Assembly: GCA_945898275.1 (NCBI GenBank)
Contig: CAMDHZ010000005.1
Coordinates: 62,001-126,000, forward strand
DNA from: Chitinophaga pinensis
GTDB taxonomy: Bacteria; Bacteroidota; Bacteroidia; UKL13-3
DNA length: 64,000 nt
Reading direction: 5' to 3'
Below are positions 1-64,000 of this stretch, one piece after another. The notes under the pieces are model-generated. The model searched no databases and was not told the origin of the DNA. It saw nothing but the letters and a program-made list of their open reading frames with translations. Position 1 is the stretch's first letter, and every line of letters begins with the position of its first letter. A program made the translations under genes and the position numbers.

Positions 1-544
1 CAAAATCAGCAGGCTTTTCATTGAGCAGGTCCATAAATTGTTCTGCATTACCGCTTGCTTCTTTAATAGCCACAAACTTTTCGGATGCATTTGCCAAACG
101 TAGGGTTGTTGCCGCACTCATGTTAGAACCGGTTCTTCCTGGCACATTATACAAAATTATTGGAAGTTCACTTACAGCTTCAATAGCCATAAAGTGTTGG
201 TAAATGCCTTCATGACTTGGCTTATTGTAATAAGGACTCACAGATAAAAAAGCATCGTATCCATCTGCTTCAAAATGCTTTATGGCTTCTAAAACTTCTT
301 GGGTATTGTTACCGCCCATTCCTGCCACACAGGCTACTCTGCCTGCTGCTTGTTTAGCGATATGGGCATAGATTTGCTTTTTTTCTTCCTTGTTTAAAGT
401 TACACTCTCACCAGTAGTGCCAAGTGCCACCAAATATTCTACGCCACCAGAAATGGCATGTTCAATAATTTTTGAGAGAGAATCAAAATCAACTTCACCA
501 GTTTTGGTAAATGGAGTAATAAGTGCAACACCAGTGCCTTTCAT
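1..544 (-). CDS. dapA: 4-hydroxy-tetrahydrodipicolinate synthase, C-terminus cut by window edge
   Basis: This is the 5' part of dapA, read leftward from an ATG at 544-542; the C-terminal part lies outside the window. The enzyme condenses pyruvate with aspartate semialdehyde in the cytoplasmic lysine/diaminopimelate pathway. The translation opens MKGTGVALITPF and shows GTTGES (substrate-binding Thr pair), the YNVPGRTG segment (catalytic Tyr, carboxylate-binding Arg) and IKEASG with the Schiff-base Lys. About 181 residues of a family that is usually near 290 are visible. Related aldolases (N-acetylneuraminate lyase) share the fold, but GTTGES and YNVPGRTG favour DapA. No frameshift is seen in the visible part. 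Confidence 0.93.
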   Translation of the reverse strand, partial: MKGTGVALITPFTKTGEVDFDSLSKIIEHAISGGVEYLVALGTTGESVTLNKEEKKQIYAHIAKQAAGRVACVAGMGGNNTQEVLEAIKHFEADGYDAFLSVSPYYNKPSHEGIYQHFMAIEAVSELPIILYNVPGRTGSNMSAATTLRLANASEKFVAIKEASGNAEQFMDLLNEKPADF

Positions 545-579
545 AATCGTAAAAATTTACATTCAAATATATTGCTTTC

Positions 580-1236
580 TCAGAATTTACCTCTTATGCC
601 AGCAGAAAGAATTCCATTGTAGCCAAATCCAAATTCTGCAAACCCACTGATTTCTTTGCCCACTTCAACTGCAATGGGAGTGAGCTGTCCAGCATAATAG
701 TTGTTATTGATAGATTTACTCCATTCCGCTGGATCTACAGTTTCCACTCTTTGGCTAAAACTATGCCTGCTTGCACCAAGTTTTCCATATAACTTTACAA
801 ATTCGTTTTTGTTATAAACAAACATGCATTCAAGTACAATTGTGTAGGTTTTGTTATAATAGGTGCCATACTTTTCAAAGCTATAACTCCCACTACTAAT
901 TTCCATTTCTATATCTTCTTGTACATGGTCTATTCCAATTCCTAATCCAAATCTAAAACGCTTTTTCGGAGCAAAATGATATTGCGCAAACAGTGCGCCA
1001 GTTGCGATTTTGTTGGTATATCTATCTGTACTAGCTGCATAGTAGTAAGAATTCAGAAATTTCGCGAATTTATTTAGAATTTGTGGCACACTTCCAATGC
1101 CTGCTTGTAATGCAAGGTGGTGAGCGGGTGTGTGCTTAAAGGCGCTATCATTTGAAGTATTTTGAGTGCCTTGCCCCAAAAGGGTTTGGGTTGAACCAAA
1201 ACAAACTAATAGAAATAAGCAGATTGCAGTTTTCAT
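580..1236 (-). CDS. exported outer-membrane beta-barrel-like protein, unknown function
   Basis: This hypothetical protein of about 218 residues starts with a clear signal peptide (MKTAICLFLLVCFGSTQ, cleavage probably after LLGQ). I chose the ATG at 1236 rather than the upstream in-frame ATG at 1257, because a promoter-like box (TACCTTTA, minus strand 1264-1257) overlaps the upstream codon. The mature part alternates short hydrophobic and polar stretches (FRFGLGIGI, FAEFGFGYNGILSAGIRGKF) and ends in Phe, typical of small 8-stranded outer-membrane barrels. No specific family is recognised. It is followed by dapA on the same strand after 35 bp, but nothing links the two functionally. Confidence 0.7.
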   Translation of the reverse strand: MKTAICLFLLVCFGSTQTLLGQGTQNTSNDSAFKHTPAHHLALQAGIGSVPQILNKFAKFLNSYYYAASTDRYTNKIATGALFAQYHFAPKKRFRFGLGIGIDHVQEDIEMEISSGSYSFEKYGTYYNKTYTIVLECMFVYNKNEFVKLYGKLGASRHSFSQRVETVDPAEWSKSINNNYYAGQLTPIAVEVGKEISGFAEFGFGYNGILSAGIRGKF

Positions 1237-1295
1237 TAGTGAAGATAATTGAATCATAAAGGTAGTAAAAAGTATTTTAAATAATATTGGCTTTT

Positions 1296-1353
1296 AAATC
1301 TGTTGCATCTGTGAGAAAAAGGGTGGCTCACAGATAGCACAGATAACACGGAA
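1296..1353 (+). repeat. dispersed hairpin repeat, copy A
   Basis: This 58-bp element is nearly identical to a second copy at 2378-2436. It contains a perfect 9-bp inverted repeat, ATCTGTGAG (1307-1315) and CTCACAGAT (1327-1335), around an 11-nt G-rich loop, followed by further CACAGAT-like words. The copy lies between an outer-membrane protein gene and a lipoprotein gene. Confidence 0.85.
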
Positions 1354-1421
1354 AAAGACCAGGGTCGATTGACCATTGCAAATAGCTAGGTAATTCTGCT
1401 TGAAAGCAAAATAGCACTATC

Positions 1422-1445
1422 GACCATGGTCCATGGACCATGGTC
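1422..1445. repeat. perfect 24-bp palindrome built from CCATGG units
   Basis: Bases 1422-1445 equal their own reverse complement over 24 bp. The palindrome is made of nested GGTCCATGGACC and GACCATGGTC words. A related degenerate stretch (GACCAGGGTCGATTGACC) lies about 60 bp upstream. It sits in the spacer before the lipoprotein gene at 1517. It could be a protein-binding site or part of an intergenic repeat family; there is no U-run to make it a standard terminator. Confidence 0.85.
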
Positions 1446-1516
1446 TTATATCAAAAGCCATCTTTGTTTTCCAACCTTATTTTAATAATCTTTGATATAC
1501 CCAACTTTTTTAGCTT

Positions 1517-2065
1517 ATGAAAAAACAAATTTTATTCATTCCCATCACTTTAATTATTTTAAGTTTAGGGGTAAGCTCTTGCAAGGAGGATTGTGTAAGT
1601 CCAGTTAAACTTTATCAAGGATATAAACGATACCAAAGTTGGTATCCATATAAAGAAAATGATACCTTAAACTTTTTAAGGCTTCCTGAAAATGATACAA
1701 TATCATTCTATGGAAGTACATATAGCTTTCCAAGTTTTGATAGAGTTGTAGCTTGTGATTGTTGTGGTGTAGTTAGAAATGAATTTTTACAACAAACCTT
1801 TTACAGTGAAGACAAAAAAAACAATATAAGCGTAGAAATGGATGGAAGAAACGTCAAATTTAAGGTAAATGGGAGTTGGGAGTATGGATATGATTTTGGA
1901 GGACATGCTTTGCTTCGAAGTGAAGTTACAACACCCGATTCTGTTTATGAATGGGCCTACAAACTCAATGATGCAGGCCATTCCTGCTATTATGCGACTA
2001 AAGTAGGTATTTTAAAATATGAATATGATAACAATGGTGTCTGGTTGTTTCTTAGGAAAAAATAA
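1517..2065 (+). CDS. putative lipoprotein, unknown function
   Basis: This protein of 182 residues opens with a lipoprotein signal (MKKQILFIPITLIILSLG, then VSSC as lipobox, lipidated Cys about residue 22). The rest is aromatic- and polar-rich with several Cys (CDCCG near residues 79-83) and no motif that I recognise. It is probably anchored in a membrane facing the periplasm. It stands alone on the plus strand and is flanked by two direct copies of the hairpin repeat (1296-1353 and 2378-2436), so the unit could have moved or duplicated as a cassette; this is inference. The ATG start fits the signal peptide directly. Confidence 0.7.
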   Translation: MKKQILFIPITLIILSLGVSSCKEDCVSPVKLYQGYKRYQSWYPYKENDTLNFLRLPENDTISFYGSTYSFPSFDRVVACDCCGVVRNEFLQQTFYSEDKKNNISVEMDGRNVKFKVNGSWEYGYDFGGHALLRSEVTTPDSVYEWAYKLNDAGHSCYYATKVGILKYEYDNNGVWLFLRKK

Positions 2066-2156
2066 TTTCTATTAGCAATGAAAATTTCTTACCCCAAAAA
2101 AAGTATGGTCTTCCCAAAGCTCTCTTTCTCTTCACTCTTGCTCTATACTGTTTTTG

Positions 2157-2357
2157 GGGTAGCTCCGCACCTTTTATAGAGTAGCTATGTACCATTTATG
2201 GAGTAGCCTCGCACCATTTATGGAGTAGCTCCGTACCTTTTATGGAGTAGCTCCGCACCATTTATGGAGTAGCTCCGCACCATTTATGGAGTAGCTTCGC
2301 ACCTTTTATGGAGTAGCTTCGCACCTCTTATGGAGTAGCTTCGCACCTTTTATGGAG
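2157..2357 (+). repeat. 22-bp tandem repeat array, nine copies
   Basis: Nine head-to-tail units recur with an exact 22-bp period; GTAGC begins at 2159, 2181, 2203, 2225, 2247, 2269, 2291, 2313 and 2335. A typical unit reads GGAGTAGCTCCGCACCATTT plus AT. Each unit carries a tiny inverted repeat, GGAG-TAG-CTCC, and changes often keep pairing (CTCC to CTTC by G-T). There are no unique spacers, so it is not a CRISPR. The array occupies a gene-free region of 547 bp. Confidence 0.95.
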
Positions 2358-2377
2358 ACACCCTCCCAAAATCTGTG

Positions 2378-2436
2378 AAATCTGTGGCATCTGTGAGAGA
2401 AAGGGTGGCTCACAGATAGCACAGATTAACACAGAA
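2378..2436 (+). repeat. dispersed hairpin repeat, copy B
   Basis: This is the second copy of the element at 1296-1353, in the same orientation, with a few substitutions and one inserted T. The 9-bp arms ATCTGTGAG (2389-2397) and CTCACAGAT (2409-2417) and the 11-nt loop are kept. It directly follows the 22-bp tandem array. Confidence 0.85.
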
Positions 2437-2453
2437 GCGCCTCTGCTGCCTCG

Positions 2454-2540
2454 GAGCTGGCCTTTAGCTTCTAGCTATTAGCCAATGCCAACTGCCAGAA
2501 GCCAACCACCAACAGCCTTCCTCTGCCAAAGGCCAATTTT
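2454..2540 (+). repeat. low-complexity GCCA/AGCT-word intergenic repeat
   Basis: The stretch consists of short recurring words (TTAGCTTCTAGCTATTAGCC, TGCCAGAAGCCA, GCCAAAGGCC) spaced every 7-9 bases. A similar block with TGCCAGAAGCCA twice lies at 35045-35077. I see no reading frame here. With the tandem array and hairpin element it fills the 2066-2612 spacer. Confidence 0.6.
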
Positions 2541-2612
2541 TAGGTGCTGCTAACATTCAGCGTGCATAAAAACCTGTAATTAGCAATTTCCAACGCTTAT
2601 TTTTGTATTGCT

Positions 2613-4004
2613 TTGTACGCCATTGTCGACATAGAAACCACTGGAGGGCATCCCACCCAAAACAGAATTACTGAACTTTCCATCTATGTACATGATGGCG
2701 TTCAGGTTGTTTCTCACTTTGAAACGCTCGTCAATCCCGAAATTCCTATTCCTCCCTATATCCAAGCTTTTACGGGTATTACCAATGACATGGTGGCATC
2801 TGCACCTACTTTTAACCAGATTGCACAGGAGGTTTATGCCACTTTAAAGGATAATATATTCATTGCCCATAATGTAAATTTCGACCATAGCTTTATCAAA
2901 AATCAACTTGTTGAAGCGGGTTTCGACCTCAACGTAAAAAAGCTTTGTACCGTTAGGCTCAGCCGAAAGATTGTGCCAGGTCACCGTTCCTATAGCCTTG
3001 GGAATATTTGCTCAGCACTAGGTATTCAACTGCAAAACAGACACCGTGCAGGGGGAGATGCCTTGGCTACCGTCAAACTTTTCGAACATTTGATGGCCAA
3101 TGATACAGAGCATCACATTGATGATTCTTTGAAACGAGGCTCTAAAGAACAACAACTTCCACCCAATGTTAGCAAAGCAGATTTTGAAAAACTACCTAAA
3201 GCGCCCGGTGTCTATTATTTTGTGAACGAAAATGGCTTGGCTGTTTATGTTGGTAAGGCTAAAAACATCCGAAGTAGGGTGGCTAGCCATTTCAGCGGAA
3301 ACTTAAAGTCTAAGCAAAAGCAAAATTTCATGCGCGATATCTATGGCTTTAGCTTTGCCCCAACCGGCAATGAGTTATTGGCTATTTTGCTAGAAAGTCA
3401 TGAGATTAGGCGACTTTGGCCCAATGAAAATCGCTCCCAGAAGAAAGTCAGTCAGGTGTATGGACTGTATGACTATTTGGATCAAAACAGTAAAATAAGG
3501 TTTGGAATTGATAAAGTTAGAAAAGAGCTAAAGCCCTTAGTTACTTTTGGCTCTCATGCCGCTGCTTTACAATACCTCAACAGCATGATAGATGTTTACG
3601 GATTATGTCCGAAACTATGCAACAGCCAAACCAACACGGGCCCTTGTATTTCAGTTAAAAATGAAATTTGCGATGGGTATTGTTTGGTTCAAGAAAATGT
3701 AGCAGACTACAACGCTAAGGCACAAGCCTTTTTTGACCAACTGCTTGCAGATAAAAAAACTTATTACGTGGTAGGCAAAGGAAGAAGCTACAAAGAACAA
3801 AGTGTAGTGGTTTACGAGCCAGGTAGTTTTGTGGGCTATACCTTTGTTTCTATAAAAGAGCAATTAGATTTCGACCAAGTAAAAGACAGTTGCGAAGCGC
3901 TTAAAATTAACAGCTTAATGGAATCTGTATTAAGCCAAGTAGTAAGTGGCGAAAAAAGTAAAGGTTTTAAAGTTTACACGCAATTGCGCATGGCCATCCA
4001 CTAA
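2613..4004 (+). CDS. DnaQ-type 3'-5' exonuclease fused to UvrC-like GIY-YIG nuclease domain
   Basis: This nuclease of 463 residues has two catalytic modules. Residues 1-165 form a DEDDh exonuclease like the DNA polymerase III epsilon subunit: DIETTG (Asp6, Glu8), NVNFDHSF (Asp91) and HRAGGDA (His144, Asp149). Residues about 195-280 form a GIY-YIG domain (GVYYF at 199-203, VYVGKAKNIRSR at 211-222) resembling the UvrC N-terminus. A Cys-containing tail follows. The combination suggests DNA repair. The start is a TTG at 2613 giving MYAIVDIETTG; no in-frame ATG precedes it before the stop at 2577. A TATTTTTG box at 2598-2605 places transcription only a few bases upstream. The 3' end overlaps mtaB by 4 bp, convergently. 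Confidence 0.88.
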   Translation: MYAIVDIETTGGHPTQNRITELSIYVHDGVQVVSHFETLVNPEIPIPPYIQAFTGITNDMVASAPTFNQIAQEVYATLKDNIFIAHNVNFDHSFIKNQLVEAGFDLNVKKLCTVRLSRKIVPGHRSYSLGNICSALGIQLQNRHRAGGDALATVKLFEHLMANDTEHHIDDSLKRGSKEQQLPPNVSKADFEKLPKAPGVYYFVNENGLAVYVGKAKNIRSRVASHFSGNLKSKQKQNFMRDIYGFSFAPTGNELLAILLESHEIRRLWPNENRSQKKVSQVYGLYDYLDQNSKIRFGIDKVRKELKPLVTFGSHAAALQYLNSMIDVYGLCPKLCNSQTNTGPCISVKNEICDGYCLVQENVADYNAKAQAFFDQLLADKKTYYVVGKGRSYKEQSVVVYEPGSFVGYTFVSIKEQLDFDQVKDSCEALKINSLMESVLSQVVSGEKSKGFKVYTQLRMAIH

Positions 4005-4014
4005 TGAGGGATGG
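3994..4014. terminator. short bidirectional hairpin over convergent stop codons
   Basis: CCATCC (3994-3999) and GGATGG (4009-4014) pair around a 9-nt loop that contains the stop codons of the exonuclease gene and mtaB. The stem is short and lacks a clear U-run, so terminator function is tentative. Confidence 0.4.
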
Positions 4015-5314
4015 GTTCAAACAGAAAATTCTTGCAATCCATCACCATTTCAGCATCAATGCTGGTAAGCTTGGCCATTGAAATTTCATTTACCAAAGCT
4101 GGGTCATATGCCGTTTTTACCTTTATATAATTGCTTGTAAATCCAAACATGGTATTGCCGTCACTTTCTGCTTCCCACAAAACAGGATAAGTATTCCCAA
4201 TATGCTCTTCATAAAATGCCCTGCGTTTTTTATCCGATAAAATATGAAGCATTTTGCTTCTGTCTGCACGCACATGCATGGGTACTTTTCCAGGTAGTTT
4301 AAAGGCTGTAGTATTCTCCCTTTCGCTATACGTAAAGACATGTAAATAAGAAATTGGGAGTTCGTTTAGGTATTGGTAAGTCTCTAAAAACAACTCCTCT
4401 GTTTCGCCAGGGAAGCCAACAATTACATCTACACCAATGCAACAATGTGGCATAAGTTGCTTAATTTTTTCAACCCTCGAAGTGTACAAAGCAGTTAGGT
4501 ATTTCCTGCGCATGCTTTTTAGCAAAGTATCAGAACCAGCCTGCAATGGAATATGAAAATGAGGAACAATTTTTTTTGATTGGGCCACCCATTCTATGAT
4601 TTCATCACTTAACAAATTGGGTTCAATGCTGCTTATTCTAATACGTTCCAAGCCCTCAACTTGGTCTAGGGCTTGCAAAAGTTGGTAAAAGTTTTGGTTT
4701 GAACCAATCCCAAATTCGCCAGTATTTACGCCTGTTAACACAATTTCTTTAGTGCCTTGCGCAACAATTTCATGAGCTTGCTTCACCACATTTTCAATGG
4801 TATCACTTCTGCTTTTGCCACGGGCTAGCGGTATGGTACAAAATGAACAGAAATAATCGCAACCATCTTGAACTTTAAGGAAAGTTCGTGTTCTGTCGCC
4901 AATAGAGTAGGAGGAATGGTATTCTAAAACTTCCTTTATTTTACCTTCCTTTATTTCAGCAATTTCCTTTTTTCGGGTTGAACCAAGGAATTGATGCAAG
5001 TTAAATTTTTCGGCAGCACCCAAAACTAGGTCGACACCTTCAATAGCAGCAATTTCTTGCGGTTTAAGCTGCGCATAACAACCTATAACCACGATAAAAG
5101 CAACAGGATTATGTCTCAAAGCTTCTTTCACAATGCGTTTGCATTTCTTATCGGCATTGTCTGTAACAGAGCACGTGTTAATTACATAAACGTCTGCTCC
5201 TTCTTGAAACTGAACTTTAGCATAACCCTCTGCAAGCAAGGATCTGCCAATGGTTGAGGTTTCAGAAAAGTTTAGTTTACAACCTAAGGTATAGAAAGCA
5301 ACTGATTTAGACAT
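4001..5314 (-). CDS. mtaB: tRNA (t6A37) C2-methylthiotransferase MtaB
   Basis: This radical-SAM methylthiotransferase of 437 residues converts t6A37 of tRNAs to ms2t6A. The N-terminal MTTase domain has the three cluster-binding Cys (TLGCKLNFSE, NTCSVT, GCYAQ). The radical SAM motif CDYFCSFC (CxxxCxxC) follows near residue 150, and a C-terminal TRAM-like part completes the usual length. The TLGCK opening and NTCSVT favour MtaB over MiaB or RimO. The gene is convergent with the exonuclease gene, sharing 4 bp at the 3' ends. The ATG start at 5314 leads directly into MSKSVAFYTLGC. Confidence 0.93.
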   Translation of the reverse strand: MSKSVAFYTLGCKLNFSETSTIGRSLLAEGYAKVQFQEGADVYVINTCSVTDNADKKCKRIVKEALRHNPVAFIVVIGCYAQLKPQEIAAIEGVDLVLGAAEKFNLHQFLGSTRKKEIAEIKEGKIKEVLEYHSSYSIGDRTRTFLKVQDGCDYFCSFCTIPLARGKSRSDTIENVVKQAHEIVAQGTKEIVLTGVNTGEFGIGSNQNFYQLLQALDQVEGLERIRISSIEPNLLSDEIIEWVAQSKKIVPHFHIPLQAGSDTLLKSMRRKYLTALYTSRVEKIKQLMPHCCIGVDVIVGFPGETEELFLETYQYLNELPISYLHVFTYSERENTTAFKLPGKVPMHVRADRSKMLHILSDKKRRAFYEEHIGNTYPVLWEAESDGNTMFGFTSNYIKVKTAYDPALVNEISMAKLTSIDAEMVMDCKNFLFEPIPH

Positions 5315-5400
5315 AATTGGCGCGCAAAAGTAACCCTAAAATCCCAAAGCCACAAGCAAAGATATTTGTAATTTTAAGGATTAATTATGCTACCTATTCA

Positions 5401-5429
5401 TTGAAATTAATGACTAAGTAGTATATTTC
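5401..5429 (+). promoter_or_regulatory. candidate Bacteroidetes-type promoter for the PKD surface protein gene
   Basis: TTG at 5401-5403, 18 bp, then TATATTTC at 5422-5429 matches the TTG-N19-TAnnTTTG form with one mismatch. Transcription would start around 5434, only a few bases before the ATG at 5437, so the message may be nearly leaderless. Confidence 0.45.
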
Positions 5430-5436
5430 CCCTTGA

Positions 5437-8400
5437 ATGAAAAGAAGAATACTAGTATTTTTTATTTGGCTATTACCAGTGTTGGCTTTGGCTCAAAACT
5501 GTAAAATTGTCACTGGAACCAATAAGGTTTGTCTAGGAAACACAATGTTGTTTACAGTTACATTTGACGCTGGTTTCACGGCACAATCTTATGCTTGGAA
5601 CTTTGGAAATGCAGCTACCAGCTCGCAGGCCAGTCCGGTTTACCAATATCCCTTAAGAGGAGTTTTTACCCCAACCGTAACCATTAACTTTATGGGCGGA
5701 GGTTCTTGCACAGTGAGTGGAGAGCCAATTAGAGTGGTTGGAAATCCTAATGCAGATTTTCAAATTGCAACAAATGTATCCCAATGTTTTAAGAACAACC
5801 AAACTTGTATAACAGATTTAACTACTCCGGGGCCCGACAATGCCCCAATACAAACCCGCTTATTTTTATGGGGTGATGGAGCGTTTTCTAATCAAAGTCC
5901 ACCCGTTGGAAATTCACTATGCCAAACTTACACAAACCCGCTAGGTGGAGTTTATACCTTAACCATTGAAGTGTATGATACCAATAATTGCTCTGCTAGA
6001 AAAGAAAGAAAGGATGTAATAACAGTATTTTCTAAAATGCAGGAAGTGAGCTTTAGAACCAATTATACTACCCAGTGTTTTTCTACACCTGCACTATTTA
6101 CAAACACTTCTAAAATTCCGCAATCGCAAGTGAAAAGTTATATTTGGGATTTTGGAGATAGCACAACTGCAACAAGTCCTTGGACCAACTTCACAAAGAA
6201 TTACACCAAATCAGGCATATTTACAGCTAGGCTTATTGTCGAAGATTTAAATGGCTGTAAGGATACAGCTATTGTTTCACCAGCTGGAGAAAATTATAAA
6301 TTAGATTCTACCATTTACCTAGATAAGGTAAAAACTTGTTATAATATGAACAGTTTTACTTTCGTATCTAGGAATTTTTATCCAGGTGCCATGGTAAATT
6401 GGGCAATCTATAAAGTAGGAAATCCTATTAGGATTGATACCCTAACCTTTACCAATATGGATAGTGTTTCGTTTACAGATTGTGGTCAGTTTTTATTAAA
6501 AATGTATGTTCGCTTAGGGAATTGCTCCTTTATGACAGATACTTTATTAGAAGTCTTAGGGCCAAAAGCAGTTATGGAAACTCCTTTGGATAAAGTTACA
6601 AATAGCATTCAATGCGAAATTCATGACACAGTAATTTTCAGAGGCCCTCCACCAGCAGATAGAAGTTGTTTTTATCAAAATAGTAATATCCTTCGCATTT
6701 GGGATTTTGATGACCCATTTGCTCCTGCATGTACCACCGATATTAAATTAAATAAAAATGTCGGACTTAACTGTCGATATAGTAAAGACAGCATGAATGT
6801 TAAGCATCGTTATACACCTGGAAAGGAACGTTGCTATTATCCAAAATTAACCTTAACAGATTTAAATAGTGGATGCACCCATTATGATACTGTTGGCTTA
6901 AAACTTACAGCCCCAGATGCAGGTTGGGATAGCACAATTTCGCCTATCAGAAGAGGATTATATTATAAAGGTGTTCCATGTTTAAAATCTGGTATTACGT
7001 TTCATATAGAAGAAACGCTTCCGCTTTGTGGCAGAGAACAAGCGTGGATAATGCCAGATACAGCTTGTGACAATGCTGTTTGGATAAAAATTGATTCAAC
7101 TTCGAATACGTATGAATATTCTTATCAATCAACTTGTAGCAAGGATGGTAAAGTTACCGTTGGATTAATTATTAAAAATGGATTAGATAAAAATGGAAAT
7201 CCTTGCTATGATACAGCTTACTATCCTGTCATGTTTACCTTTTTTCCGCTTGACCCAAGTTTTGATATAAAAACTACCAGCACTGGATGTGGACCTTTTA
7301 GTATCAAGCTTACCATGAATGATAGTATTCAAGATAGTTTGGTTAAAGCAGTTTTTTCTGGTAGTGTGAATAGAACCCTTTCATTTAATCTAGGTGATTC
7401 AATTATTCCAACCCAATATTTTACCTTTCCAACACCCGGAATAAAAAGAATAAAACTTGAGCTATACAATACCCGTGGTTGTATTTTGGATTTTCAAAAA
7501 GACATATTTTTTGGATTCTTTAAAACCTTTCAACCTGATAAAGAAATTGTTTGTTTGGGAGATTCTGTTGAATTAAGAGACAATGTAAGTTATTATAATA
7601 GTACGGTGCCTTTTTGGAAGAATCCGGCAAGGGCAACGGCTGGTAAAGAACAACTTTACTGGGATTTTGGAGACGGAAGAGGCTTTGCTACTTCTGGACC
7701 AAACCCTAAGTTTAAATATCCTAAAGTAGGCAATTTTAGATTAAGAATGGTTGCAGTGGATAGTGTTGGTTGTAGGGATACATTTATTTATAGCATTTTG
7801 GTAAAAGTAATTGATGTGCAAGCAGCCATTAAAAGCATGCAATCAAGGTATTTATGTGCTCCCCAAATTTTAGCCTTCGAAGATCGCTCAAAATACATCG
7901 ATTCTAGTGCTTTGTTAGGACAACCCCCGTTTGATGCAATTACAAGTTGGTATTGGGATTTTGGTGATAATAAAACACCAAGTTTACTTCCAAATCCTGT
8001 ACATGCTTTTACCGCTAATGGCACTTATAATGTTAAGTTAAAAATTACTTCAGGGAAGGGTTGTATAGACTCAGCCTCCGTGCCAATTTGGATAGATGGT
8101 CCAAGACCAAGATTTGATATCGTGAGCGATACCATTGGTTGCGCTCCATTTACTGTGAACTTAAAAAATACGACGGGTTATCCTTTGATCAATTGGGTTT
8201 GGTATTTTAGGGACCAATCCAACTCCATTGCCAGTACCAAACTTGATACAAATGTTAAATTTACTTACGTAAACCCTGGCACTTACAAAATCTATGTAGT
8301 GGGTGAAGACACCATATTTGATCCCTTAACAGGAAACTTTAAAACATGTTTGGCTGTATTTCCAGATTCCTTGAATGTAAATGCTGAACGCAGAACCATT

Positions 8401-9216
8401 AGGGTTTTACCATCGATAGGTGCCAGCATCATTGGGCCAGATACCGTTTGTAAAGACGAGCCATTCAACCTAATTGCTCGACCAAGAGGGTTATATCAAG
8501 GGTTTAATTGGTTTGTTACAGATACAAGTCTTGCTAAGCAAGAATTATTTCCTGACACTGTACTTGCACATGTTTATAATAGAATTGGTAGATACAGGGT
8601 TAAGATGTTTCCTTTACTTAGTGGAAATAAATGCACAGATACTAGTTTCAAATTTATTACTGTAACAGATGTTCTTGCAGATTTTGAAATGGATCAAACA
8701 GAATTGCCTTTGGTAAGATTTACCAATAAATCTTTAGGTGCAGTTAGATATGAATGGGATTTTGGTCATCCTTCCTCTGGGCAAAAGAACTTTTCAATTT
8801 TAGAAAATCCAACACATAATTTTATTGGCGATTCAGGTTCGTTTATGGTTTGTTTAAAGGCATTTAATGCGCAAGATTGCATGGATTCTGTATGTAAGCT
8901 GACCTTTCCAGCAGAGATTAGAATCAAGATACCAAATGTTTTCACACCTAACGGAGATGAGGTAAATGACAATTATGATATTGATGCTATTGGTATCACA
9001 AAATACAGCCTCGATATCTATAACAGATGGGGAGAAAAAGTATATGAATCAACTCGAGATGGATTTGGAGATGATGGAATTAATTGGAATGGGAAGGTAA
9101 ATAATACTGGAAAAGAATGCCCAGAAGGAACTTATTATTTTGTGTTTAACTACCAATTAGCCAACATGCTAGAATCTAAAAATGTACATGGAACCATTAC
9201 TTTGATTCGCGATTAA
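5437..9216 (+). CDS. giant PKD-domain surface protein with T9SS type B sorting domain
   Basis: This secreted protein of 1259 residues has a signal peptide (MKRRILVFFIWLLPVLALAQ). Several PKD-like Ig modules are marked by WNFGN near residue 54, WDFGD near 236, 741 and 840, and WDFGH near 1106. The last about 90 residues are the gliding-motility-type C-terminal domain (IPNVFTPNGDEVNDNY, then YNRWGEKVYES and GTYYFVFNY), the type B signal for export by the type IX system, often with SprF-like partners. Many paired Cys fit an extracellular protein. Likely roles are adhesion or surface scaffolding; no catalytic domain is visible. It stands as a single transcription unit and meets sbtB convergently with a 6-bp gap. 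Confidence 0.88.
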   Translation: MKRRILVFFIWLLPVLALAQNCKIVTGTNKVCLGNTMLFTVTFDAGFTAQSYAWNFGNAATSSQASPVYQYPLRGVFTPTVTINFMGGGSCTVSGEPIRVVGNPNADFQIATNVSQCFKNNQTCITDLTTPGPDNAPIQTRLFLWGDGAFSNQSPPVGNSLCQTYTNPLGGVYTLTIEVYDTNNCSARKERKDVITVFSKMQEVSFRTNYTTQCFSTPALFTNTSKIPQSQVKSYIWDFGDSTTATSPWTNFTKNYTKSGIFTARLIVEDLNGCKDTAIVSPAGENYKLDSTIYLDKVKTCYNMNSFTFVSRNFYPGAMVNWAIYKVGNPIRIDTLTFTNMDSVSFTDCGQFLLKMYVRLGNCSFMTDTLLEVLGPKAVMETPLDKVTNSIQCEIHDTVIFRGPPPADRSCFYQNSNILRIWDFDDPFAPACTTDIKLNKNVGLNCRYSKDSMNVKHRYTPGKERCYYPKLTLTDLNSGCTHYDTVGLKLTAPDAGWDSTISPIRRGLYYKGVPCLKSGITFHIEETLPLCGREQAWIMPDTACDNAVWIKIDSTSNTYEYSYQSTCSKDGKVTVGLIIKNGLDKNGNPCYDTAYYPVMFTFFPLDPSFDIKTTSTGCGPFSIKLTMNDSIQDSLVKAVFSGSVNRTLSFNLGDSIIPTQYFTFPTPGIKRIKLELYNTRGCILDFQKDIFFGFFKTFQPDKEIVCLGDSVELRDNVSYYNSTVPFWKNPARATAGKEQLYWDFGDGRGFATSGPNPKFKYPKVGNFRLRMVAVDSVGCRDTFIYSILVKVIDVQAAIKSMQSRYLCAPQILAFEDRSKYIDSSALLGQPPFDAITSWYWDFGDNKTPSLLPNPVHAFTANGTYNVKLKITSGKGCIDSASVPIWIDGPRPRFDIVSDTIGCAPFTVNLKNTTGYPLINWVWYFRDQSNSIASTKLDTNVKFTYVNPGTYKIYVVGEDTIFDPLTGNFKTCLAVFPDSLNVNAERRTIRVLPSIGASIIGPDTVCKDEPFNLIARPRGLYQGFNWFVTDTSLAKQELFPDTVLAHVYNRIGRYRVKMFPLLSGNKCTDTSFKFITVTDVLADFEMDQTELPLVRFTNKSLGAVRYEWDFGHPSSGQKNFSILENPTHNFIGDSGSFMVCLKAFNAQDCMDSVCKLTFPAEIRIKIPNVFTPNGDEVNDNYDIDAIGITKYSLDIYNRWGEKVYESTRDGFGDDGINWNGKVNNTGKECPEGTYYFVFNYQLANMLESKNVHGTITLIRD

Positions 9217-9222
9217 TTAGGT

Positions 9223-9537
9223 TCAAACAAACTTTTCTTTACGAAGCACTTCCACGGTGCTGATAAAGGCTACGATGCTATATTTGTCGAAGTACTTGGC
9301 AGAAATTGTTTCCATAATTTTTAGGGCTACTTCTTCCTTTACTAATGTTTCTATTTTGATATTTCTGCCTTCCCAATCGGTGAAGTGTTTAGAATGAATG
9401 CCTTCGCCTTCAACTTCTGCAATGGTATATCCTTTGCATCCGCATTCTTTGATGTCTTTGATTAACTTATGTTGTAAGGCATCTAAGGCAATAATAGTAA
9501 CAAGTTTTAGTGAAACTAGATTCATATTTATTGGCAT
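9223..9537 (-). CDS. PII-like signalling protein, SbtB type
   Basis: This 104-residue PII-superfamily protein is encoded directly downstream of an SbtA-type bicarbonate transporter and overlaps its end by 10 bp. In cyanobacteria SbtB is a trimeric PII-like regulator that binds adenylyl nucleotides and inhibits SbtA. The sequence has the beta-alpha-beta ferredoxin-like pattern (LVSLKLVTIIALDALQ, KGYTIAEVEGEG, then IKIETLVKEEVALKIMETI, YSIVAFISTVEVLR) with a T-loop region rich in Gly, His and Lys. The C-terminal CGPxGC loop of some SbtB proteins is absent. An alternative start at the internal Met5 is possible. Assignment rests on fold pattern plus neighbour. Confidence 0.78.
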   Translation of the reverse strand: MPINMNLVSLKLVTIIALDALQHKLIKDIKECGCKGYTIAEVEGEGIHSKHFTDWEGRNIKIETLVKEEVALKIMETISAKYFDKYSIVAFISTVEVLRKEKFV

Positions 9538-10499
9538 AATAAGGTTGCAAAATAATAGTAGAGTGGAATTCCTAAGGTTACATTAAATGGAAATGCAACG
9601 GCTAGCGCAGCAGTTAAGTAATAACCAGGATTGGCTTCTGGAATGGCTATTCTTACTGCTGCTGGTGCAGCAATATATGAAGCACTCGCACATAAAACAC
9701 CAAAAATGGTGGCTGTTCCTACATTTAATCCAATGAAGGAGGCTAACCAAATTCCTATAGATGCATTTAGAATTGGAATAAAAATAGCGGCTAAAACCAA
9801 TCGAAGTCCAACTTTTTTAAGGTCTCCGAGTCTCCTTCCCGTAACCAAACCTACTTCTAAAAGGAATAAACAAAGTATCCCCTTAAATGGCGCATCAAAA
9901 AACGGACTAACCTGCTCATATCCTTTATCACCGCTGGCTAATCCTATGAGTAATCCACCAATGAGTAAAACAAAACCTTTCCCTGTAAGTAGCTCTTTTA
10001 GAATCTCTTGTTGAGAATTTAGTGTTTCTTGCTCTCCAGGCTGATTTCGTTTGGCAAGGTAAAGCGCCATCATAATGCCGGGTACTTCCATAATGGCAAG
10101 TAATGCACTTACAAATCCTTCATACGGAATGTTATTAGTTTCCATATGAACCAAAGTTTGACTAAAAGTTACTACACTTACAGAACCAAAATGTGCTGCC
10201 ATTGCTGCAGAATTTATAGAATCAAAACCAGCGAGTCTCTTTAGAATGTGATAGGCATATATAGGAATTGCTAAGCACATTAGTATTGCAATGATTCCTG
10301 ATTTATAAAAATCAACAAAAGGTGTATGGGTTAATTTGACTCCTCCTTTAATGCCAATGGCAAATAATAAATACACTGTCAACCCTAGGTACATACCTTC
10401 AGGCAACTTTAAATCACTTCGAATAATAGTTGCAAAAACTCCAAGCACAAATGCGAGTACCATCGGAGAGCTTAAACTATTGAATAGTGTTTCTATCAT
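9528..10499 (-). CDS. sbtA: SbtA-family sodium-dependent bicarbonate transporter
   Basis: This inner-membrane carrier of 323 residues has about ten hydrophobic segments in two inverted halves. It matches the SbtA (formerly DUF897) family: LPEGMYLGLTVYLLFAIGIK, GFDSINSAAMAAHFGSVSVV and SASYIAAPAAVRIAIPEANP are typical. The family imports bicarbonate with sodium. The central cytoplasmic loop (about residues 150-175, rich in Gln, Glu and Lys) is where SbtB docks in cyanobacterial homologues, and an SbtB-like gene follows with overlapping ends, supporting a regulated pair. A carbonic anhydrase or other concentrating-mechanism gene is not in view, so the likely role is bicarbonate supply for carboxylases. 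This is inferred from family membership. Confidence 0.85.
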   Translation of the reverse strand: MIETLFNSLSSPMVLAFVLGVFATIIRSDLKLPEGMYLGLTVYLLFAIGIKGGVKLTHTPFVDFYKSGIIAILMCLAIPIYAYHILKRLAGFDSINSAAMAAHFGSVSVVTFSQTLVHMETNNIPYEGFVSALLAIMEVPGIMMALYLAKRNQPGEQETLNSQQEILKELLTGKGFVLLIGGLLIGLASGDKGYEQVSPFFDAPFKGILCLFLLEVGLVTGRRLGDLKKVGLRLVLAAIFIPILNASIGIWLASFIGLNVGTATIFGVLCASASYIAAPAAVRIAIPEANPGYYLTAALAVAFPFNVTLGIPLYYYFATLLCQ

Positions 10500-10504
10500 A
10501 TAAA

Positions 10505-12826
10505 TTAAAATGGATATCCAACTCCAAGGTTAAAAATTGTCTTATACCAAAACTTATCCAAGGCACCATAATCGTCTAGCACATATCTTTCTTTTTCTGG
10601 CATTCTTGGGTCAAAGATAGGTATTGCAGCATCTGCCCTAAGAATAAGAAAATCTAAATTTAGCCGAATGCCAATACCAGCTCCCATGGCCAATTGCTTG
10701 TAAAAAGTTTTTGTATTAAAAACTGCACCTTCTCTTCCATCATCTTTAATTCTCCAAATATTTCCGGCATCTGTAAATACTGCACCTTCAATAAAGTGAT
10801 TGTAAATATTGAATCGATATTCTAGAGAAACCTCCAGCTTAACGTCTCCGCTTCTATCCAAACCCCCTTCGGCATCGTAACCCCCTGGCCCAATAGACCT
10901 AGGTAAGAAGGCTCTAATACTATTTGCTCCGCCAACAAAGAATCGTTTATCAAATGGTATAAAATCTGGTGAATTACCAAATGGAACTGCCAAACCCATA
11001 GCAAGCCTTCCTGCAACCCTATTGTTTACATCTAGGTATTTGTTGTATCGCAAATCTGCAAAAGTTTTAATGTATTGAAAGTACCGTACACCAAAAAAAG
11101 TCCTGAAACCACTGTCATTGGGCTCAAAGCCAAACGTTCTATTTCCTAATTCTAATAGGCTTCCTGCTAACTCAAGTACATCCCACTTTATAAATGCAAA
11201 ATTCTTTCGTTTAGGGTCATTTTGATTGTTGTAAATAAAGCCACCTTTGAAACTTGTAACAAAGTTATTGCTAAAGACACTTTGCAAATACTGATCGTTT
11301 TTACTTTGTGCCTCAAGCTCTGGATTATTGAAACCCGTTTTTATATAACTGAATTCAGCTGGTGAAAAATAGTAGCTAAATTGTTTTTTTGTAATTTGGT
11401 AGGTTAAAGACAATCCGTATACATTTCGAATCCAATCTACATTCTTCTCCCATATTGTGGTTGCAGAAAGTATACTTCTATTGGCAACGTTTAGGCGTTT
11501 GCCTTTAAATCTATTTAAGAAAATTAGTTTTGGGAAAATGAGGCTTAGGTTTAGGTTTGATTCAAAACTATTAAACAAAGGACGTTTGGGAATATTCTCT
11601 CCTTGCTGGGCTTCAACAGAGATGCGATAGGTTAGTTGTAAAATTTCTGCATTTCTAAAAATATTATTATTAGCAAGCGTTATCTGAGAAGCAATTCCAT
11701 AATTACGACCCGTTGAATTTGAAATTAAGTTAGATTGATCGGAGGTAATGGCTTGAGGTTCTATGATAAAATCGTATTTGCTTGCTGGTTGAAGCCGTAT
11801 AAAATAACTAATACTTGCGCTATCTGTTCCTGAGTTTTCTGGAATTGCATTTAGGTTTACAGATTTAAAAATTCTTAAATCGTTAAGCCGATTAAAACTG
11901 GCATTTGCCAATTCTTCTTTAAATACAGTTCCAGGTTTGAATAGGATGGTATTTTGTAAGATTTCTGGGTTGAGTTTATAAGTATTTGGAAAATAATAGA
12001 AATCTTTGAATAGTAAGCTGTCCTTTCCCCAAAGATTTGAATCAATTTTGTTTGGTTCAACCCGAATACCTATTTGTTTTATTTTGTACGGTTTGAACCT
12101 ATTAAAGTTAGGTGGATTAGGAATGTTAATGCCTAAATTCACTTGAAAGTTTCCAAGGTTGGTGTCTAAGTCATAACTAATATTCTCTTTCGTAAAATCA
12201 AAGTATCCATGGTTTCGGTATATCTCCGCTAATCTTGCTTTTTCTTTTAGGAAGCGTTCAAAGGAAATTCTAAAAGTGTATTTTGTATAAGAATCATCCA
12301 TGTTTCTTCTAGCGATAGAATCTAGTATTTTATCTGCAATATGGAGGCTAACATCTTTTATTTTATAGAAGTTATTTGGCTTTACAATATAGGTTACCTT
12401 TTTTTTGTGAATCCTACCTTTAACTTCATAGCTTATCTCTGGCGTATAAAACCCTTGTGTTTTTAAGTAGTTTTTGATGCCAATAACAGATAACTCAATT
12501 AATGAGGAGTCTAGGATAACTGGAGCTTCACCAATTCTAATTTGAAATAATCTGCTATATCTGGTGTTCGGAAATCTTGCTCCCAATTTATAAGACCTTA
12601 ATCCAACCCTCGTTAGTCCAAGCAATTTTCTGTTTGGTTTTTGCTTAATATAGTCGTTAAAATTAGAACTAAGTAGTTTGCCGTCTCTGTTACCTTCAAC
12701 TTTTAAATTGTTTTCGTACAAAAATGCACCTTCTTTTCGAGCAAGTTTTGGTAAATTGCAGGCCTGCATAATTACAGTGAGCAAAAGCAAAACATATATA
12801 GAGCGTATTTTTACCAGAGCCGACAT
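10505..12826 (-). CDS. TamL-like Omp85 (BamA/TamA) outer-membrane assembly lipoprotein
   Basis: This protein of about 773 residues combines a lipoprotein signal (VIMQAC lipobox) with POTRA-like repeats in the first about 400 residues and a C-terminal 16-stranded surface-antigen barrel (RFFVGGANSIRAFLPRSIGPG contains the conserved RGF/RAF-type region; the end is GVGYPF). Lipobox-bearing TamA relatives, called TamL, are known from Bacteroidetes and work in outer-membrane protein insertion, usually with TamB. No tamB is adjacent here. I chose ATG 12826 (MSALVKIRS) because it gives a clean lipoprotein signal; an upstream in-frame ATG at 12898 adds a non-signal extension. The chosen start overlaps the divergent methyltransferase gene by about 50 bp. 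Confidence 0.85.
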   Translation of the reverse strand: MSALVKIRSIYVLLLLTVIMQACNLPKLARKEGAFLYENNLKVEGNRDGKLLSSNFNDYIKQKPNRKLLGLTRVGLRSYKLGARFPNTRYSRLFQIRIGEAPVILDSSLIELSVIGIKNYLKTQGFYTPEISYEVKGRIHKKKVTYIVKPNNFYKIKDVSLHIADKILDSIARRNMDDSYTKYTFRISFERFLKEKARLAEIYRNHGYFDFTKENISYDLDTNLGNFQVNLGINIPNPPNFNRFKPYKIKQIGIRVEPNKIDSNLWGKDSLLFKDFYYFPNTYKLNPEILQNTILFKPGTVFKEELANASFNRLNDLRIFKSVNLNAIPENSGTDSASISYFIRLQPASKYDFIIEPQAITSDQSNLISNSTGRNYGIASQITLANNNIFRNAEILQLTYRISVEAQQGENIPKRPLFNSFESNLNLSLIFPKLIFLNRFKGKRLNVANRSILSATTIWEKNVDWIRNVYGLSLTYQITKKQFSYYFSPAEFSYIKTGFNNPELEAQSKNDQYLQSVFSNNFVTSFKGGFIYNNQNDPKRKNFAFIKWDVLELAGSLLELGNRTFGFEPNDSGFRTFFGVRYFQYIKTFADLRYNKYLDVNNRVAGRLAMGLAVPFGNSPDFIPFDKRFFVGGANSIRAFLPRSIGPGGYDAEGGLDRSGDVKLEVSLEYRFNIYNHFIEGAVFTDAGNIWRIKDDGREGAVFNTKTFYKQLAMGAGIGIRLNLDFLILRADAAIPIFDPRMPEKERYVLDDYGALDKFWYKTIFNLGVGYPF

Positions 12827-13550
12827 TAAGTTTGTTAAATCTTTAGGTGAAAGAAGTTTTAGATATGCAAATAAGCTATTTGTTGCTGAAGGAAACAAAT
12901 CGGTTCAAGATATTCTAACATCGGGTATAAAGGTAAGCCGAATTTTTTGTTTAGAACCTTGGTTCAACCAAAATTATTTGAACTTGCCAAAAAGTATAGA
13001 AATTACTTTTATCCATCAAAAAGACCTTGACCAGCTTACTACCTTAAAGAGTACTAGGGAGGTTTTAGCAGTCTGTGAGATGCAAACGCTTTGGTTCAAC
13101 CCGAAAACCCTTGAAGGATTAACATTGGCAGTTGATACCTTACAAGACCCAGGAAATTTAGGAACGATTATAAGATTGGCAGATTGGTATGGCATAAAAA
13201 CAATACTTTGTTCTGAACCAACCGTTGATTGCTACAACACTAAGACCATTCAAGCTACAATGGGTTCTATAGGCAGGGTAAATATTTTTTATGGCGATTT
13301 GGCGAAATGGTTTTCAGAGGCAGCACTGCCAGTAATTGCCGCAGAGATGGATGGTATTGCCGCTCGTGAATTCACCTTTCCAGAAAATTGCATTTTATTA
13401 ATTGGAAATGAAGGACAGGGCATCAGTAAAGAATTAAAGGACTATATTCACCAATCCATTACCATTGAAAAAAGAGGCAATGCCGAAAGTTTAAATGCTG
13501 CTATGGCTGCAACGATTTTGGTAGACCGGTATTTTGGTCAGGCCTTTTAA
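12777..13550 (+). CDS. SpoU/TrmH-family RNA 2'-O-methyltransferase
   Basis: This protein of about 257 residues is a SPOUT-class methyltransferase acting on rRNA or tRNA ribose. The N-terminal substrate-binding domain reads FVKSLGERSFRYANKLFVAEG. The catalytic trefoil knot shows motif 1 (DPGNLGTIIRLADWYG), motif 2 (LLIGNEGQGIS) and motif 3 (SLNAAMAATILV). I place the start at GTG 12777 (MSKSKTYIERIFTRADIKF); the frame is open further upstream, but the earlier residues do not look like the family. This start lies inside the 5' end of the divergent tamL-like gene. The substrate cannot be told from sequence. Confidence 0.88.
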   Translation: MSKSKTYIERIFTRADIKFVKSLGERSFRYANKLFVAEGNKSVQDILTSGIKVSRIFCLEPWFNQNYLNLPKSIEITFIHQKDLDQLTTLKSTREVLAVCEMQTLWFNPKTLEGLTLAVDTLQDPGNLGTIIRLADWYGIKTILCSEPTVDCYNTKTIQATMGSIGRVNIFYGDLAKWFSEAALPVIAAEMDGIAAREFTFPENCILLIGNEGQGISKELKDYIHQSITIEKRGNAESLNAAMAATILVDRYFGQAF

Positions 13551-13553
13551 TGC

Positions 13554-13583
13554 TTGGCATAGCAATTGCAACTTTTATCTCTG
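13554..13583 (+). promoter_or_regulatory. candidate promoter of lon
   Basis: TTG at 13554-13556, 19 bp, then TATCTCTG at 13576-13583 fits TTG-N19-TAnnTTTG with one mismatch. Transcription would begin near 13588, giving a leader of about 23 nt before the lon ATG at 13611. I see no special heat-shock element. Confidence 0.5.
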
Positions 13584-13610
13584 CCTTTAAAAAATTACAA
13601 TATATAAGAT

Positions 13611-16091
13611 ATGAACAAAGAGCATGATTCCTTGATTTTTAGCAATATACTTTCAGATGAAGGAGATTCTTCAGATTTTATTTCCTTATTGAGCCAAGAG
13701 GAAGAAGACCAAATGAACAAGGAAGATATGCCGGAGATGCTGCCAATTTTACCGCTCCGAAATACCATTTTATTTCCTGGCGTAGTAATTCCGATTACAG
13801 TAGCCAGAGATAAATCCATACAATTACTTAAAGAAGCCAATAAATCTCCTGAAAAACTAGTGGGCGTGGTAGCCCAAAAATCTTCAGAAATTGAAGAGCC
13901 GCTTCGCGAAGATTTATATGAAATTGGAACCATGGCAACTATTTTGCGCATGATTAAAATGCCCGACGGCAGCACAATGGCTGTGATTCAGGGTAAGCGT
14001 AAGTTCAAATTAACTGGCCAAATGGCTACTGAACCCTATTTAAAATCCAACATCATTGCCTTACAAGAGCCAGATTTAATAGAAAGCGAAGAAACCCGCG
14101 CAATGTCAGAGTCTATCAAGGATTTTGCACAGCGTATCATCAACGTTTCCCCGCATATTCCTAGTGAAGCAGCTAATGCGCTTAAGAAAATTAAAAGCCC
14201 TACTTTCCTTATTAATTTTGTTTCCTCTAACCTAAATGCTGAACTCAGCGTTAAACAAGAAATTTTAGAAGAGCTAAATTACAATAGCAGAGCACATAAA
14301 GTTTTAGAAGCGCTAAAAAAGGATTACCAATTTACTGAACTTAAGGCCCAAATAGAAAGCCGCGTGCGGGGCGATTTAGACAAACAACAAAGAGATTATT
14401 TCCTTCACCAACAAATAAAAGCTATTCAAGAAGAACTAGGTGGAGATAACCCTGAACGAGACATAGAAAACCTTCATAAGGCTGCTTCTGAAAAGAAATG
14501 GGATGCCAAAGTATTTGAGGCTTTTAACAAAGAATTGGATAGGCTGCGCAGGACAAACCCAATGGCGCCCGATTATAGCATTCAACTCAACTACCTTCAA
14601 TTGCTTTTAGACCTTCCTTGGAATGACTACAGCAAAGATAATTTTGACTTGAAGCATGCTGAACAAATACTTGATGAAGACCACTTTGGCCTCGAAATGG
14701 TGAAGCAAAGAATCCTTGAATACCTAGCAGTGCTTAAGTTAAAGAACGACATGAAAAGTCCGATTCTTTGCCTTTACGGACCTCCAGGTGTGGGTAAAAC
14801 CTCTTTAGGAAAATCCATTGCCAAAGCTTTGGGCAGAAAGTATGCCCGCGTTGCACTTGGTGGATTAAGTGATGAAAGTGAAATTAGAGGTCACCGCAGA
14901 ACTTATATTGGTGCAATGCCTGGAAGAATTATTCAAAACCTAAAAAAGGTGAAAACCAATAATCCAGTTTTTGTTTTGGATGAGGTTGATAAAATGGGTA
15001 CTAGTTTTAGAGGTGACCCTAGCAGTGCGTTGTTAGAAGTGCTCGACCCAGAACAAAATGGGACTTTCTATGATAATTATGTAGAAATTGAATATGACTT
15101 GTCGCATGTAATGTTTATTGCAACTGCCAATTCACTAGATAGTATTCAGCCAGCTTTGCTTGATCGCATGGAAATCATTGAAATCAATGGTTATACCATG
15201 GAAGAAAAGGTTCAAATTGCTAAGAAGTATTTGATACCAAAGCAAAAGGCAAACCATGGTTTAAAGAAAGGTGACTTTGAATTGGGAGATAGTATACTTT
15301 CCCAAATCATCGAAGGATATACCCGCGAAAGTGGTGTGAGGGGTTTAGAAAAACAAATAGCTTCAGTAGCGCGTCATATTGCCCGCGAAAAGGTGCTTGG
15401 TTCAAAATACGTTAAAAAAATTACCGCTGAAAAGTTGGTAAAGATTTTAGGGGCAGAACGCGGCGAAAAAGAAATCTATCAAGGAAATGATGTGGCTGGC
15501 GTGGTTACGGGCTTGGCCTGGACAAGCGTAGGTGGCGAAATTTTATTTGTAGAAAGTATTCTTTCTAAAGGAAAAGGAAAACTAACATTAACGGGCCATT
15601 TAGGCGAAGTAATGAAAGAATCTGCCATTACTGCCTTGAGTTATCTAAAAGCAAATTGCCATAAGTTGGACATTGATGAGCGTATTTTCGACCAATACGA
15701 TTTGCATATTCATGTACCTGCTGGTGCGGTCCCTAAAGACGGTCCTTCTGCTGGTGTTACCATGCTTACCTCTTTGGCCTCTGTATTTACACAAAGAAAA
15801 ATTAGACCCCATTTGGCCATGACTGGTGAGATTACCTTACGCGGAAAAGTGTTACCAATTGGAGGTGTAAAGGAGAAAATTTTGGCAGCCAAACGTGCTG
15901 GCATTACGGATATTTTATTGTGCGAAGCCAATAGAAAGGATGTGCTAGAGATTAAAGCTGATTACCTAAATGAACTTAACTTTCATTACGTTAAAGAAAT
16001 GTATGAGGTAATTGATTTTGCTCTGTTGCCCGAAAAGGTAAAGCATCCTATTACTTTTCAATTAGAACCTGCACCTAAGCCTGTTATCTAA
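13611..16091 (+). CDS. lon: ATP-dependent protease La (Lon)
   Basis: This 826-residue protein is a complete bacterial LonA: an N-terminal substrate-recognition domain (LPILPLRNTILFPG from about residue 44), a coiled-coil middle, an AAA+ module with Walker A GPPGVGKTS near residue 393 and Walker B VFVLDEVDK, and a Ser-Lys protease domain with PKDGPSAG (Ser713) and GGVKEK (Lys756). It degrades misfolded and regulatory proteins in the cytoplasm as a hexamer. The length is slightly above the 784 residues of E. coli Lon because of an acidic N-terminal extension of about 40 residues. It is monocistronic and ends convergently 3 bp from the pseudouridine synthase gene. Confidence 0.97.
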   Translation: MNKEHDSLIFSNILSDEGDSSDFISLLSQEEEDQMNKEDMPEMLPILPLRNTILFPGVVIPITVARDKSIQLLKEANKSPEKLVGVVAQKSSEIEEPLREDLYEIGTMATILRMIKMPDGSTMAVIQGKRKFKLTGQMATEPYLKSNIIALQEPDLIESEETRAMSESIKDFAQRIINVSPHIPSEAANALKKIKSPTFLINFVSSNLNAELSVKQEILEELNYNSRAHKVLEALKKDYQFTELKAQIESRVRGDLDKQQRDYFLHQQIKAIQEELGGDNPERDIENLHKAASEKKWDAKVFEAFNKELDRLRRTNPMAPDYSIQLNYLQLLLDLPWNDYSKDNFDLKHAEQILDEDHFGLEMVKQRILEYLAVLKLKNDMKSPILCLYGPPGVGKTSLGKSIAKALGRKYARVALGGLSDESEIRGHRRTYIGAMPGRIIQNLKKVKTNNPVFVLDEVDKMGTSFRGDPSSALLEVLDPEQNGTFYDNYVEIEYDLSHVMFIATANSLDSIQPALLDRMEIIEINGYTMEEKVQIAKKYLIPKQKANHGLKKGDFELGDSILSQIIEGYTRESGVRGLEKQIASVARHIAREKVLGSKYVKKITAEKLVKILGAERGEKEIYQGNDVAGVVTGLAWTSVGGEILFVESILSKGKGKLTLTGHLGEVMKESAITALSYLKANCHKLDIDERIFDQYDLHIHVPAGAVPKDGPSAGVTMLTSLASVFTQRKIRPHLAMTGEITLRGKVLPIGGVKEKILAAKRAGITDILLCEANRKDVLEIKADYLNELNFHYVKEMYEVIDFALLPEKVKHPITFQLEPAPKPVI

Positions 16092-16099
16092 GGCTTAGG
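16074..16099. terminator. bidirectional hairpin at the lon/pseudouridine synthase junction
   Basis: CCTAAGCCT (16074-16082) and AGGCTTAGG (16091-16099) form a perfect 9-bp stem around an 8-nt loop. The stem spans the stop codons of both convergent genes. A T-run (16109-16113) follows about ten bases downstream on the plus strand. It probably ends transcription from both sides. Confidence 0.6.
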
Positions 16100-16826
16100 A
16101 ATCGTATTTTTCTAGTAATTTTAAAAGAATCGCAAAGTCTTTTGGGTAAGGAGCAGTTACATTATAGGCTTTGTCGAATACTGTAAATTGAATTTGATAA
16201 GCGTGTAATGCCACTCGCTTCATCATAGGGTCGGCATTTTCCCATTTGCTTTCTTTGAACTTGTTTTTAAACTGTGAAAGATAAGGCATTTTACCGCCGT
16301 AGGTTGCGTCTGCCACCAAAGGGAAGTTTTGTGAAGCCATATGAATACGAATTTGGTGCAACCTTCCAGTTACAGGTTCGGCTTGAACCAAAGTATGATG
16401 CCGAAAGTTTTTCAAAGTATGAATAATGGTTTCTGAAGGTTTGCCTTCCTTAAGGTCAATTTTAGCGATGCCTTTAGCGGTTTGACCCAAAGGGAGTTTG
16501 ATGCTTAAATCATTCACATTTAAACTGCCTTGTGCTACGGCATGGTAGATTTTCTTTACCAACCTTTTTTCAAAGGCAATAGCCATTTCTCTGTAGACCA
16601 CCTCATTTTTAGCAATTACCAACATGCCACTCGTTTCTTTGTCAAGTCGATGGCATAATTGAAGGTTTTCATCATGTTTTTTAGCCTGCCTAATGATAGA
16701 AAATACATCGCCATGTCTATCGTCTAAAGAAGAATAATGCGCTGGTTTATTGATAAAAATGAAGTTTTCGTCTTCTTCAATAATCAACTCAGAAAAGGGA
16801 ATAACCTTTGGTCTTTCATGCATCAT
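16095..16826 (-). CDS. RluA-family pseudouridine synthase
   Basis: This enzyme of 243 residues isomerises uridine to pseudouridine in rRNA or tRNA. The catalytic motif HRLDKETSGML carries the essential Asp, and RLHQIRIHMA with the later ADATYGG region complete the RluA core. There is no S4 domain, so it resembles RluA- or TruC-like short members rather than RluC or RluD. It starts with two consecutive ATGs (16826 or 16823). It lies 2 bp downstream of uup on the same strand, so the two are almost certainly co-transcribed. The exact target base cannot be inferred. Confidence 0.9.
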   Translation of the reverse strand: MMHERPKVIPFSELIIEEDENFIFINKPAHYSSLDDRHGDVFSIIRQAKKHDENLQLCHRLDKETSGMLVIAKNEVVYREMAIAFEKRLVKKIYHAVAQGSLNVNDLSIKLPLGQTAKGIAKIDLKEGKPSETIIHTLKNFRHHTLVQAEPVTGRLHQIRIHMASQNFPLVADATYGGKMPYLSQFKNKFKESKWENADPMMKRVALHAYQIQFTVFDKAYNVTAPYPKDFAILLKLLEKYDS

Positions 16827-16828
16827 AG

Positions 16829-18727
16829 TTATTGGCCTCCCATTTCTGATAACTCAAGCCAACGCAATTCTTTTTCGTCAAGCTTTGATTTATTTAATTC
16901 AATTTCTTTGCTCCAATTGAGCAGCTCTTCATGGCTGTTGCTCCCAGTACTTAATTGTTGTTCTAAACCCTGATTTTGTTTTTGAAGTTCGCTTATTTCA
17001 TTGGCCAACTGTTCAAATTCACGTTGCTCTTTAAAGCTTAGTTTTTTGCTTGAAACTGGGGCAATTTCTTTGGTTTCTTTGGTGCTAGCGTTTTTCTTAT
17101 TGGGATTATCTTTTTTTCCTTTGTTTTCTTCTAGTTCATTAAGATAATCTTGATAGTTGCCATTGAAATCTCTGATATAGCCATTGCCTTCAAATACAAA
17201 TAGCTTGTCAACTAAGGTATCCATAAAATAGCGGTCGTGGGTTACTACGAGCAAACAACCTTCATAAGAATCTAAGAATTCTTCTAAAACATTTAGAGTT
17301 TGAATGTCTAAGTCGTTGGTAGGTTCATCCAATATTAGGAAGTTAGGCTTTTGCATGATAATGGTTAGCAGGTAAAGTCTGCGTTTCTCTCCACCACTCA
17401 GTGTGCTCACCCAAGCATGTTGCTTTTTTGGGTCAAACAGAAACATAGTTAAAAGAGCAATTGCAGATATTTTTTGACCTTTACCTACTTCAAGGTATTC
17501 TGCAATGTCTGTAATTACTTCTATTACCCTTTTATCTTCAGTTAATTCAAGGCCACGCTGGCCGTAGTAGCCAAACCTTACTGTTTCACCTTTTACAACT
17601 TGGCCGCTGTCTTGTGATTCTATTCCTTGCAATAAGTTAAGGAAGGTTGATTTTCCAATTCCATTTTTTCCAATGATGCCAATTCTTTCGCCAGGTGTAA
17701 AGAGGTAGTCGAATTTTTCTACAATGAGTAGCTCGCCATAAGATTTTTTAAGTTGTTGTACCTCTAAAATTTTATTTCCAAGACGCTGCATTTTCATTAA
17801 AATTTCAACTTGCTTGTCGTCTTTCTTAAAAGAGGCTTTTTCTTTAGTTTCGTAATAGGCTGTAATTCTACTTTTACTTTTGGTAGTTCTTGCTTTTGGT
17901 TGGCGGCGCATCCATTCTAATTCTTTCTTTGCAAGCTTTCTGGCCTCATCTGCCTCACGGGCTTGATTAGCTTCTCTGGCATCTTTTTTCTCTAGGAAAT
18001 AAGCATAGTTGCCTCGGTAAATAAAGAGTTTTCCAAGGTCAATTTCTATAATTTCATTGCAAACATTATCTAAGAAGTACCTGTCGTGTGTAACCAAGAG
18101 TAGGGTGGTATCCATTACTTTTAAGTAGGCTTCTAGCCATTCAATCATTTGAATATCCAAGTGATTGGTAGGTTCATCCATTATCAACAAATCTGGATTA
18201 TGGATGAGCACTTTTGCGAGGGCAAGGCGTTTTTTCTGACCACCAGACAATGAACTTGTTTTTTGCGATAGGTGGTGTTGTAAATTGAGTTGGGTGAGAA
18301 TGGTATGAACGCGACTTTCAATATCCCATGCATTTGCATTGTCCATTTCTTCCATGCAGCGTTGCATTTCGTCTTGAACCAAAGGATTTTCTGGGTCCTC
18401 TTCCATTTTCTCGAGGCTTAATTCGTAGCGTGCAACAATTTGTAGTAAAGCATTGTCAGAAAAGAAAACAGCATCCCATATAGTGAGTTGTGGGTCAAAT
18501 TCGGGCTCTTGCTCAAGGTATGCCCATTTAATGTTTTTATCAATGGTAACTGAGCCTGCATCAGGGTCATCTACCCCAGTTAGGATTTTTATCAAGGAAG
18601 TTTTGCCTGTTCCATTTTTTGCTATTAAGGCAATTCTTTCGCCTTTTGCAATGCTAAGGTCTATTTTTTCAAACAAGATGCGCTCGCCAAAACGCTTCAT
18701 TAAATTTTCGGCACGAAGGTAAATCAT
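16829..18727 (-). CDS. uup: ABC-F family ATPase, Uup type
   Basis: This soluble protein of 632 residues has two ABC domains and no transmembrane segments. Domain 1 has Walker A AKNGTGKTS, signature LSGGQKKRLALAK and LLIMDEPTNHLDI; domain 2 has GKNGIGKST, LSGGEKRRLYLL and LILDEPTNDLDI. The Arg/Lys-rich linker (about residues 255-320) and the C-terminal coiled coil after KKLSFKEQREFEQL are typical of Uup, which acts on ribosomes and has been linked to DNA transactions. It heads an operon with the RluA-type synthase, which fits a ribosome-related role. ABC-F members that protect against antibiotics have a longer interdomain linker, so resistance is less likely. Confidence 0.9.
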   Translation of the reverse strand: MIYLRAENLMKRFGERILFEKIDLSIAKGERIALIAKNGTGKTSLIKILTGVDDPDAGSVTIDKNIKWAYLEQEPEFDPQLTIWDAVFFSDNALLQIVARYELSLEKMEEDPENPLVQDEMQRCMEEMDNANAWDIESRVHTILTQLNLQHHLSQKTSSLSGGQKKRLALAKVLIHNPDLLIMDEPTNHLDIQMIEWLEAYLKVMDTTLLLVTHDRYFLDNVCNEIIEIDLGKLFIYRGNYAYFLEKKDAREANQAREADEARKLAKKELEWMRRQPKARTTKSKSRITAYYETKEKASFKKDDKQVEILMKMQRLGNKILEVQQLKKSYGELLIVEKFDYLFTPGERIGIIGKNGIGKSTFLNLLQGIESQDSGQVVKGETVRFGYYGQRGLELTEDKRVIEVITDIAEYLEVGKGQKISAIALLTMFLFDPKKQHAWVSTLSGGEKRRLYLLTIIMQKPNFLILDEPTNDLDIQTLNVLEEFLDSYEGCLLVVTHDRYFMDTLVDKLFVFEGNGYIRDFNGNYQDYLNELEENKGKKDNPNKKNASTKETKEIAPVSSKKLSFKEQREFEQLANEISELQKQNQGLEQQLSTGSNSHEELLNWSKEIELNKSKLDEKELRWLELSEMGGQ

Positions 18728-18844
18728 GGTGGCGAAGATAGTTTCAAAAACGGGGATTGCCTAAAGTGGCTGCTGGCAGTCTAGTATGTTTTTGTTAAAT
18801 TTTTGGCTTATTGGCATATCAGTGAAATAAACAATTTTATAAAG

Positions 18845-18852
18845 TAAATTTG
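18845..18852 (+). promoter_or_regulatory. -7 promoter box upstream of the DUF808 gene
   Basis: TAAATTTG matches TAnnTTTG exactly. Transcription would start near 18857, so the in-frame TTG at 18850 would not be on the message and the ATG at 18886 is the likely start. No good -33 TTG is visible. Confidence 0.5.
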
Positions 18853-18885
18853 CAGTATCAATTACTTAAACAAGCTAGTATAATA

Positions 18886-19749
18886 ATGGCATCAGGTTTT
18901 TTTGCAATTTTAGATGATATCGCTGCTTTGATGGATGATGTTGCTGTAGCCTCAAAGATTGCTACCCAAAAAACAGCAGGCATACTTGGGGATGATTTGG
19001 CTGTGAATGCCGAAAAATCTACTGGTTTTGTTTCTTCAAGAGAGATTCCCGTTTTGTGGGCAATTACAAAAGGCTCCTTTTTAAATAAACTAATAATTGT
19101 TCCAATAGCCTTACTATTAAATGCATTTTTACCAGCAGCCATAAAAATTATTTTGGTTTTGGGCGGTTTTTATTTGGCTTATGAGGGGGTAGAAAAGATT
19201 GTCGAATATTTTTTTCATAAGAAAGAAACGGAGCATCCCGCTGCAGTTGAAGCGTTGGAAGAAGATGCTTCCTTAGAAAAGGTAAAAATTAAATCAGCCG
19301 TTACTACAGATTTTATACTTTCAGTTGAAATAGTAATTATTGCTTTAAGTACAGTATTAGAAAGTAGTTTGGCCCTACAAATTTTAACGGTTTCAGTGGT
19401 ATCGATTCTTGCCACTGTTGGCGTTTATGGCATTGTAGCTTTGGTGGTTCGTATGGATGATTTGGGTTTTATGCTGATTGCAAAATCAAATCAAAAGGGA
19501 TTTTTAAACCATTTGGGAGTGTTCTTGGTTAAAACCTTACCAATCATTATTAAAGTATTTGCAGTGGTTGGCACCATTGCCTTGCTACTGGTTTCTGGAG
19601 GTATATTTTCTCATAACATAGACTATCTACACCATGTTTTGCCAGAGTGGCCTTCCCTTATAAAAGAATTTTCTTTAGGCATAATAGGAGGTTTATTCTT
19701 TTTGGGCTTGCTAGCAGGAGGGAAAAAAGTTTTAGGGATGTTTCGTTAA
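18886..19749 (+). CDS. DUF808 (YedI) family inner-membrane protein
   Basis: This membrane protein of about 287 residues matches the YedI/DUF808 family, whose function is not established. The N-terminal signature MASGFFAILDDIAALMDDVA and TAGILGDDLAVN is characteristic. About six or seven hydrophobic segments follow (IIVPIALLLNAFLPAAIKIIL, ILSVEIVIIALSTVLESSLA and others). I chose ATG 18886 because family members begin MA[GS]S-LDDIA and because of the promoter box at 18845. It is a single gene; the next gene (SET domain) follows after 95 bp without an obvious terminator. Confidence 0.85.
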   Translation: MASGFFAILDDIAALMDDVAVASKIATQKTAGILGDDLAVNAEKSTGFVSSREIPVLWAITKGSFLNKLIIVPIALLLNAFLPAAIKIILVLGGFYLAYEGVEKIVEYFFHKKETEHPAAVEALEEDASLEKVKIKSAVTTDFILSVEIVIIALSTVLESSLALQILTVSVVSILATVGVYGIVALVVRMDDLGFMLIAKSNQKGFLNHLGVFLVKTLPIIIKVFAVVGTIALLLVSGGIFSHNIDYLHHVLPEWPSLIKEFSLGIIGGLFFLGLLAGGKKVLGMFR

Positions 19750-19844
19750 TTGTTAATTTAGCTCACTTATTATTTTTAGATATTAAGGATTGGTTCAGCC
19801 AAAGCCTTATAAAATTTTATAATTGGTGAAAGAAAACATTTAAG

Positions 19845-20270
19845 TTGAAATTTACTAAAGACAACACTATCGAAGCTAAAGAGCATGATTATTTGTATTA
19901 TGCTACTTCTCAAATTCCAAATGCTGGCCTTGGTTTATTTACCGCTATTGCAATTTATAAAGAAGAAATTATTTGCTACTTCAAGGGTGAATTATTAAGC
20001 AAAGCTGAAGCAAAAGTGCGCGCTTCAAAAGGGATGAACAAGTATTTTATCGTCATGCCAAATGGGAGTATTTTAGATTGTATGGAAACGCCATGTTTTG
20101 CCAAATATGCCAATGATGCTAAGGGTTCAATAGGCTCAAACCATAAAAACAATGCTAAAATTATTTTAGATGATAATAACCAAGTATGCCTTCAGGCCAC
20201 TCGTAAATTAAAAACTGGCGAAGAAATTTTTTGCAGTTATGGCAAAAGCTATTGGTCCGAAATAGGGTAG
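19845..20270 (+). CDS. SET-domain protein
   Basis: This small protein of 141 residues is almost entirely a SET domain, the fold of lysine methyltransferases. GLGLFTA (residues 25-31) is the first SET motif, CFAKYANDA near 84-92 matches the NHS-like substrate/SAM site, and EEIFCSYGKSYW at the end gives the catalytic Tyr region. Bacterial stand-alone SET proteins are widespread, but their targets are mostly unknown. There is no pre-SET or post-SET zinc cluster. The start is TTG 19845, the only sensible one in frame, so the N-terminus is provisional. The gene sits alone between DUF808 and the PadR operon. Confidence 0.82.
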   Translation: MKFTKDNTIEAKEHDYLYYATSQIPNAGLGLFTAIAIYKEEIICYFKGELLSKAEAKVRASKGMNKYFIVMPNGSILDCMETPCFAKYANDAKGSIGSNHKNNAKIILDDNNQVCLQATRKLKTGEEIFCSYGKSYWSEIG

Positions 20271-20319
20271 GAAAAAGCTCACATTTTAAACAACTGATAG
20301 TTAGGGTTTTAATCATTAT

Positions 20320-20336
20320 ACATAAGAATCTTATGT
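20320..20336. promoter_or_regulatory. palindromic operator 1 of the padR operon
   Basis: ACATAAG-AAT-CTTATGT is a perfect inverted repeat with 7-bp arms, centred at 20328. It lies upstream of the -33 element of the padR promoter. The ACAT/ATGT ends resemble operators of PadR proteins. Confidence 0.6.
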
Positions 20337-20343
20337 AATAAAA

Positions 20344-20373
20344 TTTGATACCTAAGAGTTTTATGTATGTTTG
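20344..20373 (+). promoter_or_regulatory. promoter of the padR operon
   Basis: TTTG at 20344-20347, 18 bp, then TATGTTTG at 20366-20373 is a full match to the Bacteroidetes promoter form. The predicted start near 20378 gives a leader of about 16 nt before ATG 20394 and rules out the in-frame ATG at 20367. Confidence 0.65.
20350..20366. promoter_or_regulatory. imperfect operator 2 of the padR operon
   Basis: ACCTAAG-AGT-TTTATGT is a degenerate copy of the palindrome at 20320-20336, with two arm changes. Its centre is 30 bp, about three helical turns, from the first. It lies between the -33 and -7 boxes, so binding should block the polymerase. Confidence 0.55.
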
Positions 20374-20393
20374 TGGAGGTAAAATATAAAACA

Positions 20394-20744
20394 ATGCTTT
20401 ATTCATCAGAGCTCATTAAGGGGACATTGCGGACCATCATTTTAAAACTTTTGTGTGATCAGCAAAAGATGTATGGATACGAAATAACCCAAACGGTAAA
20501 GGACTTAACCAAAGGTCGCATTCAACTTACTGAAGGTGCATTGTACCCAACTTTGCATGCAATGGAAAGTGAAGGCCTGCTTACAACCGAGGTCGAATAT
20601 ATTGGAAAACGGGTAAGAAAATATTATTCGGTAAGCAAACAAGGTAAAGAAAAAGCTGGCGAGAAAATCAATGAGTTTGCAGAATTTATGGAGACTATGC
20701 GCGTATTGTTGAACTTAGATTTGGGCACATTAAAGGTACAATAA
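20394..20744 (+). CDS. PadR-family transcriptional regulator
   Basis: This small winged-helix regulator of about 116 residues is of the PadR-s2 type. The HTH covers LRTIILKLLCDQQKMYGYEITQTVKDL and the wing lies around LTEGALYPTLHAMESEGLLTTE, both highly typical; a short C-terminal helix (KINEFAEFMETMRVLLN) provides dimerisation. Such proteins usually repress a small adjacent operon for membrane or stress proteins. It directly precedes the two-repeat membrane protein gene with no gap (stop 20742-20744, next ATG 20745). The two palindromes at 20320 and 20350 predict autorepression. The start is ATG 20394, downstream of the promoter. Confidence 0.9.
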   Translation: MLYSSELIKGTLRTIILKLLCDQQKMYGYEITQTVKDLTKGRIQLTEGALYPTLHAMESEGLLTTEVEYIGKRVRKYYSVSKQGKEKAGEKINEFAEFMETMRVLLNLDLGTLKVQ

Positions 20745-21881
20745 ATGTATCAGATTAGCAGCGAACAAATAGACTATATGCTTGAGCAAATTACCCTGCA
20801 GGGTATTAGCGACGAAGGCCTTCGGGATAGCATACTCGACCATGTTTGCTGCCTCATTGAAAATAGTCATGAGCCCATTGAAGATTTTGAGCATTGTTTT
20901 CAAAGTTACCTAAAGCAATTCTACCAAAAAAATCTTGAAGAGATTGAGGTAGAAACACATTTATTACTCAACTTTAAAAATTACTATCAAATGAAAAAGT
21001 TTATGTTATTGAGCGGCTTAGCCGGGGCAAGTATATTGGCTATTGGCAATCTTTTTAAATTTATGCATTGGCCAGGTACTGCTATGCTCATCTTGCTTGG
21101 AATCCTTTTATTATCAATGGTATTTATGCCAATGTTGTTTTTTATCAAACTCAAAGAAAATCCAGTAGGCACGCAAAAGTTGCTGTTGTCATTGGGTACT
21201 TTGCTAGCCATCTTATTTTGTTTTAGTGTACTCTTTAAAATTATGCATTGGCCTTATGCAAACATGCTTGGGAACATAAGTGTCTTTGGAACTATTTTGG
21301 TTTTTGTGCCAATTTATCTTGTCAATAGTTTTAAAACAAAAGACCAACAAACCAATGCGCTTATTACTGTAATTTTAATTGTTGCTTCTGCCGGAATGTT
21401 GTATTCCTTAATGGCACCTAGGGTCTCGCATAGTTTGCAAGAAATACCTTGGAAGGTTTTGCAACAGAATGAAATAGCAAGCAAGCGATTTAGAATTTAC
21501 AGTATCCAAATCATTGGTTCAGACAGTAGCGAGAATGGCAAGCAAAAGTTGGCTCAATTTAAGTTGCTAAGCACCCAAACAGAAGCCCTTAAAAATTACT
21601 TGTTTCAAAGCATTGTGAAGACCAATGAAAACTATCAAGTTGATGCTTTAAAAGATTTCAATCCCAACGATTTGGTTATGTCTAGCTTGATGCCAACAGA
21701 TCAAAGTCAGGTGAAGGAGCTTGAGGCATTTGAGCAAGCGCTCAATCAGATTTACGGTAACCAAAGCAAAGATGTTACCTGGGCAAAAGACAAGTTATTT
21801 GGCATGCGAAACTCAGATATTTTTGTGGTTCTAAATGATATTGAGAAGGATGCGATTTTGCACTTGCTAAAAGATAAATAG
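20745..21881 (+). CDS. membrane protein with two GldL-like FKxMHWP segments
   Basis: This protein of 378 residues is co-encoded with a PadR regulator. Residues 1-80 look soluble and acidic (LDHVCCLIENS and an HCFQSYL helix). A membrane region of about four segments (residues 85-225) then contains two near-identical motifs, LFKFMHWP (103-110) and LFKIMHWP (163-170), the same FKxMHWPG motif found in the first helix of the gliding/T9SS motor protein GldL and in other Bacteroidetes membrane proteins. A soluble C-terminal part (230-378) follows. Genes of this shape after PadR often encode paired regulators and membrane sensors, but no function is established. It is not GldL itself: the length and second repeat differ. 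Confidence 0.72.
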   Translation: MYQISSEQIDYMLEQITLQGISDEGLRDSILDHVCCLIENSHEPIEDFEHCFQSYLKQFYQKNLEEIEVETHLLLNFKNYYQMKKFMLLSGLAGASILAIGNLFKFMHWPGTAMLILLGILLLSMVFMPMLFFIKLKENPVGTQKLLLSLGTLLAILFCFSVLFKIMHWPYANMLGNISVFGTILVFVPIYLVNSFKTKDQQTNALITVILIVASAGMLYSLMAPRVSHSLQEIPWKVLQQNEIASKRFRIYSIQIIGSDSSENGKQKLAQFKLLSTQTEALKNYLFQSIVKTNENYQVDALKDFNPNDLVMSSLMPTDQSQVKELEAFEQALNQIYGNQSKDVTWAKDKLFGMRNSDIFVVLNDIEKDAILHLLKDK

Positions 21882-21917
21882 AAGTGGGTGAGTGTAGGGT
21901 TGAACCAATCGTTAATT

Positions 21918-23357
21918 TTAGGTGCCACAAAAAGTAGCATAGCTAATTTCAAATTCTTCTGGTGGAGGAAGTGTAAAATGGTTTAAATTTTCTTGGTATT
22001 GATATGGATTTTGCAACACTTTTAGCAATTGTTCAAATTTTGTAAAATCTCCTTCAATCGCTTTTTCTAAGGCTTCCTCCACCAAATAATTTCTAGGTAC
22101 GAAGGCAGGATTGTTTTCCTTCATGATTTTTTGGGCATGCGCCATTCCTGTTGAATTATGAATAAGCGATTTCCAATTCTCCAACCAATTTTTAAATTCA
22201 ACAGAATCCAACATTGGATTGCCTTCCTCAAATTGGTCTCGACTTAGCGCAAAAAAGGTATTGGTATAATCCAATTTTAGCTCTTTCATCATCGCCAATA
22301 GTTCATTAACCAATGAATAGTTTTCGGGTGAAGCATTTTCGATGCCTACTTTAAGCAGCATCATTTTATAATACTTTTTGTGCCAAATATCTTCAAACTC
22401 GTCTATTGCTTCTTGTGCTAATTGTAAAGCTGTTTCTGGTTCAGGATGCAGCAAAGGCAGCAAGGATTCGGCAAATTTGGCTAGGTTCCATTTAATAATG
22501 CTAGGCTGATTTCCAAACGCATAACGACCTTGCGTATCAATGGAGCTAAACACCGTTTTTGGATGATAAACATTCATAAAAGCACAAGGTCCGTAATCAA
22601 ATGTTTCTCCACTAATTGAAGTATTGTCTGTGTTCATCACCCCATGTATAAAACCAATGCGCATCCATTCAACTACTAATTCTATTTGAACCAACATCAC
22701 CTTTTTTAGTAAAGCCAAGGCTTGGTTTTCTTCTTGTTTAATTTCGGGATATAGGCGCTGAATGGTATAATCCATTAAGGCTTTCTGGTCTTCGGTTGAC
22801 CCAAAATACCTAGCATACTCAAAGGTGCCAACACGTATATGACTTTTCATGAGTCTAAGCAAAAAGGCTCCTTCCTGTGGCTTTTCCCGCTGAACCCATT
22901 CTCCTGTTTTAACCACTGCCAAACTTCTAGAGCTTTGCACTTTAAGTGCGTGCATGGCCTCGCTCATTAAATACTCTCTCAAAACTGATTTTAAGGTGGC
23001 CTTTCCATCTCCACCTCTCGAATAGGGAGTTCTGCCGCTTCCCTTTAATTGAAGGTCGTATCGCAGATTTCCTGTGCTAACATATTCTCCAACCACAATA
23101 GCTCTACCATCGCCTAACCTAGTAAAATGCCCAAATTGATGCCCTGCATAGGCTTGTGCAAAAGACCCAACAGCATCGGTTGCTTCTTGGTTCAACAAAA
23201 AGGATATAAACTCCTGAGGGTTTACTTTTGGAATATTGAGTTCATCTAGTAAAGATTGGTTCAACAATAACAGTTCTGGTTTACTAAATGAGCTGGGTTT
23301 TACCTTTTGATAAAACGTGGTAGGTAGCGATAAATAAGAATATTCTAAATCAATCAT
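21918..23357 (-). CDS. selO: SelO/YdiU protein adenylyltransferase (pseudokinase AMPylator)
   Basis: This 479-residue SelO-family protein transfers AMP from ATP to Ser, Thr or Tyr of target proteins, tuning redox-stress responses in E. coli. Diagnostic motifs are YAGHQFGHFT, LGDGRAIVVGE, DLQLKGSGRTPYSRGGDGKA, SEAMHALKV and GFIHGVMNTDNTS (flipped active-site Asp/Asn). The length equals the E. coli protein. The C-terminus ends FCGT, so Cys replaces the selenocysteine of eukaryotic homologues, as is normal in bacteria. The gene is monocistronic, between the PadR operon and era. Confidence 0.93.
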   Translation of the reverse strand: MIDLEYSYLSLPTTFYQKVKPSSFSKPELLLLNQSLLDELNIPKVNPQEFISFLLNQEATDAVGSFAQAYAGHQFGHFTRLGDGRAIVVGEYVSTGNLRYDLQLKGSGRTPYSRGGDGKATLKSVLREYLMSEAMHALKVQSSRSLAVVKTGEWVQREKPQEGAFLLRLMKSHIRVGTFEYARYFGSTEDQKALMDYTIQRLYPEIKQEENQALALLKKVMLVQIELVVEWMRIGFIHGVMNTDNTSISGETFDYGPCAFMNVYHPKTVFSSIDTQGRYAFGNQPSIIKWNLAKFAESLLPLLHPEPETALQLAQEAIDEFEDIWHKKYYKMMLLKVGIENASPENYSLVNELLAMMKELKLDYTNTFFALSRDQFEEGNPMLDSVEFKNWLENWKSLIHNSTGMAHAQKIMKENNPAFVPRNYLVEEALEKAIEGDFTKFEQLLKVLQNPYQYQENLNHFTLPPPEEFEISYATFCGT

Positions 23358-23431
23358 GGTTGAGCAAAGGTATGGGGGATGCTTAAAAATTCCTCGTAAC
23401 CAAAATGTTTTGCGTCATTCGATTACCCCAA

Positions 23432-24310
23432 TTACCCTTCGTAGCCAAAATCTTTAAGTGCCTTGCTACTATCTCTCCAATCTTCCTTAACTTTCACAAA
23501 GGTTTTAAGGAAGACCTTTTTCTTAAAAAACAATTCAAGGTCGCGGCGTGCTGAAATGCCTACTTGTTTTAGGGCGTTTCCGCCCCGGCCGATCATAATT
23601 TGTTTTTGAGAATCCCGCAATACATAAATAAGCGCATGGATATGAATAATGTCTTTTTCTTCTTTAAACAATTCAATTTCAACTTGCACGCTGTACGGAA
23701 TTTCTTCTTTATAGCGCACCATTATTTTCTCTCTAATGATTTCTGAGGCAACAAAACGCTCACTTCTATCCGTAAGTTGTTCCACATCATAAAATGGTGC
23801 TCCTTGTGGTAGGTATTCTAGCACACTACTAATTAGTAATTCCGTATTAAATTTATTAAGTGCAGAAACTGGAATTACCTGTTTAAAGAAACCTTGTTTG
23901 CGCCAAAAGTTGAGTTTATCTTCTACTACATTTTGTGCATGTTCATCAATTTTATTGAGCAAGCAAATCATTGGTGCCTTAACTACTTTCAATCGCTCTA
24001 ACATTTCTGCTTCTTCATTCCATTCGCTAAAGTCGGTTAAGAACAGAACTAAGTCAGCATCTTGCAAGCTTTCATTTACAAACTGCATCATGCTTCCTTG
24101 AAGTTTATATTTAGGTTCGATGATACCAGGAGTATCACTAAACACCATTTGAAAGTTGGGTTTATTAAGAATTCCTTTAATCCTATGCCTAGTTGTTTGG
24201 GCCTTTGGAGTGGCTATACTTAGCTTTTCACCAAGTAAAGCATTCAAAAGTGTTGACTTTCCTACGTTGGGTTTACCAATAATACTCACAAAACCAGACT
24301 GAAACGACAT
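23432..24310 (-). CDS. era: GTPase Era
   Basis: This ribosome-assembly GTPase of about 292 residues binds the 3' end of 16S rRNA. The G domain has GKPNVGKST (G1), TTRHRIKG (G2), DTPG (G3) and LLNKIDEH (G4); the C-terminal KH domain carries IGRGGNALKQVG. I chose ATG 24310 (MSFQSGFVSIIGKPN); an in-frame ATG at 24331 would add seven residues not typical of Era. Its 5' end lies back to back with the initiator tRNA promoter. The start region is compact, with no clear Shine-Dalgarno sequence. Confidence 0.95.
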   Translation of the reverse strand: MSFQSGFVSIIGKPNVGKSTLLNALLGEKLSIATPKAQTTRHRIKGILNKPNFQMVFSDTPGIIEPKYKLQGSMMQFVNESLQDADLVLFLTDFSEWNEEAEMLERLKVVKAPMICLLNKIDEHAQNVVEDKLNFWRKQGFFKQVIPVSALNKFNTELLISSVLEYLPQGAPFYDVEQLTDRSERFVASEIIREKIMVRYKEEIPYSVQVEIELFKEEKDIIHIHALIYVLRDSQKQIMIGRGGNALKQVGISARRDLELFFKKKVFLKTFVKVKEDWRDSSKALKDFGYEG

Positions 24311-24324
24311 ATTATAATAATTTA

Positions 24325-24355
24325 TTTGCACAACAAAGAAAGCTTATTATCTTTG
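24325..24355 (+). promoter_or_regulatory. promoter of the initiator tRNA gene
   Basis: TTTG at 24325-24328, exactly 19 bp, then TATCTTTG at 24348-24355 is a textbook Bacteroidetes promoter. Transcription should begin near 24360, with about 80 nt of 5' leader to be removed before the tRNA at 24441. Confidence 0.75.
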
Positions 24356-24440
24356 CAGTCCCAAATTGGTAGAGTAAATAACTACAAAATCAATAAAGGA
24401 GTCAAAAGCGATATATAAGTTTTAATAACTAAAGATACAT

Positions 24441-24512
<72 letters not shown>

Positions 24513-24520
24513 CTAAAAAG

Positions 24521-24550
24521 AAAGTCATCAGAAATGGTGACTTTTTTGTT
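24521..24550 (+). terminator. intrinsic terminator of the tRNA gene
   Basis: AAAGTCATCA (24521-24530) and TGGTGACTTT (24535-24544) pair with one G-U around a GAAA tetraloop. A T-rich run (TTTGTTTTT) follows directly. It lies 8 nt after the tRNA. Confidence 0.8.
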
Positions 24551-24594
24551 TTTATAGATTTTCAAAATACCGGATCCGTTTCTTTAGCCCACCA

Positions 24595-25512
24595 TCAATT
24601 CACCAATTCTATTTTCCTCTTTTCAATATTTAAATATTGACCAGATGAAACACTTACAGTTTGAATATTTTTTATTAACCAGCCTTGGCTATTGATAGTG
24701 GCTTTTGTATGAATTTCGTTTTTCAGGTTTTTTAATTCTTCCTTTTTAGGTGCTGGGGTTTTCATGGTTTTTGATAATCGTAATAGATAATTATACAATA
24801 ACTCTGTAAGTTCGGCTGGGTCCACCTTTTGCAAGGCAGAAAGTTCTATCGTTGAATCAGTTAAATTAATCTTTTCAAGTTCAGTTGTCAATTTTGCAAA
24901 TAGCGGCTCCTGACTCAAAAGGTTAGGCACTTGAATCTCTGTTTCCTCTTTTTCTTTAAGTTTAAATTTTGCACCATGGAAATAGTAAAACTGCTGAATT
25001 TCTTTTAATCCCATCTGTTCAATCCCTTCCTTAGTAAGAAAAATAGTTTCAAATGTTTTAAGTGCTGCGGCAATTTCTGGCGACTTAAACTCCTTTTTTA
25101 GGATGGAAAAGGCCTTTTCCATCTTTATTTTTATTTCTAACCAATTCGAAACTTCTATAAATCCACCCAGTTCATCTGTTCTGCAGATGACTTTTAAATC
25201 TTTAAATATTTGGTATAATTTTAGGGCTAAAGGATCTTTACTTTTTGTTTGTATATACTTATAATGCCATTCCATTGAATAGTATCTATCTGTTGCTTCA
25301 AGTAAGGTAATGTCTATTTCATAAACCGTACTATCTTTTGATAATATTTGCTTTCCTTTTTGCTTCGATTTCTCTAAAACAATACGGTAACTTTTTTTTT
25401 CGCCCTTATTCCAATATCCAACCACTTGAGCAGTTGAATCAAGCATATTAATTTGAGAAGTACTGTTGAACCCAAAAGAAATTAGCAATAGGAGTATGAA
25501 TGCATGTTTCAT
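24595..25512 (-). CDS. exported protein of unknown function
   Basis: This protein of about 305 residues starts with a signal peptide (MKHAFILLLLISFGFNSTSQ). The body alternates beta-rich segments (YRIVLEKSKQKGKQILSKD, YSMEWHYKYIQT) and Lys/Glu-rich helices, with no motif that I recognise. I chose ATG 25512 because the in-frame upstream codon at 25542 would overlap the previous gene and spoil the signal peptide. It follows the DUF1801 gene after 13 bp on the same strand, so co-transcription is likely, although one product is cytoplasmic and the other periplasmic. Confidence 0.65.
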   Translation of the reverse strand: MKHAFILLLLISFGFNSTSQINMLDSTAQVVGYWNKGEKKSYRIVLEKSKQKGKQILSKDSTVYEIDITLLEATDRYYSMEWHYKYIQTKSKDPLALKLYQIFKDLKVICRTDELGGFIEVSNWLEIKIKMEKAFSILKKEFKSPEIAAALKTFETIFLTKEGIEQMGLKEIQQFYYFHGAKFKLKEKEETEIQVPNLLSQEPLFAKLTTELEKINLTDSTIELSALQKVDPAELTELLYNYLLRLSKTMKTPAPKKEELKNLKNEIHTKATINSQGWLIKNIQTVSVSSGQYLNIEKRKIELVN

Positions 25513-25525
25513 GGCGCTATATATT

Positions 25526-25957
25526 TTACAACCTTGCCTCAATCCAAGCTTTAATTATCTCTGCCAATTCAGCCTTGGTTTGCTCTATTTCTTTGATGGA
25601 TTTATACGTTATAACAGCCCTATCATTTTCAATCCAATTTAAGATTTTACTTTTATGGGGTATTATCCTTTCTAGGGGTTCTTCTTGTTTTTTTGCGCCT
25701 CTGTGAAATATTAATTGGACTTGCTTATGTGTTGTAGGCTGAATGCGCATCGTAATTCTGTCTTGGTTTTTATAGCTGTAGTTAGGGCCATTCCATTTTA
25801 TGTTTTCAACTATTGCTTCATCTACCAATAAAATATAAGTTCTTAATTGGTCAATTTCTCTATAAAATGGATGGTTTTGCTCATCTAAAAACTCGGTAAC
25901 CTCATGGTTAAGGTTTGGTGGAACTATGATAGGTGCTGCTTGTGGCTTGTTTTTCAT
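25526..25957 (-). CDS. DUF1801 domain protein
   Basis: This cytoplasmic protein of 143 residues resembles the DUF1801 (YdhG-like) family. Indicators are an N-terminal helix LRTYILLVDEAIVENIKWNGPNYSY and the phrase MRIQPTTHKQVQLIFHRGAK, typical for these small alpha/beta proteins. The biochemical function of the family is not established. It probably forms a two-gene unit with the exported protein gene downstream (13-bp gap). Confidence 0.75.
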   Translation of the reverse strand: MKNKPQAAPIIVPPNLNHEVTEFLDEQNHPFYREIDQLRTYILLVDEAIVENIKWNGPNYSYKNQDRITMRIQPTTHKQVQLIFHRGAKKQEEPLERIIPHKSKILNWIENDRAVITYKSIKEIEQTKAELAEIIKAWIEARL

Positions 25958-26050
25958 TTTTATTAAACCAGTACATGATACTGCATCTGTTTAAACAAAA
26001 ATAGTAATATACATGATAACTGAATACTGTTTGCACTATTTCTTTGTAAC

Positions 26051-26650
26051 TCACAACCTCACAAAACCAATATTTAACAGAACACTATCTTCTGCTAGGT
26101 TTAAACTGTTGAGTCTGTTTCGATGCTCTCCAATACTACTTGGGGCTTTTTTAATGCTTTGCGCTGTTTCTGATTTGATATTTATAGATGGATGTATTTG
26201 GTGATCTAATTTTTGTTTTGGTTTAAGTTGTTTGTTTTTAGCTGGCCAAACAAACACAGTATCTGTAATGCGTTTTTCAATAGGCTTTTCTATCCAAACT
26301 GTGTCTATCATTGCGGTTTGCATTCCTCCTTCCTTTTTGTAGCTATTGCTTAATACCAATTGCCCTAATATGGCCACCACTAAAATACTTGCCGCTTGCC
26401 ATATTGGAATAGTGTTTTGCCAGAATAATTTTGTTGGCTTTGGCGTTGGAAGCTTATCCAATAGCAATTCTTCTATGCTGTCTTTTCGGCTTTGGTTCAA
26501 ACCAGAAACTGCCTTGTTTAAGCTTTGTAAGGCTGCAAATTCTTCTAAAGACATAGCTTGCAACACAATAGCTTGTTCCTCTATAGTTAAATTTTTAAAC
26601 TCGTTTTGAACCAATAGTTCATACAGTTTTTCGCTATTAGAATTATCCAT
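26051..26650 (-). CDS. probable membrane partner (anti-sigma-like) of the adjacent ECF sigma factor
   Basis: This protein of 199 residues overlaps the end of the sigma-factor gene by 8 bp. It has an acidic helical N-terminus (about residues 1-70), one membrane segment (IWQAASILVVAILGQLVL, about 84-101), and a Lys/Pro-rich probably periplasmic tail. This layout is that of an anti-sigma factor that holds the sigma factor at the membrane. The zinc anti-sigma motif (HxxxCxxC) is absent, so the assignment rests on position and topology only. The last residues (LLNIGFVRL) are hydrophobic. No relative is recognised. Confidence 0.6.
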   Translation of the reverse strand: MDNSNSEKLYELLVQNEFKNLTIEEQAIVLQAMSLEEFAALQSLNKAVSGLNQSRKDSIEELLLDKLPTPKPTKLFWQNTIPIWQAASILVVAILGQLVLSNSYKKEGGMQTAMIDTVWIEKPIEKRITDTVFVWPAKNKQLKPKQKLDHQIHPSINIKSETAQSIKKAPSSIGEHRNRLNSLNLAEDSVLLNIGFVRL

Positions 26651-27179
26651 GGTAGTTTAGCTTTTCTTTAATTTTTTTAAGTAAATAGAACAAACCAGAT
26701 TTAACAGAGCCTTCTGGAATATTTAGTATTTCTGAGGTTTCTTTGGTGCTCAAATGCTGTTCAAATTTTAACACAAATAGTTTTTTCTCTTTCTCATTTA
26801 GTGATGCAAAAATTTCCCTAATTTGGGCTTTAAGCAGTTTAGCATCCAATTCTATATTTGCATTTACGCTTTGGTCTAAAGAAGTATGTTGAGTTATTAA
26901 ACTGTTTTGTGTAGACTGTTGTTTTAAACGATTTTTGCAGCGATTAGCGGTTAAAGTAAAAACCCATGTGCTAAATTTTTGATTGGCATCAAAGTGATGA
27001 GGCTGCTCAATAATTTTGGTAAATACTTCCTGAACGATGTCTTCTGCTTCTTGTTTGCTATACAAAAATTGCTGGGCAAACCAGCATAGTTTATCAAAGT
27101 ATCTGTGATACAAATTTGAAAACGATTGCTGGTTGCCTTGCAATAATGCTTGATATAACTGCTCGTCAGTTTGAGACAC
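26643..27179 (-). CDS. ECF RNA polymerase sigma factor (sigma-70 family)
   Basis: This group 4 sigma factor of 178 residues has region 2 at YHRYFDKLCWFAQQFLYSKQEAEDIVQEVFTKI with the FSTWVFTLTANRCKN promoter-melting part, and region 4 at FASLNEKEKKLFVLKFEQHLSTKETSEILNIPEGSVKSGLFYLLKKIKE, split here only by a short linker. It starts with GTG at 27179, 3 bp after the stop of the upstream gene. The downstream overlapping gene encodes a single-pass membrane protein, probably its regulator. The targets cannot be read from this window. Confidence 0.9.
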   Translation of the reverse strand: MSQTDEQLYQALLQGNQQSFSNLYHRYFDKLCWFAQQFLYSKQEAEDIVQEVFTKIIEQPHHFDANQKFSTWVFTLTANRCKNRLKQQSTQNSLITQHTSLDQSVNANIELDAKLLKAQIREIFASLNEKEKKLFVLKFEQHLSTKETSEILNIPEGSVKSGLFYLLKKIKEKLNYHG

Positions 27180-27182
27180 TTT

Positions 27183-28358
27183 TTATTGGTTTAGATAATC
27201 GGCTGTTTCCTTTTCTTCCGCTCTGCCTTTTACAATACTCAATAACTGAAGTTTTATTTTATCGGCTTTACTTTTCTCTCCACATAATTTATAGTGTTCC
27301 CAAAGTTTAACCATAGGAATAATATAGTTCATGTTACTTTCTTTGGCGTAATAAATACTTTGGTCAAAATAGAAATCCTTATCTAGGTAATCTAAAGCGT
27401 AATTCAGTTCAAAGTTCTTTCTTAACAAGGCAATGTTGTCAATATTAGTATTGCTATATTGGTAAGTTAGTCCAGTTAGGTAAAAGTTATTTTGGTTCTC
27501 TTTTGCATATAAATCTCCGCAGGTTACAGCAATATAAACAGGAGATTTGTATTTGTTTTGAGATAGAATATCTAACATCTCTGTTCTCATTCTTTTTTCT
27601 CCAGCTTCGTATTCTTCCATGGTTATTGGAAAAGGCTTTTTAAAAGGCTCAAATGGTTTTAGACCAAGTTCTGCAAACATCTTGTTTCTGTAGTCGTCCA
27701 AGTAAAGCAAGCTAGTATTTAGCAAGGTTACATCTTTTCTAATGCCCCGTTGTTGTAATAGCCAAATAGGATACGTATCGTTATCTCCATTGCTTATTAA
27801 AATGGCATTTGGTTCAAGGCCAATTAATACATTGTAGTTATAATACAAAAGGCCAGGAGAATAGGCGCCCAAGTCTAGCCATTTTTGTAAGAAAGCGGCT
27901 TTTTTAGCAAGGTTTCTTTCTTGTTCGTAAAGTATAACAGCATCAGGGAGGTGTTCTGCTTTGCCTTCGCCTAATTCTATGGCTTTGAGTAAATATTTTT
28001 TGTTTTCTAGGCTATTGCCGCCAATTAGCCATTTACAAAGGTTGAATTCATAGGATTGTGGAACATGTTTTTCCATTTCATTCACTATTTCTGTGAGTGC
28101 TGTGTCAATTGCACCTTTGCTTCTTTTTTCGTCTGGATTGGTTCTGCTTAGGTTTCTGCTTACCCGGTAGTAATTGTACCAAGCGGCGGCATTAGACTTA
28201 TCCTTATCTAAGACTTGTTGCCAAAGTTTTTGTTGTTTTAAATACCATTCTGTGGGTTTAAGTTCAATGGCAAATCCAAGAATGGGTTCTGGTTTTTCGG
28301 TTTGACCCAAAGCCGAAAAGCTTAATAAAAGAATAAGAAATGTTGATTGTAATTTCAT
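27183..28358 (-). CDS. exported protein related to the soluble domain of DUF2723 proteins
   Basis: This protein of 391 residues has a signal peptide (MKLQSTFLILLLSFSALGQ) and a helical, TPR-like N-terminal half. The central stretch ISNGDNDTYPIWLLQQRGIRKDVTLLNTSLL closely follows the conserved GDNDTFPLWY...GIR.DV.V.N.SLL segment seen after the membrane region of DUF2723 proteins (putative glycosyltransferase-related). Here the membrane part is missing, so it looks like a free-standing periplasmic version. It is the first gene of a three-gene unit with the ECF sigma factor and its partner, which suggests that it senses or affects the envelope; this is inference. Confidence 0.65.
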   Translation of the reverse strand: MKLQSTFLILLLSFSALGQTEKPEPILGFAIELKPTEWYLKQQKLWQQVLDKDKSNAAAWYNYYRVSRNLSRTNPDEKRSKGAIDTALTEIVNEMEKHVPQSYEFNLCKWLIGGNSLENKKYLLKAIELGEGKAEHLPDAVILYEQERNLAKKAAFLQKWLDLGAYSPGLLYYNYNVLIGLEPNAILISNGDNDTYPIWLLQQRGIRKDVTLLNTSLLYLDDYRNKMFAELGLKPFEPFKKPFPITMEEYEAGEKRMRTEMLDILSQNKYKSPVYIAVTCGDLYAKENQNNFYLTGLTYQYSNTNIDNIALLRKNFELNYALDYLDKDFYFDQSIYYAKESNMNYIIPMVKLWEHYKLCGEKSKADKIKLQLLSIVKGRAEEKETADYLNQ

Positions 28359-28469
28359 AGCGAAATATGTTTATTGCATGTTATACACTTCAACTAAAGT
28401 TTGGTTCAAACCGACACTTGATTTTTTTTATGTAAAGTAAAAATATATTGTTACGCTATGTTTTATAAT

Positions 28470-29237
28470 TTAATAAATGCCAATTAAATAATTTTCTAGC
28501 TTGTTCATAAGACTTGGTTCAAAGTGTATCCATTGTTGTGCTTCTCTTATCCAAACTTCGGTGGCATTGGGCTCAATTTGAAGCTTATAATCAAACTTTG
28601 GAATGCGAGTACTAAAATATCCAGGGTAATAGTATTGATGCTCCTTTTGAAGGGAGTGTTCTATTTTTTTCTTTATCAAATATTTTCCTAAACTATACTT
28701 CTTATAACTTGGGTCGAAACAATTAATAATCCCTGCACTGCAAGTATCCGCCTCATCAAAAATACCAAAGGCTATGAGTTGGTCATTGTCATAAAGATTG
28801 ATTGCAGTTGAGTTAAAGTAGTCGCCACCCTCAACATCAAAGATGTAATCAAAGAGGGTAGGAGAGGCGTCAAATTGAATTCCATTTAGGTATTTAGCAT
28901 AAAGCTCCTCATAAGCTGGGTGATATTCAAAAGGTTTAACTTCTATTCTGAAATTTGTTTCAATGAATTTTTGAAAAGGATGTTTTTTGGGCTTTGCAAG
29001 TTGGTTTAAATTTATCCTGAGCCAAAATACAGGTCCAACCTCCTTTCCTTGATACTGGAAATAACCTTTAAAATCTTCGATTGATTCTTTTCGGCGAGGC
29101 ATACCCTCCATCATAATAAAATCGGTAGTCATCAGGATTTGTTGCACCCTGTACCAGCCTCTTTCGAGGAATTCGCTATATTGTTCGGGACTAACTTTTT
29201 CTTGCGGCAATATTTTCTGATAAAACACAGATGGCAT
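28470..29237 (-). CDS. arginyl-tRNA--protein transferase-like protein (ATE C-terminal domain)
   Basis: This protein of 255 residues resembles the C-terminal GNAT-like half of arginyl/leucyl-tRNA-protein transferases: FLERGWYRVQQ near the N-terminus, STAINLYDNDQLIAFGIFDE, then CFDPSYKKYSLGKYLIKKKIEH and YYPGYFSTRIPKFDYK. Classical Ate1/Bpt add an amino acid to N-termini to make N-degrons. The N-terminal Cys-rich zinc region of Ate1 is not evident, so substrate and activity are uncertain. Proteins of this shape are common in Bacteroidetes. It is monocistronic; the gap to the next gene (24 bp) may allow read-through from the sulfur island. Confidence 0.75.
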   Translation of the reverse strand: MPSVFYQKILPQEKVSPEQYSEFLERGWYRVQQILMTTDFIMMEGMPRRKESIEDFKGYFQYQGKEVGPVFWLRINLNQLAKPKKHPFQKFIETNFRIEVKPFEYHPAYEELYAKYLNGIQFDASPTLFDYIFDVEGGDYFNSTAINLYDNDQLIAFGIFDEADTCSAGIINCFDPSYKKYSLGKYLIKKKIEHSLQKEHQYYYPGYFSTRIPKFDYKLQIEPNATEVWIREAQQWIHFEPSLMNKLENYLIGIY

Positions 29238-29261
29238 TGGCGCAAGATACTAAAACTAGGT

Positions 29262-30977
29262 TTACCTAAAGGAATAATCTACGCCATAAACTTGTGTTAG
29301 CAAGGTTTGTGGTCCGTCTAAAATTTTAGCATTTAAGGGTAGCGTAGGCGTAACAGGTGAGTTTTTTATGAGGTAGTCTTTCATGGTTTTGTGCAAGGTA
29401 AAAGAATGTGTTATTGGATTTGCAACACCTTTAATTCTACAAAGCATGTCCACAGGGTCGCCATCTCTCTCGCACGCACAAATTTTATAAACTGAATTCT
29501 CATCAACTGCTTTACCTTTTACCAATACCTTTTGAACCCTTTTTCCCATGGCTTCAAAAGCTTTAAACTCAATTTGCATGCCTTGAAATTTAATCACCCA
29601 GCCACCAAAACGTTTCGAGGCATCTTTGGCAAACACATTGTTTAGTTCTTTTTCTAGCCACTCTAACAATTGCTTTCCAGTAATTTCGCCTGTTTTTAGG
29701 TTACTATCTACAGGCAGCATATCATAAATAAAGCCATTGTTGATAGGGATGTTGCCAGTATGGTCGGGTGTGCTCTTTGGAGGGCAAAACCTAAAGCCAT
29801 TGGAAAGTACAATATCCACCTCAGGCATTTGCCAAGCAAGCGCATTTAAAACCATAGTATCTATGGTATTTTCTATTACAAAGTAGCGATACAATGGCAA
29901 AGTGCTGTAGCCAATTACTTGGGATATTTCTTCTTTAAATGGGAGTTCATTTTCCTTAATGATGTTACTCAGCGTTGGGTCTGCTTTATACTTTTCAGGA
30001 TTTAATTCATCTAGCAAATAATTATCTGAAATTACCTTTCCATTTTTTATGGTTAGTTGCAGTTTGCCAATGAATGAACCAAAAGCGCCAGGTTCAACCA
30101 CTTTTGAATATTTACATTGAATGGGTTTCCTCACCCTTTCATGTGTATCACCTCCTAAAATATAATTTACGCCTTCGCAATCGGGGTTATTGGCCAAGGC
30201 AATTTGCTGAGATAAACCAAGATGAGATAGAATAACAATGAATGCACATTGTTCGTCATTTCTTAACACCTCAACATAGTGTTTTAAATTTTCTTCTGGC
30301 TTGGTATAAAGAATTCCTTTACTATAGTTTGGTGATTGTCTTATAGGTACCAATGGATCTGTATAACCAAGGAAGCCAATTTTAATACCAGCTACATTCC
30401 AAATATAATAGGGATGAAATATAAGTTCCCCTTTTTTGCCTTCACCTAAATCGTGGTACATATTGGCACAAACTTTTGGGGCTTGTAGGGCTCCCATTAA
30501 GGTTTGCATTTTTCTTTTACCAAAAATTACTTCCCAATTTCCAGGCAGATAAAGGTTATAGTCTAATGCATTTAAAATAGGAACCATGGCCTTGCCGGTA
30601 GTTTTGCCAGATAAAGCACTGCCTTGAAACATATCTCCTGTATCAATGATAAATGTATTTGGATTTGCCTTTTTTTCTTTTTTCAAATAAGTAGATAAAT
30701 GAGCATATCCGCCCGTTTTTCTAAAAACTGCTTTATCGTTTTCCCAAAACAACTCATCATGCGGGTAAACTTGGCAATGCACATCTGTGGTTTGTAGTAT
30801 TTGAACAACTACTTCTTTATCCGAAGTTTGTTCACTACCAACAATTGTGTTTTCTAATTCCTCTGCAGCAGCCATGGCCGGAAGAGAAGGGATAAGGCCA
30901 GCGCCAATTCCAATTTTTCCTAAGGATTTAATGAAGCTGCGCCTAGGTGAATTTTCATTGTTAGAAGAAGTTGTCAT
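29262..30977 (-). CDS. SoxB-like Tat-exported metallophosphoesterase/5'-nucleotidase family protein
   Basis: This protein of about 571 residues has a twin-arginine signal (SPRRSFIKSLGKIGIG). The dimetal-site motifs follow in family order: TTDVHCQVYPH (DxH), DTGDMFQGSA, PGNWEVIFG, VILSHLG and GGDTHERV; a 5'-nucleotidase C-terminal domain closes the protein. Most 5'-nucleotidases have GNHE; Trp in the third position (NWE) resembles SoxB thiosulfohydrolase (HWE). Tat export and the sulfur genes upstream also favour a SoxB-like role, hydrolysis of sulfane-sulfonates. I chose ATG 30977 because the ORF's first ATG at 31010 lies inside the upstream porin gene; it starts 10 bp after that gene's stop. 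Confidence 0.75.
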   Translation of the reverse strand: MTTSSNNENSPRRSFIKSLGKIGIGAGLIPSLPAMAAAEELENTIVGSEQTSDKEVVVQILQTTDVHCQVYPHDELFWENDKAVFRKTGGYAHLSTYLKKEKKANPNTFIIDTGDMFQGSALSGKTTGKAMVPILNALDYNLYLPGNWEVIFGKRKMQTLMGALQAPKVCANMYHDLGEGKKGELIFHPYYIWNVAGIKIGFLGYTDPLVPIRQSPNYSKGILYTKPEENLKHYVEVLRNDEQCAFIVILSHLGLSQQIALANNPDCEGVNYILGGDTHERVRKPIQCKYSKVVEPGAFGSFIGKLQLTIKNGKVISDNYLLDELNPEKYKADPTLSNIIKENELPFKEEISQVIGYSTLPLYRYFVIENTIDTMVLNALAWQMPEVDIVLSNGFRFCPPKSTPDHTGNIPINNGFIYDMLPVDSNLKTGEITGKQLLEWLEKELNNVFAKDASKRFGGWVIKFQGMQIEFKAFEAMGKRVQKVLVKGKAVDENSVYKICACERDGDPVDMLCRIKGVANPITHSFTLHKTMKDYLIKNSPVTPTLPLNAKILDGPQTLLTQVYGVDYSFR

Positions 30978-30987
30978 GTTTGTTGTT

Positions 30988-32415
30988 TTAAAAGTGGTAG
31001 TTGATAACAAAGTTATATAAGCTCATATCCACTTTATTAAAAACGTATCTATTGTTTTTATAATTGTTTCCCAATTGTCCTTTGTAAACATACAAAAGTT
31101 GGAAGTCAAATCCTTTAAAAAATCCATTCGCTTTGTAGCGTATATCAGCGTTAAACTGCCAAAAGGAAGGGAAAGAGTATTTGTTCATTTCGGTGTTTTT
31201 TACATTTGGCATATAAAATCTTCCATAGCTGAGATCGCTTCTAAAGCCAGATTTGCCGTAGCTTTTCCCTATTACTGCATTAACAGCATGTACATTTGCA
31301 TAGCCTTCATTACGTTCTCTTGGCATAAAGGTAAAGAAGGGGTCGCGGCTCCATTCTCTTGGCATTAGATACCGTCCATGTTCAGTAATTCTATTATAGT
31401 TAAGTTGGAATGAACCTGTTTTTTCTTTAGCAATTTCAAGTCTTGCACCGTAGGTATATGACTTATTATCTTTAAGCATATAGGTTTTACTTTGGTCTTG
31501 GTTACCACCATCATTGATGGCTTGTTGCGTTATACCTTGAAGTCCTAAATTTAGTTTTGTTTTATTATTGAGGTTAAAACTTCCATTGTATTGAAATAGG
31601 CTTGTATTAAAGATATTCTCTACATAGAGGTTCCAAACTTGAATATCGTTATGTTTTTTCAATTGGTGTGTAATACCTGCATAGAAAACCCCATTACTTT
31701 TAAGATTTCCTGCATAGTTTGACTTACTGCCATCAGGGTTTAATCCACTTGCATAAACACCAATAGACCCGCCTACATCAAACCATTTAATGGTGCTTCT
31801 TGGAGAAATTTTATAAAGGTAACCAATATCAAATTTTGTGTTTTTAATTTCGCTAAAGTTAATCACAATACCATCTACCAATGTAGGTCTCATTCTGCCA
31901 TCTTGTGGGTTTATAAACGGGGTTCTAATGTGTTGCTTGCCAAATTTAACATTCGATTTTTTGTAATTATATTTTATATATAAGTCTTCTAATCTATCTA
32001 AATCTTTATGATTGTTTGGGTTTTCCATGTCAAACAGCCCTAGTTCATACCTAGAAAGCAATCCAGTTAATGGGTCGGGTTTTGCAAGATTTGATGAATA
32101 TAAGTTATAAATGAAAAACCCACTAATACCAATTTGCAAGTTCTTAAACTTTCCTGTTTCGTATCCTATTCCCATTCCAAAGGCATTGGCAAAATAATCA
32201 CTTAAATCATCGCCATTATCAGTAAAGGAGGTGTAATAGCGGGCATGTCCATAAAAACTCCCATTTCTAAAGAAGTGTTGTAGGTTATTGGTGTCTGTAA
32301 GATTTTGTTCTCTTTCTGTATAATGCTGATAGGGTAAGTTTTGCGCCGATAGAGTTTGGGTCAAACCGAAAAAAACAAGCGCCATTAACAGCAGCATTGC
32401 ATGAAACTTTTTCAT
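30988..32415 (-). CDS. OprD-like outer-membrane porin
   Basis: This protein of 475 residues has a signal peptide (MKKFHAMLLLMALVFFGLTQ, cut after TLSAQ) followed by alternating strands typical of an 18-stranded OprD-type channel; the last strand ends NFVINYHF with terminal Phe. The pattern SFYGHARYYTSFTDNG, KFGKQHIRTPFINPQDGRMRPT and RITEHGRYLMPREWSRDPF is common in Bacteroidetes OprD members. It lies between the TsdA-like cytochrome and SoxB-like genes (12 and 10 bp gaps), suggesting passage of sulfur oxyanions such as thiosulfate or tetrathionate. Substrate is inferred from context only. Confidence 0.82.
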   Translation of the reverse strand: MKKFHAMLLLMALVFFGLTQTLSAQNLPYQHYTEREQNLTDTNNLQHFFRNGSFYGHARYYTSFTDNGDDLSDYFANAFGMGIGYETGKFKNLQIGISGFFIYNLYSSNLAKPDPLTGLLSRYELGLFDMENPNNHKDLDRLEDLYIKYNYKKSNVKFGKQHIRTPFINPQDGRMRPTLVDGIVINFSEIKNTKFDIGYLYKISPRSTIKWFDVGGSIGVYASGLNPDGSKSNYAGNLKSNGVFYAGITHQLKKHNDIQVWNLYVENIFNTSLFQYNGSFNLNNKTKLNLGLQGITQQAINDGGNQDQSKTYMLKDNKSYTYGARLEIAKEKTGSFQLNYNRITEHGRYLMPREWSRDPFFTFMPRERNEGYANVHAVNAVIGKSYGKSGFRSDLSYGRFYMPNVKNTEMNKYSFPSFWQFNADIRYKANGFFKGFDFQLLYVYKGQLGNNYKNNRYVFNKVDMSLYNFVINYHF

Positions 32416-32427
32416 ATGTTATGCTAG

Positions 32428-33483
32428 TTAAGATTGTTTTTTTGATTGGGCGTCTTTGGCAGCCTTAATTGGCTTAAAAGGTCCATATTTGTGTTGTGTT
32501 TCTGAAAACCCATCATAGAATGGTCCAAATGGATGGTCAATTGGTTTTTTAGAAATATCTGGCCAATCGTTTGGCGTTGACTTGGTAGGCCTAGGTTGCG
32601 AGTTCACAAATGCAGCAAGGTCCCATGCTTCCTCATCGCTTAATTGCGGGTTTTCATGGGAGGCGCCTAAAGGCATATTATATTTTGCATAGCGTGCAAA
32701 AAAAGTAATTCTATACAAACCAGCTTTGTCGTTATACGCGTGTTTTCCCCACAAAGGTGGGAAACTATATTCAGTTCCTTCTGCATTTAGCAAGCCTTCG
32801 CCATTTGCCTGATGGCAACTTTGGCATTTGGCGGCATATACTTCTTTACCTTTTTTTTGGTCGGCTGCCCTGTCTAAAAATGCTAGTTCTTTAAAGCCAG
32901 ATCCAAGTGCATTTTTTCCTTTCTCAATGTTTGAACCTATATAAGAAATATAAGCTTTTATTGCTTGCATTTCTTTGCTTAAGGTGTCTAATGGTTTGCC
33001 ATTTAAACTTCTTTCAAAGCAATCATTCACACGTTTGTAAATGTCTTCTTCTGTGCCACTTCTGGCTCTAAATTTTGGGTAGTTTGCGGCCACTGAGCCG
33101 TAGTTGTTGCCAAACACCTTTGTGCCGGCATCAAGGTGGCAGTTTTGGCAATTCATACCATTGCTAATTTGAGTAACACTACCTTTTGGTCCTAAATATT
33201 TTGAAGTATGGCTTATCAGTTCTTTGCCATACAATACAAGTTCTTTTTGGCTAGCAACTTTTATAAGATTTAAGTCGGCAGGTTGCCAATAATCATTTTC
33301 TTTTTTTTCGGTTTGAACCGAGTCTGATGCTTCAGTATTTTCTCCAATTAACTTTTGGTTCAAACCTTCTCTATTGAAGTAAAGTGTAACTGTAACAACC
33401 AATGTAAGTGCTAGTGTTGCAAGCACCCACATCAGTTGTTTTACACTTTTTGATAATTTTTGATGTAACTCTTGCGAATCCAT
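32428..33483 (-). CDS. tsdA: diheme c-type cytochrome, TsdA-like thiosulfate dehydrogenase
   Basis: This protein of 351 residues has an N-terminal membrane anchor (VLATLALTLVVTVTLYF) and two heme-binding motifs: CQNCH (Cys112, Cys115, His116) and CQSCH (Cys220, Cys223, His224). The phrases GTKVFGNNYGSVAANYPKFR and RVNDCFERSLNGKPL are characteristic of TsdA, where the active-site heme is ligated by His and Cys; Cys155 is the likely distal ligand. YNMPLG supplies Met for the second heme. TsdA oxidises two thiosulfates to tetrathionate (or the reverse) in the periplasm. Neighbours are thiosulfate-type transporters and rhodaneses, which fits. Confidence 0.85.
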   Translation of the reverse strand: MDSQELHQKLSKSVKQLMWVLATLALTLVVTVTLYFNREGLNQKLIGENTEASDSVQTEKKENDYWQPADLNLIKVASQKELVLYGKELISHTSKYLGPKGSVTQISNGMNCQNCHLDAGTKVFGNNYGSVAANYPKFRARSGTEEDIYKRVNDCFERSLNGKPLDTLSKEMQAIKAYISYIGSNIEKGKNALGSGFKELAFLDRAADQKKGKEVYAAKCQSCHQANGEGLLNAEGTEYSFPPLWGKHAYNDKAGLYRITFFARYAKYNMPLGASHENPQLSDEEAWDLAAFVNSQPRPTKSTPNDWPDISKKPIDHPFGPFYDGFSETQHKYGPFKPIKAAKDAQSKKQS

Positions 33484-33504
33484 TGTTAAGGTTAAATCTT
33501 AATA

Positions 33505-34023
33505 TTAGTGTGGAAGTTTATCTCTAAAATAGCCGTACACCCACGTGCCAGCAATGGCGCTTAAAAGGGTAACAGCAATTACGGTAGCGCCACTGCCTAT
33601 TTGTGCAAATAGTGGTCCAGGGCATGCCCCAGTTATGGCCCAACCAAAGCCAAACATTAGTGAGCCATAGATATTTCCTTTGTTAAACTCTTTAACATGA
33701 AACACAATAGTTTCACCATAAATAGTTTTGATGTTAAACTTTTTGATAATAAATACTGAAAGCATGCCAACTGCTACAGCACTTCCAATTACACCAAACA
33801 TATGAAAGGATTGAAAGCGAAACATTTCTTGAATACGAAACCAACTAATAATTTCAGCCTTTACAAATAGGATTCCAAATCCTATTCCAACAGCAAGGTA
33901 TTTTAGGTTATGGTACCATTTATGTTCAAGCTTACTTTCATTCACGCACATGGCGTCTTGTTCGCGCAATAATAAATCTTGGTCAATTGTTCCTGATATA
34001 GGAGTTGTATTGATGTTTTCCAT
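33505..34023 (-). CDS. half-size YeeE/YedE family sulfur-compound transporter, second subunit
   Basis: This membrane protein of about 172 residues has four hydrophobic segments and the YeeE/YedE (DUF395) signature GWAITGACPGPLFAQIGSG, with the conserved Cys of the family. YeeE (TsuA) imports thiosulfate by passing it between Cys residues. Here the transporter is made of two short proteins, each with one such motif. A soluble N-terminal stretch of about 50 residues precedes the first helix. I chose ATG 34023 (MENINTTPIS), 11 bp after the partner's stop; the longer ORF would run into the partner. Paired half-size forms (PmpA/PmpB type) are known. Confidence 0.85.
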   Translation of the reverse strand: MENINTTPISGTIDQDLLLREQDAMCVNESKLEHKWYHNLKYLAVGIGFGILFVKAEIISWFRIQEMFRFQSFHMFGVIGSAVAVGMLSVFIIKKFNIKTIYGETIVFHVKEFNKGNIYGSLMFGFGWAITGACPGPLFAQIGSGATVIAVTLLSAIAGTWVYGYFRDKLPH

Positions 34024-34034
34024 GAATAATTGAA

Positions 34035-34604
34035 TTAAAGATTTAAAATAAAAGGAAGTACAAAATTGGCTACTAAAATTCCACCCAACATAAAACAGCA
34101 GGTTGCAACTAAGGAAGGCCATTGCAAAGTGCTTAATCCCATGATGGCATGACCGCTTGTGCAACCACCGCCATAACGAGTCCCAAAGCCAATTAAGAAA
34201 CCGCCAACAACCATCATAATAAAACCTTTGATGGTAAATAAATTAGCCCAGTTAAATATTTCGCTTGGCATCAGGCTCGAGTAATCTGTAATGCCATAGC
34301 CATTTAGTTCTTCAGTCAAGTTTGGGTTAACCACAATTGGTTCAGGGTTACCTAATAAACTAACCGCCAAAACACCCCCAAGGAATATGCCAGCAACGAA
34401 AAAGAGATTCCAGATTTCTTTTTTCCAGTCGTATTTAAAAAAAGGCAAATTACCGGGTATACAAGCAGCGCAAATATGACGCATAGAGGAACTGATACCA
34501 AAGGTTTTATTCCCAATTATGAGTAGGGTTGGTACCGTTAATCCTATGAGAGGCCCTGCCACATACCATGGCCAAGGTTGAGAGATATATTCGATGATAT
34601 TCAT
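34035..34604 (-). CDS. half-size YeeE/YedE family sulfur-compound transporter, first subunit
   Basis: This protein of about 189 residues has four or five membrane segments. The family motif FGTRYGGGCTSGHAIMGLS contains the Cys that contacts the sulfur substrate; a second Cys pair (MRHICAACIPGNLPF) is also typical of this half. It probably forms a heterodimeric channel with the next gene product to move thiosulfate or a related sulfane compound. ATG 34604 (MNIIEYISQPWPWY) is chosen because the longer frame would run backward into the rhodanese gene and read Cys/Arg-rich nonsense. It follows the rhodanese gene after 26 bp. Confidence 0.87.
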   Translation of the reverse strand: MNIIEYISQPWPWYVAGPLIGLTVPTLLIIGNKTFGISSSMRHICAACIPGNLPFFKYDWKKEIWNLFFVAGIFLGGVLAVSLLGNPEPIVVNPNLTEELNGYGITDYSSLMPSEIFNWANLFTIKGFIMMVVGGFLIGFGTRYGGGCTSGHAIMGLSTLQWPSLVATCCFMLGGILVANFVLPFILNL

Positions 34605-34630
34605 ACAGTTTGGTTTGTTGTTTGTTTGGT

Positions 34631-35017
34631 TTATTGGCAGTTTATGTTTTGCCAAGGGCCAAGATTTTCTACATTGGCAATTCCAGCGCCTTCTAACATG
34701 CTTTTGGCTGAACCTGCACGCGCACCACTGCGGCAAACTATAATTACTTTCTCATAGCCTTTTAGTTCTTCAATGCTTCCTTGCAATCTGTCTAAAGGAA
34801 TATTTACTGAACAATCTGCATGGCCATCATCATTCCACTCTCCAACGGTGCGTACATCTACAAAAATTGTCTTCATATTTTTATCTTTTTTAATTGTTAT
34901 TGTTTTTGTTGAATCTGTTTGTTCTGTGGTTTTAGACTTAGTGCTTTGTCCATTGCACGATATTGCAATCATTGACAAGGCCAGCATAAAGTATCCAACT
35001 ATTAATTTGTTTTTCAT
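34631..35017 (-). CDS. rhodanese-domain lipoprotein
   Basis: This protein of 128 residues has a lipoprotein signal (MLALSMIAISC, lipidated Cys21), a Thr/Lys-rich linker, and one rhodanese domain (VDVRTVGEWNDDGHA, VNIPLDRL, then active-site loop VCRSGARAGSA with the catalytic Cys). It would carry persulfide sulfur at the periplasmic face. Its place just upstream of the YeeE/YedE pair suggests that it hands sulfur to or takes it from the transporter. A downstream in-frame ATG within KKDKNMKTIF could yield a cytoplasmic form, but the lipobox makes the long form more likely. Confidence 0.88.
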   Translation of the reverse strand: MKNKLIVGYFMLALSMIAISCNGQSTKSKTTEQTDSTKTITIKKDKNMKTIFVDVRTVGEWNDDGHADCSVNIPLDRLQGSIEELKGYEKVIIVCRSGARAGSAKSMLEGAGIANVENLGPWQNINCQ

Positions 35018-35044
35018 TTTTTTTATATATTAATTTTCTGCAAG

Positions 35045-35077
35045 AGCTAGATGCCAGAAGCCAGTTGCCAGAAGCCT
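35045..35077 (+). repeat. short intergenic repeat with two TGCCAGAAGCC words
   Basis: The words ATGCCAGAAGCC and TTGCCAGAAGCC occur in tandem just 3' of the persulfide dioxygenase gene. The same word is in the repeat block at 2454-2540, so this looks like one dispersed family. Confidence 0.55.
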
Positions 35078-36491
35078 ATTTCAAAATTTTGCTTTGGCAA
35101 ACGAAATTTGTTCTAGGAACTTCTGTTTTTGCAATGGCGCTAAAACCACCTTCAACTTCGCTAAAATTTCTATAGCCTCTTGCTTGAAGAATACTGGCGG
35201 CAATCATGCTTCTGTATCCACCTGCACAATGCATAAAGAAATGCTCTTCTGGGTTTATATCTTTGATCCAATCATTAATAAATGCCAATGGTTTGCTATA
35301 AGCTTCATCCACATGCTCAGCGGCATATTCTGTTTCTTTACGTATATCAATGACTTTGCTTTCACCAATTTTAACTTGCTGTGCAAATGCATCAACTGTA
35401 ATTCTATTGATGGTATCCACTTCCATTCCAGCAGCTTTCCAGTTGTTAAAACCTCCTTTTAAGTGGCCAATTACATTGTCAAAACCTACTCTGCTCAAGC
35501 GGGTTACAGCTTCTTCTTCTTTACCTTCTTCTGCAATTAATAAAATAGATTGTTTTACGTCTACTATCATTGCTCCAACCCAAGGTGCAAAATCTCCATT
35601 TAAACCAATGTTGATACTTTGAGGAACAAATCCTTTGTGAAAATCAGCTGCGCCTCTGGTATCTAAAATCAATGCACCAGTTTCTTCTGCGGCAGCTTCA
35701 AATGCATCTGGCTCTAGGGCGCGCATGCCATTGTTTAATACTGAGTCAAAACTTGCATATCCCTTTTTATTCATCGCTACATTCATTCCAAAGTAGCCTG
35801 GAGGAGGCAATAAGCCGTCAGTTACTTCTTTTACAAACTCTTCCTCGGTCATGTCTGAACGCAAAGCATAATTGCTAGCTTTTTGCTCGCCAATAGTAGA
35901 AACTGTTTCTTTACTCATGTTTTTACCACAAGCCGAACCAGCGCCATGCGCAGGATAAACAATTACATCATCAGCCAAAGTCATGATTTTGTTTCTTAAA
36001 GAATGAAACAAAGTAGCAGCTAACTGCTCTTGTGTCATGGCAGCTGATTTTTGAGCCAAATCTGGTCTACCAACATCTCCAATGAACAAAGTGTCTCCAC
36101 TAAAAATAGCCTGGTCTTTTCCATTTTCATCTATCAACAAATAGGTAGTGCTTTCCATGGTATGTCCTGGCGTGTGAAGCACTTTAATTTTGATTTTTCC
36201 AATTTCAAAAATTTGCTCGTCCTTAGCCACAATGCATTCAAACTCTGGAGCAGCATTAGGTCCGTAGATTATTGCAGCACCTGTTTTTTTGCTCAGGTCT
36301 AGATGTCCACTTACAAAATCTGCATGGAAATGTGTTTCAAAAATGTATTTGATGTTAACCTTGTCATTTTCTGCGCGGTCTAAATAAGGCTGCACTTCAC
36401 GCAATGGGTCTATGATAGCAGCTTCTCCGTTACTGGTAATGTAATAGGCACCTTGCGCCAAACATCCAGTATAAATTTGTTCTATTTTCAT
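35076..36491 (-). CDS. persulfide dioxygenase-like metallo-beta-lactamase fused to two rhodanese domains
   Basis: This 471-residue protein has an N-terminal MBL-fold domain of ETHE1/CstB type (ETHFHADFVSGH, HTPGHTMESTTY, FSGDTLFIGDVGRPD, VYPAHGAGSACG) followed by two rhodanese domains. Phe replaces the His after Asp in HxHxDH, consistent with a single-iron site as in persulfide dioxygenases. The first rhodanese (LDTRGAADFHKGFV) lacks an active-site Cys (LLIAEEGKEE); the second has it (FMHCAGGYRSM). Such fusions oxidise persulfides to sulfite and shuffle thiosulfate sulfur in the cytoplasm. Sites resembling Crp/Fnr operators precede it at 36557 and 36595. Confidence 0.88.
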   Translation of the reverse strand: MKIEQIYTGCLAQGAYYITSNGEAAIIDPLREVQPYLDRAENDKVNIKYIFETHFHADFVSGHLDLSKKTGAAIIYGPNAAPEFECIVAKDEQIFEIGKIKIKVLHTPGHTMESTTYLLIDENGKDQAIFSGDTLFIGDVGRPDLAQKSAAMTQEQLAATLFHSLRNKIMTLADDVIVYPAHGAGSACGKNMSKETVSTIGEQKASNYALRSDMTEEEFVKEVTDGLLPPPGYFGMNVAMNKKGYASFDSVLNNGMRALEPDAFEAAAEETGALILDTRGAADFHKGFVPQSINIGLNGDFAPWVGAMIVDVKQSILLIAEEGKEEEAVTRLSRVGFDNVIGHLKGGFNNWKAAGMEVDTINRITVDAFAQQVKIGESKVIDIRKETEYAAEHVDEAYSKPLAFINDWIKDINPEEHFFMHCAGGYRSMIAASILQARGYRNFSEVEGGFSAIAKTEVPRTNFVCQSKILK

Positions 36492-36556
36492 ATAATATAT
36501 TGTTTGTTGTTTTTAATTTAGTAAACACGAATTTAGGGAACCCTTGTGAGATTGAA

Positions 36557-36572
36557 TGTTACAAATGTTACA
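36557..36572. promoter_or_regulatory. Crp/Fnr-type operator candidate, sulfur island site 1
   Basis: TGTTACAAATGTTACA is one change from the perfect palindrome TGTAAC-N4-GTTACA. It lies 65 bp upstream of the persulfide dioxygenase ATG. A related site is at 36595-36606 and another near tauE. Confidence 0.6.
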
Positions 36573-36594
36573 TGCCACCTAACTGGGCAACCAA

Positions 36595-36606
36595 TGTTAC
36601 AAATGG
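36595..36606. promoter_or_regulatory. Crp/Fnr-type half operator, sulfur island site 2
   Basis: TGTTACAAATGG repeats the left half and centre of the site at 36557, 38 bp away. It lies at the very 3' end of the tauE-like gene, upstream of the dioxygenase gene. Confidence 0.45.
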
Positions 36607-36607
36607 C

Positions 36608-37411
36608 TTATTTTAAGAAAAGCTCTTTAATAATAATGTAAATGCCCATTATCAGCACAAACCAGCCAAAGCCTGTTTTAAGTTTTGCACCAGCTATTTT
36701 TTTGGATAAGTAAATTCCACCGAAAATTCCTAGTACAGCCGAAAAGGTAAAAATTGCCAATAAGTTCCAATCAATAAAATTTCCTCCTTGAATGTCTCCA
36801 ATAAAACCAATAAGAGATTTAGCGGCAATAATAAACAAGGAGGTTCCAACTGCCAGTTTCATTGGCATTTTAGCCAATAGAACCAAGGCTGGTATAATCA
36901 AAAATCCACCGCCTGCACCAACCAAACCAGTTAATACGCCTACAATGCTGCCTTCAGCTAAAATCATTGGGTAATTATACGTCATTGGGGCGCCTTCTTC
37001 AGCTTCATCTGTTTTTTTGCTAGGTTTAATCATGGAGTAGGAGGCCATTAACATTACAACTGCAAATAACAACATGAGTGCAATGGGTTTTGTAATGGCA
37101 AGTCCTGCAATGGTTGCAATTTCTTGTGGGATAAAAGGAACCAAATACAAACGAGTTAAATATACTGCTGCAATTGATGGGATTCCAAAAATGAGTACTG
37201 TTTTAAAATCAACCCTTCCAGCCACAGCATTTTGGATTCCACCAACCATGGCTGTAGTTCCAACGATAAATAAAGAGTATGCGGTTGCAGCAACTGGATT
37301 AACGCCCATAATGTAAACCAGAATAGGAACAGTTAATATAGAGCCCCCGCTTCCTATTAATCCTAAAGACACGCCAACTAGGGCAGCAAGTATGTAACCT
37401 AATATTTCCAT
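36608..37411 (-). CDS. TauE/SafE family sulfite/organosulfonate exporter
   Basis: This membrane protein of 267 residues has seven or eight segments and the two internal TauE/SafE repeats: SLGLIGSGGSILTVPIL with ATAYSLF, and LTGLVGAGGGFLIIPALV with AVGTSLF. The family exports sulfite, sulfoacetate or related anions. Here it follows the Crp/Fnr regulator gene and precedes the persulfide dioxygenase gene, whose product is sulfite, so sulfite export is the most natural role. A candidate operator lies at 37460-37475 upstream. Substrate is inferred from context. Confidence 0.87.
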   Translation of the reverse strand: MEILGYILAALVGVSLGLIGSGGSILTVPILVYIMGVNPVAATAYSLFIVGTTAMVGGIQNAVAGRVDFKTVLIFGIPSIAAVYLTRLYLVPFIPQEIATIAGLAITKPIALMLLFAVVMLMASYSMIKPSKKTDEAEEGAPMTYNYPMILAEGSIVGVLTGLVGAGGGFLIIPALVLLAKMPMKLAVGTSLFIIAAKSLIGFIGDIQGGNFIDWNLLAIFTFSAVLGIFGGIYLSKKIAGAKLKTGFGWFVLIMGIYIIIKELFLK

Positions 37412-37459
37412 TTGTTGTTTGTTTGGATTACAAAGGTGGCATGTTAAAGTGGTTTGTTT

Positions 37460-37475
37460 GGTTACAAATGTTACA
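37460..37475. promoter_or_regulatory. Crp/Fnr-type operator candidate, sulfur island site 3
   Basis: GGTTACAAATGTTACA matches the site at 36557-36572 in 15 of 16 bases. It lies 48 bp upstream of the TauE-like ATG and overlaps the stop codon of the regulator gene itself. Confidence 0.6.
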
Positions 37476-38121
37476 TTGAATGTTGTTTCATTGGTAACAA
37501 CTCGATGGTATTTCGATGCAGTTTAACTTTTCCAGCTATTTCCATTTGTTTAAGCAACCTAGATATCACAACCCTGCTTGAATTTAGGTCTCTTGCAATT
37601 TGTTCATGCGTAAGTGCAAGTAAATTGGATTGCTGACTATTTTTCAATTTCATTAAATAGTATTCCAATCGTTCGTCCATGGCATGGAAGGCAACACTTC
37701 TTAAGGAATCTAATAATTCTTGATATCGGTTTCGGTAGCTCTCAACCACAAAATAGTACCATGACTTATATTTGACCATAAAAGTATCCATCACTTCTAT
37801 GGGCACCATGATGGCTTCGGTATCTTCCGTTGCAAAAGCTTCTAAGTCACTCTTTTTATTTCTGGCTGCACAAATAAATGACATGGCACAAGCCTGCCCA
37901 GGTTCTAAGAAATACATAAAAAATTCTTCCCCTTCTTCCCCTTCAGTATAAATTTTTACCTTTCCACTGATGATGAGCATGGTAGATTTCATGTACTGAC
38001 CAGTTCTAATGATGGCCTCACCAGACCTGAAATTTCTTATGGTGCAATGTTTTTCTATGCAATCAACTAGGCCTTCTTCAAATTGAGGGAAATGTGTTTT
38101 AAGCTTTTCCTTAATTGACAT
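37471..38121 (-). CDS. Crp/Fnr-family transcriptional regulator
   Basis: This protein of 216 residues has an N-terminal cyclic-nucleotide-binding-type barrel (SGEAIIRTGQYMKSTMLIISGKVKIY) and a C-terminal winged helix (LTHEQIARDLNSSRVVISRLLKQME). The Cys of Fnr iron-sulfur clusters are not arranged at the N-terminus, although CIEKHCTI near residues 21-28 and CAMSFICAA near 93-101 hold Cys pairs that might sense redox or sulfane sulfur; this is speculation. It heads the minus-strand sulfur island and is directly preceded by the DUF805 gene. The three TGTTAC/GTTACA sites in the island are its likely targets. Confidence 0.88.
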   Translation of the reverse strand: MSIKEKLKTHFPQFEEGLVDCIEKHCTIRNFRSGEAIIRTGQYMKSTMLIISGKVKIYTEGEEGEEFFMYFLEPGQACAMSFICAARNKKSDLEAFATEDTEAIMVPIEVMDTFMVKYKSWYYFVVESYRNRYQELLDSLRSVAFHAMDERLEYYLMKLKNSQQSNLLALTHEQIARDLNSSRVVISRLLKQMEIAGKVKLHRNTIELLPMKQHSM

Positions 38122-38502
38122 TTATACAATGATTTGTTTTGGATTGGCACCAAATTTATTGTTACCTGCTTCTGAATCTGTTGCGTACCAAAAAATGAGT
38201 GGAATAATTCCGATAATGGTAAAAGCTATTAATATCCACCAACCACTGCGGCCTGTATCATGAAGTCTTCTGATAGAAACTGCTAATTGAGGAAGTATGG
38301 TGAGTATGCCATAAATCATTGTAATAATTCCAATTGGTTCTCCATCCTCTCCCTTAAAGGTTAAGTCGAAGGCGAAATCCAAGGCTGTTGTTATTAACAT
38401 AATGATAATATGTACTAAAACAAAATACCAATATTCTGCTCTCCTAGAGCGACCACGAAAGATGGCGTAACCTTTTATTGCGAGTAAGTAGTAATTCATC
38501 AC
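38122..38502 (-). CDS. DUF805 family membrane protein
   Basis: This small inner-membrane protein of 126 residues belongs to DUF805 (YhaH/YhaI-like): the N-terminal FRGRSRRAEYWYFVLVHIII and the central SIRRLHDTGRSGWWILI are diagnostic. It has four hydrophobic segments. The function is unknown. Its stop codon directly abuts the start of the Crp/Fnr gene, so the two are co-transcribed, but a role in sulfur metabolism is not established. Confidence 0.9.
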   Translation of the reverse strand: MMNYYLLAIKGYAIFRGRSRRAEYWYFVLVHIIIMLITTALDFAFDLTFKGEDGEPIGIITMIYGILTILPQLAVSIRRLHDTGRSGWWILIAFTIIGIIPLIFWYATDSEAGNNKFGANPKQIIV

Positions 38503-38524
38503 GGTGCAAGGTACAGAATAAAAA

Positions 38525-39286
38525 TTACTCTATCATAATTTGCATAAAAACCCTAAAACCAACGAGTGGGCAAGGAACATAAGAAGGGAAAAATTCATTT
38601 TGGCTGTCTTTGCTAAAGAAATAGGGGTGCGAAGCAAAATTTCCGCCAACACAATCCCCTTTGCTGCTCACCATTTCGCTCACATTTCCTAAAGCATGAT
38701 AAAGCAGTATATTTCCTTGCTCGTATTGCTTTTTATTCACCTTTTTTAAATAGGGGCTTTTAACTCGCCCATTGTTTATTTTTAGGTGCTTTGGCTTTTC
38801 TTTAAAAGTACCTGCCCAAGGAAAACTATCTGTGGCGGAGGCTCCATAAACGGTTCGATTCCATTCTTGCTTGGTGGGTAATCTAAAAACAACTTTCTTA
38901 AAGGGTCTATCTGGGTTTAGATGGTACATTTGGGTTAACCAATTGCAATAAAAATTAGCTTGCTCATAGCTAATATTAACAACTGGAAAGGCGGCATATT
39001 TTGGCGAATTGAAATATTTCTTTCGCAGCTTTTTATTGGCTCTTTTTTCATTGTGCCATTTGGCAGTATCCAAAATTAAGGTATACTGTAATTCTGGTCT
39101 TCTGTGAATAATATCCTGTAAAAATGCTTGATAATCTGCATTGGTGGTTTCAAATTTGCACGCAAATAATTTTGGTTCAACCCGAACAAAAAACTGGTTG
39201 ACATCTTTGCTTTGGTGATGCTTTTGGGCATTGCCATTTAGCGAAATTATTAATAATAAAAGGATAATTGAAACAAGTTTATTCAT
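38525..39286 (-). CDS. exported SUMF1/formylglycine-generating-enzyme-fold protein
   Basis: This protein of 253 residues has a signal peptide (MNKLVSIILLLLIISLNGNAQ) and the FGE-sulfatase-modifying fold: FACKFETTNADYQAFLQ, FPVVNISYEQANFYCNWLT, FRLPTKQEWNRTVYGA, ALGNVSEMV, GDCVGGNFA and LVGFRVFM. Catalytic Cys pairs of true formylglycine-generating enzyme are not clearly conserved. Similar proteins in Bacteroidetes include gliding/T9SS lipoproteins GldJ and GldK, but this one is shorter and not a lipoprotein. It may be a structural or peptidoglycan-side protein. It lies upstream of DUF805 (22 bp gap). Confidence 0.75.
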   Translation of the reverse strand: MNKLVSIILLLLIISLNGNAQKHHQSKDVNQFFVRVEPKLFACKFETTNADYQAFLQDIIHRRPELQYTLILDTAKWHNEKRANKKLRKKYFNSPKYAAFPVVNISYEQANFYCNWLTQMYHLNPDRPFKKVVFRLPTKQEWNRTVYGASATDSFPWAGTFKEKPKHLKINNGRVKSPYLKKVNKKQYEQGNILLYHALGNVSEMVSSKGDCVGGNFASHPYFFSKDSQNEFFPSYVPCPLVGFRVFMQIMIE

Positions 39287-39354
39287 CTACTTTATGAATT
39301 TGGGAAAACAATTTAAACAGCGCTAAAGTAACTTTTAAAGGGGTATTTAAAATA

Positions 39355-39384
39355 TTGAAAATTACATTCTTCTAGTTACATTTG
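39355..39384 (+). promoter_or_regulatory. promoter of the metal-efflux operon
   Basis: TTG at 39355-39357, exactly 19 bp, then TACATTTG at 39377-39384 matches the Bacteroidetes consensus fully. The predicted transcription start (about 39389) coincides with the GTG start codon of the first gene, so that message may be leaderless. Confidence 0.65.
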
Positions 39385-39388
39385 TGCT

Positions 39389-39784
39389 GTGTTAAAACAG
39401 CTTCATCGCAATATAACGTTTTTTCTTCTGCTGGGTTTCTTCCTGCTAAATTCGTTATTGCCCGGTTTTGGCGCTGAGTTTCAGAAATTGCCTTCCTTGG
39501 TTAATCATTACCAACATCATTTAGAAGAGCACGAAACAGTAGATTTCATTGAGTTTCTTGCCATTCATTATAATGGAGAAAGCAAACATACTCAAGACGA
39601 ATCACACGAAGATTTGCCTTTATTTCAGGGTGCGGCAAACACTTTTCACGTCATTGCGCACGAGCCTTTTAATGTTAACATTACGCCACCAGTTAATGCA
39701 GCGGTAAACACAAAGCTTTTACCAGAAAACCATTATGCTTACGCCCCCATCGGGAGTTTGTTTCAGCCGCCCAAGCAGGCTTAA
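39389..39784 (+). CDS. small exported His-rich protein preceding the metal pump
   Basis: This protein of 131 residues has an N-terminal hydrophobic signal (ITFFLLLGFFLLNSLLPGFG) and a mature part rich in His and Glu (NHYQHHLEEHETVDF, HTQDESHED). Small His-rich exported proteins are often found next to CusA/CzcA pumps in Bacteroidetes and could bind or sense metal; no catalytic motif is visible. The start is GTG 39389, as no in-frame ATG lies near the signal. It is followed by the cusA-like gene after 89 bp on the same strand; the gap holds a perfect example of the dispersed motif (39829-39838). Confidence 0.6.
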   Translation: MLKQLHRNITFFLLLGFFLLNSLLPGFGAEFQKLPSLVNHYQHHLEEHETVDFIEFLAIHYNGESKHTQDESHEDLPLFQGAANTFHVIAHEPFNVNITPPVNAAVNTKLLPENHYAYAPIGSLFQPPKQA

Positions 39785-39873
39785 TTCCTTTTCTTTTCTT
39801 CACTTTTTGTGTTTTTTATTAAGGTTTCGGTTTGAACCGAAGCTCATTTTCAATTTAATTTATATAGAGAATT

Positions 39874-42800
39874 ATGCTTAATGCAATCATTCAGTTCTCT
39901 ATCAGAAACAAATTAATCATTGGTTTATTTGTTGTGTTTCTGATAGGATATGGCAGTTATCAATTTACCAAACTGCCCATAGATGCCGTGCCAGATATTA
40001 CAAACAATCAGGTATTGGTTATTACGCAATCCCCTTCTTTAGGCGCGCCAGATATCGAGCGCCTTATTACTTTCCCTATTGAGCAAGCACTCAGTAATAT
40101 TCCTGGAAAAATAGAAATAAGGAGTTTTTCCAGATTTGGTTTGTCATTGGTTACCATTGTTTTTAACGACGAAACCGATGTGTATTGGGCGCGCAACCAA
40201 GTTACAGAGCGCCTAAGTGCAGTACAAAGCCTCATTCCAGAAAACATAGGTGTGCCAGAATTAGGTCCGGCTACCACTGGCCTTGGCGAAATATACCAGT
40301 ATGTGCTCAGGCCGAAAAAGGGCTATGAAGAAAAATTCGATGCCCAAGAATTAAGAACCTTGCAAGATTGGATTGTCCGTCGTCAACTCCTAGGTATTGA
40401 AGGGGTAGCAGATGTAAGTAGTTTTGGAGGTTACCTAAAGCAAATAGAAATTGCAGTTGACCCAGCCCAACTTGCAGCACATGGCATAAGCCTAGACGAA
40501 GTTTATGTTGCCATCCAACGCAATAATCAAAATGAGGGTGGCGCCTATATAGAAAAAGGCTCCAATGTGTTATATATCCGTACAGAAGGTTTAATAACCG
40601 AATTAGACCAATTAAAACAGATAGCCATTAAACAATCTAGTTCTGGAACACCCTTATTGTTAAAAGATATTGCAGAAGTTAGAACTGGTCACGCTACACG
40701 ATACGGTGCTTTGGTATACAATGATGAAGCCGAAGTTGCTGGTGCGGTTATCATGATGCTCAAAGGTGCCAACAGCAATTTGGTTATTAAAAATGTTAAA
40801 GAAAAAATTGAACTCATCCGTCAAACCTTACCTGAAGGCGTAGAATTAGAAGCTTTTTTGGATCGAACCAAAATGGTGAACAATGCCATAAGTACAGTAG
40901 AAACCAATTTGGCTGAAGGGGCCTTGATTGTAGTATTTATCTTGGTTTTGTTTCTAGGTAATTTGCGTGCTGGATTTCTAGTTGCTTCGGTTATTCCTTT
41001 ATCAATGTTGTTTGCCGTAATCATGATGAATCTCTTTGGGGTAAGTGGCAATTTGATGAGTTTGGGTGCTTTGGATTTTGGGTTAATTGTAGATGGAGCG
41101 GTGATCATTGTTGAGGCAGTAATGCATCTCTTAACCCAAAGCAAAAAGCTGCAAGGCCACTCGCGCTTTTCTAAGGATAGAATGGATCATGAAGTTGGCA
41201 ATGCTGCTGGCAGAATGATGAATGCAGCAGTGTTTGGACAACTTATCATTCTCATTGTATATCTTCCTATTTTTAGTTTGCAAGGCATAGAAGGAAAAAT
41301 GTTTAAACCCATGGCACAAACCGTGGCTTTTGCCTTAGCTGGCGCTTTTCTTTTATCCCTAACCTACGTGCCAATGATGAGTGCCTTGCTGTTGAGAAAC
41401 ATTTCTCATGAGCCTAATTTTGCAGATAGATGGATGCACAAACTTGAGACCTGGTATGAAAGACAATTACAGAAGGCAATGCAAATTTCTAAGCAATTGG
41501 TAATTGTGTTACTTCTATTTTTTGGGTTATCAATTTATGTGTTAACCACTTTAGGTGGCGAGTTTATTCCGTCTTTAGAAGAAGGGGATTTTGCCGTTGA
41601 AACCCGCGTATTAACTGGTAGTAACCTTAAAGTCAGTATTGCTTCTTCCTCAGCTGCAGCTAAGGTAATTTTAGAAGAATTTCCAGAGGTAGAAAAGGTT
41701 GTAACTAAAATTGGGAGTGGCGAAATTCCAACCGACCCCATGCCCATTGAAGCCATGGATATGATGATTATTTTAAAGGATAAAAAAGAGTGGACTTCTG
41801 CCTCAAACTTTAACGAACTAGCAGAAAAAATGAGTGAAGCGTTAAAAGCCGTGCCAGGTGTTACTTTTGGCTTTCAGTATCCTGTTCAAATGCGCTTTAA
41901 CGAGTTAATGACAGGTGCTCGGCAAGATGTTGTGTGCAAAATATTTGGTGAGAACCTAGATACTTTGGCGCATTTAGGTAAGCACCTTGGCGAGTTATCC
42001 CATAACATTGAAGGCGCAAAAGATGTTTATGTGGAGAGTATTTTAGGAATGCCACAAATTGTAGTGAAATATAAAAGGGATGTATTAGCGCAATATGGCC
42101 TGCAAATAGAAGATGTAAATACAATTGTGAATGCCGCCTTTGCAGGTAAAAAAGCAGGTTTATTCTTTGAGGCAGAAAGACGGTTTGACTTGGTAGTTCG
42201 CCTATCAGAGGCCAATCGCCGAACTGAAGCCGATATTCAAGATTTGCTTATACCTGCTCAAGGCCATCAATTCATTCCATTGCGCCAATTGGCTGAGGTG
42301 GAAATTATCAATGGTCCAAACCAAATTCAACGTGAAGATGCCAAACGCCGAATGATAGTGGGTTTTAATGTTAGGGGCAGAGATGTGCAAAGCATTGTGC
42401 AAGACTTGCAAGCGCAGGTGAAGCAAAAGCTTAAATTGCCTCCTGGCTATTACATCACCTATGGGGGCTCTTTTGAAAACTTAGAAGCTGCCAAAAGCAG
42501 ATTAGCCGTGGCTGTTCCAATTTCTTTGTTGTTAATATTAGTGCTTTTATATTTTGCTTTTAAGTCGATGCGCCAAGGATTGCTAATTTACTCAGCGATA
42601 CCCCTTTCTGCCATGGGTGGTATCTTTGCGCTTGCCTTACGCGGCCTACCTTTTAGTATTTCTGCCGGCATTGGTTTTATTGCCTTGTTTGGCGTGGCAG
42701 TTTTAAATGGGATAGTTTTAGTAACCGAATTTAATAGGCAATTACAATTGCCAGAAAGTACTTTAAAAGATGCTGTAATTAATGGTTCAAAACTAAGACT

Positions 42801-44202
42801 AAGGCCCGTATTAATGACGGCAGCAGTGGCTTCTTTGGGTTTCTTACCTATGGCTTTAAGCAATGGCGCTGGGGCAGAGGTGCAAAGACCTTTGGCCACA
42901 GTGGTAATTGGAGGTTTGCTCATCGCTACCTTGCTTACTTTGTTTATCCTTCCTATTTTATATGTTTGGTTCGAACGTAAAAAACACGCACCGCTACTAA
43001 CTAAGTTGTTAGTGATTGGACTGATAGGCTTTGGTTCAAACCAAAACTTAACAGCCCAACAACGCTTAACATTAGAAGAAGCCAAACTAATGTTGCAACA
43101 ACGCAATCCAAAACTTGAGGCTTCAAAATTGCAAACTTTATATGCCCAAAAAATAAGTAAGCAGGCGTATGCCATACCTCAGACCAATTTGAGTTTTGAA
43201 CGCGGGCAATTTAACAGTGCCTTTATCGATAACCGCTTTGATGTGTCGCAAAGCTTTGATTTTCCTACAATTTACAGCAGGCAAAAACAATTGTTGAAAC
43301 AAGAATGGGCCATTACGCAAACGCAACAAGTGCTCACAGAAAAAGAATTGATGTCAGAATTGAGCATTGCGTTTACTGAATTGCTAAAAATACAATCCTT
43401 AGAAAATTTATACCAAGAAGCAGATTCGCAAATGTTGCAATTGCTTTCCTTGGCCAATTTGCGCAACAAAGCTGGTGAAACTGATGTAACTGAATCAGCT
43501 TATTTAAGTCAACAACGTGCCGAGACTATATTGCAACTCAATCAATTATTGTCTGCAAAATTTGCCTACCAACTGCGTTTGCAATTGCTGTTAGATACTG
43601 AAACTATTTTTAGAGCAGTAGGTGATTTACAATTGCCCAAACCATTTGATAGTATTGCTTCTCCGCTTGGTATAACGGCAAAATTGCTTATAGAGCAAAG
43701 TAAACTAGCGCAAGCAAATTACCGCTTAGAAAAGGCAAAGTTATTACCTGATGTTTTGTTAGGTTATGGCAATTTATCTATCACTGGAGTTGGCAACGAC
43801 GACATTTATTATGGCGCTGATAAACGCTTTCAAACTTTTCAAGTAGGAGTTGGTGTTCCTTTATTTTTTGGTTCAAACCAAAACCGAATTGCAGCTGCAA
43901 AAATTGGTTTAGCAATTAGTGAAAAAAATCTAAGCTATGAATTAAAGCAACTCAATCATCAACAAATGCAATTGCTAGAGCAACTGCAAAGACAAGATAC
44001 TTTGTTGCAATATTTTAAAACAAACACCTTGGTTCAATCTATAAACTTAAGAGAGGCAGCAGATAAACAATATGCCTCTGGACAAATAAATTACCTTAGC
44101 TATATCATGCTCTGGAATCAGTACATGCAAACGCAAACGCGCTATTTGGCCATGGTTCAGACCTACAATGAAATCATTATTCAATTACAAAAAATTAATT
44201 AA
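39874..44202 (+). CDS. CusA/CzcA heavy-metal RND pump fused to a TolC-like outer-membrane factor
   Basis: This 1442-residue protein joins two parts of a metal-efflux complex. Residues 1 to about 1040 are a complete RND pump of the heavy-metal class (FTKLPIDAVPDITNNQV at the N-terminus, the TM4 stretch SLGALDFGLIVDGAVIIVEA with Asp/Glu of the proton relay, two periplasmic porter lobes, RPVLMTAAVASLGF). Residues about 1055-1442 resemble CusC/TolC: a signal-like helix (LLVIGLIGFGSNQNLTAQ), then LTLEEAKLMLQQRNPKLEASK and long coiled coils with NKAGETDVTESAYLSQQ. The frame is unbroken. Cut into two, both halves would be of usual size. It exports Cu, Ag, Zn, Co or Cd; which one cannot be told. Confidence 0.9.
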   Translation: MLNAIIQFSIRNKLIIGLFVVFLIGYGSYQFTKLPIDAVPDITNNQVLVITQSPSLGAPDIERLITFPIEQALSNIPGKIEIRSFSRFGLSLVTIVFNDETDVYWARNQVTERLSAVQSLIPENIGVPELGPATTGLGEIYQYVLRPKKGYEEKFDAQELRTLQDWIVRRQLLGIEGVADVSSFGGYLKQIEIAVDPAQLAAHGISLDEVYVAIQRNNQNEGGAYIEKGSNVLYIRTEGLITELDQLKQIAIKQSSSGTPLLLKDIAEVRTGHATRYGALVYNDEAEVAGAVIMMLKGANSNLVIKNVKEKIELIRQTLPEGVELEAFLDRTKMVNNAISTVETNLAEGALIVVFILVLFLGNLRAGFLVASVIPLSMLFAVIMMNLFGVSGNLMSLGALDFGLIVDGAVIIVEAVMHLLTQSKKLQGHSRFSKDRMDHEVGNAAGRMMNAAVFGQLIILIVYLPIFSLQGIEGKMFKPMAQTVAFALAGAFLLSLTYVPMMSALLLRNISHEPNFADRWMHKLETWYERQLQKAMQISKQLVIVLLLFFGLSIYVLTTLGGEFIPSLEEGDFAVETRVLTGSNLKVSIASSSAAAKVILEEFPEVEKVVTKIGSGEIPTDPMPIEAMDMMIILKDKKEWTSASNFNELAEKMSEALKAVPGVTFGFQYPVQMRFNELMTGARQDVVCKIFGENLDTLAHLGKHLGELSHNIEGAKDVYVESILGMPQIVVKYKRDVLAQYGLQIEDVNTIVNAAFAGKKAGLFFEAERRFDLVVRLSEANRRTEADIQDLLIPAQGHQFIPLRQLAEVEIINGPNQIQREDAKRRMIVGFNVRGRDVQSIVQDLQAQVKQKLKLPPGYYITYGGSFENLEAAKSRLAVAVPISLLLILVLLYFAFKSMRQGLLIYSAIPLSAMGGIFALALRGLPFSISAGIGFIALFGVAVLNGIVLVTEFNRQLQLPESTLKDAVINGSKLRLRPVLMTAAVASLGFLPMALSNGAGAEVQRPLATVVIGGLLIATLLTLFILPILYVWFERKKHAPLLTKLLVIGLIGFGSNQNLTAQQRLTLEEAKLMLQQRNPKLEASKLQTLYAQKISKQAYAIPQTNLSFERGQFNSAFIDNRFDVSQSFDFPTIYSRQKQLLKQEWAITQTQQVLTEKELMSELSIAFTELLKIQSLENLYQEADSQMLQLLSLANLRNKAGETDVTESAYLSQQRAETILQLNQLLSAKFAYQLRLQLLLDTETIFRAVGDLQLPKPFDSIASPLGITAKLLIEQSKLAQANYRLEKAKLLPDVLLGYGNLSITGVGNDDIYYGADKRFQTFQVGVGVPLFFGSNQNRIAAAKIGLAISEKNLSYELKQLNHQQMQLLEQLQRQDTLLQYFKTNTLVQSINLREAADKQYASGQINYLSYIMLWNQYMQTQTRYLAMVQTYNEIIIQLQKIN

Positions 44203-44203
44203 C

Positions 44204-45352
44204 ATGAAGTTTTTAAATCGTTATAAAAATAATATTGCTGCCCTAATGCTAAGTACATTTATTTGGGCTTGTGCCGACCCAAAGCCAGCTGCAGAAGCAA
44301 GTGAGGCTGCTGTATCGGATGAAGTTACAGTTGATTCGGTTCAAGCCAAGAACATAGGTTTAAGTTTAACTAGTTTTGAGGTAAAAGACATTCGCGCACA
44401 TATTAAGGTAAAAGGAAAAATAGATGTGCCTCCTCAAAACATGTACTCCTTAAGTTTACCCTTAGGTGGGTATTTAAAATATACCAAGTTATTACCGGGC
44501 ATGCATTTTAACAAAGGTGATGTAATTGCCTTAATTGAAGATCCCAAGTTTATTGAAATCCAACAGCAATATTTAATGGCAAAAAGTAAATTGCAATTGT
44601 TACAGGCAGATTTTGAAAGACAAAATACTTTGTTTGCTTCAAAAGCGGTGAGCGAAAAGGTGTTTCAGCAAGCCAAATCAGATTATCAATTGCAGGTGGC
44701 AAGCTTGCGTGGGTTAGAAGAACAGCTGAAATTAATAGGTCTGAACCCCGCCACCTTAACAACGGATAATTTATCTGGAACCATTCCTTTGCGCGCGCCA
44801 ATTAACGGCTTTGTGGGAAGGGTTAATGCTAACACAGGCAAGTACATTGCCCCAACAGATATTCTTTTTGAATTGGTAAATCCAGAAGATATACACTTAA
44901 GTTTAAATGTTTTTGAGAAAGACATCAATGAATTGGAGATTGGTCAAAAGGTTACTGCTTATACCAATGCCTCAAGCCAAAAAAAGTACAGTTGCGAAAT
45001 CATTTTAATTGGCAAGGAAGTGCTAGAAGACAACAGCATTAATGTACATTGTCACTTTGATTCTTATGACAACAGATTGGTGCCAGGCACATTTATGAAT
45101 GCCGAAATCAATAGGATTTACAAAGCTGCGCTTACCTTGCCCGAGACAGCTATTCAATATTGGGAAGCTAAGCCAGTGATTTTTATACAAGAAGGCAACG
45201 GATTTAAAATGCAAGCAGTTGAAGTGGGTGTTACAGACAATGGTTTTGTGCAAATCTTATCGCCACAAACTGCATGGTTAAAAGCAAAAATTGCCAATAA
45301 GGGCTCTTATGCTTTGCTGATGAAACTTAAGAATGCTGCTGAAGAAGAGTAA
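44204..45352 (+). CDS. RND periplasmic adaptor subunit (CusB/CzcB type) lipoprotein
   Basis: This protein of about 382 residues has a lipoprotein signal (MLSTFIWAC lipobox) and an HlyD-like layout: a barrel-sandwich hybrid (LPLGGYLKYTKLLPGMHFNKGDVIALIEDPKF), a helical hairpin (QQQYLMAKSKLQLLQADFERQ), a second lipoyl half (LRAPINGFVGRVNANTGKYIAPTD) and beta-barrel and membrane-proximal domains. It bridges pump and outer-membrane channel. The start is ATG 44204, 1 bp after the pump's stop; an upstream in-frame codon at 44168 would overlap the pump. The last 26 bp overlap the convergent FAD oxidoreductase gene. Confidence 0.92.
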   Translation: MKFLNRYKNNIAALMLSTFIWACADPKPAAEASEAAVSDEVTVDSVQAKNIGLSLTSFEVKDIRAHIKVKGKIDVPPQNMYSLSLPLGGYLKYTKLLPGMHFNKGDVIALIEDPKFIEIQQQYLMAKSKLQLLQADFERQNTLFASKAVSEKVFQQAKSDYQLQVASLRGLEEQLKLIGLNPATLTTDNLSGTIPLRAPINGFVGRVNANTGKYIAPTDILFELVNPEDIHLSLNVFEKDINELEIGQKVTAYTNASSQKKYSCEIILIGKEVLEDNSINVHCHFDSYDNRLVPGTFMNAEINRIYKAALTLPETAIQYWEAKPVIFIQEGNGFKMQAVEVGVTDNGFVQILSPQTAWLKAKIANKGSYALLMKLKNAAEEE

Positions 45353-46454
45353 GTAGGTTTTTGGCAACTTTACTGCCAATAGCCACTCCCATTCCATTTA
45401 AGCGAGCGCCTACATAAATGCGCTCGCTCACTTTTTTAACCAAAGGTTGTTTGTTACCGCCAAATGCCATAATGCCACTCCAATGATAGTCTACTTCAAA
45501 AGGTGTTTGGTAGAGAATGGTTTCTTGCAGGTGGTGGTTTAACTTGTTTAAAATGGTTTGGTTTGAACCAAATTCAGTGGTGGTTTCACCCTCAAAATCA
45601 AGGTTTCTCCCTCCTCCAAAAATGATGCGTTCGTGAATGTTTCTAAAGTAATAATAGCCTTCATCGAAGCTAAAGATACCTTTTACTTTTAGGTTTGAAA
45701 TGGGTTTGGTTACCAATACTTGACCTCTTCCGGGCTGAAGGTCTTCTTCAGGCAAAAAGCGTTTGGTAAAAGCATTGGTGCAAAGAAAAACTTGTTGCGC
45801 TTTAAAAGTAATTTGGTCGCAATTGACAAGCACCTTTAGGTTTTCTTCATCGATGCTATTGACATTTGTATTTGTAAATACTTGAACGCCTTTAGAAGTA
45901 CAAAGTGCCTGCAAGGCGTGCATCATTTTGCCTGTGTCTAATTGTCCTTCACAGTGGTTTTTAACAATGGTTTTTATGTGTTTCGGGTTGAACCCAAAGG
46001 CCTTAGTTGCAGCTGAATCTACGGAGAAAATTTCGTTGCCCAATAAGGGTTGTAGTAGTTGGTTGATGGCATCCATCTGTTGGAGAAAATCTATGTTTTG
46101 GTGATTAAATAGTAGCTCGAAACCACCATGTTTTTGAAAGTGTATGTTTTGATCGCCAAGCCTGTTTCTAAGGATTTGCAAGCCTTCTGTACGATCTTGA
46201 ATAAGGTTTAAAAAAGCTTCTTGCCCCATAAGTTTTAGGTCGTGCACCTTTTCGCTTAATGAGCCAATGCAGGCAAACCCTGCGTTTTTTGTAGAAGCAC
46301 CAGACGGTAAAATACCACGTTCGAGAATGGCTATTTTGGCTTTAGGGAAAGTATCGGCAAGCTCAACGCCAAGAGAGAGCCCTGTGATACCAGCACCTAG
46401 GATGAGGTAATCATAAGAAAGGAAAGAAGTTTTTTCCCAATAGCTAAATTGCAT
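45327..46454 (-). CDS. FAD-dependent oxidoreductase of the DAO (D-amino-acid oxidase/glycine oxidase) family
   Basis: This flavoprotein of 375 residues has the Rossmann dinucleotide motif YLILGAGITGLSLGVELA, then AILERGILPSGASTKNAGFACIG, and the DAO C-terminal region (VDYHWSGIMAFGGNKQPLV, IYVGARLNGMGVAIGSKVAKNL). It would oxidise an amine or amino acid. The exact substrate is unknown. It lies 3 bp downstream of the MocR-type regulator on the same strand, so it is probably co-transcribed with it and may belong to the same amino-acid programme as the divergent peptide operon. Its 3' end overlaps the metal-efflux adaptor gene by 26 bp. Confidence 0.85.
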   Translation of the reverse strand: MQFSYWEKTSFLSYDYLILGAGITGLSLGVELADTFPKAKIAILERGILPSGASTKNAGFACIGSLSEKVHDLKLMGQEAFLNLIQDRTEGLQILRNRLGDQNIHFQKHGGFELLFNHQNIDFLQQMDAINQLLQPLLGNEIFSVDSAATKAFGFNPKHIKTIVKNHCEGQLDTGKMMHALQALCTSKGVQVFTNTNVNSIDEENLKVLVNCDQITFKAQQVFLCTNAFTKRFLPEEDLQPGRGQVLVTKPISNLKVKGIFSFDEGYYYFRNIHERIIFGGGRNLDFEGETTTEFGSNQTILNKLNHHLQETILYQTPFEVDYHWSGIMAFGGNKQPLVKKVSERIYVGARLNGMGVAIGSKVAKNLLTLLQQHS

Positions 46455-46457
46455 AGT

Positions 46458-47939
46458 TTATTTAATTTGAAGCACTGCCTCCATGCGCAGTAATTTGTTT
46501 TTAATGATATTCTTTGAAATGGAACAATGCCCCATGATTAAGCCTTGTTCTTTCGGCTCAGAAATAAAACATTTGCTGTATGTATGTGCACTTAGGTTAT
46601 GTTGACTCAGTAGGTTTACCAAATCTTTATCTAGAAATTCATTTTCAAACTTTATCAAAGATTGCAAGCTCAAGCCTTCATTTGGATGAATGACTAAACC
46701 TGTTCCTTCGAAAATTTCATTAAATGTTTGCATGAAATACAGCTTTCTTTCTTTGGTAATAGCAATTAAGTTGTTAAGGTGATTATGCATTACTTTTTTC
46801 TCAATAAATTGGTTCAACACAAACTGAACCGATGGTGCCACAAAACGATGAGAATGTTTAAGCATGATTTCTAAGGGTAGCTTTAATTGGGGTGGAACAA
46901 TCATATACCCAATTCTCAAGGAGGGATGCAAGATGCGATTGAATGTACCTATGTAAATTGTTCTTTGTTTATTATCCAAGCTAAACAAGGATGGCAATGT
47001 GTTTTCCCAGTTATTTAGTTCATGTTCATAATCGTTTTCTATAATATAGGTTTTATGTTCATCGGCGTAATTTAATAGCTCAAGTCGCCTTTCTATAGGC
47101 ATTTTAACACCAGTAGGATAATGACAAGAAGGTGTTACGTGGATTAACTTTGGTTTATTTTTTAGTTTTTTGAGGACTGCTAAGCTTATCCCTTTTTTGT
47201 CTAAAGGAATACCCATAATTTTCGCCATCAAACCTTTGAATACTGCATGGACATTGGGAAAGGTTGGGTCTTCTAAACATACTGTTTCACCTGGGTTTAC
47301 CAACATTGTGCCCACTAAATACAAAGATTGTAATGAGCCGGATACAATGATAACCTGACTTGGGTCGCACTTGATATTTCTAGTTAAGGTTAAATAATTG
47401 GCAATGTTTAATTTTAATTTTTCAATGCCTGATGAGGGTGAATAAGATAAGTTAGAAAACTTCACCTCCTTCCAATACATATTGGTTAGGTTTTTCCACT
47501 GTGTAACTGGAAAAATATCTAAGGGTGGTAATCCCGGACTGAAAGCAAGATTTTCACTACTATTTGAAACATTGAAATCACTCAATCCTAAGAATGATTT
47601 TCCAATTTCTGAAAGCTGTGTGGTATCTACTTCCTTAACAATGTTTGTTTCCGCTGATTTTTCAAGCTTTGGCTTCACCAAATATCCCGAGCTTTTCATA
47701 GAAATTATTAAGCCATCAAAAATCAATATTTCATAAGCCCGCAACACTGTGCTTCTTGAAATACCTAGTTCTTTTGCTAATATCCTTGTGGGAGGCAGGA
47801 TTGAGTTTTCTGGTATCTCTAACTTAATAATTTGTTTAGAAAGTAACTTATATAATTGTATGTATAATTTGTCTCCCTGCTTTGCTTTGGGGAGGCCTTG
47901 CCGATACTCATCCAAAATTTTCTTTAAAAGAATAGGCAT
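46458..47939 (-). CDS. MocR/GabR-type regulator with Arg in place of the PLP-binding Lys
   Basis: This protein of 493 residues joins a GntR-type winged helix (LPPTRILAKELGISRSTVLRAYEIL, residues 49-73) to a class I aminotransferase-like domain (FSPGLPPLDIFP, SGSLQSLYLVG, VTPSCHYPTGVKMPIERR, IENDYEHEL, LRIGYMIVP). In MocR regulators a Lys in GTFSK binds PLP; here the sequence is GTFNR, with Arg335 (codon CGC at 46937-46935), so the usual internal aldimine cannot form. It may sense another ligand. It is divergent from the peptide-use operon. Paired ATACCA boxes (47943-47971) lie directly upstream, matching the box known for GabR. Confidence 0.88.
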   Translation of the reverse strand: MPILLKKILDEYRQGLPKAKQGDKLYIQLYKLLSKQIIKLEIPENSILPPTRILAKELGISRSTVLRAYEILIFDGLIISMKSSGYLVKPKLEKSAETNIVKEVDTTQLSEIGKSFLGLSDFNVSNSSENLAFSPGLPPLDIFPVTQWKNLTNMYWKEVKFSNLSYSPSSGIEKLKLNIANYLTLTRNIKCDPSQVIIVSGSLQSLYLVGTMLVNPGETVCLEDPTFPNVHAVFKGLMAKIMGIPLDKKGISLAVLKKLKNKPKLIHVTPSCHYPTGVKMPIERRLELLNYADEHKTYIIENDYEHELNNWENTLPSLFSLDNKQRTIYIGTFNRILHPSLRIGYMIVPPQLKLPLEIMLKHSHRFVAPSVQFVLNQFIEKKVMHNHLNNLIAITKERKLYFMQTFNEIFEGTGLVIHPNEGLSLQSLIKFENEFLDKDLVNLLSQHNLSAHTYSKCFISEPKEQGLIMGHCSISKNIIKNKLLRMEAVLQIK

Positions 47940-47942
47940 AAT

Positions 47943-47971
47943 TGGTATTTAAATATTTTAATAATTGGTAT
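47943..47971. promoter_or_regulatory. paired operator, ATACCA-N17-ATACCA (minus strand), MocR locus
   Basis: TGGTAT occurs at 47943-47948 and 47966-47971 as direct repeats, separated by 17 bp; each is preceded by AATT. The same pair with identical spacing is at 61136-61164. It lies between the MocR-type gene and the operon starting at 48045. Confidence 0.7.
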
Positions 47972-48044
47972 GCCAAATATACTCATTAGCCACATTACTT
48001 TGAATGTATCATTGAACTATTTGTTTAATCAAAAATTACTTTTT

Positions 48045-49982
48045 ATGAAAAGAATTTTATTTCTATTTTTATTTTCACTTTTATTGAGCGCAAATTCACA
48101 AGCTCAACTGATCATCAATGAAGTATTGTATGACCCATCCAATACGCTGTTGGAAGGAGATGCCAATGGAGACGGTTTTTACGACCAAACACAGGATGAA
48201 TTTATTGAGTTTGTAAATATTGGTACAACAAGTCTTAACCTCAGCGGCTATCAAATTTGGGATGATACCTTGATTGGCACCTTGGTTTATACCATCCCCA
48301 ATGGAACTATCATACCTCCTCAAGGTGCTTTGGTAGTTTTTGGCGGCGGTAAACCTGTTGGTTTATTTGGTGGTGCGCTTGTTTTAGCAGATACTGGGGT
48401 TTCTGGTTTGAGCCTAAATAACAGTGGTGAAGTAATCGTAATTAAAGACAGCTCAGGCAAAACGATTCTCATTTTTAACTCGGATGCATTGTCAAATAAT
48501 CCTAATGAATCATACACCAGAAATCCAGATTTAACGGGAGCATTTGTGCAGCACACCACTGTAAATATTTCTAAATTCACACCAGGTAGGAAGGTTAATG
48601 GAGGCAGTTTTATTACAACGCCAAGTAAACAAATCACTTTTAAAATAGATGTTAATGCTTTGTCTACTGCGGTTGATAGTGTGTTTGTAGTAGGAAATTT
48701 CAACCAATATTGCAATACCTGTAATCCTTTGACAGATGCCAATAAGGATGGTTTGTGGGAATTAACTTTGCCCCTTCCCAATGACACCCTAACCTATAAG
48801 TTTGCCTATAAATCTGGTGTTAATTATGTGCAAGAACAATTTACTAGTATAAGCATTTGTACGAAATTAGTAGGTTCAACCTTTTACAGAAATGCTATTA
48901 TAAAAGCAGATACATCCCTAAATTCAGTTTGCTTTGAATCTTGCGCACGTTGCATCAATCAATTGTCGTTAAAAGGAATTACAGATTTTATTACACCTGC
49001 AGCAGGCTCATCTGGTAAGGCAATTTATTTGGTTGCCGATGCTGCCATTCCAAATTTGAGTATTTATGGTTTAGGTATTGCAAATAATGGAGGTGGCACA
49101 GACGGCCAAGAATATCGTTTTCCAGCTATTTCAGTGCCGCAGGGAAGTCAGATTGTTTTGGCCAGAGACAGTGCTGCTTTGGCTACTTATATGAGTAGTT
49201 GTTGGTCGAAATTTACTGTTGTTTTGGTTGATACTTTTGGCGTTGTAAACCAAAATGGAAATGATGCTATTGAATTGTTTAGAGTAGGTGAGTCCATCGA
49301 AACCTTTGGGGATGTAAATGTAGACGGCTCTGGCGAAGATTGGGAATATACAGGCGCATGGGCTTACAAAAATGCCGCTAGTAAATGGATTGTAGGTGAT
49401 GTTAATTGCACTGATAGCAGCACAACCATTTTTGATTCAGATTGCATTTTTCCAATTTGTGAGGGTGCAAAAGTAAGCTCCATTGTGGTTTCAGGTCAAA
49501 ACAATGATTCTACCATTACCCTAAATAATGGAACCTTGCAAATGCTAGCAAATGTATTGCCTGCAGATGCAGAAAATAAAGATGTAACATGGTCTGTTAA
49601 CAATCCAAGTTTAGCTAGCATTTCTGCAACTGGATTATTAACTGCATTGGCAAATGGAACGGTTCGAGTAAAAGCAACTGCTAAAGATGGAAGTGGAATA
49701 GAGGGTAGTAAAAATGTTGTTATCACGGGGCAAAGTAATGGATTAGAAGGTGTTCAAAAAGTTAATTTAAAAGTATATCCAAATCCAGTTGAAAACTATT
49801 TAAGTATTAATTCTAATATGCCGATAGCGTCTTACGCCATCTATTCAATTCAAGGAAAACTGCTTATGGAAGGCCAAGTCATTGCTCAGCAAGTAGACAT
49901 GAGCAATTTGCAGCCAGGCATTTATTTGATAGATTTAAGCGTGAATTCACAATGGGTAAGGTATAAAGTGGTTAAAAATTAA
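48045..49982 (+). CDS. lamin-tail-domain surface protein with T9SS type A sorting domain
   Basis: This protein of about 645 residues begins with a signal peptide (MKRILFLFLFSLLLSANSQAQ). A lamin-tail-like domain (LIINEVLYDPSNTLLEGD and onward, to about residue 190) includes an Asp/Asn-rich loop GDANGDGFYDQTQDE that could bind calcium. A carbohydrate-binding-like module (VDSVFVVGNFNQYC), a second LTD-like part, a BIG2-like Ig domain (DVTWSVNNPSLASISATG) and the type A C-terminal signal (KVYPNPVENYLSIN to the end) follow. It would be displayed on the surface. I chose ATG 48045 for the signal peptide; the longer frame begins before the operator. It is the first gene of the peptide-use operon. 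Confidence 0.85.
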   Translation: MKRILFLFLFSLLLSANSQAQLIINEVLYDPSNTLLEGDANGDGFYDQTQDEFIEFVNIGTTSLNLSGYQIWDDTLIGTLVYTIPNGTIIPPQGALVVFGGGKPVGLFGGALVLADTGVSGLSLNNSGEVIVIKDSSGKTILIFNSDALSNNPNESYTRNPDLTGAFVQHTTVNISKFTPGRKVNGGSFITTPSKQITFKIDVNALSTAVDSVFVVGNFNQYCNTCNPLTDANKDGLWELTLPLPNDTLTYKFAYKSGVNYVQEQFTSISICTKLVGSTFYRNAIIKADTSLNSVCFESCARCINQLSLKGITDFITPAAGSSGKAIYLVADAAIPNLSIYGLGIANNGGGTDGQEYRFPAISVPQGSQIVLARDSAALATYMSSCWSKFTVVLVDTFGVVNQNGNDAIELFRVGESIETFGDVNVDGSGEDWEYTGAWAYKNAASKWIVGDVNCTDSSTTIFDSDCIFPICEGAKVSSIVVSGQNNDSTITLNNGTLQMLANVLPADAENKDVTWSVNNPSLASISATGLLTALANGTVRVKATAKDGSGIEGSKNVVITGQSNGLEGVQKVNLKVYPNPVENYLSINSNMPIASYAIYSIQGKLLMEGQVIAQQVDMSNLQPGIYLIDLSVNSQWVRYKVVKN

Positions 49983-50003
49983 GTATAACAAAATATGGCA
50001 GTC

Positions 50004-50957
50004 ATGAATATAAAGTTTAGAAATCTTGTTGCAATAGCTTTTCTGTTTGCCTTAAGTGCATGCAAAACAGAAGACGTTTTGCCCATCATAAAACCCGATT
50101 TAGGAAGTTTGGTGAGTTTATCTTTAAATGCCAATAATATTGCTGAAGCGGGCGGTACTGCCGAGTTAACTGCAACCTTGTCTAAAGTGTCAAGTATAAA
50201 TGTTGAAGTTAAATTGGCTTATTCAGGTAAAGCCACTTTGGAAAAAGATTTCAGTTCAAACCTTACCATTGTAATTGCTGCGGGAACGCTTTCAAATACT
50301 ACAACTCTTTTAGCTATTCAAGATACCTTGAAAGAAGGAGTAGAAGATGTTATTATTTCTGTTGATACGGTTTTTGGTGGTGGCGAAGACGGCACCCAAA
50401 TCATAGGCTTAAACATTGAAGATGATGATGCGCCTGCTTCTTTCAATTTATTCTTAAATGAAATTTTATATGACCCTTCAAATGCTGGTTTAGAAGGAGA
50501 TGCCAATGGTGATGGTGTTTACGCGCAAAATGAGGATGAGTTTCTAGAGCTCATCAACAATTCTTCTAAACCCATTGATGTAAGTGGCTTCAAAATATTT
50601 GATGCATCTGCTTTGTCTTCTAATACACCACGACATATTATCCCAAGCGGAACCATTATTCAACCGCTTAAGGCATTGCTAATTTTTGGAGGTGGCACAC
50701 CCACTGGAACTTTTGGTGGTGCAACAATTCAAAAATCTACTTCTGGAGATATGAATCTAAACAATGCTGGTGATTTATTAACCATTACTGATTCAGTTAA
50801 CAATGTTATCCTAACTTTTGACATTACTCCTTTGTCAGATAATCCTAACGAATCTTTTACGCGCAATCCAGATTTAATTGGAGCCTTCGAGCAACATTCA
50901 GCTTCAACCTCTTTGAAGTTTTCGCCAGGTACTAAAATTAATGGCTCACCTTTTTAA
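50004..50957 (+). CDS. lamin-tail-domain lipoprotein with Calx-beta-like domain
   Basis: This protein of about 317 residues has a lipoprotein signal (LFALSAC lipobox), a Calx-beta-like domain (residues about 35-145: NIAEAGGTAELTATLSK, ISVDTVFGGGEDG) and a lamin-tail domain clearly paralogous to that of the previous gene (FLNEILYDPSNAGLEGDANG, NPNESFTRNPDLIGAFEQHS). The domain appears to have duplicated within the operon. It is 21 bp downstream of the T9SS protein gene. I chose ATG 50004 (MNIKFRNL); an in-frame ATG at 49995 is possible. The function is unknown; binding of peptide or polymer substrates at the surface is a guess. Confidence 0.82.
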   Translation: MNIKFRNLVAIAFLFALSACKTEDVLPIIKPDLGSLVSLSLNANNIAEAGGTAELTATLSKVSSINVEVKLAYSGKATLEKDFSSNLTIVIAAGTLSNTTTLLAIQDTLKEGVEDVIISVDTVFGGGEDGTQIIGLNIEDDDAPASFNLFLNEILYDPSNAGLEGDANGDGVYAQNEDEFLELINNSSKPIDVSGFKIFDASALSSNTPRHIIPSGTIIQPLKALLIFGGGTPTGTFGGATIQKSTSGDMNLNNAGDLLTITDSVNNVILTFDITPLSDNPNESFTRNPDLIGAFEQHSASTSLKFSPGTKINGSPF

Positions 50958-50969
50958 TCAAAACACTTT

Positions 50970-52343
50970 ATGTTGTTTGCAGGGTTAGCTATTTCTATTG
51001 TATTTATCGTAATTGTGGCAAGATTGCTGCTAAAGGATTTCTTTCCTCAAGCAGTTTTGTTGATTGCTGGCATTGCTATGTTGCTTGCTGGAAACTTTAT
51101 GAAACAAAGCGTTCCGGATGTAGAACCTAGCTCTGGCTTTGTACTTTTGGATATTTTTGAGTTTATTCAATCTGCGTTTTCTAAAACAAATGCCAATGTG
51201 GGTTTAATGATTATGACCATTGGTGGCTTTGTGGCCTATATGGACAAAATTGGCGCTTCTGAAGCTTTGGTAAAAGCAGCCCTTAGACCATTGGCTTTTC
51301 TGAAAAATTATCCAAACATTACCGCTGTGGCTGTTATTCCAATTGGGCAACTTATCTTTATTTGTGTGCCTTCTGCCGCAGGTTTTGGTTTGTTATTGAT
51401 GGCTTCTGTGTTTCCAATTTTAGTCAATTTAGGTGTAAGCAGGTTAGCTGCAGTTTCCATTATCACAGGATGCACCTCCTTTTGCATCGGTCCGGCCTCT
51501 GTAATTACTGCTTCTGCTGTTGAAATTGCTCAAATAGAAACAGTTCCCTATTTTATCAATCAACAAATTCCAATAGCTATTATCCTAAATGTAGTTTTGA
51601 TGGTTTCCTACTTTTTTGTCAATAAGTACTTCGACAAAAAAGATGAATTAGCACCCATAGAAATACAAGAAAAACCCAAGACAAGCGAAGCTGCTCCTTC
51701 CATTTATGCCTTACTCCCTGTTTTACCATTAATTTTACTACTCACTTTTTCTGGCGTATTTGAAGTTTTTCCAATTAAGCTTAAAATAGAAACTACCACT
51801 GCAATGCTTATTAGTTTGTTTGTTGGGATGTTTTTTGAGTTGGTTCGAACCAAAAATAGTAAAGCCTTGTTTGCCTCTTTTAAAGTATTCTTAGATGGCA
51901 TGGGAGAGATGTTTAAATCGGTGGTCTCGCTTATCATTGTGGCAGAGATATTTGCCAGTGGCTTAATAGCTTTGGGTTTTATGGATGGTCTTATTGCTTT
52001 GTCTCAAGGGGTTGGTTTTAACGCAAAAGGTATTGGCATCATCATGACTTTGATGATATTTTTTGCTGCCATATTGATGGGAAGTGGCAATGCAGCTTTC
52101 TTTGCTTTTGGTCCGCTTATTCCAAATGTAGCCAAGCAGTTTGGTGTTTCTAGCACTTCCATACTTTTACCTATGAATTTATCTGCCTCAATGGGTAGAG
52201 CCATTAGTCCGATTGCTGGCGTTTTAATTGCAACCGCAAACGTTGCAGGTGTTCCTGTAATGGATATTGTCAAACGAAATTTAATTCCGATTGGCGCTGT
52301 TTTACTAACCTTGTTAATATACCATTTTGGCCTATGCTTCTAA
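50970..52343 (+). CDS. dcuC: DcuC-family anaerobic C4-dicarboxylate transporter
   Basis: This inner-membrane carrier of 457 residues has 12 or so hydrophobic segments. VMTIGGFVAYMDKIGASEALV-like regions (here LMIMTIGGFVAYMDKIG), CTSFCIGPASVITASA and MGSGNAAFFAFGPLIP, MGRAISPIAGVLI are typical of DcuC. The family exchanges aspartate, fumarate, malate and succinate. In this operon the isoaspartyl dipeptidase gene follows with a 10-bp overlap, so uptake or release of aspartate or the resulting C4 acids is a natural fit. Direction and substrate are inferred. Confidence 0.85.
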   Translation: MLFAGLAISIVFIVIVARLLLKDFFPQAVLLIAGIAMLLAGNFMKQSVPDVEPSSGFVLLDIFEFIQSAFSKTNANVGLMIMTIGGFVAYMDKIGASEALVKAALRPLAFLKNYPNITAVAVIPIGQLIFICVPSAAGFGLLLMASVFPILVNLGVSRLAAVSIITGCTSFCIGPASVITASAVEIAQIETVPYFINQQIPIAIILNVVLMVSYFFVNKYFDKKDELAPIEIQEKPKTSEAAPSIYALLPVLPLILLLTFSGVFEVFPIKLKIETTTAMLISLFVGMFFELVRTKNSKALFASFKVFLDGMGEMFKSVVSLIIVAEIFASGLIALGFMDGLIALSQGVGFNAKGIGIIMTLMIFFAAILMGSGNAAFFAFGPLIPNVAKQFGVSSTSILLPMNLSASMGRAISPIAGVLIATANVAGVPVMDIVKRNLIPIGAVLLTLLIYHFGLCF

Positions 52344-53473
52344 TTAAAAATGCTCAGGTTTATGCTCCTCAACCTTTAGGCAAAAAAGATATACTTGTTG
52401 CTGCAGGAAAAATTCTTGCAATAGCCGACCACATTCAAAACCCTGATAACTTATACCAAGTTTGGGATGCCAAGGGTAAAATTGTTTGCCCAGGTTTCAT
52501 AGACCAGCATATTCACATTATTGGTGCAGGCGGCAAGCATGGCTTTGGTTCTATGACACCAGAAATAAAGCTTTCCGAACTTATTGCCTGTGGAAGTACA
52601 ACAGTAGTTGGTTTGTTGGGAACAGATGGTGCTTCACGAAGCATCAAAAGTTTGTATGCAAAAACAAAAGCTTTAGAAAGTGAAGGCATTTCTGCCTACA
52701 TGTTTACAGGTTATTATGGCTTAGACCCAGTTCATATTACAGAGTCGGTTCAGGAAGACATGATTTTTATTGAACCAGTTTTGGGCTGCAAAATTGCTAT
52801 TACAGATATACGTTCATCTTACCCAACCGACTTAGATTTGCTCAGAATTCTTCGCCAAGTTAAAGTAGGTGGAATGCTTGCCAATAAAAAAGGAATTCTA
52901 CACTTGCATTTAGGAGCACTTAAAGCTAAAATGGATATTTTGTTTAGGTTAGTAGAAGAACATGAATTTCCAATTGCACATATTTCCCCTACTCATGTAG
53001 CAAGAACAAAAGATCTTTTCGACCATGCTATTGCTTTTGCCAAACTAGGAGGGATGATTGATATTACTACTGGCGCATCTAAGTATACCGAACCTTACAA
53101 GGCAGTTTTGTATGCACTTGAACAAGGGGCTTCGATGGATAAAATGACTTTTAGCACCGATGGAAACGCTGGCTTAGATAAACTAGATGATAAAGGAAAC
53201 TTAATTGGCTTTCGCCGCGCACCTATCGACCAAAATTACTTGCAAGTAAAAGCACTCATTCAAAATTCCACAGTTAAAATTGAAGAGGCTATTAAGTTAA
53301 TTACTTGTAATCCTGCTATTAATTTAGGACTTAAAAATAAGGGATACATTAAACTTGATTATGATGCAGATTTCTGTTGCTTAGATGCAGATTTTAACCT
53401 TACTGATGTATTTGCAATGGGCAAACAAATGATGGATAATACAACATTAATTGCGAAGGGGCATTTTGAATAA
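52334..53473 (+). CDS. iadA: isoaspartyl dipeptidase (beta-aspartyl-peptidase)
   Basis: This metal-dependent amidohydrolase of 379 residues resembles IadA, which cleaves beta-aspartyl dipeptides: PGFIDQHIHIIGAGGKHGFGSMTPEIKLS carries the HxH metal ligands and substrate loop, ITDIRSSYPTDLDLLRI and LHLHLGALKAKMD follow, HISPTHVAR gives later His ligands, and FSTDGNAG has the catalytic Asp. The enzyme is cytoplasmic. Beta-aspartyl dipeptides arise from damaged proteins or from cyanophycin breakdown. It overlaps the DcuC gene end by 10 bp and is followed by a porin gene after 7 bp. Confidence 0.92.
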   Translation: MLLIKNAQVYAPQPLGKKDILVAAGKILAIADHIQNPDNLYQVWDAKGKIVCPGFIDQHIHIIGAGGKHGFGSMTPEIKLSELIACGSTTVVGLLGTDGASRSIKSLYAKTKALESEGISAYMFTGYYGLDPVHITESVQEDMIFIEPVLGCKIAITDIRSSYPTDLDLLRILRQVKVGGMLANKKGILHLHLGALKAKMDILFRLVEEHEFPIAHISPTHVARTKDLFDHAIAFAKLGGMIDITTGASKYTEPYKAVLYALEQGASMDKMTFSTDGNAGLDKLDDKGNLIGFRRAPIDQNYLQVKALIQNSTVKIEEAIKLITCNPAINLGLKNKGYIKLDYDADFCCLDADFNLTDVFAMGKQMMDNTTLIAKGHFE

Positions 53474-53480
53474 ATACACT

Positions 53481-54782
53481 ATGAAAAAACAATTTATTCT
53501 TTTTATGTTTTTTTGCTTTATAGCATTCCTTGGTTCAACCCAAAACCCTAGCTTAAATAAATACACCTTAGGCGAAGGTTTAAGATTTACAGACAAGCAT
53601 AACTCAATTTATACCCTTGCTGGTTTTATTCAGCCTTCTTTAGAGATTAAAAAGTATAATGATGATACCATTCAAGATACCTATTTAAGGTTTAGAATGC
53701 GCAGGTTAAGATTGAGGCTTTCTGGAGATTTACCTAAGTATAAGTTGCAATACCGATTGCAAGCTGATTTTAGTGGCACTCCCGAAATTGGTGATGAAAC
53801 CAGCTTCATGCTTTTTGATGCTTGGGTAGCTTATGACCCAACTGATTTCTTACAAATAAAATTCGGACAAAGCTCTTCTCCCACAGAAAACTTGGAGATA
53901 CTTATGATTTCAAATAGTCTGCAATTGCCCGAAAGGAGCAGGCTTACCTCAGCCTTTGCGGTGTTTAGAGAATTCGGACTTTTTGTTTCGGGCGAGGTTC
54001 GGTTCAACAGAAACCTTATCCTAAAACCTGCTTTAACGCTTACGAATGGCGATGGCCCTAATACCTTTAACAAAGACCTTGGTGGTTTTAAATACGGTGG
54101 AAGGTTAGATGTTTTAACTTTCGGTAAGTTTAGCAATTTGGGGCAATTTCGCCAAGGTGATATTGTGAGGGAACTTACCCCAAAGCTTTTGATTGGTTTT
54201 ACCTATAGCAAAAACGTTGGTGTTAGCAGCAGACGAGGTGAGGCAAGTGGCGCCATACTTTATTTAGATAAGAGTGGTAATAATGCCTTACCAACTTATA
54301 CAAAATATGGTATAGATTTTCTATTTAAATACAGAGGTTTAAGTGCTATAGGAGAGTTTTTATATGGCACGGCAACTGTGCCAAATACTATTACTACTAG
54401 GGTTAGAAACGATGGAAGCACTTCCAATACTTTTCTCGTAAATGGTGTGCAAGATGTAAGCAATTACGTTAAAGGCAGAATGATGTTGGGCAAGGGGTAT
54501 AACATTCAAGCGGGTTATATTTTTAAGAGTAAATTTTCTATAGACGCTCGCTACACAAAGTTAGATGCCGATGTAAATTCTTTTTTGAACAATCCAACTT
54601 TTTACAACCGACCAAAGTATTACACCATTGGGTTGTCTAAATACTTGAGTAGAAATTATGGCTTTAAAATCCAAGCCTCCGTAACCTATGTAACACTTGG
54701 TACAGGTAGTGCTGACATTGTTGGTAATACTATTTCAAATAATGAGATTATCACTAACATCATGACAACTTTTACTTTCTAA
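53481..54782 (+). CDS. phosphate-selective porin O/P-type outer-membrane protein, first paralogue
   Basis: This protein of about 433 residues has a signal peptide (MKKQFILFMFFCFIAFLGSTQ), followed by FTDKHNSIYTLAGFIQPSLEIK and a 16-stranded-type barrel with SSPTENLEILMISNSLQLPERSR. The last strand ends MTTFTF. The family name is historical; substrates vary. It resembles the porin encoded 1.5 kb downstream in layout (FIQPS/MVQPQ start, TFGKF/PFGGF part), so the two are paralogues in one operon, either side of the carboxypeptidase gene. I chose ATG 53481 for the signal peptide; it begins 7 bp after iadA. Confidence 0.85.
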   Translation: MKKQFILFMFFCFIAFLGSTQNPSLNKYTLGEGLRFTDKHNSIYTLAGFIQPSLEIKKYNDDTIQDTYLRFRMRRLRLRLSGDLPKYKLQYRLQADFSGTPEIGDETSFMLFDAWVAYDPTDFLQIKFGQSSSPTENLEILMISNSLQLPERSRLTSAFAVFREFGLFVSGEVRFNRNLILKPALTLTNGDGPNTFNKDLGGFKYGGRLDVLTFGKFSNLGQFRQGDIVRELTPKLLIGFTYSKNVGVSSRRGEASGAILYLDKSGNNALPTYTKYGIDFLFKYRGLSAIGEFLYGTATVPNTITTRVRNDGSTSNTFLVNGVQDVSNYVKGRMMLGKGYNIQAGYIFKSKFSIDARYTKLDADVNSFLNNPTFYNRPKYYTIGLSKYLSRNYGFKIQASVTYVTLGTGSADIVGNTISNNEIITNIMTTFTF

Positions 54783-54784
54783 CC

Positions 54785-56326
54785 ATGAGAAAAATCGCTA
54801 TCATATTTCTGCTCTTTTTGTGGTTTGGCTTTGTTCAAGATTTTAGTCCGCAATCCAAAGAAATAACCCAAAAGTTTTTTCCTGAGATGGAGATAGACAT
54901 GCAAACTCCTGCCTTTAAAAAGAGCAAAGGCTTCACTAATTATGAAGAAATGATGGCCTTTTTAAATACGCTTAAACAACAACATCCTGATATAATGGAC
55001 ATCAAGTTTATTGGTGAAAGTCAGAAAGGAAAAGCCATACCTATGGTGTTGCTCAATAGTAATATTGCTAATAAGAAGTTAAGGGTTTGGTTTCAGGGTG
55101 GTTTGCATGGCGACGAAATGGCAAGTACCGAAGGGATGTTTTATGTTTTAGATAGGTTATTAAATGATAGCACTTATCGTTACTTGCTCAATAAATTAGA
55201 AATAGCCATTGTGCCCATGGCTAACATAGATGGCTATGAGAAAGAAGACCGATATGCCGCTAATGGTTTGGATTTGAACAGAGATCAAACCAAATTAATT
55301 ATTAAGGAAAGTGTTTTTTTAAAACAAGCTTTCAGCGATTTTAACCCTGCAGTGGCAGTAGACTTTCACGAATTTAGGCCTTATCGAAAAGAGTTTATGC
55401 AACTGAGCACTTATGGTATTACGGCTAGGCCAGATGTGATGTTTATGAGTTCTGGCAATTTAAATGTACCTGAAAAGTTGCGAAATTATACCAATGAACG
55501 ATTCGTTAGTAATGCTAAAGCAGCACTAGATAAAGCAGGTTTGGTGCACAGAGAATATCTCACTTCCGAAAAAGAACAAGGTGATATTCATTTTAACCAA
55601 GGTTCTAACAATGCTAGGTCTAGTGCTACTTCTTATGCTTTGGCAAATACTGTGGCAAGTTTAATTGAGGTGCGAGGTGTTGGCATTGGAAGGACTTCAT
55701 TTAAGCGTAGAATTTACACAACCTTTTTAATTGGAGTTTCTTATTTAACTTCAGCATATGACAACACTGATGAAGTAGTTGAAATTTTAAAGCATCAGGA
55801 AACGCATAACACGCTAGCCGTTGTTACTTGTAAAAAAGAAATTACTAAAGCGCCATTAACGGTTATAGATTTAGAAACTAACAATGAGATTAACATAGAG
55901 GTTGAGATTCACAATGCTTCTCGGTCAACACCAGTGCTTACTAGAGCACGTCCATCTGCTTATCTTTTAGACAGTAGCTTAACTTACCTAATTGAAAAGT
56001 TACATATTCTTGGCGTGCGAGCAGAAATCCTATCCAGTGATAAAACCTTGGAAGTTGAAACGTATACCATAAGCTCTTTTGAACGCGAGGCTATAAAGGA
56101 TGAGGGAGTGTTTCAACAAAAGGCAAAAGCAATGGTTGCCAATCAATCAATTAACTTACCCAAAGGCACCTTTGTTATTGATATGAACCAAGAAAATGCC
56201 AATTTAGTAATAGAAGTTTTAGAGCCTGAAGCATCCAATAGTTTCGTGAGTTTTGGCATTTTATCTACTCAAAAAAATGCTGTTTTACCAATTTATAGAT
56301 ACCTGAAAGATGAAAAATTATACTAA
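54785..56326 (+). CDS. M14-family zinc carboxypeptidase, exported
   Basis: This 513-residue protein has a short hydrophobic N-terminus (MRKIAIIFLLFLWFGFVQ, a likely signal peptide). The M14 catalytic region shows GGLHGDEMAS (zinc ligands His108 and Glu111), GLDLNRDQ (substrate-binding Arg166) and VAVDFHEF (third ligand His194), and VEVRGVGIGR later. M14 enzymes remove C-terminal or isopeptide-linked amino acids. It lies between two porin genes; the start is 2 bp after the first porin's stop, and the end overlaps the second by 17 bp. A role in trimming acidic peptides in the periplasm is inferred. Confidence 0.87.
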   Translation: MRKIAIIFLLFLWFGFVQDFSPQSKEITQKFFPEMEIDMQTPAFKKSKGFTNYEEMMAFLNTLKQQHPDIMDIKFIGESQKGKAIPMVLLNSNIANKKLRVWFQGGLHGDEMASTEGMFYVLDRLLNDSTYRYLLNKLEIAIVPMANIDGYEKEDRYAANGLDLNRDQTKLIIKESVFLKQAFSDFNPAVAVDFHEFRPYRKEFMQLSTYGITARPDVMFMSSGNLNVPEKLRNYTNERFVSNAKAALDKAGLVHREYLTSEKEQGDIHFNQGSNNARSSATSYALANTVASLIEVRGVGIGRTSFKRRIYTTFLIGVSYLTSAYDNTDEVVEILKHQETHNTLAVVTCKKEITKAPLTVIDLETNNEINIEVEIHNASRSTPVLTRARPSAYLLDSSLTYLIEKLHILGVRAEILSSDKTLEVETYTISSFEREAIKDEGVFQQKAKAMVANQSINLPKGTFVIDMNQENANLVIEVLEPEASNSFVSFGILSTQKNAVLPIYRYLKDEKLY

Positions 56327-57542
56327 AACAAAGAGCCTAGTATTAGGTTTGTTTTTAATGTTCGGTTTGAACCTAATGGCGCAAGACAATCAACAAACTG
56401 ATGACAATACATTGGTGTTGGGTAAAGGACTTCAGTTTAATTTCAACAATGGAGATTATCATTTTAGAATAGGTGGGATGGTGCAGCCACAGGTTAGTTT
56501 TAGAAAAGACAGCACTGCAGATGCAAACTATTTTCTTAACTCTAAAAGAACCTTTTTTAATCTTTCTGGAAAGGCCAAAAAAGAGAAAATTTCATTTTTG
56601 ATTCAAACCGACTTTAGCCTTGCCACCCCTTTATTGGATGCCTGGGTTGCTTATGCGCCAAGTAAATATTTAAGTCTAACCTTTGGGCAACACCTTGCCA
56701 TTGCTAATAACCGCGAAATGACCTTTATGGAAACCAATTTGCAATTTTTAGAAAGGAGTTTGTTAAGCACACAGTATAGTGCAACTGGCAGAGAGTTTGG
56801 ATTGGTATTAGCCTCAGAATTAAGGATAGGAAAGGTACTTATTTTGCCCAAAGCTTCTGTTACTTCTGGTGACGGCAGAAATTCTTTTGGCAGTAGTGGT
56901 GCAGATTATGATTTGGGTGGCGTTAAATATGCAGCAAGAATAGATGTTTTACCATTTGGAGGTTTTACAGAGGGTAATGATAAAATGCTTGCAGATTTAT
57001 CCTTTGAAACAAAACCAAAGTTGTTGATGGGTGCGGCATATAGCCATAACATAGGCGCTTCACATGTAACTGGGGAAGGACATGGAAATTTCTTTTTGTA
57101 CAATAACCTTGGTAAAAATCAATTGCCAGATTATAGAAAATTATATTACGATGTTTTGTTTAAATTTAAGGGTATATCCTTGCTAGCAGAGTATTTGATT
57201 GGCACAGCAATAATGCCAGAAATTGCTTACTCAGATGCCACTGGATTAAATCGATTAGAGCAAACTCAAATCAGTGAGTATTTGGCCTTGGGAAGAGGTT
57301 TTAATACACATGCAAGTTATGTGTTTCGTAAAAAATATGGCATTGATGTTCGCTATGCTACAACCACAAGAGAGTTTGGTGCAAATGGAAATTCTGTTAT
57401 AAAAGACCAGCAAGAACTAACTTATGGTATCACCAAATATGTGCAAGCAAACCATCTTAAAATCAATGCTTCATTAACTCATTTAACAGTTGGTTCAAAC
57501 CGCACCTTGCTTGGAGCCTTGTTTGTGCAATTGGTGTTTTAA
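56310..57542 (+). CDS. phosphate-selective porin O/P-type outer-membrane protein, second paralogue
   Basis: This 410-residue outer-membrane porin starts with a signal peptide (TKSLVLGLFLMFGLNLMAQ). The mature part (FNNGDYHFRIGGMVQPQVSFRK, LTFGQHLAIANNREMTFMETN) is paralogous to the porin at 53481-54782. The last strand ends GALFVQLVF with terminal Phe. It overlaps the carboxypeptidase gene by 17 bp and precedes the Asp/Glu symporter gene by 9 bp. Two porins in one operon could differ in substrate size or charge. Confidence 0.86.
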   Translation: MKNYTKTKSLVLGLFLMFGLNLMAQDNQQTDDNTLVLGKGLQFNFNNGDYHFRIGGMVQPQVSFRKDSTADANYFLNSKRTFFNLSGKAKKEKISFLIQTDFSLATPLLDAWVAYAPSKYLSLTFGQHLAIANNREMTFMETNLQFLERSLLSTQYSATGREFGLVLASELRIGKVLILPKASVTSGDGRNSFGSSGADYDLGGVKYAARIDVLPFGGFTEGNDKMLADLSFETKPKLLMGAAYSHNIGASHVTGEGHGNFFLYNNLGKNQLPDYRKLYYDVLFKFKGISLLAEYLIGTAIMPEIAYSDATGLNRLEQTQISEYLALGRGFNTHASYVFRKKYGIDVRYATTTREFGANGNSVIKDQQELTYGITKYVQANHLKINASLTHLTVGSNRTLLGALFVQLVF

Positions 57543-57551
57543 GTTTTTACC

Positions 57552-58763
57552 ATGCTAAACAAAATAAAAGGCTTATTTAGTCATCTCACTTTTTATGTAG
57601 TAATTGCAATAGTTTCGGGCGTTTTGCTTGGGCATTATTACCCTCACCAAGGATTGAAATTAGAGTTTATTGGAACCTATTTCATCAAAGTTATTAAGCT
57701 ATTTATACCGCCCATTATTTTCTTTACCATCGTTTTGGGAATTTGTTACATGGGCGATTTAAAGAAGGTTGGTAAGATTGGATTAAAAGCCTTAATTTAT
57801 TTTGAGATAATTTCTACCTTTTCTTTGGCCATTGGAATTGCAGTAGCATTAATCATGAAACCTGGAGACATAGATAGAACCAAGATTCCAATTGGGGATG
57901 TTTCAAAGTTTACAGCGCAAGGTAAAGTGCCTTTTAGTTGGTTAAATTTTTTACAATCTAATATTACCATTCAAATTTTATTAGTTGCTATTGTTGTTGG
58001 TATAGTTTTGAACCTATTCTCTCGCAAAGATCCTATCATCAAAGCATTTACCTATACCTCAAAGAAGGTGTTTCTATTGTTAAAGTATGTGATGTATTTT
58101 GCCCCAGTTGCCGCCTTTGGAGCCATGGCCTTTACCGTTTCAAAATTTGGCTTACATACCTTAATTCCATTGGGTAAACTCATGTTGAGTGTTTATCTCA
58201 CCATGGCCATTTTTATCTTTTTGGTATTGGGGGCTATTATGAAATATTATGGTCTAAGTAATTGGAAGTTTCTTAAATACATTAAAGAAGAAATATTAGT
58301 GGTATTAGGAACTTCTTCTTCTGAATCTGCTTTGCCTAGTATCATGCATAAATTGGAACAAGCAGGTTGTAAAAAAACAATTGTTGGATTGGTTATTCCA
58401 GTAGGATATTCCTTTAACCTTGATGGCACTTCTATTTACCTTTCGATGGCAACCATTTTTTTAGCTCAAATCTATAATGTGCCACTTAGTTTAGGAGAAA
58501 TTTTAATGATGTTAGGCATTTTGATGATTACCTCTAAAGGTGCAGCAGGGGTTACGGGAAGTGGCTTTGTGGTATTAGCTTCCACTTTAGCCTCAATGGG
58601 TTCAATTCCACTTGAAGGATTGGGCTTTTTGTGGGGTGTAGATAAGTTTATGAGCGAAGGAAGGTCGATTACTAACTTAATTGGAAATGCCGTAGCTACC
58701 CTTGTAATTGCTAAAAACGAAAATGAATTTGATGAACAAACTTTTAAAGAAGTAGTTGGCTAA
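57552..58763 (+). CDS. dicarboxylate/amino acid:cation symporter (GltP/DctA family)
   Basis: This 403-residue inner-membrane carrier has eight helices and two re-entrant loops typical of the DAACS family. The first hairpin has VLGTSSSESALPSIM (Ser-rich motif), TM7 holds SFNLDGTSIYLSMA (NMDGT-type motif), and the second hairpin is LMITSKGAAGVTGSGF. Substrates are aspartate, glutamate or C4-dicarboxylates with H+ or Na+. As last gene of the operon it fits import of amino acids freed by the carboxypeptidase. A strong terminator follows at 58787. Confidence 0.92.
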   Translation: MLNKIKGLFSHLTFYVVIAIVSGVLLGHYYPHQGLKLEFIGTYFIKVIKLFIPPIIFFTIVLGICYMGDLKKVGKIGLKALIYFEIISTFSLAIGIAVALIMKPGDIDRTKIPIGDVSKFTAQGKVPFSWLNFLQSNITIQILLVAIVVGIVLNLFSRKDPIIKAFTYTSKKVFLLLKYVMYFAPVAAFGAMAFTVSKFGLHTLIPLGKLMLSVYLTMAIFIFLVLGAIMKYYGLSNWKFLKYIKEEILVVLGTSSSESALPSIMHKLEQAGCKKTIVGLVIPVGYSFNLDGTSIYLSMATIFLAQIYNVPLSLGEILMMLGILMITSKGAAGVTGSGFVVLASTLASMGSIPLEGLGFLWGVDKFMSEGRSITNLIGNAVATLVIAKNENEFDEQTFKEVVG

Positions 58764-58786
58764 GTCTACTCCTAATTTAGACATAA

Positions 58787-58820
58787 AAAAACGACTAATC
58801 TTTTCAGGTTAGTCGTTTTT
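58787..58820. terminator. strong bidirectional terminator
   Basis: AAAAACGACTAA (58787-58798) and TTAGTCGTTTTT (58809-58820) are perfect 12-bp arms around a 10-nt loop, with A and T runs on the two sides. It ends both the peptide operon and the convergent T9SS gene. Confidence 0.88.
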
Positions 58821-58840
58821 ATTTTGGTTTGAACCAAATG

Positions 58841-60130
58841 TTAATTCGTTTTTATAATACGCTTAGTGATAACTGCATCACCTTGGTATAACTTGATGAA
58901 ATAGATACCATTTAAAAGTTCTTTGGCGTTTAAATTAACTATATTACTTTCTAGGTTTTCGCTCATCACTATTTTACCTGTAATGTCAATAATTTCGGCA
59001 CGTTGGATGGGATTATTGGTCGTGATTTCAATAAAATCATTGAAAGGGTTTGGACTTAACTTAGTTTCAGTTTCTTGATTTTTAACTGCAATCACTTGAG
59101 AGTAGGTAGATTCTCCATCATAGTCTATTTGGTTTAACCTGTAATAAGCATTGGCATTACTGTTAAATTCAAAACGATATTTTTGAGTAGTTTTTGAATT
59201 ACCAACACCTTCTGCAAAACCAATGGTTTCAAAATTAATTCCGTCTTGGCTGCTTTCAATTTCAAAACCTTTGTTGTTGATTTCGGAAGCAGTGGTCCAA
59301 GTTAATAAGGTGGTTTGATGCGAGGTAATTTGTCCTTCGAAAGAAGTTAAACTAACTGGCAATGCTGTGTTTACCCAAGAGTTAGAAACGCGAATTCCAT
59401 CTACAGTGCCTGCCATGGTGCCTGTTGATCCTTGACGAATGGCTACTGCATTCAATACTGCCAAATCTCCTTGCGAAATATCTGTAGTACTTGCCATGGT
59501 TGGCGTACCAGGTTCAACTGTTGGAATGCTTGTTCCAAAAGGAATCACATAAGAGTAAATGGTATCTAAAAAGCTTGGGTTAAAACTATATTTTACAATT
59601 ACCAAAAGCGTGGTGTCTAAAGGATAATTGATTGGGGAGTATACTGGTGTTGCAGACGAACCTTTGTTGATACCAATGTTAAACGTATTGGCAACACTGC
59701 CTGCCTTAATATAATGACGCCCTCTGAAAGAGGTAATAAAACTCGTATCTAATAAATGAAAGAAGTAATCGGCAGTAGCGCCACCATTACTCGACATATT
59801 CAAAAGGAAAGAAACATAAACATTTCCAGAAGTGAAAGGAATGGTTGATCTGTTTGCATCTTCTCTACTGGTAGAGGCAAAACTAAATCCAATAGAACCG
59901 CCAATATTATTTGAGAAATAGCCTGGGAAGCTTAATGAGGTGCTTTTGTAGGCAATTGGGCCCCCTGTACCACTGTGCCTTCTCCAAACATTTCCACCGC
60001 GGGCAGGATTGGTAAGCGTGTCTGCACTTGTGCCAGAAGTTGCGCCATACGCAAAGTTTTCAATAGTCATTTGTGCATTCAAATTTATTGAGAGCACTAG
60101 TAAGATAAATGGTAAAATAATTCTTTTCAT
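58841..60130 (-). CDS. secreted protein with T9SS type A sorting domain
   Basis: This protein of 429 residues starts with a signal peptide (MKRIILPFILLVLSINLNAQ). The first about 250 residues resemble a beta-sandwich cargo domain without a recognised catalytic motif (GYFSNNIGGSIGFSFASTS). A Fibronectin-like or linker part with LLTWTTASEINNKGFEIESSQDG, common in Bacteroidetes surface proteins, follows, and the C-terminal type A signal is KLSPNPFNDFIEITTN to the end. It would be exported by T9SS. It is 21 bp downstream of the alpha/beta-hydrolase gene and probably co-transcribed with it. Confidence 0.83.
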   Translation of the reverse strand: MKRIILPFILLVLSINLNAQMTIENFAYGATSGTSADTLTNPARGGNVWRRHSGTGGPIAYKSTSLSFPGYFSNNIGGSIGFSFASTSREDANRSTIPFTSGNVYVSFLLNMSSNGGATADYFFHLLDTSFITSFRGRHYIKAGSVANTFNIGINKGSSATPVYSPINYPLDTTLLVIVKYSFNPSFLDTIYSYVIPFGTSIPTVEPGTPTMASTTDISQGDLAVLNAVAIRQGSTGTMAGTVDGIRVSNSWVNTALPVSLTSFEGQITSHQTTLLTWTTASEINNKGFEIESSQDGINFETIGFAEGVGNSKTTQKYRFEFNSNANAYYRLNQIDYDGESTYSQVIAVKNQETETKLSPNPFNDFIEITTNNPIQRAEIIDITGKIVMSENLESNIVNLNAKELLNGIYFIKLYQGDAVITKRIIKTN

Positions 60131-60151
60131 GTTGTATTTGTTTAATTTAAT

Positions 60152-61099
60152 TTATTGATAAAAGTAAATAGCCGCTGCATTTGATGTTGCTGAAAAATCA
60201 TGCGCTACGCCTTTGAGTGGGTAATATTTCCAATTAAAGGCAGCCGCACTTTGATTAGCCGTTGCCCTAGATTGGGTATAGAAGTATTGGGCTCTTGTTA
60301 ATCGGTTCAAACCTTGTTTGTCTACAATTTCATTGTGCCTCAAACCATCAGAGTTAGGATCAATATCCTGCTCACCAATAAGTATATATACTTTTTTGTT
60401 GAAGAGGTTGTTATAATTAGCAAACTCAACCGGACTTTTCTTAGTGCCATAAGGAAAGTCAATGCTTTTGTCGAACATCGTGTACCATCCTGCCGCTGCT
60501 GCTGCTAGTCTGTTTACCTTAGCCAAGGGTTTAAAAAGCATATAACGATGCACAAATTGCGCACCTGCAGAATGTCCAAAAACATCATAGGTATTCAATG
60601 TGCTTCCAATTTTAGTTTTCATAAACTCAAAAATTGGTTCAACCACAGAAAAAGTCCATAGACTTTCTGCATTTAAACTTTCAACTGATGGGTTATCTCC
60701 ATCTATAAACACATTTCCTAAGTTGTAATTATCAGCAGTTGGGTAATGTTGCTCGCTAAATTCAGGAGCAATAATGATGAATCCAAATTTATCAGCATTG
60801 GCAATCATCACATCCCTGCTAAACTTTGCATTTCTATCTGTTCCATGAAAAACAAATAATATCGGAGTTTGATTAGTAGCGTTGTTCGGAATATGATAAA
60901 ATAGTTGAATTGGTTTAGTTTTTAAAGGCTCGTATGCTGTAAAAGTGAGGTCACCGCTGCCTTTAATTTTTGTTGGAGTGGTTGTGGTGTCTTTGGCAAC
61001 ATCAATAGAGATGCTGTTTTCCTCTCGTTTGCAAGAAACAAACATAAGGCCTAACATACAGACAGTTAATAAAAAAGCTAATAGGCTTTTGCCAAACAT
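60152..61099 (-). CDS. alpha/beta-hydrolase lipoprotein (PHB depolymerase/feruloyl-esterase-like)
   Basis: This 315-residue protein has a lipoprotein signal (MFVSC, lipidated Cys23). The hydrolase fold shows LFVFHGTDRNAKF (oxyanion region), IIIAPEFS, the nucleophile elbow FGHSAGAQFVHRY (Ser177) and a late His (GVAHDFSATS). Related proteins cleave esters in polymers. In front of it lies the same paired ATACCA operator (61136-61164) as at the MocR locus, suggesting joint control with the peptide operon 13 kb away. It is followed by the T9SS protein gene. Confidence 0.8.
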   Translation of the reverse strand: MFGKSLLAFLLTVCMLGLMFVSCKREENSISIDVAKDTTTTPTKIKGSGDLTFTAYEPLKTKPIQLFYHIPNNATNQTPILFVFHGTDRNAKFSRDVMIANADKFGFIIIAPEFSEQHYPTADNYNLGNVFIDGDNPSVESLNAESLWTFSVVEPIFEFMKTKIGSTLNTYDVFGHSAGAQFVHRYMLFKPLAKVNRLAAAAAGWYTMFDKSIDFPYGTKKSPVEFANYNNLFNKKVYILIGEQDIDPNSDGLRHNEIVDKQGLNRLTRAQYFYTQSRATANQSAAAFNWKYYPLKGVAHDFSATSNAAAIYFYQ

Positions 61100-61135
61100 T
61101 TTGTAAAATTAATAGAATAATCTAGATTAAATTAC

Positions 61136-61164
61136 ATACCAATAATATTTTAATTTGCATACCA
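61136..61164. promoter_or_regulatory. paired operator, ATACCA-N17-ATACCA, hydrolase operon
   Basis: ATACCA at 61136-61141 and 61159-61164, 17 bp apart, repeats the arrangement at 47943-47971. It ends 36 bp before the ATG at 61099. A TAATTTTA box (minus strand 61110-61103) lies 25 bp downstream of the proximal box, comparable with the 23 bp at the MocR locus. Confidence 0.65.
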
Positions 61165-61174
61165 AAGTTTACCT

Positions 61175-61738
61175 TTATCCTTCAACTATAATATCATACT
61201 TCCTTAATAAACCTTCCAAACCTGAGCTTGAAAATTTAGCCTTTTTAATTTGATTGGTTTCTGGATTTATGGTGTAATTAAAAGCAGTGAGAAAATTTAC
61301 TTTTTCAAGCTTCGTGCCATCAAAGCTTGCTCCAGCTAAATCACAGTTTTCAAACTTTGCACCAGTTAGGTCACATTCTGCAAAGTCTGTTTCAAATAGC
61401 AGGGTATTTTTGAATATGGTGTTTTTGATTTTCGTTTTATAAAACGAAGAATGGTTTAATTGGCAAGTTTCAAACGAAAAGGAAAGACCGAATTCACTGC
61501 AGGTGTCAAATCGCAACCCCAACATTTTACAATCTTTAAATTTCACTTCCCGAAATGCTGTTTTACTAAGTTTTGCCAAACTTAAATTTGAGCCATTGAA
61601 AATACAATCTGTGAATTTAATGCCAGAAAGATTTAGGTTTTCAAAGTTGCAATTATTGAAGGTGCAGTTTTCATATTCGCCAATTGCAAGGGTCGTAATT
61701 CGTTCAAAGGTCTCGTCATGAAAATAAGTTTCTTCCAT
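61175..61738 (-). CDS. pentapeptide-repeat protein
   Basis: This 187-residue protein is built almost wholly of A(D/N)LXX-type pentapeptides (CTFNNCNFENLNLSGIKFTDCIFNG is the pattern; later TDFAECDLTGAKFENCDL), giving a right-handed beta-helix. Some such proteins (Qnr, MfpA) protect DNA gyrase, but Qnr is a little longer and has loops; function here is open. It lies 4 bp downstream of the DUF2200 gene on the same strand, so they form an operon. Confidence 0.88.
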   Translation of the reverse strand: MEETYFHDETFERITTLAIGEYENCTFNNCNFENLNLSGIKFTDCIFNGSNLSLAKLSKTAFREVKFKDCKMLGLRFDTCSEFGLSFSFETCQLNHSSFYKTKIKNTIFKNTLLFETDFAECDLTGAKFENCDLAGASFDGTKLEKVNFLTAFNYTINPETNQIKKAKFSSSGLEGLLRKYDIIVEG

Positions 61739-61742
61739 ATAT

Positions 61743-62105
61743 TTAATGTCGTAGAATTTTTTCCATCTTCTTGCCTTTGGCTAATTCATCCACTAGTTTG
61801 TCTAAATAACGAACATTCCTGGTTAATGGATTTTCAATTTCTTCAATGCGGTAACCACAAATTAGCCCTTTGATTAAGTTTGCATTTGGGTTAAGTGTTG
61901 CCTTTTCAAAGAAAGTGGCGAAAGTAGCCTTTGTATCAATCATTTCTTGTATTTTTTGGTAATCAAAACCTGTTAACCATTCAATTATGTGATGCAACTC
62001 TTCCTTCGTTCTACCTTTCCGCTCCACTTTGTATACGTAGTGGGGGTAAACCGAAGCGAAAGTTATTTTAGCCATTTTTGCATTATGTTCTGCTGTAACT
62101 TCCAT
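61743..62105 (-). CDS. DUF2200 family protein
   Basis: This small cytoplasmic protein of about 120 residues matches DUF2200: AKITFASVYPHYVYKVERKGRTKEELHHIIEWLTGFD is characteristic, as is CGYRIEEIENPLTRNVRYLDKLVDELAKG. No function is known. I chose ATG 62105 (MEVTAEHN) because a promoter box (TAAATTTG, minus strand 62137-62130) overlaps the upstream ATG at 62132. It heads a two-gene unit with the pentapeptide protein. Confidence 0.85.
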   Translation of the reverse strand: MEVTAEHNAKMAKITFASVYPHYVYKVERKGRTKEELHHIIEWLTGFDYQKIQEMIDTKATFATFFEKATLNPNANLIKGLICGYRIEEIENPLTRNVRYLDKLVDELAKGKKMEKILRH

Positions 62106-62129
62106 TATTTTGATTGTACAAATTAGTGA

Positions 62130-62137
62130 CAAATTTA
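62130..62137 (-). promoter_or_regulatory. -7 promoter box of the DUF2200 operon
   Basis: On the minus strand the bases read TAAATTTG, an exact TAnnTTTG match. Transcription would start near 62125, about 20 nt before ATG 62105. Confidence 0.5.
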
Positions 62138-62177
62138 TACAATTATGCCTGAATAAAAACTAAGCTACATCCAAGAC

Positions 62178-62208
62178 TTGTAGCTTTCACCCTATTCCCT
62201 TACCTTTG
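62178..62208 (+). promoter_or_regulatory. promoter of the DEAD-box helicase gene
   Basis: TTG at 62178-62180, 20 bp, then TACCTTTG at 62201-62208 matches the consensus. The predicted start at about 62213 falls at the foot of the first leader hairpin. Confidence 0.65.
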
Positions 62209-62212
62209 TACC

Positions 62213-62299
62213 CGTGATTCAACTAATTATTATGAATCACCGCGGAATTGGTCACCTGAGTTTTTTGAAATTGAGAGCCGTTTTCTGCTCTCATTTCTT
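62213..62299 (+). promoter_or_regulatory. structured 5' leader of the DEAD-box helicase gene
   Basis: The predicted 87-nt leader has two hairpins. GTGATTC (62214-62220) pairs with GAATCAC (62234-62240) over a 13-nt loop at the very 5' end, and GAGAGC (62273-62278) pairs with GCTCTC (62287-62292), ending 7 nt before the ATG. The second hairpin could limit ribosome entry. Cold-regulated leaders are common for such helicases; that role here is inferred. Confidence 0.5.
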
Positions 62300-63574
62300 A
62301 TGAAAAAAATGTTTAGCGAGCTCAATATTGTTGAGCCTATTTTAGCCGCTCTTAAGCACGAAGGCTACACACATCCCACTCCCATTCAAGAACAAACTAT
62401 CCCACTTTTGCTACAAGGCAAAGATGTATTGGGTTGCGCCCAAACAGGTACGGGTAAAACGGCTTCTTTTGCCATTCCTATCTTACAATTGTTGTATCAA
62501 AATGCTGGCAAAGAAGTTGGTTCAAAACGAAAAATAAAAGCCTTGGTACTTACGCCAACTCGCGAATTGGCCATTCAGATTGATGATAGCTTTGCAGCCT
62601 ATGGCAAAAATCTTGGGCTCAAACACACTGTAATTTTTGGAGGTGTTTCGCAACACAGCCAAGTAGATAGGTTGAACCGAGGCATCGATATATTAATTGC
62701 CACGCCAGGCCGTTTGCTCGATTTGATTCAACAAGGCTTTGTACACCTGCAACACATACAATTTTTTGTATTAGATGAAGCAGACAGAATGCTCGACATG
62801 GGCTTTGTAAATGATGTGAAAAAGGTCATTGCAAAAATTCCTAAAAAGCGTCAATCGCTATTCTTCTCGGCCACTATGCCGCCGGTTATCAAAAGTTTAG
62901 CCGATACTATATTAATTCACCCTTCAAAGGTAGAAGTTACGCCTGTATCATCAACCGCAGATACCATTCAACAGTTTTTGTATTATGTGAGCAAAACCGA
63001 CAAAAAGCGCTTGCTCATTCACTTGCTAGAAACTGAAAAAATGCATAGCGTGCTGGTGTTTACCCGCACCAAACATGGTGCCGATAGAGTTGTGAAAGAC
63101 TTGGACAAAGCAGGCATTAAAGCCGCAGCCATTCATGGGAATAAATCTCAAAATGCCAGACAAAATGCTTTAAATGATTTTAAATCTGGCAAGATAAAAG
63201 TGCTTTTGGCTACAGACATTGCATCTCGCGGGATAGACATTGACGACTTATCACATGTGATCAATTATGAGCTTCCAAATATCCCAGAAACATACGTACA
63301 TCGCATTGGCAGAACGGGTAGGGCAGGAGCCAGTGGAATTTCTTTCTCGTTTTGTGATGAAGAAGAAATGGGCGAATTAAAAGACATTCATAAACTCATC
63401 GGGAAAAATATTCCGATTGTAGATACGCATCCATTTGTGCTAGATCCAGCGTATATAGACACCGGTTCAAGTAACAATAAGGCAAAGCCTAAAAAGCAAT
63501 TGCCTCCACATAACAGACCTGCTTCATCCAAGCCAGAACACAAGCCTAAAAGGCATTGGGGCGGTAGGAGGTAG
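62300..63574 (+). CDS. DEAD-box RNA helicase, RhlE-like
   Basis: This 424-residue ATP-dependent RNA helicase has all core motifs: the Q motif ([17 protein letters not shown]), AQTGTGKT (I), PTRELAIQ (Ia), TPGRLLD (Ib), VLDEADRML (II), FSATMPP (III), [10 protein letters not shown] (IV), [11 protein letters not shown] (V) and [10 protein letters not shown] (VI). The C-terminal tail is basic and Pro/Lys-rich ([22 protein letters not shown]), as in RhlE. It probably acts in ribosome assembly and RNA turnover at low temperature. It is monocistronic with its own promoter and long leader. A palindrome follows at 63597. Confidence 0.94.
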
Positions 63575-63596
63575 TAGGCTTTTAAAAACCAAGGAG

Positions 63597-63614
63597 GTTA
63601 AGCAATTGCTTAAC
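63597..63614. terminator. 18-bp palindrome between convergent helicase and HipA-like genes
   Basis: GTTAAGCAATTGCTTAAC equals its reverse complement. As RNA it would form a 7-bp stem with a 4-nt AATT loop. T-rich sequence (CTCTTTTAT) follows about 10 bases later on the plus strand, so a weak terminator is plausible. Confidence 0.45.
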
Positions 63615-63681
63615 TTAGGTACTCTTTTATATCTGTTTGTGAGAGTTATAATGTGGTAGATTGAGATTTTGGGGAACTGCC

Positions 63682-64000
63682 TTATAGACTAATTAATGTT
63701 GCATTTATTTCATCTCTAAGTTTGGGAAGTACCATAACTTCATTGGCAAAAGTTTTCCATTTATTTACTGTATCACTTATTTCATCAATTGTTTCTGCGG
63801 CCTTTTTGTTTTTTATTGACTTACCAATTACAAGTAAGTCATCTCTTGTAATATTATTTCTCTTACCATTTATACTCAGTACATGCTGGCTTACCCATTG
63901 ACTTTTGGGTTGATAGGCATGACAGATATCATAGGCAGGAGCTAACTCCCAATTGCTATCTTTCTTTAAACGGAAAGCGAAGTTTTTTGTGTGATCATCA
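63682..64000 (-). CDS. HipA-family Ser/Thr kinase, C-terminal part (window edge)
   Basis: The last 105 codons of a gene enter from the right edge and stop at TAA (63684-63682). The translation begins DDHTKNFAFRLKKDSNW and continues LAPAYDICHAY, which are the catalytic-loop and metal-binding segments of the HipA C-terminal kinase domain (the DDHTKN loop and PAYD). HipA toxins phosphorylate glutamyl-tRNA synthetase or other targets and are usually paired with a HipB antitoxin. The gene start and any partner lie outside the window, so I cannot say if it is a complete toxin-antitoxin system or split HipS/HipT form. Confidence 0.82.
   Translation of the reverse strand, partial: DDHTKNFAFRLKKDSNWELAPAYDICHAYQPKSQWVSQHVLSINGKRNNITRDDLLVIGKSIKNKKAAETIDEISDTVNKWKTFANEVMVLPKLRDEINATLISL

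Follow-up and report, generated by a model that had tools for sequence, protein, structure and literature searches.

Within the window, that is the whole 64,000-nucleotide stretch of Chitinophaga pinensis DNA analysed here, TRF detects a single strong 22-bp array, at positions 2151–2357, with a period of 22, 9.5 copies, 88% matches and 0% indels. In family register it comprises nine full units of type A (TATGGAGTAGCTYCGCACCNYT-like; 2153–2350, forward strand), the first of them odd in sequence, followed by a partial unit running to 2356. The unit pattern, at up to 3 mismatches, returns nine matches at steps of exactly 22 bp and none in 100 shuffles, which bears out the exact nine-copy period described in an earlier note on this DNA. 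The array sits between two forward-strand open reading frames: a 182-aa ORF at 1517–2065, lipoprotein-like by eye and with no Pfam match, and an exonuclease plus GIY-YIG protein at 2613–4004 that is matched in 19 of 19 genomes of the genus. The intervening 547 bp (2066–2612) form the longest internal stretch free of ORFs of at least 100 aa, as the same note had stated, and are exceeded only by the cut window edge at 1–579. A pyrimidine-rich leader of 33 bp (2120–2152, forward strand) ends exactly at the first unit, with 1 mismatch to the leader pattern and at offset 0, and is bracketed by a 17-nt inverted repeat (2090–2106 and 2145–2161, forward strand, 94% complementary), the right arm of which enters the odd first unit. 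On the downstream side, positions 2357–2384 (forward strand) resemble, with 6 of 28 mismatches, the putative right tip of an insertion sequence (IS) discussed below, with the outer end toward the array. This tip-like stretch overlaps a CTGTG-rich imperfect palindrome (2372–2427, forward strand), a separate dispersed intergenic repeat that has a second copy in the window at 1291–1344 (93% over 54 nt); five further arrays (L049, L089, L090, L092 and L093) are likewise followed by CTGTG-like sequence (up to 2 of 27 mismatches). A different palindromic repeat, GACCATGGTCCATGGACCATGGTC, occupies an intergenic position at 1422–1445, and similar GTCCATGG stretches occur at other intergenic sites, L156 and L160 included. 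A promoter and terminator scan gave seven promoter-like sites, where shuffles average 4.6, and four terminator-like sites, where they average 1.2, two of the latter within the array; these are consensus matches only and are not taken as evidence.

A-unit arrays occur at six places in the genome that holds the window (G000) and are many, on different contigs, in two relatives (G005 and G008). Searched with a 29-base pattern at up to 3 mismatches, the other 16 genomes of the genus and 41 genomes outside it contain no A unit. When the GTDB contig collection was scanned for exact matches to one 26-base degenerate pattern, a search that may miss records of the own genome, the unit appeared in no records but those of two pond MAGs, JAIYAT and JAIYCU, which match G008 and G005, respectively. 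The earlier note had named absence of the unit elsewhere as part of a refutation; sought in the genome and its relatives, the unit proves to be dispersed in all three. A plain local minisatellite, born of slippage at this site and never dispersed, would fit the imperfect tandem copies, and yet it has practically no chance of being correct: it is refuted by the recurrence of the unit, often together with leader and borders, at many loci spread over different contigs in three genomes. The gene contexts of the arrays vary between loci. Judged by mechanical ORFs of at least 80 aa, A and B arrays (type B is defined below) are intergenic, with the exception of 13 of 36 arrays that overlap a short ORF of this kind. 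Some arrays stand at contig ends (C33 and C35 in G005; C6, C23 and C34 in G008). One array in G005 (L038) bears on the window's left neighbour: at its leader lies the C-terminal fragment of a gene homologous to the lipoprotein-like one (4965–5078; C33:10464–10577), and a full homologue lies some 2 kb away, which suggests a rearrangement at that array.

The leader recurs in much of the family, as was found on comparing the loci studied, these being the places matched by the A, B or leader patterns. Among testable arrays found by their A unit, 14 of 21 carry the leader in register, at offset 0 in 13 and at +1 in L043. Over all testable arrays the count is 24 of 32, with some B loci that were found by their leader included and L094, whose array position was set manually, left out; the remaining 8 of 32 have no recognisable leader at up to 12 mismatches, at which threshold the motif, derived from some of the same loci and matching those by construction, occurs in 0 of 298 control windows. 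This threshold, like those of 7 or 8 mismatches used for the tips below, was set after inspection. Searched for with a 29-base pattern at up to 3 mismatches, the leader turns up in 3 of 19 genus genomes. It likewise precedes arrays of a further 22-bp unit, B (TGGGTACCYGCTTGGTATAACA-like), which was detected in 4 of the 19 genomes, the fourth being G013. A and B intergrade, as evidenced by a G013 array of ACCCCCTCCGCACCATATGTGT-like units and by relic B-like terminal units that stand in register on some A arrays, clearly so in L029 and L032 and as hybrids in L048 and L100. A third type, C, follows on from an A array in L037 with about 16 units at the same 22-bp step (reverse strand, 5131–5482). 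No long tail common to the arrays was seen: some A arrays end B-like, and an IS-like tip is found at 12 of 35 downstream borders. G013 also holds a locus (L140, 1766–2228) at which a sequence of about 217 bp stands three times in tandem, every copy with a tip-like motif, ahead of a degenerate B array. A phage or plasmid origin of the family is ruled against by searches in which the exact A and B patterns had no match in viral contigs and the window array had none in plasmid and phage collections by distant BLAST.

Orthologous sites reveal turnover. Thus, the same site carries one A and 11 B units in G005 (L040) and 14 A and one B in G008 (L046); 11 A units in G000 (L029) stand against six B units in G008 (L160), with a homologous terminal unit; and 23 A units in G008 (L050) correspond to one degenerate unit in G000 (L094). 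Likewise, the site of the 11 A units of L032 has a single A and a single B match in G008, and the 11 B units of L091 face one A-like unit in L098. A further pair is L089 and L156, at which the 572 bp of G000, which include a B array, give way in G008 to 55 unrelated bases between flanks that are 98% (589 bp) and 92% (250 bp) identical; the empty site is thus not a clean one. Right-flank homologues of three further G000 loci (L090, L092 and L093) lie in G008 in approximately 3-kb stretches without A or B units; among the other sites probed, L088 has no match at the same threshold, L031 has one, in G005 only, and right-flank matches of L030 are likewise restricted to G005. Type and approximate size are kept at three site pairs (L033/L051, A14/A13; L036/L044, A12/A16; L095/L099, B11/B12). 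For the window copy, the retrieved loci of the exonuclease/GIY-YIG orthologue from G005 and from five other species are free of A units on both strands and of B units on the forward strand; in G008 a contig end truncates the orthologue. The earlier note had proposed a comparison of copy number among strains; made between related species, this comparison reveals differences at orthologous sites in number, type and presence.

A-unit sequences are more often shared within than between genomes. Sharing amounts to 0.166 within genomes (91 pairs) and 0.030 between them (162 pairs; permutation p = 1e-4), and p remains at 2e-4 or less once possible duplicate contig ends are dropped, L042/L045 and L038/L039 each being potentially two ends of one array. 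The effect comes chiefly from G008 (0.20), with 0.075 in G000; in G005 the value is 0.074, or 0.03–0.06 without the possible duplicates, against 0.04–0.05 between genomes, and shows no clear excess. Among the A pairs, four were tested as orthologues, the orthology of two being uncertain, and their sharing ranges from 0 to 0.074. B units give no significant within-genome effect (p = 0.26).

The borders of many arrays resemble the ends of IS256-family elements. An IS in L146 (from G017) encodes a Mutator/IS256 transposase (PF00872, E = 6.4e-114, Pfam). One of its ends is a clear tip, and a putative second tip differs from the inverse of that one by 9 mismatches. Counting matches with at most 7 of 28 mismatches to the L146 tips or to one related motif, we find 28-bp tips at 13 of 33 upstream borders (four contig-start arrays, L039, L045, L100 and L101, being left out) and at 12 of 35 downstream borders, with six arrays flanked on both sides, where matches in L034, L051, L093 and L146, from which the motifs derive, are by construction. 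About two thirds of the borders are without a tip, and control windows contain none (0 of 434, at up to 8 mismatches to any tip motif). The outer end of the tip points toward the array in every qualifying border, and at the six two-sided loci the tips are inverted, with the IS outer ends facing the array. Because the tips turn these outer ends to it, the array does not lie inside an ordinary MITE. The family is accordingly not a MITE by strict definition: terminal inverted repeats with their outer ends on the outside are not what the six two-sided loci contain. The same polarity is also what any IS remnant beside an array would show. The array blocks carry no transposase and stand outside the IS tips; the array of L034 directly adjoins the start of such an IS, and in L091 an IS of this kind begins upstream of the leader. 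Visual inspection of the 14 bases beyond the tips at ten loci showed no target-site duplication. The related tip motif also lies beside arrays of other sequence in G005 (L137, 1842–2179, and L138, 1352–1611), which consist of 21-bp repeats in 63-bp higher-order units of unrelated unit sequence.

Each unit had been described as carrying a GGAG-TAG-CTCC mini-dyad whose variants keep base-pairing, and a small structured RNA or an array of hairpins had been put forward as one reading of the locus. In the window the dyad pairs in seven of nine units when G-T is allowed, and the forward strand of 2116–2366 folds slightly better than shuffles (z = −1.67, with 13 of 200 shuffles folding as well). The family tells otherwise. 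All four pairs are kept in just 31 of 137 distinct A units (from 23 arrays), and the pairing total of 400 lies below the mean of 412.7 for shuffled unit halves, 1999 of 2000 shuffles reaching at least 400; the conserved pairing was thus a local impression. The strongest mutual information connects the neighbouring subtype positions 2–5, 13–14 and 3–5 and not the stem partners, the reverse strand folds at z = +1.73, the window array has no Rfam match at gathering level, and a dyad at the type C boundary is not significant, 266 of 5000 shuffles scoring equally well. Since the dyad is not conserved and the folding is unremarkable, the structured-RNA idea fails, and we regard it as very improbable.

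What does remain constant is the spacing. With ungapped unit models and steps below 60 bases counted, so that units of deviating length would have shown, 230 of 236 A steps are exactly 22 bp, the other six all being 43 and all in G005, and 84 of 86 B steps are exactly 22, while neighbouring units differ by about 3 bases. In 11 locus pairs, gap openings number 21 against 177 mismatches (0.119) in flanks outside ORFs and 28 against 2215 (0.013) in ORFs. Such rarity of indels resembles that of ORFs, and a coding repeat, in which 66 bp equal 22 codons, would explain it. Mechanical ORFs of 80–148 aa overlap the 13 arrays mentioned above, and 6 of the 33 arrays of at least 88 bp have a frame open through them (L031, L042, L047, L048, L090 and L100, mostly of TGGGTAG-type units, which lack reverse-strand stops). 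Against this, at a period of 22 bp any stop within the unit comes back in every frame. Each of the six frames of the window array is interrupted by three or more stops, and 27 of the 33 arrays are closed in all six; protein coding was rejected, and the coding reading deserves almost no credence. Because indels are rare relative to the flanks, even though 27 of 33 arrays are without an open frame, the arrays look length-constrained, and a constraint on array length is suggested. The units are not independent, however, and exchange between arrays could itself purge those of deviating length.

Twenty-two base pairs correspond to about two helical turns, so every unit would offer the same face to a DNA-binding protein, as the earlier note had proposed. 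Because the spacing is constant, a phased protein-binding array of architectural or regulatory function, its start fixed by the leader, is the main alternative to a repeat without function, albeit an unlikely one. It would account for the near-invariant A and B steps between units that diverge in sequence and for the scarcity of indels in arrays that are mostly closed to translation, as well as for the continuation of an A array by type C units in L037 at the same step and for the nine A-unit positions at which at least 96% of units have one base. It fits less well with sites that persist while A, B and C sequences replace each other, with arrays that are gained and lost in varying gene contexts and in few species, and with homogenising exchange, which could purge off-length units; nor are the differences between units independent mutations. 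A further reading, which we consider more doubtful still, is that the period and not the sequence is selected: interchangeable arrays of A, B and, in L037, C units behind one leader would then be candidate phased platforms for the spreading of a DNA-binding protein, dispersed with IS256-family ends. If true, a mobile minisatellite would distribute architectural sites through the chromosome.

The closest known system is BrickBuilt, a minisatellite/MITE of Porphyromonas gingivalis, also of the Bacteroidetes, and the only recognised bacterial minisatellite element with a leader in the literature searched. As described (PMC4596501), BrickBuilt consists of 23-nt tandem units without spacers, is present in 19 intergenic copies per genome with a copy number that varies between strains and a restricted host range, has a leader and a tail flanking part of its copies and tips like those of resident insertion sequences, carries 0–6% indels in the repeats within an element, and may affect neighbouring transcription, as judged from E. 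coli reporter assays. Compared with it, the A/B arrays share the spacerless tandem units of about 22–23 nt, the leader, the many variable intergenic copies in few hosts and the IS-like tips, and differ in their 22-bp, near-invariant period, in having two or more unit types under one leader and at one site, and in tips that resemble the IS256 family with the outer end facing the array. The family is best understood as a dispersed minisatellite that is like BrickBuilt in layout and behaviour; in the literature searched, mostly that outside subscription journals, the A/B family is not described. IS256-family insertion sequences (PF00872, Transposase_mut) are linked to the family by the 28-bp tips next to many arrays and by the IS starts at L034 and L091; they differ in that the array blocks, without transposase, lie outside these tips. 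REP/BIME palindromic repeats also have many intergenic copies with a short dyad in the unit; in our arrays the dyad is not conserved, and the units form long head-to-tail arrays of fixed period. CRISPR arrays have a leader-like flank, and some plasmid iterons are direct repeats of about 22 bp. A CRISPR was rejected on the grounds that the units abut head to tail without unique spacers and that many loci exist in one genome. Unlike plasmid iterons, the arrays occupy many loci per genome, and the window array has no match in the plasmid collection. In three neighbours of the window copy, Pfam finds no replication-initiator domain.

Taken together, the window array is probably one member of a family of non-coding, minisatellite-bearing elements that are scattered between the genes of a few related Bacteroidota, two of them known as pond MAGs. 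The mobile or slippage-prone repeat family that the earlier note had listed among its readings is thereby largely upheld, by the dispersed loci, the changes in copy number and type, the one two-sided site without the block, the within-genome sharing of A units and the IS256-like tips; movement itself we infer from these. Copy number would shift by slippage or unequal recombination, exchange among dispersed arrays would homogenise the units, and new sites may be reached by hitchhiking with, or mobilisation by, IS256-family elements; the process that moves the element may be transposase action, hitchhiking or recombination. Such an element would need no cellular function, although its arrays may incidentally affect neighbouring transcription. 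Counting against this explanation, the near absence of unit indels exceeds what drift plus slippage readily predicts. For genome analysis, the array family may break short-read assemblies, since some arrays stand at contig ends. As a second family of this type in the same phylum as BrickBuilt, it suggests that such elements arise repeatedly, and their spread becomes testable by strain comparison.
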